Source of the DNA: Rhyzopertha dominica
Lineage: Eukaryota; Arthropoda; Insecta; Coleoptera; Bostrichidae
Length of the DNA stretch: 64,000 nucleotides
Assembly: GCA_025024175.1 (NCBI GenBank)
Contig: QCXZ01000137.1
Location: forward strand, 73,966,680-74,030,679
Direction of reading: 5' to 3'
The stretch's first letter is position 1, and every line of letters starts with the position of its first letter. A program made the position numbers and the translations under genes. This document shows positions 1-64,000 of this stretch, piece by piece. The notes under the pieces were generated by a model. That model was given only the letters and a program-made list of their open reading frames with translations, was not told the origin of the DNA and ran no database searches.

Positions 1-3000
1 ACCAAGTACAAACTATATATTGTGCATACTTTGTGCCACAAATCAAAGCCTTTTTATGTATATCACCACAAATTTCTAATGGGCTTCTACAAATAATTAG
101 AAGATCCATTATTTATTGCAGTAATACTTTCTCCATATTTCTTCAAAATTATTAATACTTCTGCATGTTTTCAGGGCTTCTTCAGTATGTCTATTCTTAT
201 TTTACCGTGAATGTACCTTATTTAGATAATCTGTTTACATTATTTTGTAAACGGGAAACACTCCTTTGTGCAACGGCCACTGCTTATTCTTGTTTGTCAT
301 CTATTATAATAATTCACTATGCAAATCCTGCTATGACTTTTCTATTTCTTGACTGAACATTCATTCTTTACACCATAATCTTTCTCAAAAACTCTTGTGA
401 TTCAGCAAAGGATAATGTAACATTAGAAGCGTGAGATAACACTATCTTCTAATTCGGAAATATGCTATGGTATTTTACAATTTATACCGTATTTCTAACT
501 GTGTGATTTTAAAAACGATCAAAATTATAGGCTTTAGTAATTTTATCTCAAACGAGCTCTAACAAGATACCTTTTTTCTAAAGGGTGCTCATTTATAGTT
601 ATTTCTATGGAGTTCATCTAGCTTAGCTTGTATATAGCATACCAATGAAGTGACTATTATATTAGTATTTTTGGTGTAAAGCAAGGAAATGATAAAATTA
701 AATTAATTTGTTGCACTCTTTTGGATCAAATCAACCTCAGTACGTGTTTTTTTTATGGAGGGGGACGTTCTGTTGGATCGAAATTTCTTGTTGGGTTCCG
801 CAAGAACCCGTAGTTGGTCCGTTGTTATATATTATTTATTCTTCGAAGCTTCCAGTACAGTCAGTATTATAAATATACTGATAATATGCAAATCAGTCTT
901 TTTCCCTGACAGAGGTCGATATTGTTAACGCTCTTGATAGACGGTTTTATTTGGAAAGCTAAAATATATCCCTAGTTGGAATCGATCGAATTTGGTTGTG
1001 AGGCTGGACGGGATTGTTTTATCTTGTACAAAATATGACTTGAAACTTAGATTTATATAAGGATTAAAATCTCAGATCCAATAACATTTTAGTAAGCTTT
1101 CGGAAATTTGAAAATATCATATTTAAATCGTCGCGTGTCAGATCCTAAATTTGAGTTTATTGTTATGTGCTACTACAACACTTTTAATTTTTAATTTTTC
1201 CGGCTATTTACGGTCAGTGTTTAAAACAAATTTTTTGTAAAAAGAAACAAAACATACAAAACTCGTGTCTTAGGTTTGTTTACGGTATTTGGCTCAATTT
1301 GATCAGTACGTACAACGAAGCAGGCTTATTGGCTGAACATAGATTTGCGTCGTTTTACGTGGTAGTCTTTTATCGTAGTTTTGCTCAAAATTTATAACTA
1401 TTTATACAACTACAACGGCCAGAATTAACGTGTATCTTATTAACATCCGGAGTTGTACCATAAAAGCGCTCTTATTCAAGAAAGTTTTAGTTCTCGGGTT
1501 CTGCTGGTGACAGTTGCTTGTCATTTCTACAGGACGTATTTGTTTACCCTTCCTTGCTTTATGATATCTTTGTTGTCTTATTTTTTGTTTATTATTTCTT
1601 TCTACTTTTATACAGTCCCTTCCGTCTTTTATTCGCTTGTTTGCTTGTTTGTTTAAATTTGTAGTTTGCCTTTGCACCATTAATATTTATGTTTCTGTAT
1701 ATTTCTTTCTTCAGAGCAGAGGTAACACTGAGTCGGATTTCCACTCACTCAGTAATGTAGTTTAAATACTTATCTTATATTTCTACAATTGTAGTAGATA
1801 GTAGAAATAAAATTATTGACCTGGACACGTCTTATACAGTAGTTTGAGGGGTCGTTTTGCCAGGTCTTTTTGTTACACAGGTAACGTCACCTACGGTGAC
1901 GCTACGAACTACGACATAAGTTGTTACGGTCCGTAAGTACAGAGTCCAATTGAATAAAATTACTTTGAATAAATAATTTTTGTCACATTTATTTCAACTA
2001 ACATAACTACCTTATCTACCATCTATTTAAGACGTATACTCTTACAGGTGTATCAAAGATATAGTAACCAGGATTTATATTATTATTAAAATTATAATAT
2101 AACAGCCATAAACTATTAGTTTCCTCTTTAGCTGAGTGCGCTGAGTATAATAATAGTTTTGACTAAGATGACTATATTATTCTCCAGTTCCTTCGCAGAT
2201 CTGCATGTCATTTCCTTTCCACAAAAGCGATTCGATACAAATATAGACCACCATATCTAATAAATTAAGCGTTTAATTAAATGAACCCGACGATGTTTAC
2301 GATTTGTCTGCGGAACGACGAAACCTTTGGCCTTAATTGCATTAGCACCAGCTGCAACGCACCTTCGCAGAAGCTCTCCTTCTTCATTTACTACACCAAT
2401 TTATCAAGCAGTCCGCATCATCAGCCGAACGATTTTGATTGAGCACCTTTTGTCAGGACGCCCAGTCTCTAGTGGAAATTAGCGTCGTGCTTTTAATTGC
2501 TTTAAAGGCAATTTCAGCCGGCATTGTCTTCGCTGAAATTGTCAGTCGGGAGTATCAACACGAGCCGGATAAAATGGTATTGTCAAGTTTGGATAAATTT
2601 AATTTGTAGGGATCTCCGAACGTCCATTACTATTAAAAGAAATGCGCCATTGTAGTTTAAAAACATTAATTAAAGTCTGAAAGGATGGAAAGGTAATGCC
2701 TGACAATTTATTATGCGCGGAGGTGTTCCGTAACAAACCATATTTCAGTACTATTTAAAATTCTGTAAGCCGGCGACAAGCTGATGTTTTCGGTGTCGAC
2801 GTTTTAAAACTGCCAACTGATCCGTCTTTATCTACGCGGAGTTAACTTTTCAATACGTTAAATGAGACAAGTCTCTCGATTTTCTCCATTTAATTCATAA
2901 TTTAATCAAAGGGAAGCGCGTTTTGAACTTTTCAACTGCAAGAAACGCTATACAATTTAAGTTCCAACACCTATTGTACAGTGACAAATGAATACAAGGT

Positions 3001-3420
3001 ATTAGCTTGAATTAAAATGGCGATTTCCATTAGGTCTATTATTTTATATAGTCTGTTTTGTTTCAGATTTTGCCGGGAAGACAAAAGCAAGGAACGGCCA
3101 CCAAGCAAGTGTAAGTTTAATTTATTACTTTCAGGCTTGTTCACTAGCTGATTTCGATCTGCTGTAAAGCTTTTTATACAAGCTTCAATCGACGACGTAC
3201 ATCTCTTTCCCGATGTGACATTTGACAGATCAATGAAGTGCAGACAAAAAATTTTGAAGGCATAAATGCCACACACTTCGGGAGCGGCCAATTTTTTTTT
3301 ATTTGTGAACAGCTGTAAGAACTTACATAAATATGCAGGTAACACCTTTAGGGTTATTGATCGTGGGTTTGGACAATGATGGGGATGACTTTCTTCAGAC
3401 AAGAATATTATAAATTTATT
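1..3420. other. Non-genic AT-rich sequence
   Basis: I see no convincing gene here. The short open frames (for example 165-356 and 1453-1656) are leucine/phenylalanine-rich translations of AT-rich DNA with no domain. The stretch 2280-2600 is less AT-rich and may be conserved non-coding DNA, but this cannot be tested from one sequence. Confidence 0.5.
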
Positions 3421-3573
3421 AAAATGCATATCTATGCTGTGCTGTCTACACCTCAACTAACTGCAGATAGTACTATTTCGCTGTCATTACAGCTCATCAG
3501 TGCAATTTAGGTCTAGTGTAGACAACACGGCATAGAACTGGTTTTGCTTATATACCAAAGCAATGGTATGATG
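3421..3573 (-). repeat. Solo copy of the hammerhead-ribozyme repeat (partial monomer)
   Basis: About 153 bp closely matches the ribozyme half of the 351-bp monomer seen at 38953-39825. The similarity starts at the AAAATGCAT motif and ends at CAATGGTATGATG. Flanking DNA on either side is unrelated to the rest of the monomer and no LINE sequence adjoins it. The strand is that on which the hammerhead core reads CTGATGAG...CGAAA. It also retains the TATATAAG motif found upstream of the ribozyme in other copies. Confidence 0.85.
3441..3529 (-). ncRNA. Hammerhead ribozyme, type I
   Basis: On the minus strand the order is: outer stem I strand TGTCTACAC, inner stem I TTGCA, core CTGATGA, stem II GCTGT-AATG-ACAGC, GAAA, stem III ATAG-TA-CTAT, C17, inner stem I TGCAG, outer stem I GTGTAGACA. 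All core nucleotides of the family (CUGANGA and GAAA) are present, and cleavage is predicted after C at + position 3466. The inner stem I has one G-U pair. The very short 2-nt stem III loop is typical of animal retrozyme and PLE hammerheads, which often need a dimer for full activity. Activity is inferred, not shown. Confidence 0.85.
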
Positions 3574-5348
3574 TTATGTTATGCTACAGCCATTAAAATA
3601 TATCAAGTATAATGCACTTCAACACCCGAAACACAGAAAGGGAAACATTTCCTAATCGTTACACGTGCTGAAAACTGTGATGATATCCCAGATAATGATT
3701 CTCAAGATAAGGATAATTTATAACGCATTTTAGCCAAAAAAAGTGCGTGATTTTTATGTACAAAAATCATTTCTTTCTTGAAATTATCGGAAATAATATC
3801 GCAAAAGAGTGAGAATAAATTGAAAATAATTCGACTGAGCTTCGAGAACTGTTGCCTATTGCCAAATGCTATCAGTTCGAGAATAAAAGTTCTGGAAGAA
3901 TATTTTCTGATTTATTCTCACTCTCGTGTGGTATTCGATAGATTATTTTTAACGTAACAAGCAGAAACACTGTTTCAATACTCCACTCTTTTTTAGTAGA
4001 GTATGATGACATACGTCAAGCCTACCTTAAATTATTCCAGCGAAAATTTGCTCTTGTGAAAATTCCCACTATAATAGTGTTTCGATTCGTTGAAAATGAC
4101 ATACCTAATTAACCGAAAATAAATTTTTTGGATTGGTTTTTAGAAACGTAAAATATATCTTACAAATACATCTTTTATAGCAACATCTAGTAGCGCTATA
4201 GCATAGTCATTTTCTCCAATAAGGCTCTAGACTGGACGAACGAATGAGCCTTATTTTTATCAGAAACTAAAGTGTATAGAAACTGTGATATTATTATAAA
4301 CAGTAAAAGATACCAACGTAAACGTAAGTGTTTACTTGCGCTTTAACATTTCATGGGAGATCAGGATATGTTTATGGAATAGCCTGTAGAAAAAACCACC
4401 ACTAAAATTTAGCCTTTTATATCTTACAAGGGGCCACAAAATAATAGGAAGTTTTGTTCAAATTTAACTTGGTTGTAGGTCCAGGGTGTCCCTCTAGCAC
4501 TAGCCATCCCTATAATGCAGCTTTCATACCATTTGCTGCTTTATGTAATGTATGTATTATTTATAAATACACTTTGTTCTTTGAATAAAAAGACATTTGC
4601 TTAATATTCTCTACCACATAAATAGCTGAACAACTGTAAGCTTGAAATGCTTAAGTTTAAAGCTTTATATAGCGGGTTTATTATATCTAGTGACGGTAAT
4701 ATTATTCCTCAAACTCCACTTTCGCTGTTCTGGGGAAAGATTCAGAACCTAATTGGTCAGGTCTATACAGCTCAGACGTAATACCATCGGCTTACGGCAG
4801 CAATAGAGGTGCCCGTTTCTGTATCAGTATCGTATCAGAATAGGAAAGCGGGTGTTGTCATAGTACGGCAAGCCTGTATAATAGAAACAGTGGAAAAATT
4901 TATTCAAAGTGCAGCCAAATTGCATTACACCGGAGAACTCTGCGCAAAGCAAGAGACACTGGAAGCACTATGAAATTCAAATGGTATCGTATTCCTTACA
5001 GCGCATTTGATCTTTTGCTCTCGTAACGATGTCGTTACAAATTTGCGTCGATGGAGACAAAAGCGTTACTGTTGATATAGAAACCACATAAGTAAAGCGC
5101 GATTTTTTCATTAAAATGATTTGACATATCGGTTATCGTGGCTGCAGATGTTGTGCTATGTTGTCCCAACTTAATAAAAAAAAAACGAATTATGAGTTTA
5201 TAATGATTTCCGCCAGGTATAATGAAACTGGCACAGCAACGTATAATACCTAATTATGTGCACCCTGATTTTACCTGAAAGAAGTAAAACGTACTCCGGG
5301 TTGGGATTCTTTAGCTAAGAATAATTGATGGAAGTGACAGATTACAGA
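3574..5348. other. Non-genic region with one imperfect hairpin
   Basis: No gene is supported. The only structure I see is an imperfect inverted repeat at about 3790-3950, whose arms share a 15-base core (AGAGTGAGAATAAAT at 3806-3820 and its complement at 3911-3925). It is listed separately. Confidence 0.5.
3790..3950. repeat. Imperfect inverted repeat / hairpin
   Basis: Arms of about 45-50 bp can pair, with a perfect 15-bp core, around a loop of roughly 70 bp. It could be a small MITE fold-back or a non-functional remnant. A miRNA precursor is possible, but the arms are longer and less regular than a typical insect pre-miRNA. Confidence 0.45.
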
Positions 5349-5350
5349 TA

Positions 5351-7039
5351 CACTGAAAGAAAGGATTTGTTCGGCTTACTTTAAATTTAGTATTGTCAAC
5401 AAATTCTATTTGTAGCTATAGCCTCAACTAAAAACTTTGTAAAGACAACGAATTATTTTTGTTGCGCAAAATATTTGTTATTAGAAGTAATTTGTTATTA
5501 GTAGCAACAAAAACGATATTTGTTAAAATAACTTATAATTTATTAATCACAATGTGTTTGTAGTAGTTACAATAACTAATTATTTTGTTGTACGGGCAAG
5601 TTATACGTATTTAAAGCGACTGATGAACTGTTAGTTCTTCCAACACTCACTATTACTTACATGTACAGAAGTACAGATACCTAATATTTATGGAGGCAAA
5701 TGCACATGTTGGTATAATAAGCTATATTTATTAATTTTCAATCTGGTTTATTTATAAATGAATACGTACTTACCACTCTTTGTTCACATTTAATTTCTGA
5801 ACAGCCGCACATATGCAAATTTCATTGCAAACATGGTACAATATAATAAAACAAGACTTTATTCATGAAACATTTATTAACTAAAAGAATGTATTGCTGA
5901 AAATAAAAAAATACATATTTCCATTAACACAAAATCTAAAGTTACGTGTCCACTGGCCATCGTGGATATCAGTAAATGTAGCGTTGTATGAACATGGACT
6001 GGAAACGGGTAAAATAAGATGTACGAAATAATAAAAAGTAACAAAGGGTACTAACAATCTGGATTTTTTACTAATACGGATGAGTCCAATCTAGATCCGG
6101 ATTACTGTAGCTCTACTATAGGGCATACAAGTAATTAAAAACGCTTCAATTTGAAGCCACTCTAAAAACTCATAAGAAATAACATAAAGAATTAATTGTA
6201 CTTACATTGAAAACCTCTAATTAGATTAGGATTCTGGAAACCCCATGTTTCCAAGACCTCCGCAACTAATGCACCCAGTTAAAACACACTTCTTGAATAT
6301 AGATAAATCCTATTCTACTAACATGCAGCATGAAGCTGCACTGCACGCGTCCGTACTCATGGCATGTGGCATGGCGTGTTTCGCTTTGTGCAAATCGGGC
6401 TGCCGATGCCGACAGAATTGCCAGTATTCTTCAGCAGTATGTCCCCATCCCCATACTCGGCAAAATGTCATCCAGACTGATAAAATGCAGATTGCTACGA
6501 CCATTACGAACACGCTAAAACCATCATTGATGGTCGTAGCATACAATCAGATTAACATAACGAACAAAAATTCAATAAAAATAAATTCAAAGTAGTTCTG
6601 CATGAACACATACGTTATATTGTTACAACGTTTAATAAACCAAATGTAGAGATATAGTTTTGTATTTGAAAATCCAAGTTGCTAAATACGGATTCTTTCT
6701 CTTTGGGGATGAATCGGCAAACCTGGCAACAACGAATGGCTTTAGCCACATTTTCGGTTATGACTTTATATAGCAATGGCGTGATTTAAATGGTTGTGAT
6801 TGGCTAGAAAATGACAACAATTTTTTTTGTGTATGTAACTCATTTAATTTGTTGGCTATATCATATATATTATTTGCGGTAACAAAATTTATCTTGGTAC
6901 AGGCAACAATATGATTTTAGTAAATCGAAATAACAAGGAAGCAAATGTTTGGTATTTACAACAAATAATTATTTACTATAACAAATTTGTACGTAACAAA
7001 CGGAAATTTGTTGTTGTTGACAATCAACTTTTTTCAGTG
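5351..7039. mobile_element. Candidate TA-flanked terminal-inverted-repeat DNA transposon, non-autonomous
   Basis: The left end reads TA|CACTGAAAGAAAGG and the right end, reverse-complemented, reads TA|CACTGAAAAAAGTTG, so an inverted CACTGAAA terminus abuts TA on both sides, as in the Tc1/mariner superfamily. A second inverted match (ATTGTCAACAA) lies about 40 bp in on the left and 20 bp in on the right. Subterminal DNA is rich in AACAAAT-like words. No transposase is recognisable inside; the 116-codon frame at 6245-6595 has no domain I know. Ends are short, so the call is tentative. Confidence 0.45.
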
Positions 7040-7041
7040 TA

Positions 7042-7834
7042 CTGTTTCCTAATCGGGAAAAGTGAATTAATGATATTTCGAATAAACCATCGTCGTTGAT
7101 GAATTTTAAGTATTATCTATTATGGTGAAAAATATGAAAGAACATTGGCATTCACAACGTTTACTGCACTTTCTAGTATTTTTTCCCTAACAAATTAACA
7201 AAATGTTCATTCTCATGTTAATTACTGTTTTATAGTATGCTCTACTTTCACAAAAACTTTAACTCAATTCATTTCAATACAAAGTTTATTTAAATAGATA
7301 ATTAGAATACAGCAATAGAAAATAAGAAGCGAACCAACACTAATTAGTATTACGAATACAATATTAATTACACTGCAATCTATATCCCATTTAATACACA
7401 TTTATAGCTTAACCGTCTTTTAAATAATGTTATAGCATCACATTTTGCGCTTTGTTCGTTTTATATAAATATAACTGTGTTTACTATAATCGTGTATCTC
7501 ATTATTATATATAATAAATACATCAAAATAAAATAGTGTCGGTCTCTTAATTACACTCTTACACTCCGCCTTTGAAAGACGTCCAACATCGATAATATTG
7601 GAGCATATCTGTTCAATAACAGTTTCGATTGAGATGCTCTCTAGTACAAATAAAATAAATATAGTAAGCTAGGGCAGTGGTGAAAATAGGGTTAGATAAT
7701 TGTCTTGTAAATAGTAATTCTAGTTGCAAATAACACACAACAAATATTGAAGATAAACAACCTTTTTTAACTAATTAGTATTAATGAATTATTAATTACT
7801 TATGTNGTCCACTGAAATGTTATTGTGCTTGTAC
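7042..7834. other. Non-genic AT-rich DNA
   Basis: No open frame with recognisable content and no repeat structure noticed. Confidence 0.5.
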
Positions 7835-8680
7835 TTATTTGTCAGGATCGTGGCTTTCATTTTGTTGATATTCAGTGATAACTACCATTTTCCCCAATTC
7901 AATATTTATTATTAATGCGGCATTCTCCAGTTTTGAATCAGAAACTGTAGGCAGCGTGTCATCCGCAAATAGAGTAAATAAGTCCCAATTACACGCATAT
8001 TGAATATCATTTAAATAAATTATAAAGGGTAGAGGCCCCAAGACGCTCCCTTGAGGAACGCCCACATTGATATCAATGCTCTTTTCGAATCGAGAAAAAC
8101 AGGTATTATATACTTGTCGTTATCGATTTCATCATTCCATATTAATAGTGTTAGAAGAAGCGCTGTTTCAGAAGAAGGTCTTGGCTTAAAACCAGATTGA
8201 CGTGTTATAAATTATTTTTGTCAAAATATAAAATTAACTGATTGTAAACCACAATCTCAAGAACCTTTTCAAGCTAGGTAGTGTTAAGTGGCCTAAAATA
8301 ATTTTCTTTTTAATATTGGAGTAATAATGCAGGTTTTCAAACTCTCCGGAAAGTGTACTCTAATGAACTATTAATCAAAAGTAAAGTATCCCACAACTTT
8401 AAAGATTCTTTTGCAAACTTTTTTGTTTGGTACGTCGTTTCGCATTTGTTGTCAATCGTTGGAGCAATTTTTGGCAAATCTTGAATTAATTTTTGTGAAA
8501 TATGTCAAAGAACCTCCATAAAACAAGCTAGAGCTTTCCATTGCTTCTCAGTACTACCAAAACTGTTTGTAATTTATTTAGGTGATGTGTTATGTATCTA
8601 GTAGTCATGAACATAATACCATCGAAGACAATTCTGGTAACAAATACGAATGGCATAATTCTTTCAATGTTTTCCACATT
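7835..8680 (-). pseudogene. Non-LTR retrotransposon reverse transcriptase fragment (LINE relic)
   Basis: The minus strand encodes RT motifs of the jockey/CR1/R1 kind: GVPQGSVLGPLPFIIYLNDI followed by LFADDT, the catalytic ADD, in the frame 7835-8065. Further upstream (8100-8220) conceptual translation gives QSGFKPRPSSETALL, matching the conserved QSGFR.. RT block, and then a truncated FLD block. Several stops and an internal deletion show that it is dead. No 3' tail could be placed. One N is present just to the left (7806). Confidence 0.75.
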
Positions 8681-8817
8681 AACCTAGGAGAGTTCTTCTT
8701 TCTAGCGAATATATCTTCATAATGTTTCTTTTTGCGACATCTAGGTAAAGTTCAGAACATTATTAGTTAGCACAATACTGATACAGGAAATACATTCATC
8801 TGAAATTATTTTCCTCT

Positions 8818-9292
8818 TGTGACTCTCACTCCCTCGTAGAGAGAAAGAAAATAGACAATAACAAATAGATACTACTAACATCCATGAAAAAATATATACT
8901 TATAAGGTGTAGTAGGACACTATAAGCAGTAATCCTAGCGACAGACAAATGGCAGCGTATGTCGAGACTCCAGAGAATTGTATGAATGGAACCTTCGCGA
9001 AGTTTCGAATAACGTCTGGAAGGTGCCGCTTTTGGAATTTTCGATGGTGGTATAAATAGCCCCACGGGGAAAGCGCGAGTAGTCGAGTTCGAATAGCAGT
9101 TATCAAGCGAGAGANAGACTNAGTAAAGCAGATGTTTTAGTACAAGTGTGTGCAAGTGNAGTGATTTAGAGAACTAGTAGTGNTAAAATNTTAGTGTTTT
9201 ATACTATTTGTTTCCAGACTTAGTGTATTTAAAATAAATGTTTTAAAATAACGAAGTTAGATCCGCAGTTTTCGAACGCGCACATCGTAACA
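8818..9292 (+). mobile_element. Probable solo LTR
   Basis: This 475-bp block starts TGTGACTC and ends CGTAACA (TG...CA). It contains a TATAAATAG promoter element near 9051, a purine/GA-rich start-site region and an AATAAA near 9234, so the order U3-R-U5 is as expected for a Gypsy-type LTR. Unlike its surroundings it is GC-richer and contains ambiguous bases (9115-9190), as assembled repeats often do. No short target duplication could be matched on the two sides, and no internal retrotransposon DNA adjoins. Confidence 0.55.
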
Positions 9293-11370
9293 ATAGGGAA
9301 AAATTCCCAAAAATTCGTTTAGATACCTTGTACTAAAGCTACCCCATGCAGTAAATTGGGGGTGTATTCCGGTTTCTTAATAAAACCAATTTTAGGAAAC
9401 AATTTCGCAGTGTTGGTTTTACTTTTATCATTGTTAAAGTGGAGCTTTCTTTAATGGTTTCATTTGTAACGCATGAATGAAGAAATGTGATAAACGAGTT
9501 ATAACAGTAATGTACCTCATAATACTACTAATATTCTTTACAGGTTATAGAACATCACTGTTTATTCTTTACGTTAATTACTGAAAGTAAAACCAATTTT
9601 GAAACCTTCTAAGCCAGGTGTGTGCCAAAAATAACCTGAGCTTACATGTTCTAGTGTTCATAAAAGGTATAACAATGTTAAATTTGCTTTCTGATGGACA
9701 CATAAGAAGAGACGTAGTTACAGATCATAAAGTCAGCTTGAGCCAATGCTGAAGCCAAAGTAGATAAATTACGAACAAAATAGGGTAAAGAGCGAGATTA
9801 TTATTCGGACCATTAAATTTAGACCGTCGTAAAATTAAATCATTTCTGCAATTTCTGGCTGCAGCGAACGTCATATCTGCCACTTGACTGGCTTCCATTT
9901 CGACACGTCATCCTGCTCTTATTTGAAAAACCTCATACACAACGGAAATACCGAGGGCTGCTTGTGCAGGCCGCTGTAAATTTTCCATCCCGTCGATTTT
10001 CGGCCGTAGTGCAATGCGATACTTTTTATCAGGGCCATTTATTAGGNCCGGGGTTAGCACTATACAAAAATTGGACGAAACTCATTTTTTGCTCAATCCT
10101 CCGAGAGCGAAAACTTCCGTTTTGTTTCGCATTTCCACTCGCCCGTTGGCATGGAAACGTCTCGCCCGTAAACACCGTACAGCGATCATTTTTATGTAAT
10201 TAGACAAACGATAAGGTATGGAACTCGAGGGAGTCCAAACACGCGAGGGTGTGTTAATGGCAACAGGTGAGCTTTAAGTAAGTTTTACGACTCTTTTATT
10301 ACGAGAGAGATAATTTCACTTCGTTAACGCCACATATATACATATATGCAGACGCTCAAAAAAAAGGGAAAAAGAAACCATTAGTGAACCGTATAAATTC
10401 CAAGCTGAATTGTATACATATATATTCACTCCACTGGAAGTACGCACTGATGCTATCTATTGATAGTATCATTCGTCGTACAACTAATACTCTAATACAT
10501 CGGATATTGAACAAATAATGTGACGTTTTGTTATGGAGTTTTCATGTATACTTTTTACACGCACAATGCTTGTTCGCGATCTGCTTATATATAGTCGTAT
10601 TCACCTATATCCTTAAAAATTGCAATGTCAAACAAAAACCTTAAAGAATTGCGCCCTTTGTAATTTCAATAGTGATGTTCTTTGAATAGAACATGATTTG
10701 CAGGATTAAAGAAATAGGCAGACAGTGCGTGACAGACTGAACTAACAAACAGATTTTATGTGTGTTAACCTACATGCCTATACAGTATTGGTCGCTGGTA
10801 AATATTTACAAACGGGACATCACGTGTTACTTTGTTCTCAAAGTATACATTTAAGCTCTGAAAGCGACAGAACCACTTATACATAGTGTCGGCAAACTAA
10901 CACTAAATAATATAAGATTTAAAAAGAGCTTATTTTGAGACGATTAAAACAGAGTAGTCTGTTACTGTGATGAAGATAACACATCGTGAAACCATTCTTT
11001 GTATCTTTCAAATAAACATTATCAAAGGAATTAAACCACTTCATCGTTTGGCATAAGAAAGCTATCATATTGGCACAACGGGCTACTTGCACAACCTTTT
11101 TTAACAGCTTAAGCTAATCTTAATGATCGCGAGTGCAAAATATTTTTGTTTTTTCAACATTGCTACATTGTTTATTTTGTTGTAAAGCCTTCGCGCCAAA
11201 AACCACACTGAATCTCTGTGACCTCACAATTATGTAAATATACTAGTTCATGGTAGTAGTATGGTAGTAATGCAACTCTCTTACCGTTATTACAACCCTG
11301 TAATAAAATTTATCGTTCATCTCCCGGATTACCATAAATTTAGGTCCGATTTTTGGAAGATGGTTAAACA
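9293..11370. other. Non-genic region
   Basis: No gene is supported. The frames at 9964-10203 lie in a locally GC-richer block (about 9840-10260) that has no recognisable protein and could be conserved non-coding sequence. The rest is AT-rich with nothing notable. Confidence 0.45.
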
Positions 11371-11690
11371 GGGTCGGATTATTTAAAGTTTACTACCGGT
11401 CAAACCAAAACTAGCAATCAGTCTTAGTATTTCTGTGCGCGAGACAAGAGAAGCGAAAAATGTTTCGTCCTTGGGAAAAAGCTGCTCCAACTACCGCACA
11501 GAATGAAGTTGCTGACGCTGACATGGAAGTGCAAATTGATCAAAACAAGAGGAATCGTCGTTACCTTACCCAAGATGCCAAAGAAGTCATAAAAAAAGTA
11601 TACATTTTTTTGATAAAACAAGAGTGCAGTGCTCCGTTACAAGAGAGAAGTGAAATGGTTGATGTCTCAAATATAGCATTAAGTAAATAA
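11371..11690 (+). pseudogene. N-terminal fragment of an insect DDE (Tc-like/IS630) transposase
   Basis: The open frame 11460-11690 (76 codons) starts MFRPWEKAAPTTAQNE and continues with RRYLTQDAKEVIKKVYIFL. The latter resembles the conserved start of the helix-turn-helix region in insect Tc-like DDE transposases, in which a basic stretch leads into a VIxKVxxF helix. It stops just after a VSNIALSK stretch where a full protein would go on for about 300 residues. The DNA just upstream begins CAGGGTCGG, which could be a terminal repeat, but no matching right end was found. A small host gene cannot be excluded. Confidence 0.4.
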
Positions 11691-11699
11691 CTACTCATT

Positions 11700-12440
11700 T
11701 ATATATTGGCGTAAAGACTGTCGTAACAACTATTTGCTATTATATTAATTATAAATTATTTATAGGAAATTAGTACAATTCTTGTGAAAGGACCTTAAGA
11801 TAAAATTAATAAACTTTGACTAAAATGATGTATCAATACACTTTCAAACAGCTTGGTTTAAAAAGGAAAAAGATACTACCAATAGTATGACAACGCCCTA
11901 GAATATTTGGTGTTTCACGTTCTATTGAGTTTACCCTTTCACATTTTTCGCTTTCGCCTTTTTGCAAAAAGTTTATAAACAAAACTACTTTTGCTATTAA
12001 ATTTGGTTGACACTGACCCTCCACACCTACGATCGCGGGATATTTAAGGCAGCATTTAAAACAAATTGGGATTTCACTTGATCGCTTGATCGTCTTGAAC
12101 GTTATGCAATATTTTAAATCTCTTTTGATTAAATGTATGATTGAGAGTAACACAATATTTGGAAAAGCATATTAAGCTTCTGTTATTTAATATGGAGTTT
12201 TTATGTTCTATCACTGAAACTAGGACCTTTGCAGCTTTATAACTAATATCAGATTCTTCACAATTAATTTCATATACGCCACTTTAATTTTTTATAACAG
12301 TGTTTACTGATTACTGACAATGCTTTATTTATATTCCGGGCATATGCGACATTTTACAATACGTTAAATGCAAATTTTGCTGTCAACACGTTGTATCTGT
12401 ACAATGTGCGTAACTCACTTCAGCATCTCCATGGCTCTCC
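11700..12440. other. Non-genic AT-rich DNA
   Basis: The 106-codon minus-strand frame at 11833-12153 has no recognised domain and is probably chance. Nothing else noticed. Confidence 0.4.
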
Positions 12441-12773
12441 CTTTCAGCTCTGTAAAAGAAAATGTGTCAAATTATACATTATAAACGTTATGTGATTAGA
12501 AAATAAATTCCGTGATTTTATTAACTTAATTCATTTGCTGTAAATTTATGCACCACTAATCGCTTGTATTGGAAGTGTAGATTATTTACTTAGTACTAAA
12601 TATACCAAACATTACCGAATATAATATGGATGTAGAAACAGTTACCTTTGAACTTAACTCCGCGAACACTGCTAGCATCTCTTAGTAAAAAGGGGGAACT
12701 AGCAAAAAACGGCGACCATATTTGTATTTACTTTAGGCGTTATCAGACTGGCTGATAAAAATCCATCTTCCAT
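12421..12773 (-). CDS. Candidate small spliced gene, product unknown
   Basis: On the minus strand, downstream of a promoter-like segment, an ATG at 12773 opens 14 codons (MEDGFLSASLITPK) up to a GTAAAT donor. A second piece at about 12650-12679 is preceded by a pyrimidine-poor AG and ends with a strong AAG|GTAACT donor. A third, preceded by TTTTACAG, ends with GRAMEMLK and a stop at about 12421. The pieces can be joined in frame if the AGs are chosen suitably, giving a peptide of about 35 residues. The first intron would be only about 50 bp. I do not recognise the product; this is a weak prediction. Confidence 0.25.
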
Positions 12774-12849
12774 TATTTATAATAAGTAGAGCATACACAC
12801 CACACACAACAAACAAATCAACAACACTCAACTCTTATTACTCAATACA

Positions 12850-12972
12850 CGGCTCTGTTGTATGTTCGTGCTTTATGCTTTGCCTATATACTGCTGTAAA
12901 CAAAGAAGTGGGCGGGGCTTTTTCCACAGTGCTGACGTTGACCAACGGTACTTCGTTTTTTCGCCACGTGGA
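12850..12972 (-). promoter_or_regulatory. Candidate RNA polymerase II promoter
   Basis: Reading leftwards on the minus strand there is an E-box CACGTG (12965-12970), a GC-box core CCCCGCCC (12910-12917) and TATATAGG (12883-12890). The TATA would place transcription start near 12855, about 80 bp before the first ATG of the candidate small gene. The clustering of three standard elements is what supports the call. Confidence 0.4.
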
Positions 12973-12996
12973 ATTTAAAGCAACAAATATGGCTTG

Positions 12997-12998
<2 letters not shown>

Positions 12999-13033
<35 letters not shown>
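12999..13033. repeat. (AT)n microsatellite
   Basis: About 17 AT dinucleotides in a row are visible. Confidence 0.95.
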
Positions 13034-13034
<1 letters not shown>

Positions 13035-13037
<3 letters not shown>

Positions 13038-14540
13038 TATGCTAGTAGCCCATTGGAAAATTGTTCATTTAATAGGTGCACAAAATGGCTCTCAATAAAT
13101 TACATAAAGGAGTAGACAAGCAAATGTGTCATTTTACAGCTTGAGACACCTAATCGATCTATATGATCATAAGCATTGTGACTTAAAGATGCGGGAACGT
13201 TATATTCCTTCCGACTGCACTAAACACTTGTTGAAAATCTTGAATTAATTAAGACAGTTCCAAAGATAACAAACATGTCGACTAATATCAATGGATAAAA
13301 AGTTATCATCTGTAGGTTCAAGTCAAACTGAAATAATTCAAAATCTACAAATGATACCATTTTGTCTATTGATACCAATCATATTTTTACTACTTTTTAT
13401 AACTGTTGAAGTTCATCAAGTGCTTGGTCCAATCTGAAGTAATGTAAGTAACAAACGCCGAGTCAGTAACAATACAACAATACAAAAGTAAAAGTACGGT
13501 ATGGACAGTGACAAAAATTCTCAAACATAATTTTTACACTGATTATTCTCAAAGTCTTTGATCTACTTGTTGAATTAAAATGCTGCGTGTATTGGAGACT
13601 AAACGAATCCAAATTTTAATGATGGTAAGTTACAGCGATTGTCCCTTTCGCCAAAACGGTTTTTTAATCTTGTATCTGTATCTAAATCTTAATAAATTAA
13701 AGACACCTGTACCTGCAGCATCGTATTTGTACACGAGAAAATTTGTATCAGGTGGATTCCACCAGACGGGAGAGAGATGTCAACCCTCATTGTTGGATAT
13801 AGGATTTCATTATTTAATTATACTTAAAGATTATTAGCAATTAACACAAAAGTTTTTATGTTTGATTATGCATTTAATAGAGAATTAAATGTGGTCAAGA
13901 TTACGTTTAATTTTATTCTTACAATCAAAAATAATAAGTATAATAAGTTTTTTAATATTACTACGGAATGTTCGCTATTTACAACGCAGTAAACTGCTTT
14001 ACGTCAAAATGAGACTCGTTGTAGAAGAACCGTTACTAATTAAAATGTCGGTGAATGCCATAGATATGTTTTACTTGAAACAAGAAAGTTTAGTTGCATC
14101 TAGCTTGTAGGGAACACTTTGTTCACTGAAAAATATTTGTACCTGATGTAACACTTACTAAGAATAGCTTTTTATTTGAAAGGTTTCCAGTAATTGCTGT
14201 GTTATACTTAAACAAATGTTGTTCAGAATTAACTTGATCGAATCTAATTGGCGAAAAAATCTAAAATTACTAGACTGTACTTATGGTAAAAAGAGCGGAT
14301 GATGACGTATAACATGAAAAACGACAGCAATAATTTCAAATAAGATGCTGTATTTTACCTGCATTGCATCCACGTCCACTCCGACCCCAGCTACCTGGTG
14401 CTTTATTAATGAACTGTGCAAACAATTAATTGATCGACAACTTATAATTAAATTTGGCCAAGTTTTAAGTTTCGCAGGAACGTCGTCCAACTAAGTTGGA
14501 AGTGAGTACGTTTAATGAGGAATGTTAATTAGCCGCTATC
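13035..14540. other. Non-genic AT-rich DNA
   Basis: Open frames at 13580-13837, 13889-14110 and 14281-14490 have no recognisable domains or credible splice context. Confidence 0.4.
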
Positions 14541-14556
14541 ACCGTGGAATATATAA

Positions 14557-14640
14557 TTGGGAGAAGTTTTAACCCGAAATCATGGGAAGGCAGAAGCAAT
14601 AAATTATTACCTACGGGCCCTTGACCTCCGCCCAGCTGCA
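14557..14640 (+). pseudogene. TPR-like coding fragment
   Basis: The frame translates to GEVLTRNHGKAEAINYYLR followed by ALDLRP, which fits the tetratricopeptide repeat pattern (LG...G....A...Y..AL...P), for instance of TMTC-type proteins. A stop lies directly upstream, no convincing acceptor or donor flanks it, and the reading continues into non-TPR sequence. It may be a decayed exon or a chance match. Confidence 0.25.
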
Positions 14641-14959
14641 ACAATCTGGGTCGTACCGCGCATCAATATTTCAGTGAGCGTTTCACGTGGACATCCCCTG
14701 AAATCACCGATTCGGGTGGATCGGCTTTTTTATTTAGGCGAAAAGGTGTTTACAAGTCGTTTTAGAACTGGAATATTCAGTAGAGAATGCGTTATTAAGT
14801 AAAGTGGCCTTTTTAAATACTTTGTTGCCTTTTCTATTAGCTGATGTGCTGTGCATTCAAATTCTCATGAAATTTTAAGGGGTAAGCACTATTTTAAGTG
14901 ATTAACGATGTATAATCATAATTAAAACATAAGCGCCAAATCTTCCAAGCCAGAAGATG

Positions 14960-14962
<3 letters not shown>

Positions 14963-15002
<40 letters not shown>
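14963..15002. repeat. (TAA)n microsatellite: 3' tail of a minus-strand LINE
   Basis: About 13 ATA/TAA units. On the minus strand this is (TTA)n directly after the LINE relic that occupies 15003-17085, as expected for a CR1/jockey-like microsatellite tail. A related element at 28.6-29.05 kb has the same tail. Confidence 0.9.
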
Positions 15003-15003
<1 letters not shown>

Positions 15004-17085
15004 GTATTGGTCATTTACATAGAAAATATTGAACGTAATTATTGTTACATATGTATGACTATAAATGCACCAATTGGACTGACATTCAGGATGCGCCGAA
15101 AATCGGTCACTCCTGACCTTCCATGGCGTCTAGAAAGAACTAAATTATCCTTTATAATACATGAATTATATAAAACTAAACTAAATCTTAAAAAATGTAA
15201 CGAAGCAGCTGATACCAATAAGATTAAGAGAAAACATCGAGCAGTACATGAAAACCAAACTACAGCATAAAAACAGAAACCCTTAAGCGTGACAGAGCCA
15301 AACATGGCACCCCAAGACAAGGACATTAACTGTAGGTACTTCATCTCAGAAATATTTTTTATGTGGGATTTAAATGTGTTCAGGGACATCGCCTTAAGAT
15401 CCTTTTCTAACGTATTGCACAGTTTTACTGTATTGTACGAGAAACTTCGACTATAAAACACCGACTATGAACTGGCATACTAAATAAGCCTCTCTGTCTA
15501 ACATTGATGTTATGCACATCACTACGATGTGTTACTCTATAGTAAATATAAGGTGGCGACTTATACAGCATGATTTTGTGGAATAATATGAGGGAGTGGC
15601 AAACTCTTCTGTTGTTCATACTTAACCATTTGAGCTCCGACAATTTATGCGATACGTGCCCATATTTTCTAATGCAAAAGATAAAACGCATACAAGAATT
15701 TTGAACTCTCTGTATTCTACCCTTATCCCAACTAGTCAAGCAAGGATTGTACAAAACATCGCAGTAATTAAAATGAGACAGAACTAGTCCCTCACATAGC
15801 TCGACTTTAGTTTTTCTTGGTAAGATGTGGTGACTTGCCCATAAAAGTTTGATGTTACTGTATGCCGTTCTTATCATTTTTGAGACTTGCGTTGTAAAGC
15901 GCAAGGAAGAATCCAAAATGACAACCTAGTATCTTTACCTCATTTGATACATCCAATTTATTGCCATCAATTTTTATCAAAAGATTGTCGAACACCGACT
16001 TGACTAAATGATCGCACCCAAATATAATTAGGGAAGACTTAGCAGGATTTATACACAGTGAATGGTCTTTGCATGTAGCCACCAAAGCAGTAAGATCCCT
16101 ATTTATCAAATCCGTTCAGCCTTTGCATCACTTGGTGAAAACCTCAAATAAATCTGTGTATCATCGGCATATAGAAGTGATGTTTGCAGTGATGCACAGA
16201 AGACTCAAGGCCCGAACTATAGATATTGTACAGTAGAGGCCCCAGTATGCAACCCTGTGGGACTCCCGAGGTCAGCCGCACTTCACTAGACACCTCTTCG
16301 CCTATCTGAACTTTCTGATAGCGGTCTGTAAAGTAGTCCTTAAAAAATTTAACAGATATATCTGCCAGCCCTATATGGCGCAAAATTGCTAGTAAAATAT
16401 CGTGGTCCAAAGTATCGAAAGCTTTAGTGAAATCAATCGATACAAGAGCCATAACCTTGCCCTGGTCCACTGCTTGAATAATGTCATCAGAGATGGTAAG
16501 CAACGTTATCAAGCAACTGTAATTCTTTCGAACACCGGACTGAAATAAAGGTAAGATATCGTGCTGATCAATGTACTCATAGAACTGGTCCTTTACTATT
16601 CTTTCTATGATCTTTAAAAGCGCGGGCAGTATACTAATCGGTCTTAGATCTTTATAATTTACAAGGGAGGTAACTTTGGGAATTCCTATAGTTAGGAAAG
16701 ACCTCATGTTATATATATAAGGGCAACACATTTTAATGAATTGTATTGGCAAACCATCATCACCCACAGCATTAGAACGAATTTGATCAAGGCATTTAGA
16801 CACGTAATTGTCATCAACAAATTTAAAACAGAAGGAACGTTCAATGTCAATACCTGTTGAATCAGTATAAGACTGTAAAAGATTTTTCTTATTAACGTTA
16901 GCAGATATTGCAGAAGCATAATTAGCAGGCCATTGAAGAAGATTTTTTAGCACTGATCGCATTCGTGTAGTACTTGATGTTTCGCTGTTCATACTGCCAG
17001 CTTCTTCATAAGAGGTTTCTGACTCGTATCCTTGTATTCGGTTCGGCTTTATACAGGGTGTAGCACCTAGGAACTCTCGGACCAC
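15003..17085 (-). pseudogene. Non-LTR retrotransposon relic (RT plus C-terminal region), 5'-truncated
   Basis: The longest frame (16144-17085, 313 codons) carries RT blocks in order: IPKVTSLVNYKDLRPISILP, the QSGVRKNYSC block, SIDFTKAFDTLDH and SGVPQGCILGPLLYNIY. The YADD box is displaced by a frameshift at the end of this frame. The 84-codon frame at 15855-16109 and the 163-codon frame at 15425-15916 continue the polyprotein, with WDKGRIQRVQNSCMRFIF typical of the CR1/jockey C-terminus. The endonuclease domain is missing. The 3' end is the (TTA)n tail at 14963-15002. At least two frameshifts make it non-functional. Confidence 0.85.
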
Positions 17086-17269
17086 AGACAGTTTACGATA
17101 AATATATCAAATTAAAGTCTAAAAGCAAAATTGTACACAATTACTGTTGTCATGTTCCTACTGTAAGAATCTCTCTGTTCTATTGACTGGTCATTTTTTG
17201 AAAACTATAACGACATTGAATAAGCGTGTTTTCTATTTATAACACACTGAACAACACTTTTGCATTATA

Positions 17270-19351
17270 TGTCCCTAAATATTCTTAAAAACAAAACTGC
17301 AAATATCACCACTCTGCATGGTTTAATGGTGAGATCATTAACTGTCTTCGTAAGAAGAATTCTTTCCTCAAGAAGTACGAAAAATTTAGAAGATAACGTT
17401 TTCTTAATCTTTTTAAACATTATCGTTCTCCCTCAAAATCGATAATATCCTCCTCCTACAAAGTATATATTCGTGAGACTGAAGAAGGTCTAACAGACAG
17501 TCCTAAAAATTTCTGGAAATTCATACAACAGAAGAAAAGTACAACCCGGATCCCAGGTCTTATGAGGTACAACAACTAGATGATCCCCTCTCTATAGTCA
17601 ATACGTTTAGTCACTACTTCAGTAGTGTTTATAATCAATCCCAGCAGATTGTAAGCACTGAATAGTAACGTCATGGTGTCTATTGCTAACATTACCGAAG
17701 AAGAAATTTTACAAGCATCAGTATGCTCTAGAGACACGTTTACCTCCGGTGTTGATGGCATTCCAAGTTTCCTTGTCAAAGACTGTGCTCACATTTTTTT
17801 AAACCGCTTTTTTATCTATTTTATCTTATTGTTAAAACCTCCACTTTTCCTGCAATTTGGAAAAACTCTATTATTTGCCCAATATTTAAAAAATGTGGTT
17901 TGTCTGATGTTCATAACTATAGACCTATCTCACTATTATGTAATTTTTCCAAAATTTTTGAGACTGTTGTACTGAAGAATTTACCCAGTCATCAAAAACA
18001 TTATAACACCGGCTCAGCATGGTTTTATGGAAAAACGATCCACCCTGACAAATTTATTGCAATTTACTCAGCTTGTCGTTGAAGAGCTTGATGGAAATGG
18101 ACAAGCCTTCGACCAAATGGACTATTTTTTACTGCTAGACAAATTACGGCATATAGGTTTCAATAGCTTGTTACTTAATCTCTTAACTTCTTATCTTGTT
18201 AATCGGGAACACTTTGTTAAATATAGAAATTGTTTATCTGCTGGTTTCGTACCAACTTCCGGTGTGCCCCAAGGCTCAAATTTATAGGACCCTTACTTTT
18301 TCTTTTATTTATTAACGATGTTACTTCAACATCAACTTGTAACAATCTTTTATTTGCTGATGACCTTAAACTTTATAATGTAATTCAAACTGATGAAGAT
18401 TGCAAATCTTACAGAATAACATCGATAATCTTCTCAAGTGGTGCGAGCTTAACAGATTAAACTTAAACATTTCTAAATGCTTTATTATGTCTTACACAAA
18501 TAAGAAAAACTCGATTATGTATAGCTGTAAGGTAAATGGACACATTCTACAAAAAGTAGACAGATTTAAAGATTTAGGGATTACCTTTGATTACAAACTT
18601 TCATTTGCTAATCATATTACAAATACTGTTGATAGCGCCTTTAAAACTTTAGGACTTATTTAGCGCAATTGTAGAGAGTTTACCAACTTTAAAGCGTTGA
18701 AAGTTTTATTGTTTGCCCTTGTGCGTTTGAAATTAGAATATTGTGCTCTCATTAGATCACCTTTATATGCAACGCACATAAATCATATTGAATCTGTGCA
18801 AAGAAAGTTTTTGAAATTGTTATGGTAAAACATATCCCAAAGGAGGATGTGACAATCCTATGCTATTAAGTACATTTAATATTGACTCTTTGGAAACCAG
18901 GAGAACTATCTCAAGTATCGCATTTTTACATAACTTGCTGAACAATAACATTGATTGTATTAGTCTTCTTAATAGGATAGTTTTTATGGTTCCTAGAACT
19001 AACTCGCGGTATTTTTACTGTAGCAGTTGCAATACGAATGTTCTTTTAAAATCACTTTTATACGTTATGTGCAGCAATTTTAACAAAATTAGCAGTAGTT
19101 GTAATATCCATTATCATTCATTTAAATACATTAATATTCAAATACTTAATTTTTTGGTGGTTAAGCAAAATTGAAGGTTTCTTTTTTTCCTTTTCTTATT
19201 TTATTATTAGTCATCACATGTAACACGATTATTATGATTATTATGTTTATATTACGTATAGGTTTATATTAAGTTTATATTGTAAGTAGTTTATTTTCTG
19301 TAATTGGGTGATTCACCTGTTGAAAATAAATATACATTATTATTATTATTA
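17270..19351 (+). pseudogene. Non-LTR retrotransposon relic (linker, RT, C-terminus)
   Basis: Translation in shifting frames gives the pre-RT linker (YIRETEEGLTDSPKNFWKFI at about 17465-17525), then the RT blocks RPISLLCNFSKIFETVVLKN (17900-18000), a TLTNLLQFTQLVVEEL block, SGVPQGSNL (18259-18285) and LLFADDLKLY (18346-18375). These are followed by INRLNLNISKCFIMSYT-like thumb sequence and a C-terminal region to about 19174. It ends in a (TTA) repeat at 19336-19351. Many frameshifts and deletions are present. It stands head-to-head with the minus-strand LINE to its left, about 185 bp apart. Confidence 0.85.
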
Positions 19352-20279
19352 TACATATAAAATATGGTGCTAAATAAATAAATAAAAATGTTATTGGTCA
19401 CCAGTGGCGCAGCAAATGTATATTTTTTAGTGCAACACTACATTTACTCAAAAAGTACTGTTTATGTAGCAAATTATAACTTATTTCGAAAATTTCAAAT
19501 AATAGTAATAATAGATGTCTTTTTTAAGCAAGAAATTGGGCGAAGTCTAGCATGGCTATTCTACTCAACCCATGAGTATGCAAACTTAAACAACAACGAT
19601 TACAGTAAATACAAAGATAAAGAGTAAAAAGAGAAGAGTATGTAAAGAGATGTAATATAATAATTCTTAACCATATACGAGAAAAGCTAAATAAGGAAAA
19701 CATTACATCATATGAAGTAATTTATATTTAAATTGATATTTAAATTTTAACACATGAATACCTAGTTCCTATTAAATAATTAAAAATTACTACCGTAACG
19801 TTTGGGAGTATTGTAAGTAAATAACCTTTGGTATAGGGATGTTCTAAAACCAGGCATAGACAAGTGATTTCTGAGGGTCAAATTGACACTTGAAAGCTTT
19901 GACGACTATAAAATTTACTTCGTAAGTAAAGTAGTGTCGATGTCTGAAACATGCGCGTAATAGAAATGCTGCGAGATAATAATGAAATAGATTATCAACT
20001 TTCAATCATTTAATTCGCGTTTTCTGAAGGCTATACCTATCTGCAGCATCTAAACAAGGGTAATATACAATACAAGGGTAATAATAATACAATAAATTAG
20101 GTGCGACGTTGCGATATAACAAGAGATTCACAAACTTTAACAGTTAACTTATTATTATGTATACGGATGTTCATGTGTTGCTTAATAAAACTCTTATGGA
20201 CTCTAGGTGCAAAACAGATTATATCACTTGAAGTCTAGCTATTAGCTAGTTCACTTAACCTGAAACAGAACGAGATAAT
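19352..20279. other. Non-genic AT-rich DNA
   Basis: Only short unrecognisable frames (for example 19388-19627). Confidence 0.45.
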
Positions 20280-20870
20280 TAAGAAAAGACGTAAAAAATG
20301 GAAGTGATATACCTTCAAACCCGATATATAATAGTTCTGAACAGAGCACAATGTGGTTCGTAGTGTCGAAGGCTTTTGCAAAGTCTATACTTATAAGTGC
20401 ATCCCATTGCTTGTTATATTTGTCTCTAAATATGTTACTAACTAAGTTAGTGCTATTGTTGTACTATAACCAGAACGATAGCCCGATTGATTCGATGTAT
20501 TTTGTTTATTAAAAGGTAGGTATGAATTTCTTACATTGTTGGTAGGATACTTATAGATATAGTCACAGACTGCTGATTACTAGTTTTAGGCAATTGTATA
20601 GTAAATGCCATTTTCCACATATCTGGAAAAAGCATCTCTCAAGACAACAACATATACAATATTCGTTAATGGAGGGAAAATTATTGACCATAGTTTGAAC
20701 ATTTCGGCATTAATTTCGTCATAACCTGTGGCATTAAATTTCAAAGAATCAATAATTCGCCAAAGTTTTTTTCGATAGTTAAAAATTTAATCTTAGATGA
20801 AGTTCATTTCCATATTTGCTAGTACATACTATTAAAGTTATAAGTTGATGGTCGATAAGAGGCAGGACTA
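20280..20870 (-). pseudogene. Non-LTR reverse transcriptase fragment
   Basis: Minus-strand translation, with frameshifts, gives a GYDEINAEMFKLW stretch (about 20690-20740) and a QSGYRSGYSTTIAL block (about 20450-20490). ALISIDFAKAFDTTNHIVLC (about 20350-20405) is the RT block carrying the first catalytic aspartate. The YADD box and both ends are missing. Only about 600 bp remains. Confidence 0.8.
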
Positions 20871-22859
20871 TAGACAGAAAGAAAACACATTTTCTAAATG
20901 AAGTGATAATTCATCATTTTTGTTTTGGGATATGTGAAAGTTTTTAAGGTTTTCCACATATGTTTATTATTATATTATTTGTTGCAGATAAATGACATAC
21001 GAGATATATACGTAGATATACTTTTTTTCTCTCTTATTATCGAGGAGAGCACGTAATTACGAAATTATCTATGTGCGTTCGAACCAGTGGTTAGTTTACT
21101 ACTTTTAGACTTTTATAATGCATTATTTGGTGGGGTGAAAATTTAATACTTCTGCTTATCTCATGGGTAGTCAAATCTGTTCATTACACCAGTTGCGTTT
21201 TCTTTGTCCGAGTATATTAGTAATAATTTATTAAACTACTATTATTTTCACGGAATACGCTAGGTAATATAGCTAAATTAATTTTCGATCACATTAAAAA
21301 GATAAAAACATATTTCCAGATAAGGCAATATGTTATACGATTTATTTCGGTCTTTGCATTATCAAACTGTGGATATCGTGTCGACGCAACAGCACGAATT
21401 TACGTCAATGAATTTGCCTAGGTTCTGAACACATCTTACAGTAAAGAGAATAGTTAAAGTTGAGCTAAAATGAGTATGGCAAAAATTAATTGTTCAAAGC
21501 AATTTTATTTCACTGGGCCTTTTTTCCATGGATTTTTCCAATGAGCTCCAGCACTCATTGGTAATTATATGTACCTACCGACCCTGCCAACCTACGTCGT
21601 AGTTCTTCAAGCCACCACTAGATGACTCATTACCGATTTTCACAACAAGTTCCAAAATGTACTATAGTCCTGTATTTATGCTTTATAAAGAAAGAAAGAC
21701 GAAATCGTGAAGCTACCACTATTTCACAATAACAGAAATGTTTTTAAGAATCCTTAGTATTTTATTCCCTCTAGTCTAATATATTATTGAAACGTTCGCT
21801 TTTTAATAACGATAAACAAATAACAAAACCGTTGTTAAATTTGTGACACTGAGTTACATGCCAAGTTCAATTTCTCACGGCAATAGACTATCCAGAATCC
21901 CTTTAAAACTTGAATTTCCGCTAGATGTTTATTCGTATCTTTGCTTACTTCTTAATTGAATTACCTTTAGTAACTAATATATGTATAGCGGACGCTATAA
22001 AGGAGAGTTAATTAGGGAACGTAATAAACGAAAGAAGTGAGATAAGAATCTTAATTTTACTTATTTCTTTCTGTGCGAGTGCCTTTGCGCTTAAATAATT
22101 AAAGTCCTTCGTAAACGGGGTAGACAAATTCCTTTTCGCTGAAGTTAATTCTGCACCCTGTAATTAAAGGCAAAAATATGCATCGGATTCTTTAAAATCC
22201 TTGTAAGGCGGAAGGGATTTGCGACTACGGTTTTTATAAGTAAGTTTAGAATAAATGTGTCAAGGGAGAGTAGCTCGAACACAAAAATAGCTGCCATGCA
22301 ATTTCTTGTGAAGTACCAAGTTTAATTTATTTATAAAGAGAAAAACCTCATTTGCTAGGATAAAAATAAAATACTATATTTGCTACTTTTCAACCACTCT
22401 GTCCATTCTTTGATGAACTTATTTTATAAGTGCATATATAGCATTGCTAAAAAGTGCTTCTGACGTTTTTTCGGTGAATCACATCACAAGGGCAATGGTC
22501 AATCTTTTTCTAGGAAGCGCTGTGCATTTTTCCAAGCAATAGTATGCACATATGACTTAAAATATAGAATAAAATCCTGAATCCTATGTAACCAAAAATA
22601 TAAATTAAAGCTACATCCTACAGTTTGCGACCTGACTTTTTTTAATTTTACCTCTTATTCTCTACTGATGATTTCATTGGTTAATTCGTAAAGGCTATAG
22701 TACCATAAGATGGTAAAAAGTGCCCCCGCTGGAATTTGGCTCAAATTGACATATATTGTTCCCAATTAAGGATATATGTCGCACACCTAATTACACACCC
22801 CAATTCCATCCAGTTTTCCAGTTTTTGACATTCAACCCTTAACATTTAACATTTTTTTC
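20871..22859. other. Non-genic region
   Basis: No coding signal seen. The stretch 21950-22260 is less AT-rich and may be conserved non-coding sequence, but that is a guess. Confidence 0.4.
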
Positions 22860-23500
22860 TCAAAAATTGTCAGAGATAAAAATTATAATAATGTAGTTCC
22901 ATAAGGTCTATTCTTAAAAAAAGTATCAACCTTCCAGCGTTACTACCCTTAAAGTTATGGAGTGCAACCCTCTTTCGGGGATGTTTTTTAATCGTGTTTT
23001 TTAAGCGACGACTTTCTTTTTCCTATTAAAATAATCACCCATATATGGACTATTCACAGTAATTTTTTGGCACTGTAAAAATGGTACTAAGGGGGTAAAA
23101 TAATTATTTTGTCTACTTACCACAAACACATCCTAGGAGGCCACAGATGAACTCAACAACATAGTAGTTATATAGCAAGAGTAATTTAAAAGATAATCAT
23201 GAAATACATATCAAAAAAATCGACTAAGGTAGTTCGATAAGGTTTATTCTTAAAAAATAACATGCCTCTGCCGTTACTAACCTTAAAGTACAACCCTCTC
23301 TCTGGGATGATTTTTAATGTTTTTAAGTGACCACCTTCTTTTCTCTATTAAAATAATCATCTATTTGTGTGCTATTTACAGTATTTTATTTGTCGCTGTA
23401 AAAATGGTACTAAGGGGGTAAAATAATTATTTTGTATATTTACCACAATCACATCATAGGAGGCCACAATGGTACCCAACAACATAGTAGTTGTATACTT
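22860..23500. repeat. Two-copy direct tandem repeat, unit about 322-336 bp
   Basis: The block at 22865-23175 recurs at 23200-23497. Matching anchors are GTAGTTC.ATAAGG (22893 and 23229) and ATGGTACTAAGGGGGTAAAA (23081 and 23403). AACAACATAGTAGTT near the end of each copy also matches. Offsets of 336 and 322 show small indels between copies. No coding content; it could be a satellite fragment or a duplicated piece of a mobile element. Confidence 0.8.
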
Positions 23501-24325
23501 AATAACAGTGCCTTAAATTATAATAAGGTAACACATATGCATACTACAAAAATATGAAAAATATACATATAGGTATTTATATTCTAGACAGATATACATA
23601 GACCATAAATGTCTGATAAAATACTCGTATGTTTAATATATAGCACCTAATAATGCATATGGATATCGTAATGTGTTATGCTTGCCAGCGTAGAATTAAT
23701 CTCTTTTACGAATTGGTATTTATTCCATTGATATTTTGATTTTCATAGTATTGGTGCTTTCAAAATATTTACACAGAAAATGGGAAATAAACCTATATTT
23801 TTTTCGAAAAATTAATAACAAGTATTGGGTTGAGCCTAATGCTTAATAGATTTTTAGTTTAGGCAGTTACAAAACGAATTCTTCTCTTCCGTAAATTACT
23901 GATGCCACACAAATGAGTACGCGCCGCACCTTTTAATCAAATAGCAGTACTAAGCTGCACAATGTTGACAAGAACAACAAGTGTAGTAAACCGTTTCATC
24001 AGGATTTGAATAATCAAAAAAATTTCTTAGTTGCTTAATTTCGACCGTGCGGTTTTGTAGTTAAGAAACTATAGAAAATAACGATGAACATGAGGAATAT
24101 GTTTTTGTGTTTTTTATCCCACTACAGTGACCCCCAGTGGGTCCGCAGACCACAGTTTGAGAAACGCTGCATTTAATACAGAATAATATACGTATATTGT
24201 ATGAGGCATTTATGTGTTACCTACGTATATCTGTCTACAAAACTATTTGTACATTCTTTGTATTTTTGCAATATGCTTATGTGTTACCTTATTATAATTT
24301 AATTCACTGTTATTAAGTATGTAAT
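23501..24325. other. Non-genic AT-rich DNA
   Basis: No supported feature. Confidence 0.45.
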
Positions 24326-25080
24326 TTAAAAAAAAATTTTCCTCAACTGCTTTCGGAATTGGCGTAACGAAAGCATTTTCAGATTTTCAGGCAGACTGTT
24401 GTACATAATTACACAGTTATGCGAAAATGACCTGCGAAACAAGGTGGTACAATATCTAGGAACTGATAGTGAAGATAGATTCCTTACATTAACATTTATG
24501 TCATCAGATCTAAAATGAAAATTGCCCCGAAGGTATGGAGGTGAGGAGGTTACCAACATATTAAAGAAAAACACTGACAAACTTACCTATAATTATCACC
24601 TACTCTAAGCCAACCCAGAGCCACTATTCTTTAGGACACTCTTTCATCACGGGGTATGAAATAAACGAATCTACAACAGCTATTCTGTATTTTCTGTAAT
24701 CTTAGTTATTTTATGCAGACATGAGTAAAACACAATGAAACCGTAATTAAGGATGGACAACACTAACGATTCACAAATATCTTTTGCAACACAGCAGTTT
24801 TAAAGCTAGAAAGCCTTCCTTACTATGCCGGCAATATGTTGTTTAATACTTAGATCGCTTTCAAATATTAAAGTCTCTTACGCTGTTAACAACAGGCAAT
24901 GGTTGATTATTAAAATTAATTTTAAAATCTGTCAATATGCTTTCTCGCAAACGATTTGGACAGAACAACATTGCTGCACACTTTTCTGGGTTTAATTTTA
25001 AATTATTATTTCGAGAATAAATAAACTAAATACGTTTCTTTGTTTGGTTTTCAAGAATGTCACTTTGTAAAAATGGAACG
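24326..25080 (-). pseudogene. Non-LTR retrotransposon C-terminal fragment
   Basis: The 84-codon minus-strand frame at 24326-24580 has the jockey/CR1 C-terminal pattern: VPRYCTTLFRRSFSHNCVIM then YNSLPENLKMLSLRQFRKQL. Further upstream on the same strand, at about 24880-25010, a LKLNPEKCAAMLFCPNR-like reading with frameshifts matches the RT thumb block. The catalytic RT core is absent. Confidence 0.75.
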
Positions 25081-26690
25081 GTTATAGAGGTGTCAAGGCT
25101 AAACCAAATCACAGGATATAACGCGCCAAAGCACAATCATGTATTGCTTCCCTAGGGTGAGTTTAATTGATTGGACTATAACTTAAATTCGTTCGTGTTA
25201 TTAGGTATGTATGACAGTGATAATTACACATTCTGTATGCAAATGAGACTGTAGACTTCACTCTGCTAATAAATCATGATCTCCTTTTGATGAACCATCA
25301 TAATCCAATCTATTAACAAGTAGCACATTTGACATGTTTCGCAAAACACGATCCTTCCAGGCAATGCGCCTAGTAGCATAGTATCAGCTGAATTGCGCCC
25401 AGATTTTATGCTAATCAGTGATTTGTCATGCTAGTGGCATCAAAATCGCCATTTTCTTTTGTTAACAAATGTCAGCCCTTGCGCGAAATAAAAAATAAAA
25501 ATAGACGGAGTCTCTTCTTCGCCATAGCAGCAGCTATTCGATGAAGAATTCATTTCGATTTTGGCTGCCCTGATTAATTCCGCGCTAACTTTAAGCTGAA
25601 CACCTAAACGCGGATATTCAACAGTTCAGTAAGCTTTCAGTGGATGCACCTTGGCAATTTGCATCCCGCAACGCCTCAAGGTGTGTGTAATATAATCATT
25701 TCTTATGAATTCACACCCCTGCACATTAAGCACGGACGTCAGGGAATAATTTACCAGGAAAGCCAGCTTAGCGCGAAGCAAAAGAAACCATTAGGGAACG
25801 GATATGGTAATTTGCTTCTGTGCCCAGCGTCTGAATTATTAGTATTGTTCCATTTGCACTGATAAAACTGACACGGCCTTTTCAGCGTGTGCCCGTCTTC
25901 CAGCTGGGCATATTTAGTATTATCGCAACCCATTTTCCCCTCTGTGATTCCCACGACGGGTTTCATGTGGAATGAAGTAAATAATATGACAGATTACGTA
26001 ATTAACGGGACCGACCGCATATGTGGGCTAATGCATTATTCTGCTATAAAAAAACTGAAACCTTTGGACACTGGAGTGGTTTTTAGCAAGGTTTATAAAT
26101 ACAGACATTTTAAATTATACGGGAACTCTGACATTCAGGTTTTGTATGTCAGGACATGTTCCGAGTCAAATTAAATATAACCATCCATTCAAAATACTCA
26201 TTTATTGATTGATGCGGGGCGAACTCATAATTAGTACATGCTTAGTGTCGTCTATGGTTTTGCGAGAATAATTTGTATTTTGTTTAATGAAAGACTAAAA
26301 CCGTATCCATTTTCAGTAAAATACTTTTTCTTCTTCTCATTAATGATGGCTAAGTAAGCAGCTCAAGACTAGGGAATTAGCTCGTGTTATTTGAATTAAC
26401 AAGAACCATAATACTTAACTACCATGCGTATTCCATGCTCTACCAATATAAATTTTGGTCTAAAGGTGTATTATTGGAGTCTAATGTTTATCCCGCATTT
26501 CTGTCGTAATTGCGTGGAAATCAACATCTAGTTATTCTCGTCATACCAAGTAGTACATTTTAACTTATGATAATTAGGTGTAGATTATCCTTATTGAACT
26601 GCTTTTACCGAACGTTTATTACTTGTGACGACTTCTCAATGTTATTCAAGCTTTAGTAGGTTATTTATGAGTACAATAATGCGTTTTCTC
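25081..26690. other. Non-genic region
   Basis: The frames at 25644-25862, 25751-25966 and 25887-26174 overlap on both strands in a GC-richer stretch (25500-26050) and none has a recognisable domain. This may be conserved non-coding DNA. Confidence 0.4.
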
Positions 26691-26704
26691 CAAATTCCTT
26701 TATT

Positions 26705-26760
26705 TTATAGGGTAAGCGGTTTCGAGGTGATTAATTAAACCTCATCCTCGGACCATCAGC
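26705..26760 (-). ncRNA. Degenerate hammerhead ribozyme motif in a PLE arm
   Basis: Minus strand: GGT, core CCGAGGA (family consensus CUGANGA, so U4 is C), one extra T, stem II GAGGT...ACCTC (perfect 5 bp), then GAAA and the start of stem III. The U4 substitution and an imperfect stem III suggest it is inactive, but the layout matches the other PLE copies. Confidence 0.45.
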
Positions 26761-27307
26761 TACAAAAAGAAGCATAAATCTACATACATTTAAATTTTAC
26801 AATCAATTTGGCTTACAATAAACTACTGCCATTCTGACGTTACTAATTTGACATAATTATCATTGCCACCTGAACGCTAAACTGTTTATAAAAAGGACTG
26901 TTAATCAGTGATGTAGATTCAAAATTTACTTGAGAATTTAGTGTTATTTCGTCAGGACATTTATCGGATCTTGTTATTTCTAAAATTTCTAATGAATTTA
27001 GTAATTGGGCGCTTTGCTCAATATGTAAAATATCAACATTTTTATTAATTTGTGATCAGTATCTAAAAGATGGTTTGCAAACAGAGAATAATTTTGTGCC
27101 AATCGCCAAGATCATAAATGTTCTTTTATTCTTGTTTTAAAATTTCTAAAGGTTCTGCCTTTATATACACAGTTACAGTCCTTGCATCGTAATTTGTACA
27201 CCGCACATTTATCAATCATTGGTACTATATCTTTGTTATTAAAACATTTATTGTAAGCTAAATTGATTGCAAAATGTAAATGTATGTAGATTTATGCTTC
27301 TTTTTGT

Positions 27308-27370
27308 AGCCGATGGTCCGAGGATGATATTTCATTAATTACCTCGAAACCGGTTACCTTATAAAATAAA
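27308..27370 (+). ncRNA. Degenerate hammerhead ribozyme motif in the inverted PLE arm
   Basis: Plus strand: GGT, CCGAGGA core, extra T, damaged stem II, CGAAA, then ACC/GGT as a loopless 3-bp stem III and ACC pairing back to GGT in stem I. A stem III without a loop can only form between two molecules, as known for PLE hammerheads. Confidence 0.45.
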
Positions 27371-27574
27371 GAAATTTGGAAAAAAGGCAATATTCTACTC
27401 ATAAATAATTATATTTACTCCAAAGTAGGGTCTACTTACTATTAAGTAGGCTAGTTACACATAGCGCAGATCAGTGAGAGATGACGTTTTGCTCTAAATT
27501 CAAGACGATAAAGTTTGGGAGGAATTTAATAATGTCTTTAAAAAATTACCATTATCCCGTTTGTAAGCTAGAAA

Positions 27575-27853
27575 CTAGAAACGCAAAAAGCCAAATTTTG
27601 GCTTGCTAAAAACTGAACTGCAATTATTTCTTCTACGATAGTACGCCAGCGATTTTTTCCCGATTGTGGAACATCTGAAGATCCTTATCAAAAGTGAAGT
27701 TTCAGTAGCTTTAATACATTGTAAACAATTTTTCTGCCGATTTAAGTGATCTGAACAATAACACCAATCTGAATCACCAGAAGTAGCGATAGCTAAAGTA
27801 GTATCTTTACCAAACAGTTTGCCAGGGAAACAAAATATAGGATTTAATTTCAT
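27575..27853 (-). pseudogene. TTF/ZMYM-type zinc finger fragment of a hAT-like transposase
   Basis: A 92-codon minus-strand frame begins KLNPIFCFPGKLFGKDTT and continues GDSDWCYCSDHL and then RQKNCLQCIKATE. This follows the pattern of the TTF-type finger in ZMYM1/hAT proteins (CFPC.LF......G..DW......H). The second cysteine of the CFPC motif is a glycine, and no dimerisation or catalytic region follows, so it is a relic. Confidence 0.55.
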
Positions 27854-27859
27854 AGACTA

Positions 27860-28555
27860 ACATAGCTGTACGCGTTTACTAAATAAATCGTAATACTAGC
27901 TAGAACTAAATCTTCTACATATTATCACAAGGAATCTTGAAATTGGAATTTATTTGACTAGGTGCATCCTCATTTAATATATCAACAATTTTGCTTGTCA
28001 GGATGAGTGGCCTTGTATCAGGATCATTCAAATTAAAACTGAAGCATATCCAACTTCCATCGTTGAAGAAGTGTATATCGGTAACTATTTGACTTACAAA
28101 GAGTCTAATCTATTTAAAAATGGGAAATATTATTTACAAAAGCGCATAGTTTAAAATATATTGCCAAAAGACCAAAACAAGTTCGAAAATCGCTATTTTT
28201 TTCCCACCAATATACCTACTACCTACTACAGGTCCAAAACACAAGCAAAAATAACGCTAATCATTCGTTTAATGTAGGTTTCATGTAAAGTTTCACCGGT
28301 CTACTACATACTTTACTTTTTCATATTTTTGAAATGTGATTATTTGTCAAGAATAGTAGTAGAATAGAATACCAAGATAAAATTGCTTCTAATGCGATAT
28401 CTACATGTATAAGTAAACATAATGACCTTCGCTTTATAAAGGTCACTTTCCTTCTGTTACAAAAATGTTGGTACTTTAAAGCTTCTGTAGTCTAATCACC
28501 TTATCCTCAATTTCAAACTTAGAAAAAAAATTATGCGACTTACTCGCTTTATTGT
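27860..28555. other. Non-genic AT-rich DNA
   Basis: No supported feature. Confidence 0.4.
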
Positions 28556-28559
28556 TTTA

Positions 28560-29052
<493 letters not shown>

Positions 29053-29054
29053 AT

Positions 29055-30479
29055 GTTATTCCATTGAGACCAATACATAAGCTATTTCATTTGAAACAAT
29101 GTAGAGGAGTTCTGGCAATTTGAAAGGAATATTCTCCAAAGTTTTACTTTTTGTAAGCTTTACTGCATTAATGGCAGAACTTGTAATCTCCAACATTTCG
29201 AGATTTTGTCGTGAGGTGTAAGCAATTTAAGCAAATGAAGATGATTTTCAAGAATTAACTCTTATGTTCCTTTGCGTATGCTATAGTCGTCTACTGCAAA
29301 TATAAAGTACACCTCTGCGCTTGCATGCTTTGCATAGCTACTGTAATAACGATCTATGCACGTAAACTTCCATGATCGCAATAAAAATTAGAGCGTAAGT
29401 AATTCTCCATGTTACAGCCCCTTTAAGTGCCTGCTCTCGTGTGCTTCCTTCCCCAATTACTTTAAATAAAGTAATTAAATAATTCGCACCACCATACCTA
29501 CTGAAATATGAACCGTTTTAAAAAAGTACGTAATGCAATTAGGATGAGCAGGCCATAGGGCACAGCAACCACCAACTTGGCCTTCGTATCACGTTTGCCT
29601 TGTTTATCATTGCCCTTAATGGAACCCCTGTTATTAAATTTAATTTTAACGCCATCCTGTGCAAAGGTATTACTCAACTGCCAGTACAAGCACATTATAT
29701 AGGAGCCTTAATATTAGCACTGTAAATCGTTTAAGGCGAAATTTAGTATGTGGTCTTCATACTTCACAAATAACGGTATTTAACTTCTCTGTAAATGGAT
29801 TAATTTAGATGGTTCGTTATTTGGATATTTCATTACATATACAGTTTCTACATATACATATACAAATATCTGAATGCATCATTTCAGAAACTAACACATC
29901 GTGAACAACTTGACAAACTCTGTTTTTCAACTACGTAAATCTGTTTAACCGGTAACGCTCGAAGTTTGGAATTTATAGTTACAACTGCTGCACTAAATTT
30001 TCACATATTCGCTCACACTCGGCGTAAATTTAATTTATTAAGCCATAGCAAGCCGCTTCTGCAGAGTTTGCAAACATATTAGACTGATTAACATATATTT
30101 GATCAATTACCAACAAACAAAGTAGCCAGGTTAGTTTAATGCATGCTGGCGTTGCAGCAAGGTAGTTAAGTATAGCTTTGCAGACAGCCCACCCTTTGTA
30201 GTGAGACTATGTACCGAGTAATTACTATAGCTTCCATTTAAACTATTGTCTAATAGCTTGCTTTAGTGTAGCGTCACATCTTGCTGGAAGATCACATATT
30301 ACTTTAAAACTTCAATGTGACAGCTTTTGCACATCAATATTTTTATTACGATGCAATTGTCGAAAAAAATATAATGGGTGGTCAACATATAAATATTGTA
30401 TTCATGGTAGGCACTTTTTTGTGCATAAGAACGTAAACTTTCACGACCAGAATTAGATTGAAATCTTTTTAGGTTAAAC
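29055..30479. other. Non-genic region
   Basis: No supported gene. The 65-codon minus-strand frame at 29498-29695 has no recognised domain; a GC-richer patch at 29400-29700 could be conserved non-coding DNA. Confidence 0.4.
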
Positions 30480-31260
30480 CGCGTTTGATTTTGGACGTTT
30501 CTTCCGCACTTGTACGGAATATCATTATCAGGATAGGAAAAAGTTTGCCTGATTCAGAAATTGATATATCACAAAGTTTTTGTGATGTATGGCGAAAAGA
30601 AGACGCATGCAGCTACCGATACCGAGTGACAAGGGCATCAAGAAATGGGAGAGAATTGTTGCTTTCGATTTCCATCGCGAATTTTATATCGTAATGTTAG
30701 GAATTAAGGTTATCTGAGAAGGTTGTTAAAGTGTTGGAGCCGTGGGGCCATATAATAAAAAGTGTCGTCGTTTCAGGTCAGATAATTCTAAAGCTATTTG
30801 TTCAGTCTTCCATGAATATGTTTGCCACTACTGGTGACAATAGGTTTATCAGAAATTTGTTGGTAGAATCCACCATGAAATGTGAAAGTCAAGTGAGACT
30901 TTTTACCAAGTCTGCCAAAATTGGAAGTTTTTTAAACAAGAACGTGACGTCAAAATTTACCAGAATGTGTCCTGGGTCGAGCGTGAGTTTCGATAGTATA
31001 TTTACAGAGTGTTTGGAATTGAGAACATGTGAAAATGCTTCCTTCAAAAGATTCGCTAATGGCGATGTTATAAGTGGATGAGTCGATAGTGCTGGCAATA
31101 ATAGGCCTAAGTGAAATTTCCTTTTTATGAATAATCTTAATCGCGAAAATAGTTCATCTCTCCATTCTTGGTACCCAATCACCCAACGGCTATCCCCACT
31201 TTCACAATCAGATCAGACACAACGTTTATCTATCGTTTTCTTGCCTTCCTAGAATTTGGT
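30480..31260 (-). pseudogene. Penelope-like element reverse transcriptase fragment
   Basis: The minus-strand frame 30889-31182 contains LLKEAFSHVLNSKHSVNILS and DPGHILVNFDVTFLFKKLPI, the PLE RT block usually reading SFDVVSLFTKVP. After it come LLSPVVANIFMED (30800-30840), a DDTF / IIWPHGSNTLTT pair split by a frameshift (30730-30770) and a SNNSLPFLDALVTR stretch (about 30635-30680). These blocks are in the correct PLE order. The GIY-YIG domain is absent. A hammerhead-like sequence lies just beyond the 5' end at 31294-31340. Confidence 0.8.
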
Positions 31261-31293
31261 TTAGCTCGGACGTGTTTCTCGCGTTAGGTTTCT

Positions 31294-31340
31294 ACTTGAT
31301 GATGCCCCTTACATGTGCGGGCGAAACGCCGTCCTTATTC
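31294..31340 (+). ncRNA. Possible hammerhead-like motif beside a PLE
   Basis: TTGATGA (consensus CUGANGA), an extra T, stem II GCCC...GGGC, GAAA, then ACG-C-CGT as a small stem III followed by C. Stem I does not pair well and C3 appears to be T, so this is a weak, degenerate candidate. Its position beside the PLE RT fragment is the main support. Confidence 0.35.
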
Positions 31341-32100
31341 CAAAATCAGACGGGGTCTAACCCATCAAAAAATCTAAGATTTCAACTTTATGGTGTACTT
31401 CGCGTAAACAGTACTTTGAGGTATTTCTGTTTTTTTTCGACTTTCGTATAATTTTTTTACGACCTTATCTTGCTAATTTTAAAATTGAGTCGATATTCTT
31501 CGAGCAATGACATTTAATTTAATTGTAGCTAATAATGGATTCTAAAAACAATAGGCAAATAATGGGAAACACGATAGGTCTTCCTCCACTAAACAGTCAG
31601 TGCATATTTTACAACAGGCGAAACTTTTCAGCATGTCAGTCGCAAGTCACAGGTTCGTGTATCGATCTATTATAAACTACCTGTACCTAAAGGGTTTGCC
31701 AGGCAGGGTTGGCATGATTAAAACAAAATGTTTAAAACAGAATGTTTTAAACTTGTTTAAAACAACGCTTCTGTTTAAAACGAACGTTTTAAACATTTGT
31801 TTAAAACAAACGTTAACGCTTAAAACGTTCGTTTTAAACAGTGTTTTTTTGTTAATGTTTTAAACAGTGTTTTTTGATGACTATTGTGTGTGATTCATTA
31901 ATTATTACTATTAAGCTCGTTTATCCTCAACAAATAGATAGACAAGATTATTAGCAATTACATATCTACATAATGTCACCCCACATTTGCATTAAAAATG
32001 AATTGAATACAAAACCAGACTCAGTTAGAAAATACGTAAATGTTTTTTCAAACTTTTTATTGATACAACAGTTTTAATTTAACTTTAACATTTTTTTGTA

Positions 32101-32160
32101 TTTAATGAATAGGCAAAGCGCTTTCAGCTATAATTAGCCATCATCAGTGCCTCATTATGT
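32101..32160 (-). ncRNA. Hammerhead ribozyme motif, left PLE arm
   Basis: Minus strand: outer stem I AATGA, inner GGCA, core CTGATGA, one extra T, stem II GGCTA-ATTA-TAGCT, GAAA, loopless AGC/GCT stem III, T17, inner TGCC, outer TCATT. Both stem I segments are perfectly complementary. All conserved core bases are present; the single base between A9 and stem II is unusual but recurs in other PLE copies here. The 3-bp stem III implies dimer folding. Confidence 0.65.
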
Positions 32161-32830
32161 AAAAAAGAATACAAAAGAATTTATAAACCTGACATTGTCA
32201 AAATCGAAATAAGCAATCGTGACTTCAAACAAAAAAGTAGCCTGCATGCCAAAAGCACAAACATGAAATCAATGATTAAATAAAGAATTTATTTAGAATA
32301 GGAAATCTAAAATTACATAAATCATTCAAAATTGTAAAATTACCGTTATCTATAATTTTGTATATTTCAAGAATTTCTAGAAAATTTAATTTTGAGGATT
32401 TGTTACAAACATGTAAAAAATTTAAATTATTTAAAGAGGCAGTGTGTTTAAATGACAATAAATGATTTGCTAATGAAGAATTTGTATTAACTATATTAGT
32501 ATTTTTCATATTGTTTCAAGTATTCATTGCCTCTAATTGAAAAAGATCTTCCGCTTTGACCAATATAAACAGAATTACAATCGTTACAAGAAAAACTATA
32601 AACTCCCGAATGATTCAAAACTGGAACTTTGTCTTTATTGCGAACAAAATGGTAATTTTACAATTTTGAACGATTTTTGTAATTTTAGTTGTCCTTTTCT
32701 AAATTCTTTATTTGATCATTGATTTCATGTTTGTGCTTTTGGCATGCAGGCTACTTTTTTGTTTGAAGTCAAGATTGCTTGTTTCGATTTTAACAATGTC
32801 AGGTTTATAAATTCTTTTGTATTCTTTTTT

Positions 32831-32890
32831 ACACAATGAGGGACTGATGATGGCTAATTACAGCTGAAAGCGCTTTGCCTATTCATTAAA
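32831..32890 (+). ncRNA. Hammerhead ribozyme motif, right (inverted) PLE arm
   Basis: Same architecture as the left arm on the opposite strand: AATGA, GGGA (one mismatch to TGCC), CTGATGA, extra T, stem II GGCTA/CAGCT with its terminal pair lost, GAAA, AGC/GCT, T, TGCC, TCATT. Confidence 0.6.
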
Positions 32891-33174
32891 TATAGTGGAT
32901 TTGATAGACTTCGGGGAGATTTATTGTAGAAGTAAACATTACTCTTATATCCACTTAGAGGAAAATGGACCAGTTTACACTGTTTAAAAGTCTTAATCTT
33001 AACGTAACAGAAAAATTTGTATTTCTGGTCCAATACTACAAAACAATAAATAAGACGTTCATTCAACACTTACTAGATAATTATATCTTTAGTACAAAAA
33101 AAAACAAATAGTTATCAGAACTTGGGAATATAAAAAACAATAAACAAAGAATCAAAAAATAACAGCATTTTTAC

Positions 33175-33320
33175 TTTTTTACTAGTGTAACCATATCTTT
33201 TTTGCACTTCTTACATTGAGCTCGCATTCTACCATTTTGCACCTTAATTTTGTCAAAGTTATTCCACACTGTATCGTTCCTACTACGCCATTGTAACTGT
33301 TGAACTTTAAACTTTTAAAC
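33175..33320 (-). pseudogene. BED-type zinc finger of the hAT transposase (fragment)
   Basis: Conceptual minus-strand translation reads SRNDTVWNNFDKIKVQNGRM then RAQCKKCKKDM. This matches the BED finger pattern VW..F.K......A.C..C. A stop follows soon after, and the expected histidines lie in a degraded stretch. It sits inside the hAT element in the expected position, near one terminus. Confidence 0.55.
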
Positions 33321-33789
33321 AGACAATGCCGATTTCTATTCTCTTTGTTAAAGTTGATATTAGCTAATATTAACCCAGTAACCTTAAATTGGGGTATGTG
33401 ATTGGTCTAGATTTTAAGAGCAATGTTGATTTTAGTTTAAACTAAAAAAGAGAAACCGACTCATAATAACTAAAATTGTTGCGTAAACAAAAAAAAACAA
33501 ATGACAACTGATAATCGTAGTCATCTAGGGATTTTTAGACAACTGCTACGCTCCGCTCCATCTGCTCGTATTTATTTTCATTACTATGTATAGTAAATTT
33601 GCATGAGGGTTTATGTTTAAAACAGTGTTTAAAACGTTTTAAACATGTTTTCAACTAAATTAAAAAAACATGTTTAAAACGATTTAAACATGTTTAAATT
33701 AAAAAAAACTGTTTGTTTTGTTTAATTTAAAAAAAAAACATGTTTTTTGCCAACCCTGTTGCCAGGTAAGGAGATTTATAAAAATATGG

Positions 33790-33965
33790 TCGATACAATG
33801 CACGACGTCTGCTTTTTTAGCCCACGGTCAAGAATTGTATTGCTTTAACAAAAGATGAAAAATTTCCATTGAGGATGACCAAAGACTTGGAAGGCCAATC
33901 TTTTGTCAACCCCTGAAACCACTGATGCAGTCCATGACATGATATTATAAAATTGATTAAAAAAC
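33790..33965 (+). pseudogene. Mariner-type transposase fragment
   Basis: Frame-shifted plus-strand translation gives PKTWKANLLSTPETTDAVHD and MI. This resembles the mariner transposase N-terminal linker, which usually reads like ED..R.GRP..STTPE....VH.. in this family. Only about 60 codons remain, adjoining the right end of the hAT element. No TIRs were found. Confidence 0.4.
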
Positions 33966-35590
33966 ATGGCGCTATAGGGCAACCTGATATTTCTGGATGT
34001 TTCAAAGCTAGAGGGAGTCAAAAGTATAAAATGAAATTATTTTTTATTAAATCCTCAGATGATATTATTTTTGTGACCACTCTATACTCAAAAAATTCAT
34101 GACATATTATTTTGTTTATCATGCGATTAAACCATTTTTCTCTACGTTAGAGCTATATCACTTTTAAGCAAAATATCTTTTGTAATATTTCTATACCTGC
34201 TCTGGTTTTAAAGAAAAAAAACATTTTTCAAAACTCTTAGTGTCAGTGTTGAACGCAATTATATAATTAAGTCTCGCCATTACCATGGCCAATCATAATA
34301 ATTTTCTGGGCAAATATTCATTTTTCTAAAATGTACGTATTGTTAATGCCTTTTTATTTGATTCAAACACGAACGGGGATGTATGTATATTTTTGTGTGT
34401 GCAATAAAGAATTATTATCATCGACTTTAGATACGAACACTTAATAACCTACCCAAACAGTTTAAATACCCCGTTAGTTAATTCAGTCCCCAGCAAGAGA
34501 GCATGAAAAAGATTTAAAATTCAGTAAGGATCAACATTCCTAATGTGCAGAGATGATAAAAACGCTGGCAAATGATGTATATTATTTCAGCACTTGATAA
34601 AATTCTTCCCTTTTGTCACAAATAATGGCGCTACATAATACGAGCGTGTATTCAGAAATGAGATCCCATCAAGCAAGGGGTCGCTAATGAATGTCAATAA
34701 AAACCAGATGAATAAACCGGCTTCGTTTCCAGACGAAAATGAAATGTATAGCATGATACCACGCTGCGTTAAATTATACATATAAATGCCTTTTCTCCCA
34801 ATGCGTACAAAACCTTTCACGGTGGCAGAAAGCATCCGCATAAAGGGATATGTGCAGTGCCGTGGTGGATGCATTTGCATACATCAGGCAACGATGTCAG
34901 CGCTAACCATCGCTCACTACAGAGGATGATTGATTACATCTCGGTTTTTACCGAAAATAATACGTTTTAAACTAACCGTGGAAGACTTTTCGTCGTATGC
35001 TTTCGGACTGCCATCAGCGGGACCATCCATATTCCGAAAGAAATACATTCCTCCTGTCAACGACCGTTTTCAACGTTTATTAGTGTTCGTATATGGAGAA
35101 ACTTTCAGTTCATGCAGGAATTCCGTTTGACAAATGCGCAGGCAAGCGTAAGCCAACGGTATCCGTATGCCCCCATGTAGTAATAACAGCTATATGCGAC
35201 TGACTGTGGTGTCGCGAAGTAGGGTTTATGTGGAAACCGACGTCGGGGCGAATTTTTCTGTGCTGTGAGTGACATAAATAATAAATTACGTTAAGCGAAG
35301 GGAAGTTTAAAAAGTATCGTCTCGCCCGCTGAATACTTGGATATAACTTCGCTTGACGTTGCATCGAAATCTTTAAGTGTTTTTGATCTAGAAGTATAGA
35401 TGATTCATTTGCTTAAAAGCGTTCCTTTGTCAGAAATGTCATTTTGTTTTAGTGTCGCGACACTAGGAATTGCAGTTTGTGGCCATCTCGCAGTGCAACT
35501 ACATTTATCATGAAATGTAGTACATTGATGTGTCTAATATAGCGTTGACTCCAGTAATGAAAACGTAGAACACACTATTATCTACACGTA
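33966..35590. other. Non-genic region
   Basis: No supported gene. The frames at 34587-34880, 34930-35130 and 35110-35364 lie in a GC-richer block (34580-35370) with overlapping frames on both strands and no domain. This could be conserved non-coding DNA. Confidence 0.4.
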
Positions 35591-35598
35591 AATTACTT

Positions 35599-35670
35599 TG
35601 ATAGCGCAGTTGGCTAGCGCCTTTTACTAGTGTTCAAAAGGTCCCGGGTTCAAATACTGGTCAAAGGTGA
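35599..35670 (+). tRNA. tRNA-like sequence (pseudogene or SINE head)
   Basis: It has an acceptor-like pair CTTTGA/TCAAAG, a perfect A box (TAGCGCAGTTGG), a D stem GCGC/GCGC and an anticodon-type stem CTTTT/AAAAG with a 10-nt loop instead of 7. A B-box-like GGGTTCAAATAC follows. The oversized anticodon loop and weak T stem indicate a tRNA pseudogene or a tRNA-derived SINE head rather than a working tRNA. No CCA or SINE tail was seen. Confidence 0.45.
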
Positions 35671-35834
35671 CAATACTTTTTCATTACATATGTTGGCCTG
35701 TTGACCACATACGTATCTCTTATCTTCATTAATATGCATTCATTCATTAATATGCATTGATTATTTTTGATTATTTTTCTAGATTGATTGATGGTGCAGT
35801 GTGTATTTATTTGCACGTACACCATGTTATATGA

Positions 35835-36446
35835 ATACTGGCCTGAAAAATAAATCTTCTCCCAACGTCAGTATAATACTCCTAAAGCATTCAGCCAATT
35901 CCATTCTGATAAGCATCTGCAGTCAGCGTAAGGACATAATGTGCTGGTAGAGGGTAACTATACAAAATCCCTTTCACATTGTCAAAAGCAATTTGCGAAG
36001 TCCACTCGAAAGACTTGTCCTTTTTGAAAAGATCCTACAATGGTTCATTCAATTCATGAAGATAGTGAACAAACTTCCCATAATAATTGACCTGTTTCAA
36101 AAACGAGCATACATCACCACCAGAAGATGGAGTTTTCATCCTCTTGATTGGTTCAATTCTTCCTTGACCTGGATGTATGCCCTCCGCAGATATGATTGTT
36201 CCAGGGTGCTTACCCGATTCCATATAGAATTTGCTTTTTTCGTGCTTCACGCTTCATGCGAAATTCCCATACTTCTAGTTTTTTTAAGACTTAATGAAGA
36301 TTGTTATCATGGGTTGAAAAATCAGATGCGGCTAATAAAATGTCACAAAGACACTTCAATACTAGAAGGGCGCGCTTCGCTGAGAAATGGTTGTAGCAGA
36401 TTGCAGACCATAAATAAGCGTTATATAAGTGATCAAACCACGATGG
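35835..36446 (-). pseudogene. Gypsy LTR retrotransposon pol, part 3 (end of RT, start of RNase H)
   Basis: Minus strand: THRGLITYITLIYGLQSATT (36380-36446) is the RT block usually reading NTHRGL..Y.RL.FG. It is followed by DILLAASDFSTHDNNLH (36300-36350), GTIISAEGIHPGQGRIEPIK (about 36150-36215) and SFLKQVNYYGKFVHYLHEL (36050-36110). The last block is LTLTADAYQNGIG (RNase H, about 35900-35940). It continues the segment at 38129-38936 after removal of the TIR element. Frameshifts are scattered through it; integrase and LTRs are not present. Confidence 0.85.
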
Positions 36447-36453
36447 GTGCTGA

Positions 36454-38121
36454 CATGGCCACCTTTAAGAAGACCGCGGCCTGATCAATTTGGCAACAGC
36501 GCTCACAATGCCGATTCTGTTTAAATCGAACGGATTGATACATGACGTACTCCTGGCACTAGTACAGTGTTCAGACCTATAATTTGGAATCTAGATTAGG
36601 CTCTTACTGGCAAATGGTCGGCAGAAATTTTGGTTTAATCGCTAATGAAATTTTCGAGTCAGAACCAAAACTGCGGATTAATAATAATATGTACTTGCAT
36701 TACAATCTACTCAGTGCTGAATTTACAACTTTCCACTTCGTGCTTTGAGAAAGTCTGTGAAGTACTTTCAAAAGGTCAATCATTGTTTTGTCAAATTCAG
36801 AAGACACTGCATCAGCTGGTATTTTTGTGACATTTAATTACAACTACCTAGACGTTTGACGAATCAAGTATATTTTATATTAGCAATTCTGTCGCATTCA
36901 AACTTAGACGAAAACGTAATTACTTTTGAATACATTTAATGAATGCGTTAAATTTAAATAAATGAAAGGTAATGATCATTGACCAGGTCCTTATTACAAT
37001 TTAATAAATGGTGGAGTGTCATATAAAATTGTTGTTGAATGTGTGCGCGATGCAGATGTGAATATCTGAAAAATTTGAGAGATTGTTTATGTTGGCAAGT
37101 ACCTACAAAACATAAGGTTATTTCAAATGTTTTAAGTGAACGAATCGCATTTTCTTTTTTGAGAATCAACCATATTGCTACTTATGCAATAATGGTGTAA
37201 AATGTAAAATAAAATCTCTCGTGTCATTGTTAGTAATGCTTTGTTAAATAATTATTTCAAGGTACATTCAAATAAACTGTAGCCTCAGATTCAAATATAA
37301 GAAATATAAATACTTTATTTTTAGAAATACTTATCTAAATATATTTATAGCTCCTCTCTTGTTACGTACATGTCTTAACATCTCAGGAAATCTTACCAAA
37401 CTGCTTGGCATATCATATAGCATATACACAGTATATTTATCTTATCTCTTGTTAACTACATGTGTTCACCATGTTATTTGTGGAATATTTAGTTTATTTT
37501 TTGTTACTACTTGGAAGTATTTATTTTATATTTATCATACCAAATAACTTGTTTCATTAAAAATAATGTATATAGAATTTTCTTTGTAACATATGTCGAG
37601 AACCCATTAAGGCAATGCTTGTTAAATAATCCCTTTGTTTCGATAAGTTGGATAACTTATCAACATTTCAAGAAGTTAATTATTACAATAAAGCATATCT
37701 CGATATAACGAGGAGTAAAATTAAAAATTTACAGTTAAGTAACATATTTTCTTCCTTTTTGAGTTGTCGCGACATGCTTTTTGTACAACTTTGCCGCCGA
37801 CAATGTTTCTAATTAAAAAAAAAACTCATAATGCCTCGATACCTAAAAATAACACTACCTACTTCAGTTTGACTTAGCTCATTTTATAACGAATTCAAAG
37901 TAAATGTTACAATTGGCTTGGATTTTTAATGCAGGTGTCACTTTCTACGAAATTTAAGGAATGTTTTGGAAAAAAATGTTTAAATTGCTACTAATAATGG
38001 AGATATAGCATTATATATATATTAAGGGCCCGGCTTACGGATAACGGCGAAACGGCCTGGTGCTCGGGCCATTGCGCTGTTGCCATTTACTACGGCCGCG
38101 ACCTTATTGAAGGTGGCCATG
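36454..38121. mobile_element. 1.67 kb TIR DNA transposon inserted in Gypsy RT, 7-bp target duplication
   Basis: Inverted ends of about 60 bp, with mismatches and small gaps, begin CATGGCCACCTT on the left and end AAGGTGGCCATG on the right. GTGCTGA lies directly outside both ends (36447-36453 and 38122-38128). Deleting the element and one copy of GTGCTGA restores the Gypsy frame as ISTHRGL, which is strong proof of the borders. Internal frames (up to 71 codons) show no transposase, so it is non-autonomous or decayed. The superfamily is uncertain: a CA start with a 7-8 bp duplication would suit P-like or hAT-like elements. Confidence 0.8.
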
Positions 38122-38128
38122 GTGCTGA

Positions 38129-38952
38129 TAATAGTCGTCAACTTCTAGCTGTATCATCCAATACCAAATGATGACACGCATCCGATAAATCTAGTTGAGA
38201 AAAGTTTTTGCTGCCGCTAAGCTTAGCCAGCAGTTCCTCGATATAGAGAAGTGGATGGTCATCGGCTACAAAAATTGTATTTAAGCCAGTGGAATAATCC
38301 GCACACAGACTTATTTTTCTATTAGTCTTGCAAACCACTACAATAGGAGCCGCCCATTCCGATGAATCGGCTGAATTCGGCATACCATGTTCCACCAGAC
38401 GGTCTATCTTCTTATCAAGATCTTCTTGTAGAGAAAAAGCAGCAGGGCGGCGTTTGCAGTAAACCGGAGAAGCTTCAGATTTCAAACGTAAACAACCTTC
38501 CTCTTGGTGCAGGTTCCATTAATTTCGCTGAACAATAATTGTGAATATTTCTCGTCCAGCATCACTTCGTTGACACTGGAAATTTGAAGTTTACTTGACA
38601 CATTGTCACTGTCTTTATCTATGGTCACTGTGGAGGCAATGTCGTACTTATTAAACCGTAAATCCAAAACGATCTGCAACATGATTGAAGGAGCCCGCGT
38701 ATGCTTGTTCTTCAACGCAGAATCCGCTTCTAATCTTCCAAGAATTTTAAACTGTGAACCATTTACAGTGGTACAGGGAACGGCACTAAAAAGTAACGGC
38801 GGTTTTCCAAGCTTGCACCAATCGTGATTCCCAATAACGCAAATATCTGATCCACTATCGATCTGCATTCTTAGCAGCACACCATTCACTAATATGGTGA
38901 GCGAGACTATTGAACACAGAATTAACATTGATTTTGATGAGGGTTTATAGTG
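38129..38952 (-). pseudogene. Gypsy LTR retrotransposon pol, part 2 (protease and RT N-terminus)
   Basis: The frame 38482-38991 carries the retropepsin active site LRMQIDSGSDICVIG (D-S-G). The frame 38138-38485 continues with EWAAPIVVVCKTNRKISLCA, then AKLSGSKNFSQLDLSDACHH and LVLDDTA, the first RT blocks with the catalytic LDLSDA. The two frames overlap by 4 bp with a frame change. The last codons of the upper frame at its 5' end come from the LINE/hammerhead insertion, so the Gypsy part starts at 38952. Confidence 0.85.
38937..38952. repeat. Left 16-bp target-site duplication of the hammerhead-LINE insertion
   Basis: ATGAGGGTTTATAGTG is identical to 42882-42897 and is part of the Gypsy element on both sides. 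Confidence 0.9.
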
Positions 38953-39360
38953 AAAGTAAGAATTCAGGATGGCAATGCCATCTGTCAGCATTACACTGAC
39001 ATGATGACAAAGCCACCTAGCTGCCTTAACGGGAACTACTTCCTAAAGGAAGTGACCTGTAGCCTGACAAATTGGCATGCAACTGCATACTTCAATTTGA
39101 CAGCAGGCNCCCACGGCACTTTTTGCNGACGGCAAGAACCAACATACATTAAAATGCATGTCTATGCTGTGCTGTCTACACCTCAACCAACTGCAGATAG
39201 GACTATTTCGCTGTCATTACAGCTCATCAGTGCAGCTTAGGTCTAGTGTAGACAACACGGCATAGAACTGGTTTTGCTTATATACCAAAGCAATGGTATG
39301 ATGAAAGTAAGAATTTAGGATGGCAATGCCATCTGTCAGCATTACACTGACATGATGACA
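38953..39360 (-). repeat. Hammerhead repeat, inverted arm (one 351-bp monomer plus start of a second)
   Basis: The monomer runs from GAAAGTAAG (38952) to the next GAAAGTAAG at 39303, giving a 351-bp period. The second monomer stops after CATGATGACAA, where the sequence flips strand. It contains two N bases (39109 and 39127). It differs from the plus-strand arm by a few per cent, so it is not a perfect palindrome. Confidence 0.9.
39171..39259 (-). ncRNA. Hammerhead ribozyme, type I (inverted arm copy)
   Basis: Core CTGATGA, stem II GCTGT-AATG-ACAGC, GAAA, stem III ATAG-TC-CTAT, C17, inner stem I CTGCA/TGCAG, outer stem I TGTCTACAC/GTGTAGA.A region. All core positions are intact. Predicted cleavage lies after C at + position 39196. 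Confidence 0.85.
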
Positions 39361-39367
39361 ATGCCGT

Positions 39368-39453
39368 GTTGTCTACACTAGACCTAAGCTCCACTGATGA
39401 GCTGTAATGACAGCGAAATAGTACTATCTACAGTTGGTTGAGGTGTAGACAGC
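39368..39453 (+). ncRNA. Hammerhead ribozyme, type I (sense copy 1)
   Basis: Core, stem II (GCTGT/ACAGC) and stem III (ATAG-TA-CTAT) are intact. Inner stem I is weakened (CTCCA against TACAG, two mismatches), while outer stem I TGTCTACAC/GTGTAGACA is perfect. Confidence 0.8.
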
Positions 39454-39690
39454 ACAGCATAGACATGCATTTTAATGTATGTTGGTTCTTGCCGTCAGCA
39501 AAAAGTGCTGTGGGGGCCTGCTGTCAAATTGAAGTATGCAGTTGCATGCCAATTTGTCAGGTTACAGGTCACTTCCTTTAGGAAGTAGTTCCCGTTAAGG
39601 CAGCTAGGTGGCTTTGTCATCATGTCAGTGTAATGCTGACAGATGGCATTGCCATCCTAAATTCTTACTTTCATCATACCATTGCTTTGG

Positions 39691-39698
39691 TATATAAG
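39691..39698 (+). promoter_or_regulatory. TATA-like box inside the hammerhead repeat
   Basis: TATATAAG lies about 30 bp upstream of the first base of outer stem I (39720). The same motif is at the matching place in the solo copy at 3.5 kb. A Pol II start about 30 bp downstream would put the ribozyme at the very 5' end of the transcript. This is inferred only from spacing. Confidence 0.35.
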
Positions 39699-39717
39699 CA
39701 AAACCAGTTCTATGCCG

Positions 39718-39804
39718 TGTTGTCTACACTAGACCTAAGCTGCACTGATGAGCTGTAATGACAGCGAAATAGTACTATCTGCAGTTGGTTGAGGTGTAGA
39801 CAGC
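39718..39804 (+). ncRNA. Hammerhead ribozyme, type I (sense copy 2, best copy)
   Basis: All parts are perfect: inner stem I CTGCA/TGCAG, core CTGATGA, stem II GCTGT-AATG-ACAGC, GAAA, stem III ATAG-TA-CTAT, C17, outer stem I TGTCTACAC/GTGTAGACA, with internal stem I loops that could make the usual loop-loop contact with stem II. Predicted cleavage is between 39779 and 39780. Confidence 0.9.
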
Positions 39805-39825
39805 AAAGCATAGACATGCATTTTA

Positions 39826-42521
39826 CTCTATTATAACCAAAGTAATCTTAATAAAAATGATGGTATTCTAATATACTATAAAGCAGTTATTAATGTACAA
39901 ATTTCAGACGTACAATTAGCCCAAAGTAAAGTTACAGTTACAAAATTAAAATTTGAAAAATCTAATATTAAATACAATATATCAGTAGTGTACAGATCTC
40001 CATCAACAAATGTACATCAGTTTATTAACGATATTGATAATTACTTGCAAGTGAAAGAACAAGAACAAGTATTGCATGTTTTTATTGGTGACATAAATAT
40101 AAACTTACTTGAAGAAGATTACATTACAAACGAATATTGCTCAACTCTGGGTACCCATGGCTTTGCATGTGCCATAAAAAAATCCACACGAGTAACTAAC
40201 ACAACAGCTACCTGCTTAGATCATATTTTTATTAAAAACAAAACAAAAAACAAGAATCTTAAATTGGAAACTCTTATAATCAACAGTAATATAACTGATC
40301 ACTACCCAATAATGCTTAATTTGTCAATAGCAAAAGATGAAATAAGTAATATCAATGGAAAGAATAAGAATAACTCATTCACAAAGACAGTAACAAACTA
40401 TGAGAAACTAATTGATTTAATAAAACAGAAAACGTGGCAAGAAGTTTTGAATGAAACAGATCCACAAGTAGCAACTGATGTATTCCTAAATAATTTAAGT
40501 CAAGTGATGAAATCAGCAAACAAAACCTTAATAAGACATAAAAACTATAAAAAAATAAAAGCATGGATCACAACAGGCATCATAACGTCAATAAAGAACC
40601 GAGAAAAAATGAAAAAAAAACTTATAAAAAACCCACACAACCCCGAAAAAGAAAAAGAATATAAAAATTACAGAAATCAATTAAGGACTCTAATTAATAC
40701 AGTTAAAAATACCTATTATAAAGAAGCATTCGATAACAACAGAAAAAACATTAAACATACTTATAAACTAATTAATGAAGCAACTAATGGAAACCAGAAT
40801 AGTAACACTCACGAAAAAATAACTATAATTGACGACAATAACGACCCAATTACAGACGAAAAAAAACTAGCAACATTCTGCAATGAATATTATATCAACA
40901 TTGGTGCAAAAATGGCAGAAAAAATTAAGAATAACACAAATCATATTAACTTCAACTCTTTAACCAATAACTCAATATTTCTAACTCCAGTAACTACAAA
41001 CGAGTTAATAAAACATATCCATAGCTTGAAGAACAAGTGCAGTGCAGGCATTGACCAGATTCAATCAAAAACAATTAAAATAATTCATACACATATTATT
41101 GCACCTCTGAAACACATAATAAATTTAACCTTCACTAAGGGTATAATTCCAGTACAATTTAAACAATCTGTTGTTACACCAATTCACAAATCTGGAAATA
41201 AAAATGACATCAGTAACTACAGACCAATAAGTGTGATCACCAATTTTGCAAAAGTTTTTGAAAAATGTCTAAAAATTCGACTGGAAAGTTTTTTTAAAGT
41301 TAACAAGATACTATCAGAGAATCAATTTGGATTTACGGAGGGAAGAAGCACAAATGAGGCCATACAGAAATTAACAGAAGAAATTACAAATCATCTAGAC
41401 ACTGGACAAAAAAGTATCGCAGTCTTCCTAGACTTAGCTAAAGCATTTGATACTGTGTCGCATACCACTCTATTGAAAATACTATATAAATACGGAATCA
41501 GGGGCCCTGCACATAATATTATAAAAAATTACTTAGAAAACAGAGAACAGTATGTAAAGATAAATAAAACAATAAGTGATCCATCAACAGTAAGAGTGGG
41601 AGTACCACAAGGAACAGTCCTAGGGCCAATACTTTTCAATATATACATAAATGAATTAACAAACTTACCACTGAATGGAAGAATAATATCGTATGCTGAT
41701 GACACTGCAATTGTCTTCCACGGAAAAAGCTGGAGTGAAGTTAAGGAAATAACAGAAACCGAACTCAACAAAATCCAACAAATATTAGACGAACTCAAAT
41801 TAACCTTAAATGTAAAAAAACTACCTACTTAGCATTTTCTATTTCCGAAATAAACAGACCGTGCTTTAAAGCTCTGAAAATAGGCAGTAGCACAGACCAT
41901 ATTAAGGAAGCTATAACTACAAAATACTTGGGCGTAACAATAGACAATAAACTGAAGTGGATTCAGCATGCCTCAAATATCTGTAGCAAAATAAGAAATC
42001 TTATTCACAAATTCTACCTACTCAGGCACTATTTAAATCGAAACGTGTTGATGATAGTTTACAAGAGCTTAGTAGAGTCGCTGATCAGTTATGGTATTAT
42101 AGCCTGGGGAGGATTGAATAACAGTGCTATGCGACAGCTAGCAGTGACACAGAATAAAATAATTAAGGTCATACTTAAAAAAAATAGACGTTATCCAACA
42201 AAGAAACTGTATAGCGAAAAAATTAGGGACGTAAGGACTATCTACATTTGTAGCATATGCTCATATATACACAAACAGCAACATAAATATAACACCATAA
42301 AACATAAGTACAATACAAGAGATAAAAATAAAAATAATTTGATCATTCCGCAGAGCAACCGCAACATAAAGCTAAAGTCAATAACATACTTAGGACCAAA
42401 ATTTTATAACATGATTCCCACCCAAATAAGACAAATAAATGATCAGAAAAAGTTTTCTAAAATTATGAATGACTTTGTAACTAGAAATAATGCCAACTTC
42501 AAAGAAATATTTAACACTTGA
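39826..42521 (+). pseudogene. Non-LTR retrotransposon polyprotein (endonuclease C-terminus plus reverse transcriptase), one frameshift
   Basis: The reading frame is open from the fusion point at 39826 (NKNDGILIYYK...) through 39988 to 41832, and resumes at 41928-42521. N-terminal part: APE endonuclease end with VVYRSPSTN, FIGDININL, TCLDHIFIK and the final ITDHYPI. RT blocks follow: YRPISVITNFAKVFEKCLKI, NQFGFTEGRSTNEAI, FLDLAKAFDTVSH, VGVPQGTVLGPILFNIYINE and SYADDTAIVF (catalytic ADD). The C-terminal region has TKYLGVTIDNKLKWIQH. A missing A in the A-run at 41814-41820 is the only break I find; with it counted, about 900 codons are present. The family is of the jockey/R1/I group of LINEs; it is 5'-truncated and recent. 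Confidence 0.9.
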
Positions 42522-42881
42522 TCCATCCGTGAACCATTTAATATAATTATATAAACATTGTGCAATACAGATAGGTACAAATATACAAGTAGCTCCTCTT
42601 CTTCACTTTTGTTTTTGTCATTAAAGTATATGCTGGTATGTAAGTAGTAGTATAATTAGCATTTAGTATTTAGATAACTTAGACTAAGTAAAAATCAATA
42701 GAAAATAAAACTTATAATTTAACATGTCATGTCTTGCACTGTACGCACAGGTAACAGTACCTAGGTGCAGTGCAACACATTGCATACATCTTTTATAGGT
42801 ATATAACTTTAATTTAATGTACTTTGTATTATTTTTGATGATTGAAAATAATAAAATTGAATTGAATTGAATTGAAATTGA
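42522..42881 (+). other. LINE 3' UTR and (TTGAA)n tail
   Basis: About 335 bp of AT-rich 3' UTR ends in four to five TTGAA units (42856-42881), the tail immediately before the right target-site duplication. Confidence 0.8.
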
Positions 42882-42897
42882 ATGAGGGTTTATAGTG
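42882..42897. repeat. Right 16-bp target-site duplication
   Basis: Identical to 38937-38952. The Gypsy frame resumes here. Confidence 0.9.
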
Positions 42898-43490
42898 TTT
42901 ACAGAAACTTTACCTGAACCCTTTTCAATACTTTTAGCGTCGTCTATAGGAACTTGATAATCGTGGACCATTTGGCGTAGCTCATCAATGCTTTTAAGGC
43001 ATACTTGACAAACATGACTCCACTTAGGCTTGCGCATCATCATTAGATGATTATGATGATGTTCTAATGATTTTGATTAGATCGAAAGGCATCATTTTCA
43101 ACACGGCAGCATAACTCAGTAGATTTGCCTTATTAAAAACTTCATTTGGAGAAGCACCTACCAGTTTTAGCTGTCGCAGTAAAAGCTTTATGACGGCATC
43201 TAAACAATAACCTTTCATCTCCGAACGTTTCTTTGAGCTATTTAACCAACTTGTCGAAAAGGCATGGTTGGAGATACATGGCCACAAAGATGAGTATATT
43301 CCTTTTCATCAAGTTTCTCCAATATAAGATCCACCTGTAGCTTATCTGACCAACCAGTATCTTCTTCCTCAAAAATATGCTTGTATCGACTGTAACATCT
43401 AACAGAGGTTGAACCATGTTGAGGTTTATGATTAAATATACTGAGGCGTGAAGCGTTATTTCCATAATTAGATGACTGTGGTGCTGCATT
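42898..43490 (-). pseudogene. Gypsy LTR retrotransposon gag, part 1
   Basis: Minus strand, in shifting frames, gives DTGWSDKLQVDLILEKLDEK and EYTHLCGHVSPTMPF (43255-43370), the capsid-like region of K02A2.6-type Gypsy elements. It then reads KPKWSHVCQVCLKSIDELRQ (42960-43040) with a CxxC pair, and ends SIEKGSGKVSVNTINPH at the insertion point. The upstream gag start and the LTR were not recognised. Confidence 0.65.
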
Positions 43491-44940
43491 GGAAGAAACT
43501 AACGATAAACTTTTGAAAGCATCCTACATTACAACAAACATCGCAGCTAGACCTCCTTGAAATGTTGAGGCAACTCACTTCAAAAATAGTTTTCAGAGTT
43601 TCTGTGTCCGTTAAAAAAATGATAGTCCATTTCGACTGCGCCAATTGTTGTTTAGCAGAAGACCAGAGTAATTTCTACAAGTTCTTTGTTTATTTCCGTT
43701 AACATCAAAATTAAAGATTGTCCAAGACACAAACTGTTGCACTGGGCTACTATATTTTACGACAAACGACACAACGCTGCGTATTATATAAATGTACTTT
43801 ATTACACAAAAAATTTTGTTACTCACGTACTTTCCTTTGAACTAGCCGCAAACCTCGATAGTTTCCTCGCACAGTAACGGCCCGTTCGTTACACGTCTGC
43901 TGTATGACGGGAAGCCACGCACCCTCATCCAACACAAATCCCATTTCAGTCAACTAATTATACCTTCACAGAGAACAATAATTCTCCGCAGCACATACAT
44001 AATGCACGAGTCCGGTGTTAAATTGATAGACCTTTCACTTCTGTTTCGATTTAGATGTGAAAACAAATGGTCATAAATAATGATATGTCAAACGCGTTTA
44101 ACAGAGCTTTGGGGAAGCATTCATTAATCTCTCGAATGGACTGGAGGTGCTACATCCTGCGGTATTAATCAGAACCCAGCTGATCTCTGAAAGACACATA
44201 TGACGCAAAATTGTAACTTTTGATGGTAATGGTAATGAGGACTCCAAGGTTGCTAGTTTTTATCATGACGTAATATATCTACGAAACTGGAGGATGCTGG
44301 ATGTATTCAGTGGCACCAGGTGTAGGAGATTTATTTGTCAGAGTGCAATAGCTGCTACAGCTTATTGCGTAATAAATGTCAGTATTATCGTTGGTAATAG
44401 TTTCCTGAGAACCTTAATAAATTTACTAGATAATAGTTCTGTACGAGATAAGCTCTGTACAAGGTGGCCCATAGAAAACGTACCGCAAGGCATTACAAAG
44501 TGGGAAAGAAGTTTCGACAAAAATCAAAAACACATCAAGTTTGTTTGTCAAGGCAAACACATTTTGACGCAAATGCACGGTAAAACCCACAAATTTTATC
44601 ATCTGGGAAGGGGCTTATCATTCATTACACAGTGCTGCTTAGTTTTTGAAAATCGATTAACTCTTTTAGAAAATATGGAGCGTTCGAAATTTCATTACAA
44701 ACAAGTTGCGTCTTCTTTCACCAATTGCTCCAACATTGTTATTCTTCACAAACTTCTTTCGTTATCCATTTTCATCTCGTGTACCTTGTCAACTGATTTG
44801 CTCACTGAAAACAGGTTGACCTTAATATCAGGAACATATAAGACTTCATTAAGTATCGTTGATAACCATTCCTGCCCATTAATTACTTGTGAATGTAACA
44901 TGTCTATTTTTATCATATTTTTAATATTTTTTTGGCCATT
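43491..44940. other. Region without a recognised gene
   Basis: A 216-codon plus-strand frame (44294-44944) is the longest unrecognised frame in the window. It has no known domain, is hydrophobic near its end and has no splice or promoter context; it may be chance or derive from the neighbouring transposase relic. Other frames are short. Confidence 0.3.
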
Positions 44941-44944
44941 TTAA

Positions 44945-45600
44945 GTTATTGCCAAACTTCCTTAACTTTGAAACAAGTTCATTGCTTATTACAAAACAGG
45001 GTCGATGGCATTTTGTAGTAAATCCAAGTACATATCACCTGTTAAATTTCCAAGCCCACAGATTTAACTTCTAGGGGTGTTGCGTGTGTCTGGTGGAAAA
45101 TCCTTGGATTGCAGTAACGGCAATTGTGGGGATTCACTAAACCATTTAGGAAGAAGGGACACTCGTCTGAATAAATAGGAAATTACCGTTGTTTAACGCT
45201 CGCTCACTCATAACTTCGCAAAATTGCAAGCGGCCATCATAGTCGTCTTCATTTATTCCTTGCACTAAGCAAATTTTATAAGGATAGAAATTGTAATTTT
45301 TAATACCCGTTGGACACTAGTACGAGACAAACCCGCTGCAATGGCGAATTGTCTTGTACTTAGCTTAGGTACTATCCACAGCAACTTGGCCCAACACTGC
45401 TATCTCCGTAGGTTCATTTAATAAGATTTTCAAGTTGCGTCTGTTTCCCTAAATTTTTGTCACAAATTCCCGAATAATTTTTCCACTGGTATTTGTTAGG
45501 ATGACGTTGGTTAAACAACTGAGCGATCCGATTTCCCCATTCATCGTTTTGTGAAAAAAGGCTCAATACTTTCCACTCTTTTTGCTATTGAATACATCAC
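44945..45600 (-). pseudogene. DDE (Tc-like/IS630) transposase relic
   Basis: Minus strand, with frameshifts: STRQFAIAAGLSRTSVQRVL (45300-45360) is the second helix-turn-helix. Then come NFYPYKICLVQGINEDDYDG and RLQFCEVMSE (45190-45290), IYSDECPFFLNGLVN (45130-45180; second-strand D in SDE) and LGNLTGDMYLDLLQNAIDP (45000-45060), in the order expected for insect Tc-like transposases. The final acidic residue region and the ends were not found. Several frameshifts are present. Confidence 0.7.
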
Positions 45601-45734
45601 AATGATAAATTTTAAAGTCAACAATTTTTTTAACACTTTAACCACGACAGATATCTAGCAACTACTTAATCTAATTTAAAAGTGAATCGGCAAAAACTGC
45701 AAAGTATGCAAATCGTGTAAATGATGTGAGATTT

Positions 45735-45872
45735 AAATGCCTTTCTATGCTATGCTGTCTGCTCCGCAACCAACTACTGATAGATCTATTTCGCCATCAA
45801 TGTAGCTCATCAGGGTAGTTTAGGTCTAGTGCAGGCAGCATGGCATATAACTGGTTTTGCTGTATACCAAAG
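45735..45872 (-). repeat. Hammerhead repeat fragment fused to a LINE
   Basis: About 138 bp covers the ribozyme half of the 351-bp monomer, more diverged than the other copies. Similarity ends at ATACCAAAG (45872), and LINE coding sequence starts right after it. Confidence 0.8.
45754..45838 (-). ncRNA. Hammerhead ribozyme, type I (diverged copy)
   Basis: Minus strand: CTGATGA core, stem II GCTA...TGGC (with a G-U pair), GAAA, stem III ATAG-AT-CTAT, C17. Inner stem I is CTAC/GTAG against CTGC/GCAG in other copies, and outer stem I has CTGC/GCAG against CTAC/GTAG, so pairs changed on both sides. The base pair next to the cleavage site is lost (A-C). Confidence 0.8.
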
Positions 45873-46110
45873 GCTCATGAGAACAATGCATTGCTCGACG
45901 AAGTTATAGTTAATAATACCAAGATTTAGGAAGTAAACGAAATAGAATGTCTTGGATTACGGATGGATAAGAAGCTAACCTGGCTAAAGCACATTACTTC
46001 TATTCAGGATAAAATCACCCCGCTCATGGGAGCACTAAGACAGCGTAACCAGTTCATTGATAATAATACCAAAAGGAATCTGTACGAACCATTAATTTAA
46101 ATCCATTTAA
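45873..46110 (+). pseudogene. LINE C-terminal fragment joined to hammerhead repeat
   Basis: The plus strand reads ALLDEVIVNNTKI, a stop, then EVNEIECLGLRMDKKLTWLK and HITSIQDKITPLMGALRQRN, with NTKRNLYEPLI at the end. This is the region after the RT fingers/palm of jockey-like LINEs (the YLG..D..L.W..HI block). No APE or RT core remains. Confidence 0.75.
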
Positions 46111-46788
46111 GATAATAACAAATCGGGGAAACGCATGGAAAACTGTTTTTCAGGGATTTTTTTTCAGGGATCAGTTACGCCACTACATGATACAATGCAT
46201 ACAGCCCGTACTTCTAAAACATTCAACTATATTTTTCTTCATGTTTAAAAAAAAAACCATCGTAGACATAGACCAACCCTTTATGCATCCTGCAACTCCA
46301 TAAATTAATTGTGAGAATCTGATAGTCTTCAATGTTATTTAGTCGGAAATAGGATCCGATAGGCATGTTAACTGCGTGAGCATGTAAATTGTGTAGTTAA
46401 ATCATGCACTGCAACTGTCAACTACGCCACTATATGATTCCTTTGTTTTATCCTTATTCAATCTTGAGGGTACTGTGTATAGTCTCAGACTCGGTATTTA
46501 TAATACTCAAATGCACATGTTTCATCTAGAAACTATCACAAAACTGAAACCAGTGGTGATAGAAGGTATTAATTGCGAAAGAAAGAATATAAAAACGTGT
46601 GGTGAACCTGAAATTTGTGTTCTCTTAGCCTTTTTACGAAATTTTTGCAGGAATAATAGAACTTCAAAAGCAAATCAACTGTCTGTAATTTTCTAGCTGA
46701 CGCACTTAACATAATTTGTGTTAGGACAAAACGGCAGCATCGAATCAAAAAATCCATAATAAAACGCTGATCGTATTTTTAATGCAAT
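46111..46788. other. Intergenic region downstream of the left GST gene
   Basis: No supported feature; the frames at 46475-46696 and 46569-46757 have no domain. Confidence 0.4.
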
Positions 46789-47100
46789 TTATTTTGGTAA
46801 CTCGAAGCTCTTACACATATTACTGATATGGTCCCTGGCAATCTGAGTTACATCATAATACGGGAGTTCTTGAGCCTGCTTGAACCACCTCGTTAGCCGA
46901 GGAAAAGCCTTTTGGTCAATCGGTAAGACAACGTTGTAACAATACACCCCAAGAACTATACTTATATCAGCAATAGTAACACTATCGCCTGCTACCCACT
47001 TCTTTCCTTCCAAAAAGGCCTCCAAGAATTGGTAAACTTCTTGCATTTTTTCTACATCTTCTTGACTGAGTACGTTCTCTCCAGATTTGAGTTTTGGCAT
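46789..47100 (-). CDS. Left GST gene, exon 3 (C-terminal domain)
   Basis: Acceptor AACCGTAG precedes the ATG codon at 47100, which here is an internal methionine. It encodes 103 residues with [28 protein letters not shown] and ELPYYD, ending ELPK and TAA at 46789-46791. An AATAAA overlaps the stop codon. Confidence 0.85.
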
Positions 47101-50008
47101 CTACGGTTTATAAAAAAGCGTGAGAGATCATTTGATGAAAACCTATTCACTAAACAATGATTGCTTACAAGTATACTCAGTAGTCGGGGATACAAAACTC
47201 CGTTGTTAAAGTGGAGACGTTGGTCTACTGTTCCACGTTTCTGTGGATCCTTTGGGTATAAGGAATCGTCCTTGCCATATTTGTTAACTAGGTAAGCATT
47301 GATTGCGTGGCTGTCCCACAAATAATAGCCGTCGTCATCCAATGTTGGGACGGTATGCTGAGGGTTCATCTGAAACATCACAAATTTTACTACCACCTAT
47401 TACAACAAAAAGAAGCATCTCCTTCACGTCTCATTTAGTCCCAAAAGATTTGCAGGTAGTGTGCTATGGATTCATTTAAAATATGGTATATTTACTGGCC
47501 TATCACATAGGGCGCAGCTTTATAAAAGTTGAAGAAAGTATGGACAAACTTGTCTTTCGTTTTGATTTTATCTATTTGCCTTAGTTTTCACGTCGTATGC
47601 AACATTCAGAAAACTATTTAAAATAAGCCCAAGTTTTACAACTGAGAATTAAATAACAATGCAATTAGATAGATAGTAATATAATTCAAGTAAAACATCT
47701 ACAGTGTTTAAGAGGGTACAAGACTTAAGCAAAATAAAATCTGGTGCAAAAATATAAGATGATTTTTTTAAATGTTATTGGGGGCACCTATTTTATTTAA
47801 ATAAAGATTAATTCCAAACAATGTAAATTTCGAGAGCAATAAACCAATTTAAGACAGAATGGGTATACCCCAGGGAGGTATTGTAAAAATAGTCCATCAT
47901 CCCTCAACATCGAGTAGAAACTTAACTAGAGGCAATTAGTGGGAGCGATTCAAAATAGCAGTGTGTGTAGGATACAATTTATTTTAAAAATTAATATCCG
48001 AGAAATTATGTAATGCCAACAGATAAGCTAGAGCATCTGTTCAGCTATTATTGCCCGTGACGAAGGAATTTAATTTAAATAATCACATGAACTCTGGCTG
48101 CTGTGTGTGTTACCTCATTATTTTAGAGGCGATTGTTATAAATGCTTGCTCATGTTTTTTTTTCAGATTTGGGAACCGATGGGTTTGAGGAACTCTGCAA
48201 GAAAGATTTGACATAACAAAAAAAACTCGTATGTATATGGGCTTCAAAAGGGTGTCTGCTCGATGAGTATCGAAAATATATGTATATCACTTCTGAAGCA
48301 AAATAGGCCATCCCGGAATTCCTGTGGATGAGACGAACATTCACATCACAGTTCGTGTTTTCTTGTGTTTGTTTTTTTTTGAGGGGGGAGATATATTTTG
48401 CTACCAGCTAGACTTTTCTCCACATTTTTATGCTATTTGTTTAGCCATTACCAAAAGGTTCTTCAGTGCGATGATACCTAATGAGAGAGTTGGACTAGTG
48501 GTTTGCAACGATAGGCAAAACGTTCTTGTTTTGCCGGTGCTAAAACTCTGCATCATCCTGCCAAGTGTGTCAATATGTTCCAAGATGTTTGCTTATATGA
48601 CAGGGACTTAATTTCCTCATACTACGTTTATTATGATGTTTAAGGAAATGTAACATATATTATCCATTTGGCAACTCTTGACTGTTGATAGTTTAAATGC
48701 TGAAGTAAATTAGAGCATATGAAAATGAAATTTGTCATTGACACAGCGTTTAGCATTTTTAAGAGGCAATTAAGGGTAATTTGGAGGCATTACTACTGCT
48801 ACACAGTAAAATTATATATTTTTTAAATAGAGTAAAAATGTAATATGTTTGGCATATTTCTGTTGCATGAAGTTTATTATACAATTATTGATATATTTCT
48901 CTAGTTGGGATGCATTACTTCAATACCTCTGTTCTGTTTATTCTAACCTAAATTGAAGATTTTTAGGCAACAAACTTATATTGTCTTAGTTTCCTCTTCG
49001 AAAATTTCATAGTATTACTGATAGCTTCGTCGTTCTAACAGTAATATAACAAATAATGTTTACAAAAAAATACACTTTAGCGGAAATATATACAGATGTG
49101 AGCCATGACGACCTTTCATCAGAGGAATATAGAGAAAACTAACGCATGAAAAACTTTAAAAATGAAATAAAAGTTAAAAAGAAAATGAATACTATAAGAT
49201 AATGTGTATCACTTTTAAGCAACTTAATTTATTCAGCTCCATAACGCGTGGAAACGCCAAAAACTATTAGTCAGTATTAATGCATATACTCATTAGAAGT
49301 ATTTTTATCTTGAAGGTCAGATCTGTTTACAGATCTGTTGTGTCGCCTCCCGAGTGCCTTACAACTAAATAATTTGATGATTAGATTGATCACAGCTACA
49401 GCTATATAGGTGGAATTTTGGTGTATAGCAGTCGATACTGTAATCTAATGTAAGGGCAACGTGCAGTAATAATGAGGAACTGCAGAACCTGTTCAATTAT
49501 TAGTCAACATCACGCAATGAAAAATAGAGAATTACCTTGAGGAATTCCGGCGTTTTATGTTCTCCATTATCTGTGTCAACGATTTTGATCTCCAACTGTA
49601 AGCCTAATGCTTTAGCAGTCATCCGAACAGATGCTACAAAAGGACTTCTTTCTGCCACATACAATTTCGGGGCCATCGCGTTATTTGCCTCTGTACTACA
49701 CTAACCGCGCTGCAGAATGATATAACTGACGGCCTGATAGGATGATTATATACTTAATACGTACTGCGATGTAATGATGACGTGCAGATAAAAATGATGA
49801 CAAACAACTTTTCACATGACGTCACCGAAACAAACATAATACCTGCATGAAATATTTCTAATAATACCTTGATAAATTCTGGGCTGAGGTGATCTCCATT
49901 CTCCATGACGATAACTTTTGTCTCCAGGTCTACACCAAGCATCTTGGCTGTCATGATAACGGACATGGCGGGTCCACTTTCGTTTTTCATAAACAATTTC
50001 GGAGCCAT
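46789..50008 (-). CDS. Glutathione S-transferase, delta/epsilon class (three coding exons, two alternative first exons)
   Basis: The coding exons join in phase 0: exon 1 (49536-49676, or alternatively 49868-50008), exon 2 (47169-47369), exon 3 (46789-47100), giving 217 residues, the usual size for cytosolic insect GSTs. The enzyme conjugates glutathione to xenobiotics or lipid peroxides and is cytosolic and dimeric. N-domain: catalytic-type serine near residue 11, NPQHTVPTL with the cis-proline, and WDSHAI of the glutathione site. C-domain: VTIADISIV, the N-capping box/ADxS motif of the family. Introns are 2166 bp (47370-49535) and 68 bp (47101-47168), all GT-AG. Epsilon class is favoured over delta by general resemblance only. 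The two first exons each have a TATA box, suggesting alternative promoters. Confidence 0.85.
47169..47369 (-). CDS. Left GST gene, exon 2
   Basis: 67 codons between TTTCAG and CTT|GTAAGC. Contains [39 protein letters not shown] and VDQRLHF, all hallmarks of delta/epsilon GSTs. Confidence 0.9.
49536..49676 (-). CDS. Left GST gene, first exon a
   Basis: 47 codons from ATG at 49676 ([20 protein letters not shown]...EHKTPEFLK) to AAG|GTAAT. Ser11-Pro12 is in the catalytic serine position. A TATATAAT box lies at 49744-49752 on the minus strand, about 70 bp upstream. Confidence 0.8.
49746..49752 (-). promoter_or_regulatory. TATA box for GST first exon a
   Basis: TATATAA on the minus strand, with TCAG/TCAGT initiator-like sequences about 25-35 bp downstream and the ATG about 70 bp downstream. 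Confidence 0.4.
49868..50008 (-). CDS. Left GST gene, first exon b (alternative or orphan)
   Basis: 47 codons from ATG at 50008 ([20 protein letters not shown]...DHLSPEFIK) to AAG|GTATT. It aligns over its whole length with first exon a, yet only about half of the residues agree, so the duplication is old. Pro12 of the usual SP pair is Gly here (S-G-P). It has no private exon 2 or 3 in the window; it either uses those at 47 kb or is an orphan. Confidence 0.75.
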
Positions 50009-50086
50009 CTCTATTATTTGGGCAAATTACCTGTTTAACTGTAGATAGCTCAAACCTTTCGAATGTCGAGGAGAATCGACCTCGCG

Positions 50087-50093
50087 TTTTATA
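50087..50093 (-). promoter_or_regulatory. TATA box for GST first exon b
   Basis: CTATAAAACGCG on the minus strand about 80 bp upstream of the ATG. Confidence 0.45.
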
Positions 50094-50109
50094 GACAAAA
50101 ATGATGACT

Positions 50110-51029
50110 AAGCCTAACTGTGTTGTTGCCAGGCTCGCATTCAATCCGTAATCAGTAATCTATAGATAATCTCGATGACACAAATTATTATATTTTGACT
50201 TTTCATCAGATATTCTGATGAGTAATGCGGTGACTGTTTGTAGGTACTTGAAGCTTGGGGTTGAAACCTATGTACTACCTAAACAATCCGGTCAACGGTG
50301 AATTTTAATTAGACAAATCCAAATAATGTATTAATTATCCATTTAGTTTGTGTCTTCATATATTTGAAGTTCTGTACACAGTTTACAGAAATTTGTTAAC
50401 TTTTCTTTTGATAATATGGTAATTCTAGCGTGTACGTCTGATTTGTACCTGTAAAGCCTAAATCACATTATAAACAATCTTTCTGAGCAACATAAATAGT
50501 ATGAAATACTGTAAGAGAACAGTTTGAATGCAGTATTTGGTGTTGAAAGTGCAGACGCAATTTCAGTTCTCCTATTTGTTGCGACGTATTAAATTATAGC
50601 TGGAGTCTGTGTTACCAATTTATTTATTGAATTCTATAAATGGCATAATAATAGATAAAAAAGAAAGGAAGTGGTAGTGGATACATGAGTACTCATTGCA
50701 GGTACAAAATATGGTTGCAGACTTATGTCAAACCATAGATCTCAAACTCGAAGATGGAACAGAGAGAGGAATCTCTCCAGGCGATTTAAAAATGATGCTG
50801 CTTATAATTGGTAGAAAAATATCTCAAAAAAGTAGCACATTTTGACAATGAATTCAGCCATCGACCAAGTTGGCTGTTACTCTTTAATTTCTAGGCAGTT
50901 GAGATTCTCACGCAACTCTCATGTACACTTTTAAAATATCGAAACATTCAATTTCAGAAATTCTTCCTGAAATGTATCTTTAGTTTGATTTCAAAACATT
51001 GGCTTTATGCCATTAACACATTTCCATTA
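50110..51029. other. Intergenic AT-rich DNA
   Basis: No supported feature. Confidence 0.4.
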
Positions 51030-51036
51030 TTACTTA

Positions 51037-51302
51037 CAATACATACTTAACAAATGTCGCTGAGGGCTTTGATTTAGATTCATGGAATATGATACAATTG
51101 GTGTATTCAAACTCCCTTGGAAGGAAGTTGTTGTTGAACTACTGCATAACGGACTTTGATTGATATAGTTCGATCCAGTAATACCTGTAATTACAATTGA
51201 GTGTGTATACTGGGGAATATGAGGTAGGCTAAATATTGGCTGCCCATACGTGGCCCACAGGCAAGTCGAATAAAATATTGTCGATACCATTTTGAACAGC
51301 TA
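51037..51302 (-). CDS. Orphan coding-like exon, unknown product
   Basis: About 88 open codons on the minus strand. The composition is protein-like (serine/threonine/asparagine-rich, e.g. SPLCSSSTTTSFQGSLNTPI). They are bounded by a TTAGATAG acceptor-like site and by a strong GTAAGT donor overlapping the final TGTAAGTAA. I recognise no family. Its neighbour at 52041-52164 could belong to the same gene, but no joining frame can be proven. Confidence 0.25.
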
Positions 51303-51419
51303 TCTAATAATCAGTTCCTGAATAATTGTTTCGCTTTGAACACTCACTTACTGTGGGCGCTTATTTACATTACAATTCCTCATTCATTGCTTCAATTTTA
51401 TTTTTCTCCTGGTTGGTAA

Positions 51420-51629
51420 ATGAAGCGTCCGACTGTACTCTCATCTGAGGATCCATTCATTACGCCACCTTTGAACCTTTATGATTTTCGCTTAAGAAAC
51501 GCTAAAAATAGGACACTTAAGATTATAAAGACAAGCGACGAGTGGGACAAGANCGNATTGAACTTCTCAGATCTGTGGAACTTTTCTCGCTACATTTGTA
51601 ATATGATTATCAACCTACCTTTTTTATAA
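51420..51629 (+). other. Unrecognised plus-strand open frame
   Basis: 69 codons beginning MKRPTVLSSEDPFITPPLNL, with two ambiguous codons caused by Ns. A further NLTGTQIREFIDKMYISYK reading lies at 51665-51725 in another frame, followed by GTAAGC. Protein-like, but no family recognised; possibly a relic of an unknown element. Confidence 0.2.
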
Positions 51630-52040
51630 CCGATGATACCNTTTGAATTATGAACTACCTTTTACGAAACCTCACCGGAACACAAATCCGGGAATTCATT
51701 GACAAAATGTACATTAGTTACAAAGTAAGCAAGAACAATTAATGAAAATGTTTTTGCACAATGGTCGCTAAATTTAGTATTCTCCTTACAACCGTTGCGC
51801 GTTGCTTTGCATCATTACCAAGTTGAAACTTTAACTTTAATGCGATATATTTATGCTACACATTCGGACAATAAAAATCAAAAACAAAAATTAACAGTTT
51901 CAATAAGGGACTGCTGGCATAAAATCTAATTGAAGTACATAGGTATATCATAATAGATAGCGATGCAATAAGATGAACATCAACAAATAAACTTAAAACC
52001 AAAATAAAAGGTGAAAAATAATATTGTTTTTTACTTACCC

Positions 52041-52164
52041 GTTTCTTGTCTGATTCTGCATCTGAACTCACTACTTTTGGTAAAGCAGCACTTCTCTTAG
52101 AATACACTATTTTTCGGCTAAACTGCTCACTGTGTATTTTCTTTTCGATCTGTATGAAATTCAC
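52041..52164 (-). CDS. Orphan coding-like exon with strong donor, unknown product
   Basis: About 41 codons (NFIQIEKKIHSEQFSRKIVY then SKRSAALPKVVSSDAESDKK) end at CGG|GTAAGT. Charged, nuclear-protein-like composition. No partner exon is secured. Confidence 0.25.
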
Positions 52165-52169
52165 TTCAC

Positions 52170-53952
52170 ATTGTTTTTGTATAACACGAGTAGGGTGGTG
52201 TGAATATATTTTAGTGTTTATGTATTTTGGAACTTGTATGTTTTTTTAAATGGATGGACATCGTTTTCTTGTCACGCAACATTTCCGACTACTAATAACA
52301 CAATTGCGTTTAGGCCTTGTCGCCTGCGTTAAAACAATCTGTGGATTGTTCTCCACAGAGACAAGTGGATGATGCCGTATTGCCACTAGATGGTATGGTG
52401 TCATCCACACTGTAATTTTCACATTTCCGACTACCGGTCAGATATTTGCTGTATACAAAATACGGTATAGGGACTCTATGTATGCTAAATGCGNCATAAT
52501 TGAATAAATATAATAAAACATTACGAAAATAAAGGCTATCAATGCGAAACAGAGGAAGTAAAAATATATAACTTTGATTTTTAACAGCACACTTTAATTG
52601 AGCTTAAATAAGGAAGAAATTTAAAAATTTCAAAAGCAGGTTTGTTTGCAGAGGGACAACCTCTTAGCAGGGTAGAAAACTTGTGAAAAATGAAAAATGT
52701 ATTATACGTCATTTGCAAGCTTACTTCAAATGGAATCAGTTTAACTATTTTCAGGTAGTACATTGATAAGTACTATGAAGCAATTTTGCGCTCTCTTTTG
52801 ACCTGCAGTAGAGATTTGTTCTTATTAGACCCCAAAAAAATCGAACATACTTAATATTTTTTAATGTTATTATTAACCATTACAATGTATTTTCCATTTA
52901 GTGTCTTTAAAAGCCAATATTCACAATGCAATGGCAAGAAAAGTGTAAACAAGACGATAGAGATACATTGCCCCACAACATAGATTCAAATCAGGAAATT
53001 TAACGGCTTACTATTCCACCATTCAACGTCCCGTGTGAAAATGGATCTACAGTTCCGTCGTTAAGTATTGCAGCCCACACATTGAGTTTCTTAAGATCTT
53101 AGGTATGACCTTTTCGAAAAACATGACAATTCGTTCTAGTAGCACACACCATGATTGTTTTCTCGGCTATTCTAAAAGAACGTAAATTCATCGCTAAAAT
53201 GGATATTCTTCATTAGATTTCGATTTGCTATAATCATTTTGGTCATAATTTTGAAGAAGAAGCAAGGATTTAGTTGGATCCATCGCAAATTGACCAGGTA
53301 GGTACTTTAAGTAGGCCATGTCGTCAACTACCCCATTTACTGTCCTAGTTTATGAATTACAGATCCATTCTTTTAGAATTTCCGCACGGGACCAAGAGTG
53401 TACCTAAGGACATGGTAAAGAAGGTGCCTAAAAGTTGACAAAACACGAATATACAAAGCAGATAACTAGTCAATTCGATAGAAATCTTCTAGTCTCATAT
53501 TCGATAATTACAGTAATTTTTGGGGTCTAGTAAGGAAATTTTTTTGTGTAGCTCGGAAAAAGTTACATTTTGTAGAAAAAAAAACAAAATGTTCAATTCA
53601 ACAAGCAGGCCTGCTTCATCGTAATTATTGGTCTTCTGCCTTCTCAAAACTAGTACCCCTCCAATGATTTTGAACACATTTTATTTTTTTCCTTAAAATA
53701 ATTTAAGGTGTTCTGTTTAAAAAAAAATCACGCAGTATGCAATATATTAAGAATGTGATTACTTTGTTTCTATTTATTATATGTAAACCTGAAAACTACA
53801 TGATAGTATAGGTACATACAAACATACCGACTGATAGAATAAGCACGTAAGTGAAATAAAATGGGAAATGTTAGTAGACAAAAGAAATCAGTTTTCAATC
53901 AACATGCACTTTGCTGGTAAAAAAAAACAACCATAAATCGTTATATGTTGTC
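52170..53952. other. Intergenic AT-rich DNA between the GST genes
   Basis: No supported gene; only short frames without domains. Confidence 0.4.
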
Positions 53953-54276
53953 TTAAATGTTAGTACTGTTAACACTTTTTGAAATGGAAGTCCTAAGGAT
54001 CCTCTCCCGTCCTGGTTGCGTAGCTGCATAGCATGCCAAGCTCTGCATCCTTTCAAACCATTCTCCCAGCTTAGAAAACTTGTCATCGTCGATCGGAATC
54101 GACATATCCATTGCGGCCACCGTAGAAACAATACTGAAATCTGCAATCGTTACGTTCTCGCAGGCCATCCACTGTCTTCCTCGTAGGAACTCATTCAGAA
54201 ATTCATACGCCACCGTAACTTCGTCCACGTTCTTCTGAGGAGCGCCCTTGGCGTTTTTGACATCGAGAGCACGTTT
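53953..54276 (-). CDS. Right GST gene, exon 3
   Basis: Starts after TTTTCAG at 54276 (KRALDVKNAKGAPQKNVDEV) and ends with TAA at 53953-53955; 107 codons. Contains the C-domain ADFS motif. Conceptual start codons inside this exon are not real starts. Confidence 0.85.
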   Translation of the reverse strand, partial: KRALDVKNAKGAPQKNVDEVTVAYEFLNEFLRGRQWMACENVTIADFSIVSTVAAMDMSIPIDDDKFSKLGEWFERMQSLACYAATQPGRERILRTSISKSVNSTNI

Positions 54277-57200
54277 CTGAAAACAGCAAGTTTAGGCATG
54301 AATGCACTCCCAAACAAAACTAACGCGCCAGTATTATTAATAAACTGAGTCCTTTCAAAGGTGTACAAAGGTATTTATTACTCGTAAACCGTGATGGGCG
54401 TTTACGCGTAAATTATAATTTTCTACATTACCCGCGTATAAAATGTAGATAAANCATTTTGNCGTAGATTTTGAGTAGAAAATATGAGACGAGTATATTA
54501 TGGCTATTGTATATTAAGTGTATTGTGCAAATTATTTTGTTCCAATTTCCCTGTTTTATGGGTCAATTCTTAAAAATTTTTAAAGCACTGCAGTTTTTTA
54601 ATATTTATATTACAAATTTGCATAACTTATTTTAGTAAGTCATCAGCATACCCAAACGGTTTTCTTACTTCTTTGGGACAAAACATGCGTTTCGAAGTCT
54701 TTTCTTCTACGAGTGTATTAGGTATAATAGGTAGCATATGAAATAGCCCGTCTTCTTCCGTTTATGGACAAGAAAGATAATAAAATCATAGTTTACAGTC
54801 ATTTAAGAACCCATTGAGCGGTTGAGGGCTCCAAAGCACGATTGTGCCTTCTGGCCCCAACAACTGTATGCCGAAACAAGTTATTGTTATTTAACGTGTG
54901 TCTAGTTATTTTAATTACAATGAAGTAGTATTTTGTTTAGTTAGGAAGCAACAAAAATAATAATATACAAAATAATACTGTCATTTGAGGCATTTGGAGC
55001 TATTAAAGGTACTAAATATTACTAGTTTGCTGTTTATCTACATAAAGTTATTTTCTACAGTAGACTTTTAAAGTAGAATATTACATCTACATGGAGTATT
55101 CTACGCGCCCCTCACTGCTCGTAAATAGCTCGTAGCTTTTCTTTGTCCTTTGTTTCACAATATTTTTCGAATAATTCGACGGATGTTTCGACTGGATGTT
55201 CATTCTCAAGAAGGCACAAAAACTGTACTGAAGCCAGATGTACAAATTGCTTGCTCACCCTCGCAATAGAGTTGCAAGACCTTTGTATGCTTTTTTGGGC
55301 TAGAATTGGGGTTGAAGTGTTATAATTCAGCAAGTAAAATAGCAGAATTCCATATTGGAACTTCTATTTGCGCATTTGCCGCATGTTTTTTTCTGGTTTT
55401 TTGCTTCTAAATGTTCGCAAAGATCTAATTTTTTTACTTATGTTGTTTTCATCCAATTGTTTCGTTATACAGTGTGTAACTGTAATACTTTGGTGTAGTA
55501 CGGAAAGTGTATGGGTTGCCTACCATAGTTCGTAGTAATGCGGCGACACGACGAGATAGCGCCATATAAAAAACAATAGACATGGCGTAGACAGGCACCA
55601 CACCTCTGCTGGATGTATTTTAAAATGTAATAAACAAGTGAAAAGCTAGACGTAAGTTTTCATTCACAATAACGAACATGATGATCTTCTAGTGCTATTC
55701 CGCGTATGATGCATATTAAGTACAAAAATTAGCCAATGAAGCCANTAGGGAAGCTACAAGTATGTGCACTGAAATAAAAAGTGGCATACGTGACAGCAAA
55801 ACCTGCATGAGCATTTAACACTAATCCAGGCAGAACTAGATAGCAAATTATATATTATATAGGTACATATGTTTCTACTTCACGATCCTTTAGTGATAAA
55901 TGTGATTTATTGCTGGGTTGGATCAAATAAAAGCTGGTTCCGAAAGCTTGGCTAGAAAATAAAGAGACTATAACATAACCAGCTTTTATTTGATTCAAAC
56001 CCGCAATAAATCACATTTATATAGGTACTATAATTTTCTAGGAAATGGCCAACGAACAGAATAATTAAGTCAAAATACCGTATCAGGAAAATGTAGCTAA
56101 CATTTAGTGCAAATTTAAATTCAATTAATGCGTTGTTTTATAATACAGACTTCATAAGAGGAGAACAAAAATTGTTAAACAAATAGCTAAAATATAATTC
56201 TGCGTTACTAGCGTCTAACAAAGAACTCGAAACATTAGATATAAATATATATAGCGCTAGAATAAGTAGAAGCGGAAATTATATATGCTAATGTAATGCC
56301 AAATAAATATAAACAGACATATGAGGTACACAAAACCTCAAATGTACCTAAATTGATAAGCAGTATAAAACAATCATGTGAATATTGTAAACCTGACAAA
56401 GATATACAATAGTGATCTTGGAAACACAAGAATCTCGAAATAAATTGAATAATTCATTAAAGACAGTAGTTTTTCGAAACATAAATCAGATTCCACAGAC
56501 CAATTCTAAAAATATGTTACTAACTTACAAAATGCCTCAAAATGTTTTACATCGAAAGAAGAAAAATACAGACTAAAATTAATGAATCCGCAAACTTCAG
56601 CCTTTTATGGTTTGCTAAAATTTATAAGAATAATGTACCAACGAGAGCGGTGGAGTCCTATATTAATGCACCATTTTACAAGTTATATAAATTGCTAACG
56701 AAACTTCAGTTATAATCTGCTAAATGTTACCTCAAATACGGTGTATAGAACTCCATAGAGTTTTAGAATAAAATACGAGATCTGTTTGTACCAAAAGGTT
56801 CTCTGTTGGTGTCTTTAATGTGTCGAACTTTTTACATATATCTCCCTAAAGAAGTTCTAATCATNTTGAAAAATTCTGAACACCAAAAGATTTCAACAAA
56901 GGATTATCAGTTATTAAACAAACAGCGATCAACAATATTTAGCACGCAAAAGTTGTAGACAGGTTGTCTAAAAATATTATAGAGTAAAAATACAAAACAT
57001 TGGGCGAAAACGATTAAATTATATGAAAAGTAAGTAGTTAACGTTAAAAATCGGCTAAGCAAATTCGGAATATAGAAGTAAAATAAACTAATTTAGCAAG
57101 CCTATGTATTGGTTAACAACAAGCCTAAAATTATTAAACAGTGCGACATTAAATATACAGGTATAAGCCAATCGGGTAGAGCTACCAAAACGAGAGTTAA

Positions 57201-60200
57201 AGAACATATCGCAAACAAACTTGAAAAAAAGTTTAACGGGTTTTGTTGTGCCACACACCTAAATAGAAATTCCGACAGATTCAGGCCAAATAAAATGTAC
57301 AAAGGTTGTACAACTATATTGCGAGGCAATTTACACATCTTCGGTACAGTTTTCCACCTTCTTCGATCCTTTTTTGGCAAACTTCATTTGTTTAGAATTT
57401 TTAAAGTGACGTGACTTTCTTTGGTAGCTATCGCGTTTGTTGTTGTTTGTGTATTTTTGGATATTTGTAACCAGCACTTTGAAGTTTAAAAATGAATCGT
57501 CCAAGTCTGAGCGCACTAGCATTACTCCCTGAGTGATTTCTCGACGATACCTGTATGTTGGTTTTGATTTAGTTCCTATAAATTTCTTTCAAAAAATACA
57601 ATTTTTGTAGTATTTTCATATTGGTGCGTTAATTTTGTCCAGGACTGTATTTAGCGTCTCTTGACTTACGAGCTTCGTGAAACACGGGTAAAGGACATTG
57701 CTGTCGAAATGCAGACGCTGATCCACGATCGCTCTTTTCTTGAGATCAGATGGATAGAGGAAGTCATTTAGTCCGTACATTCCGACGAGATATGCGTTTA
57801 TGGCGTGACTGTCCCAAAGGATGTAGCCGGCATCATTCAGTGTAGGAACGGTGTGCTGGGGATTCATCTGTAAACAAGATATATATCCGACATGCCTTTG
57901 CGTAAATAAGGAAAAAAGGGTTCTATTTTGTTCTGCAATGCAACAAGTCGCACAGCTGCAAGCCTTTGAAGTATTGCATAATATAAGAGACATATGTCAC
58001 AGCTGTTTGTTACTTAAATATATTTAACCCTTTAGTTCAGCTGTAACATTATTATTAAGTTAACAATTATTTAAGGGAATACTTCGATAATAACTACTCG
58101 AGAAATTTATTGTTCATATTTTTATTCCAATTTAATTCATTTAAATTAACATAATTTCGTTTAGATGCAAATTCGTGTGTTATTCTATTTTCTTCCAAGA
58201 GGTATTGTTCCTAAAAGGGAAAATATTCATCATTCAATATCTGTATTTCGTGTTATCATTATTTGGAATTCGGCACACTTCAGCCACTTGTGGTATCTTG
58301 TGTTAGCAATTCTATATTGTTGAGGATTGGTTGTTATTTATACCACAATTCGACTTGGTCGGATTTTGTTTGCTGCCCTCACTCCACTATACAGAGCCGC
58401 CCTCCATCTAAAGGTGAGATCGGTAATAGTTTTCTTTATTTTAGTAGAGCGGTTTGATATTCTTTTTAGGCTCTCTTTCTTTTACTTCTTTAACGAGATT
58501 ATACCATACCTGATCATTGTCGTCGAGGACGTGCACGCAGCCCCATATTTCGGGACGTCGGCATTGCATTGGGACTTACCCGTATTACTTCGTCAGAACG
58601 TCGGGAACGACACTACGGTATTTTGAGGACCAACTTAGGAACATATACTTGCCTTCAAGTACCTAACCTTACCGCCTAGATATCGTACCACTGACGTCAC
58701 GGGAGCATCAGTTCTACCGAGAGGACTTCAGGCTGAGTACCTACCCTCATATTTACTTACGTTTAACTAACTTTTACTTGTATTTTCTTATTATTACGTT
58801 TTAACGCGATATTGGTATATTTTCTGGTAAATTAATATAATTCGCTCGATTCCGTTAGACACAATAAGTGGTGATAAACAGGCGATTACCTCGGTGATTT
58901 TACCAGTCAAATCAGCTAATTTAAATCCATTTTTTTTGTTACTTGAAAAACGAACGTTATACAACAATATACAATGATGTAATGCACTAGTAATTACATT
59001 CTAAAATTGCATTGGAGTAGCTCCCCAGTATAATGGAACTCGAACGATGTGTTTGAATATTACTTTGATAGTAAGTATTAGTACTACCTGATTTTTTGTC
59101 CGTAGTATTTTTTCAGTTATCATATTAGTTTCAAGTTTGTATTTTCATTTCTCCCTCTTATTGTGTTTCTAGTTATAATAACAAATATTTTTGTTGAGCA
59201 TAAATGAATTAATGATATTTTAGATAAAATATAACTTTAAAACATCACTAGCTATAAAAACGATTTTTGCTTAAATAAGTTATAAGAACTATACAAGGTG
59301 TTATTGCGGTGCAATTGTCCTAGATGCCAAAAGGCAAAATGGCCAAATGACTAAGATGAAAGCTGAGTTTTCTAATTATAGCCAATTTTTGTAGGCGACA
59401 TGATTAAAATAAGCACTTAGTATACCTGAAAAGGAAGGAATTGCCCTCCTGCAGCAGCTTTGTCAATTTAAAACAAACTTACTTTTCCAATGAAATTTTG
59501 GATAAATTTTCTAAAACACTTTTTGTGAGAAATTTTATTTCCTATCTGATGGCATTTTCATTTTTTGAATATATTAAATATATTCGGAGATATTTAAGAA
59601 AAATCGTTTTCTTTAAGTGACGCTTTTATGCTAATATCTTCTAAACAGTTTGCTGTATTGAGAATTTATAAGAACTAATAATACTCGCAGTTATACTACT
59701 AATCACATACTAAAACGAAAAAAATATAAAAAAATAAAAATTTGCAAAAAGGGTAGTTACCTCCCAATTTCGCCCTCTTCCCGATACCCTACTTATCCCA
59801 CAAACAATAGGTCGCTTTGGGTAGTTAAGATTTATACGTTTGCCAAATTTCAAGTTCATATATTAAGTCTTTCGAAAGTTATCGTGTCCTCAAGCAATAC
59901 CNCAGACACACAGACAAGAAATTTTTTTTGCTCTAATTTTTTTTGCGTTTTCGACCATTTAAAGAGAATGAGCAAATAAAAATTTTTGAAAATTTTTTTC
60001 GCGATACAATACTTCCCATCCGTTGGATGTGTAAGTAAAAGTAGATGCTTGCGTTGAAATGTTCGGGCATCGTGTTTTCAAACCGAGTTTTTTAAGAAAG
60101 TTTCACTGCAGTATGATATTTAGATTTTTTCAGTTTGATTTGAGTTCAACCTTAGCTGTTTTGTAACTAAATCCGAATATTTGGTTCAAGCGTTCTAGAA

Positions 60201-62169
60201 GAACGCGAAGAAAAATTTAGAACAGATTTAAGGAAGTTCAAAACCAGGATACTGGTGCGATTTAAAATGATGTGCATGTATGTTACTTTTTTATAATTTG
60301 ACAAATATAATTGCCTAATCTAATAAATATTAAAAGGAAGAGGTGGTCACAATTGTATTCGGGAGAAAAGTCAACCGATACGAATTGCTTACTTTAATTA
60401 ATCGCCTTTCTAAATAAGCCGCATATTTTTAAGGAATAATACCCAAGTTTAGCAGGTTTGTGTTTTACATAAATTAAAAAGTCCAGTTCTACTTGTATTT
60501 TAAAAAGGTACTTGAAATGGAATAGCATACCTTTGGTTCAGGAAAATATATATATAAAGGGTCTTATTCTGATGTTGTCTGATGTTGCGTATTTCTGCAT
60601 AAAAAGAAAACTATAACAGATCTAATTCGTGGGATAGCATTTCCTAAAATAGTATATTATGTTATGAGGAGATAAAGTGAACTTTTATGTAGCAAGGCTG
60701 GAGATAGGTCCAGCCGCGCTACATAAAGTCTCTTTAGCTCCAAATAACATATGCTATTTTTTTTAAACGTCGACAAAGAATCTAGCACTAATTAAAAATT
60801 TTAGTAATTTTAAATTTGCGTATCGTGCTTCAGTGATTATTTTAGTTTGCTCTGGGAAAGGTTTCTCTAGTGACGAAATGTAAACAACCAGAAAAATAAT
60901 TTGATGTGTCACAAAACCTGGCTGCATTTTGTAAGTTTTACCGAATATTCTAAAAATATTTCCCATTGGAACTAATCATTTTGCAGTTTTCGCCATGTCA
61001 GACATCGGCTGCACGCCCCCTGAAGTGGCTGAGGCCGCTTCAGAAGTTGTAAATAATTTAATCAAGTTTCCTTAATATTTGCCGCCGTGGCTGCAAATGA
61101 TTTTTGCTGCGTATATGCAGCAAAAGTGAGTGTCAATGTTGCTAAGATATAATTTGACACTTTGGCTCCTATGCTAGCTGCAGAAAATTGCCACTTTAAT
61201 GACGTTTGAAAAAAAAAGTTTATAATATACAGGATATTTAGTAAACTTACAGCAAAAATTCGAGAGGTCATTTCCATTGGTGATCTTTGCAAAGGAGTTG
61301 TGCTTTAGAGACATAGTGCTAAAGAAATTCTTGGCAATAACGAATTTTCACTTTGCACATTTTGATTCTTAGCAACCAGCATCGCTTTTTGTGACTATGG
61401 GTGTTTTTTAGTGCAACGCCACAACCACAACCTGATTGCGCTGTATTTTCTGTCTGTGGAAGTTTACTTCAGTTTCTGGAGGACATATAATTGACAGTAT
61501 TGAAAAATATGTCCTTTATGCGGATGACTGATTATCGCTCCTAAGTTTTTTTGCAACCCTCTGGATTATTACCTATGGAGCCATCTAAAATCACTATTTT
61601 ACACAACTCTAGTGGAAAATGTGGCAGATCTGAGAGAGTAAGTATAAATTGAATAAGAAACAAATCTGCTATCTTTGAAGAGAGGAAGACTATGTACTTA
61701 TAATTTTTAGGAAATAATATATTGGTATTGATCAATTTTTTTATGGAAATAATTCAATATTTCTAAAGTAATAGAAACAGCATTCTTAGAATAATCAAGA
61801 AAATAACCCTCGATTTTTTTCATATGTTTACTAATACTTTGTATCTTGTAGTTCTCTTAATTTTAGATTTCACTATACCGTCTTAAGAATATATAATGTA
61901 TATATAATCTTTTATAATATGTATCACACAAGTTCACAAGTTATACACCTGTTTTCGTGATGAACTTTTAAATTTTCCTATTTCAGGGAGCTACCCGATT
62001 GTACCTATAAATAGTAAACTACACCCACCTTTCTATACTCCGCCGTGAGTTGTTCACCTTTGAGTATGTTTACTACTTGCACATCTAATTTCAGCCCCAA
62101 ATAATTGGCTGTCATCAGAACAGACCTGCAGGCGGGACTTGCCGATGTCATATACAACTTCGGTGCCAT
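53953..62169 (-). CDS. Glutathione S-transferase, delta/epsilon class (three coding exons, complete)
   Basis: Exons 62029-62169, 57670-57867 and 53953-54276 join in phase 0 to give 220 residues. Function: glutathione conjugation in the cytosol, as for the left gene. Residue 11 region SASPAC supplies the catalytic-type serine; exon 2 has NPQHTVPTL and [11 protein letters not shown]; exon 3 has WMACENVTIADFSIV. Introns are long (57868-62028 and 54277-57669); the second holds a PLE on the other strand. The gene is a tandem paralogue of the left gene on the same strand, with the same intron positions. The C-terminal tail after ERIL is longer and basic (RTSISKSVNSTNI). Confidence 0.85.
55112..55333 (-). 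other. Unrecognised 73-codon frame within GST intron 2
   Basis: Protein-like (KQFVHLASVQFLCLLENEHP and then VETSVELFEKYCETKDKEKL). I know no match. It lies in an intron on the same strand as the gene and is more likely a relic of a mobile element than an exon, since exon 2 and exon 3 already join perfectly. Confidence 0.2.
55899..57330 (+). mobile_element. Penelope-like element in GST intron 2 (RT and GIY-YIG, decayed)
   Basis: Plus strand: RT block NPQTSAFYGLLKFIKNNVPT (56585-56645; PLEs usually read P..YGLPKIHK), then RAVESYINAPFYKLYKLLTK. Next comes a frameshifted V.LFT region (56790-56850), and GIY-YIG remnants IKYTGISQSGRATKTRVKEH with CCATHL (57150-57260). Left of it lies a short palindrome (arms 55899-55940 and 55979-56020) whose 38-bp spacer is the 3' half of a hammerhead. 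It is antisense to the GST gene. Many stops and deletions; one N at 56865. Confidence 0.75.
55941..55978 (+). ncRNA. Half hammerhead in the PLE palindrome spacer
   Basis: GGTTCC-GAAA-GCTTGGCT matches the 3' half of the hammerhead at 63.65 kb (GGTTAC-GAAA-GCTTGGCT). The CUGANGA half is missing, replaced by the inverted arm. It cannot be active alone. Confidence 0.4.
57670..57867 (-). CDS. Right GST gene, exon 2
   Basis: 66 codons between TTTACAG and [40 protein letters not shown] and VDQRLHF. The open frame runs on into the intron for 17 codons, but the donor is a perfect GTAAGT at the same position as in the left gene. Confidence 0.9.
58260..58760. other. GC-richer island in GST intron 1
   Basis: About 500 bp differs in composition from the intron around it, with CG-containing words such as GACGTCGGC and GACGTCACGGG. 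It is probably part of an unrecognised repeat (LTR-like) or a regulatory block. No coding domain in its frames (58263-58457 and 58327-58626). Confidence 0.35.
58761..62028. other. Remainder of GST intron 1
   Basis: AT-rich with no recognised genes. Homopolymer-rich stretch near 59900-60000 follows a CAGACACACAGACAAGAAA motif of the kind often seen in dispersed insect repeats. Confidence 0.35.
62029..62169 (-). CDS. Right GST gene, exon 1
   Basis: 47 codons from ATG at 62169 (MAPKLYMTSASPACRSVLMT...TAEYRK) to AAG|GTGGGT. I chose this ATG rather than the upstream in-frame one at 62205 because MAPKL matches both first exons of the left gene. Confidence 0.85.
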
Positions 62170-62240
62170 TTCTCCTTTCACTGCTTGTTTACTTCTCGTA
62201 TGCAAAGGTAATTGGCAGTTCTCTCGACGACCAACTATTG

Positions 62241-62246
62241 TATATA
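62241..62246 (-). promoter_or_regulatory. TATA box for the right GST gene
   Basis: GAGTATATACAATAG on the minus strand, about 70-75 bp upstream of the ATG, similar in spacing to the TATA boxes of the left gene. Confidence 0.4.
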
Positions 62247-62249
62247 CTC

Positions 62250-63560
62250 ACTGATTCAACGACAGATCTCATCTGCGGATGCCATCCGAATAGCAGATTC
62301 GCAGAAAGCAAATAGATGTTGAGTCAGTTTCGTGCGGAAATAAAACGATATCCGCTAAGTTAGGGTTGTTATAGACTATAAATAATGCGCGGACGATCCA
62401 ATAAAAATAGGACGAGAATATGAAAATCAAATAAGCTGAGACTGTTAAACGCAAATATTGGTTTTATGCTGGTATTTACTTCGTCGCTGCGCTTACTTTC
62501 ATGTGTGTTACGCAGCAGCAGCTCAAATGATAGATTTCGGTTGGAAGAAAGAGATGAATTGATTTTAACGCCCTGCAAATCGGATATAACTGCAGGAGAA
62601 AATATTTTTGATTGAATCGATGTTTCCTATAGAATCGGGGAAAAATCCACGGTTTGTGGTTAATATCCTATTAATAGAATTTATTACTGATTTCTAGAGG
62701 AATACCTTCATAATGACATATCTACAGTTATTATTCAAATTAGCTAGAGGCTGCAACACTAGCTTTGTTTTGTGGCAGGTCTTCGATTTCTAAATTTTGT
62801 TATGATCTAGTGTTAAGTAGAATTTCTAGTTTTCCAAAATTTAAAAAGTACCATGGCAACGTATTTTGTTTTTATTAACCATATTACATCAGTTACGGAC
62901 AAAAGCACTACTCCCAAAAAATACTTAAAAAAACATTCTGCCAGGAGAACGGATAGATCAAACTTCCTTTAAAGTTCGGGGCGAAGCAGATAAGGTCAAG
63001 CACAAAAAGAGTTTACTAGAGCCATCATAAAGTTTTTAGAAAGCAAAAGAGAAAAAAGTATGGCGAAAGTCAAAATACGAGTCACATTTGAAAAGAACTT
63101 ACTCGACTGTTTCCCATAGATGATCGCTTTGTTGGCGGCATGGAGAAATTCTATGAGTTCAGGCAGAATAGGTAGTTAAATTTCATTTATTAGTAGAATG
63201 ATAAAAGNTAGCGGTATCGTTTAAGAATGAGTTGAGAAGTGTAAGTTGCCTGCTCTGTAAACAATGTAGGTATGTGTAAAGTACAAAGATTAGCGTGAAN
63301 CTGAAAGACATAAAAAGATAAATACACTGTAATAGTTTAAAAAATCANGNCTTGGTTTTATTATAGCTGAATAATGGATATACTGAAAACACTTTTTTNT
63401 TATCAAAAACATCTCTTTGCAGTCCTATTCATCACTGGNTTTTTTATTTTTTCATTTTACAGCTAAAATGCTAGTAATTATGGTAACTTAAGTCTATTTG
63501 TATAGGTAAACAGTGAATGAAGCCGTAAATCAAATTAAAATAAGTCATATATATTGTCAA
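62250..63560. other. Region upstream of the right GST gene
   Basis: No gene supported. Several N bases at 63208-63440. Confidence 0.4.
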
Positions 63561-63569
63561 CTTTATGTA

Positions 63570-63710
63570 TGTTTCTAATTCACGATTCTTTAGTGATAAA
63601 TATGATTTTTTGCAGGTTTGGATCATTAAGCTGGTTATGTTATAATCTCTTATAGCCAAGCTTTCGTAACCGTTTGGTTCCTTCTTCAGGGCTTCTAAAA
63701 TACAATATAA
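63570..63710 (-). mobile_element. Penelope-like element end (same family as the 55.9 kb copy)
   Basis: CACGAT(T/C)CTTTAGTGATAAAT and the following 100 bp match 55880-55945 and its inverted partner. No coding part follows within the window. It carries a hammerhead motif (63645-63697). Confidence 0.6.
63645..63697 (-). ncRNA. Hammerhead ribozyme motif in a PLE end
   Basis: Minus strand: inner stem I AGCC, core CTGAAGA, one extra A, stem II GGAACC-AAAC-GGTTAC (one mismatch), GAAA, minimal stem III, then GGCT pairing with AGCC. Core bases fit CUGANGA and GAAA. Stem III is only about 2 bp, so only a dimer could be active. Confidence 0.5.
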
Positions 63711-64000
63711 CAATACAAACATGAAGCAAAATATAAAATTATAAAATTCATCAAATGCGAGAATGCTAATAGAACTGTCCACAATCAACAATTTAAAATC
63801 TTCACAAAACCAGTTGTAATATAAAAATTCATACGGTATAAACGCATAAATATAAATAAAAATGTGCAATTTTATACCAGGCTGTCATAAACTTAATTTT
63901 GACATATATATTTAAAAACAAGGAAAACGTATCTTGCTACTTTATAATTTAGAACTTCAAGAGATGCATTCAAAATGGTATAACACATTAATCAATGGTT

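Follow-up and report, generated by a model that had tools for sequence, protein, structure and literature searches.

Related systems

Penelope-like elements (PLEs) have been put forward as strong candidates for bringing animal retrozymes into genomes, given that both carry hammerheads, are arranged in tandem and co-exist (PMC7229834, PMC7761336, as far as the available parts of these papers describe them). The metazoan non-LTR retrozymes described in the accessible part of PMC7229834 are tandem repeats of approximately 350 bp that contain a type I-like hammerhead. They occur in many copies, have no coding capacity and are flanked by target site duplications (TSDs) that exceed the 4 bp known from plant retrozymes. 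PLEs show a shorter inverted copy at the 5' side, with the 3' ends pointing outward (available sections of PMC3846280 and PMC11167929). Short TSDs in some copies, a hammerhead near the region where the RT starts and a fixed internal RT start are also described there. A third type of structure is the chimeric LINE insertion (U6/LINE-1 and others, in the portion of PMC13174262 available; Magnaporthe grisea LINE chimeras, likewise, in PMC2104539). In these insertions, sense sequence derived from a foreign RNA lies upstream of a 5'-truncated LINE within one TSD pair. In the literature searched, nothing was found that combines a hammerhead ribozyme with twin priming, and the available parts of the literature surveyed (hammerhead with template switching, retrozyme, SINE, LINE, insect) do not name a hammerhead-LINE chimera.

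Anatomy of the locus

The DNA analysed is a stretch of 64,000 nucleotides (the window), within which all coordinates are counted. The hammerhead unit is abbreviated HH and positions within the unit are preceded by 'q'. The locus resembles the chimeric LINE insertions in that both its parts, palindromic 351-bp HH repeats and a 5'-truncated LINE, are enclosed by one 16-bp TSD, ATGAGGGTTTATAGTG. The two copies (38937-38952 and 42882-42897) are identical at 16/16 positions; the original prediction had likewise described a single 16-bp duplication. The duplication begins with AT and the last two bases of its left copy overlap the start of the HH similarity. As a measure of chance, when left and right flanks of 20 HH sites are paired wrongly (380 pairs), they have at most 9 bp in common. 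The length of 16 bp is 1 bp above the longest HH TSD observed (15).

The inverted HH arm, on the minus strand, is composed of two pieces: 38951-39144, which begins at about q194, where stand-alone HH elements usually have their left end, and 39145-39365. It is followed on the plus strand by a partial direct repeat (39361-39479), in which stem I is weakened by private changes, and by a direct repeat (39480-39825) that stops at the family 3' end, CATTTTA (q346). Direct repeats are spaced by 351 bp and the inverted arms are 97-98% complementary. Two filler bases, CT (39826-39827, plus strand), match neither HH nor five other copies of the LINE. The LINE itself (39828-42881, plus strand) includes the end of the endonuclease region, the reverse transcriptase and a 3' tail of ATTGA-type repeats (42857-42881), and is followed by the right TSD copy. 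The combination of inverted and tandem HH copies with a truncated LINE was thus correctly described at the outset. It had also been proposed that the LINE frame starts at the very base where HH similarity ends; in fact, the stop-to-stop frame opens at 39814, within HH, and LINE sequence begins only at 39828. If 39826-42881 is removed in silico, CATTTTA is directly followed by ATGAGGGTTTATAGTG, which is an ordinary stand-alone HH insertion junction.

An assembly artefact at the palindrome or at the junction might be suspected from two Ns in one arm (39109 and 39127). This is very improbable: 24 Ns, these two included, are scattered over the window, inverted HH arms occur in most of the other fetched sites and the TSD copies match exactly.

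The hammerhead unit and its family

The hammerhead core (CTGATGAG..CGAAA) is intact three times in the locus, at 39206-39230 (-), 39394-39418 (+) and 39745-39769 (+). With Rfam at gathering scores no match was obtained within the window. At a relaxed threshold Hammerhead_HH9 is found with 26.6, 26.1 and 16.9 bits (best E 0.0016), compared with a cut-off of 52, and the evidence for a hammerhead is therefore chiefly the core motif together with the stems. A genome search for the hammerhead family RF00008 gave no match, and its controls gave none either. From the hammerhead consensus, self-cleavage is predicted between 39779 and 39780 (about q300). The LINE junction at q346 lies 46 nt beyond this predicted cut, which disfavours ligation of a self-cleaved HH RNA to a LINE RNA.

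The genome contains 4,818 HH cores. We compared the locus with 29 other HH sites, 19 of them fully fetched and a second set of 10 for which only the ends were used. The 3' end falls at one base (q346, CATTTTA; 39825 here) in 28 of the 29, a proportion favoured by the choice of sites as best matches to a query ending at q346; two pieces in the window that lie outside this selection likewise end at q346. The next bases after CATTTTA are AT in 20 of those 28 sites. An inverted arm starting at q186-198 and a TSD of 11-15 bp occur together in the same 15 of the 19 fully fetched sites, and the left end in the window (q194) falls inside this range. In the second set, 4/10 sites show a TSD of 13-15 bp. 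Since the left pieces can contain HH sequence, the corresponding mismatched control (90 pairs) reached 10, 16 and 17 bp; for this reason, the TSD claim is based on the first set.

The HH elements inspected are arrays of a 351-352 bp unit in which no known protein domain was found. The repeats of one site resemble each other more than they resemble those of other sites, which is compatible with one repeated template. The marker 261G is present in all three window repeats that cover the position, in both arms, and in 0/54 repeats elsewhere, a distribution that points to a single HH template. Metazoan non-LTR retrozymes are recognised by a hammerhead within tandem repeats of 150-450 bp, and the present unit (351 bp, three cores) is of this kind, with an Rfam score below the curated cut-off. 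Like them, it is mobile, occurs in many copies and has TSDs exceeding 4 bp (4,818 cores; 11-15 bp in 15/19 fully fetched sites). A further hallmark of these retrozymes is the presence of self-cleaved RNAs, both linear and circular. The unit differs from the metazoan retrozymes in that most of its fully fetched insertions are palindromic with two preferred end points, features not described in the available part of PMC7229834.

The LINE and its family

The LINE carries a match to RVT_1 (E 3.4e-35) and its frame is broken near 41832. Relatives are approximately 980 amino acids long with RVT_1, and many also include the PF03372 endonuclease. All five other copies that span the junction point continue there into LINE sequence; a sixth, partial match begins downstream of this point. 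A fixed LINE 5' region is thus rejected, in keeping with the original proposal, and the junction of HH with the LINE was found once. No HH was found upstream of the 13 copies read in that direction (of 20 others with at least 95% identity). The upstream piece of one of the LINE copies (L076) has one 9-mer, and no 10-mer, in common with HH, a likeness taken as chance.

These data also bear on the possibility that HH had earlier inserted into a LINE whose fused transcript was then copied here. HH insertions end at q346, which is the base expected at such a junction. Since HH is missing at this point in all five other spanning copies, such an inherited chimera is highly unlikely.

The LINE family makes no or short duplications. 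Among eight other copies with both ends read, none has a TSD of at least 10 bp and two have flush TSDs, of 6 and 9 bp. The 16-bp duplication, although it encloses both parts as in a template-switch chimera, is therefore not typical of the LINE.

Probable order of events

In the 882 nt of HH repeats at the locus there are 7 singleton private changes, the second-highest value among 20 sites, and the LINE carries at most about 4 in 3,055 bp (estimated via bit scores). The difference (Fisher p 0.004) could also be produced by a multimeric template with already diverged units. From this comparison of sequences the HH part looks older than the LINE. A later insertion of HH into the LINE is disfavoured on the same grounds, and no duplication of its own was found around the HH part, where at most 7 bp are shared, away from its ends.

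We consider it probable that HH entered by a PLE-type insertion and that the LINE came afterwards, at the 3' edge of HH; an older HH element with a LINE landing at its border accounts for the details somewhat better than a one-step chimera. An HH element of this large retrozyme-like family would first have inserted through a PLE-type reaction, in which the two ends of a staggered cut would each serve as primer on the same HH RNA. Copying would begin at favoured positions inside this RNA, at q346 for one strand and at about q195 for the other, and these positions would be the RT start sites of a PLE enzyme. The product would be a palindrome whose 3' ends face outward, together with a 16-bp duplication. 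A young LINE would subsequently have inserted, without a TSD, exactly where the HH 3' end meets the right duplication, its 5' end being joined via the two filler bases. The HH-type ends, the TSD and the age gap are thus explained without a chimera, at the cost of a positional coincidence. The chance of a LINE striking that boundary is about 3e-4 per genome before any target preference (assuming 20 LINE copies, 3,000-4,000 HH sites and 2 allowed positions). Two further points speak against two steps: one TSD pair around both parts is a classic sign of one event, and the 16-bp TSD slightly exceeds the lengths observed for HH. The single shared insertion originally proposed retains this exact TSD pair in its support, and two steps are nevertheless favoured. 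If so, nesting of a duplication-free LINE at the border of another element can mimic a one-step chimera.

A joint event of HH and LINE, by any route, is possible but doubtful. In one form of it, itself unlikely, a LINE cDNA that had stalled would take the place of target DNA, its free 3' end priming the copying of the HH RNA at q346, the PLE-type start of HH itself. The opposite target end would prime at about q194, and HH copying would thereby close the LINE insertion, the break being of the HH/PLE type. This would account for a unique junction exactly at q346, for the q194 end and, without coincidence, for a single HH-like TSD pair starting with AT. The purified Anolis PLE enzyme does initiate at an internal position and extend both strands of the target (PMC11167929, available part). 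The route requires, however, divergence specific to the HH template, the private changes of HH exceeding those of the LINE, and two machineries at one site. No second case was seen at the 29 other HH sites or in the upstream sequence of 13 other LINE copies. If it did occur, a single integration intermediate would have served both LINE and PLE-type machineries, and breaks from other retroelements could be patched with retrozyme RNA.

The route first suggested, in which the LINE RT, on reaching the 5' end of its RNA, would jump to an HH RNA at its 3' end, with twin priming producing the inverted arm, is quite unlikely. It agrees with the unique junction; the two filler bases would fit non-templated addition before the jump, as with the R2 enzyme (PMC8857657), and chimeras between LINE-1 and other RNAs have been documented (PMC13174262; both in the parts available). 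The HH RNA would, however, have to end at q346 rather than at the self-cleavage site, and a jump alone leaves the canonical q194 end and the age gap unexplained. The 16-bp TSD would also be odd for this TSD-poor LINE family. Indeed, and unlike the described LINE chimeras, both HH ends (q346 and q194) are those of ordinary HH transposition, the TSD resembles that of the partner in its length and AT start, and the partner, with more private changes, looks older than the LINE. Only a single case is seen. Entry of the HH RNA by LINE template switching is not supported by these observations.

Comparison with PLEs

A further suggestion was that retrozyme-like RNAs could enter the genome in this way without relying on PLEs. 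This is unsupported because even a joint event probably would use the start site of HH itself, and the architecture of the HH family is PLE-like. Fifteen of the 19 fully fetched HH sites have an inverted 5' copy with outward 3' ends and preferred end points; the likeness concerns the layout of copies. Unlike PLEs, HH elements code for nothing, and neither RT nor GIY-YIG endonuclease was found in them. GIY-YIG sequences sit elsewhere in the genome, and HH is thus at most a non-autonomous passenger of PLE-type machinery. With thousands of HH copies, whose ends, TSDs and inverted layout can be compared with those of PLE copies in the same genome, the question of retrozyme entry becomes directly testable. 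The GIY-YIG copies share this orientation, 20 of 21 close pairs facing outward, (-)(+); neighbouring HH cores on C1 are arranged (-)(+) in 11 cases, (-)(-) in 4, (+)(+) in 4 and (+)(-) in 2.

Structure of the composite insertion

The composite of hammerhead repeats (HH; 351-bp unit) and LINE spans 38937-42897 and carries an exact 16-bp duplication on both sides. This bears out the original prediction that one target site duplication (TSD) encloses both the HH repeats and a 5'-truncated LINE. An HH arm at 38951-39365 is inverted relative to the direct HH sequence at 39361-39825, which two filler bases separate from the truncated LINE with its ATTGA-type tail (39828-42881). The element has three intact hammerhead cores, which score below the Rfam cut-off, and the hammerhead consensus predicts self-cleavage at 39779|39780. 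Marker 261 G occurs in both arms: all three window repeats spanning this position have it, against 0/54 repeats elsewhere; both arms therefore probably derive from a single HH template. Divergence between HH repeats has a median of 0.5% within a site (112 pairs) and 1.7% between sites (2,280 pairs).

The insertion breaks a frame at 38482-38943 (-), which has no Pfam match and contains a DSGSD motif of the kind found in LTR-retroelement proteases. At 15425-17106 (-) lies a further reverse transcriptase frame (RVT_1, E 1.8e-19); the frame after it has no Pfam match.

Hammerhead elements in the genome

The 28-base HH core, with up to two mismatches, occurs 4,818 times in the 479-Mb assembly (138 contigs; reversed control, 0). 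The first 100 cores, all exact and lying within the initial 19 Mb of a single contig, represent 81 sites; at this ratio the genome would hold about 3,900. A DNA search in which the best 40 of 2,208 candidates were scored gave at least 131 matches, counted as 38 sites; 20, including the window, were fetched in full, and for 10 of the 18 others the ends alone.

The motif CATTTTA (unit position q346) forms the HH end in 28 of the 29 other sites examined (L056 is irregular), these sites being the best matches to a query that itself ends near q346. It is followed by AT in 20 of the 28 and by A in 26. At the opposite end, an inverted arm starts from q186-198 in 15 of the 19 other fully fetched sites (exceptions: L035, L040, L043 and L047), and these 15 have TSDs of 11-15 bp, compared with at most 9 bp in a mismatched control (380 pairs). 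The window element, with its 16-bp TSD, ends at q194 and q346. Two window pieces selected otherwise, 3418-3573 and 45731-45872, likewise end at q346.

The first of these pieces (-) is a second, short HH element whose core (3476-3500) is intact and which is 97% identical to the unit. It covers only about q194 to q348, precisely the stretch between the two preferred end points. The second (-) is an older piece, 82% identical, with a core recognisable at 45789-45813 and the same 3' end base.

The LINE family

The window LINE is young and of low copy number. Its segment 39826-40500 has 7 genome matches, 40480-41520 has 12 match rows and 41500-42860 has 31, with at least 95% identity at 21 places including the window. 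Past 39828, all five other copies that span this position run on as LINE sequence. For 13 of the 20 other copies the sequence upstream was read, over about 330 bases in five and about 40 in eight: HH was found in none of the 13, and a single 9-mer in common with HH occurs in one. Nor does LINE sequence follow the HH end at any of the 29 other HH sites (19 compared with the LINE by BLAST, 10 read as short flanks). The possibility that HH is a fixed 5' region of the LINE, in which case many copies would have the same junction, is contradicted by the five spanning copies and by the 13 read upstream.

In the eight LINE copies that were read at both ends, the longest common strings were 5-9 bp, with none of 10 bp or more; a mismatched control reached 8 bp. 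Two TSDs, of 6 and 9 bp, are flush at both ends. A truncated copy, L076 / L083 (C64:21531966-21533206), has ATTTTTAAA on both sides, the left one set off from the LINE 5' end by other bases; this is possibly a TSD plus filler.

Order of events

The window HH has 7 singleton private changes in 882 nt. Bit scores imply about 2, 1 and 1 mismatches between the three LINE segments and their nearest copies, from which we estimate at most about 4 private changes in 3,055 bp. The difference (Fisher p = 0.004) must be read with the caveat that a multimeric HH template may have had units that diverged beforehand. Private changes at other HH sites range from 0 to 0.90%, and some sites show that HH can be copied faithfully (0 in 1,733 at L033, 1 in 2,231 at L036, 0 in 779 at L039 and 0 in 848 at L045).

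We consider it rather probable that HH inserted first and that the LINE then landed at its boundary. Two steps account for both HH ends, the length of the TSD and its AT start, as well as for a LINE without its own TSD and the age gap between the parts. The cost is the landing at one boundary, for which the chance is about 3e-4, target preference left aside. A joint event, in either of its two forms, avoids this coincidence but calls for an additional assumption to explain the age gap, and we regard it as distinctly less probable; all remaining explanations together appear improbable. These weights are judgements made without computation. The common TSD pair agrees with the single insertion event originally proposed, but insertion in two steps is favoured. 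Even if the event were joint, the ends and TSD are HH-specific and therefore point to an HH start site, not to the ordinary LINE template switch that had been suggested.

Resemblance to Penelope-like elements

According to PMC3846280, some rotifer Penelope insertions have a shorter inverted copy at the 5' side and a TSD of 9-10 bp; others have no TSD or direct copies only. For a purified Anolis Penelope-like element (PLE), PMC11167929 describes copying from fixed internal sites past the hammerhead cut and extension of both target strands. We infer that PLE enzymes probably mobilise HH RNA.

A genome search for GIY-YIG, the PLE-type endonuclease domain, gave at least 144 matches (best 150 of 2,080 candidates scored), which we take to be PLEs from their domain and layout. 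Close neighbours among the matches listed (n=21) were 20 (-)(+), one (-)(-) and no (+)(-). Neighbouring HH cores, among the first 100 of 4,818, were 11 (-)(+), 4 (-)(-), 4 (+)(+) and 2 (+)(-).
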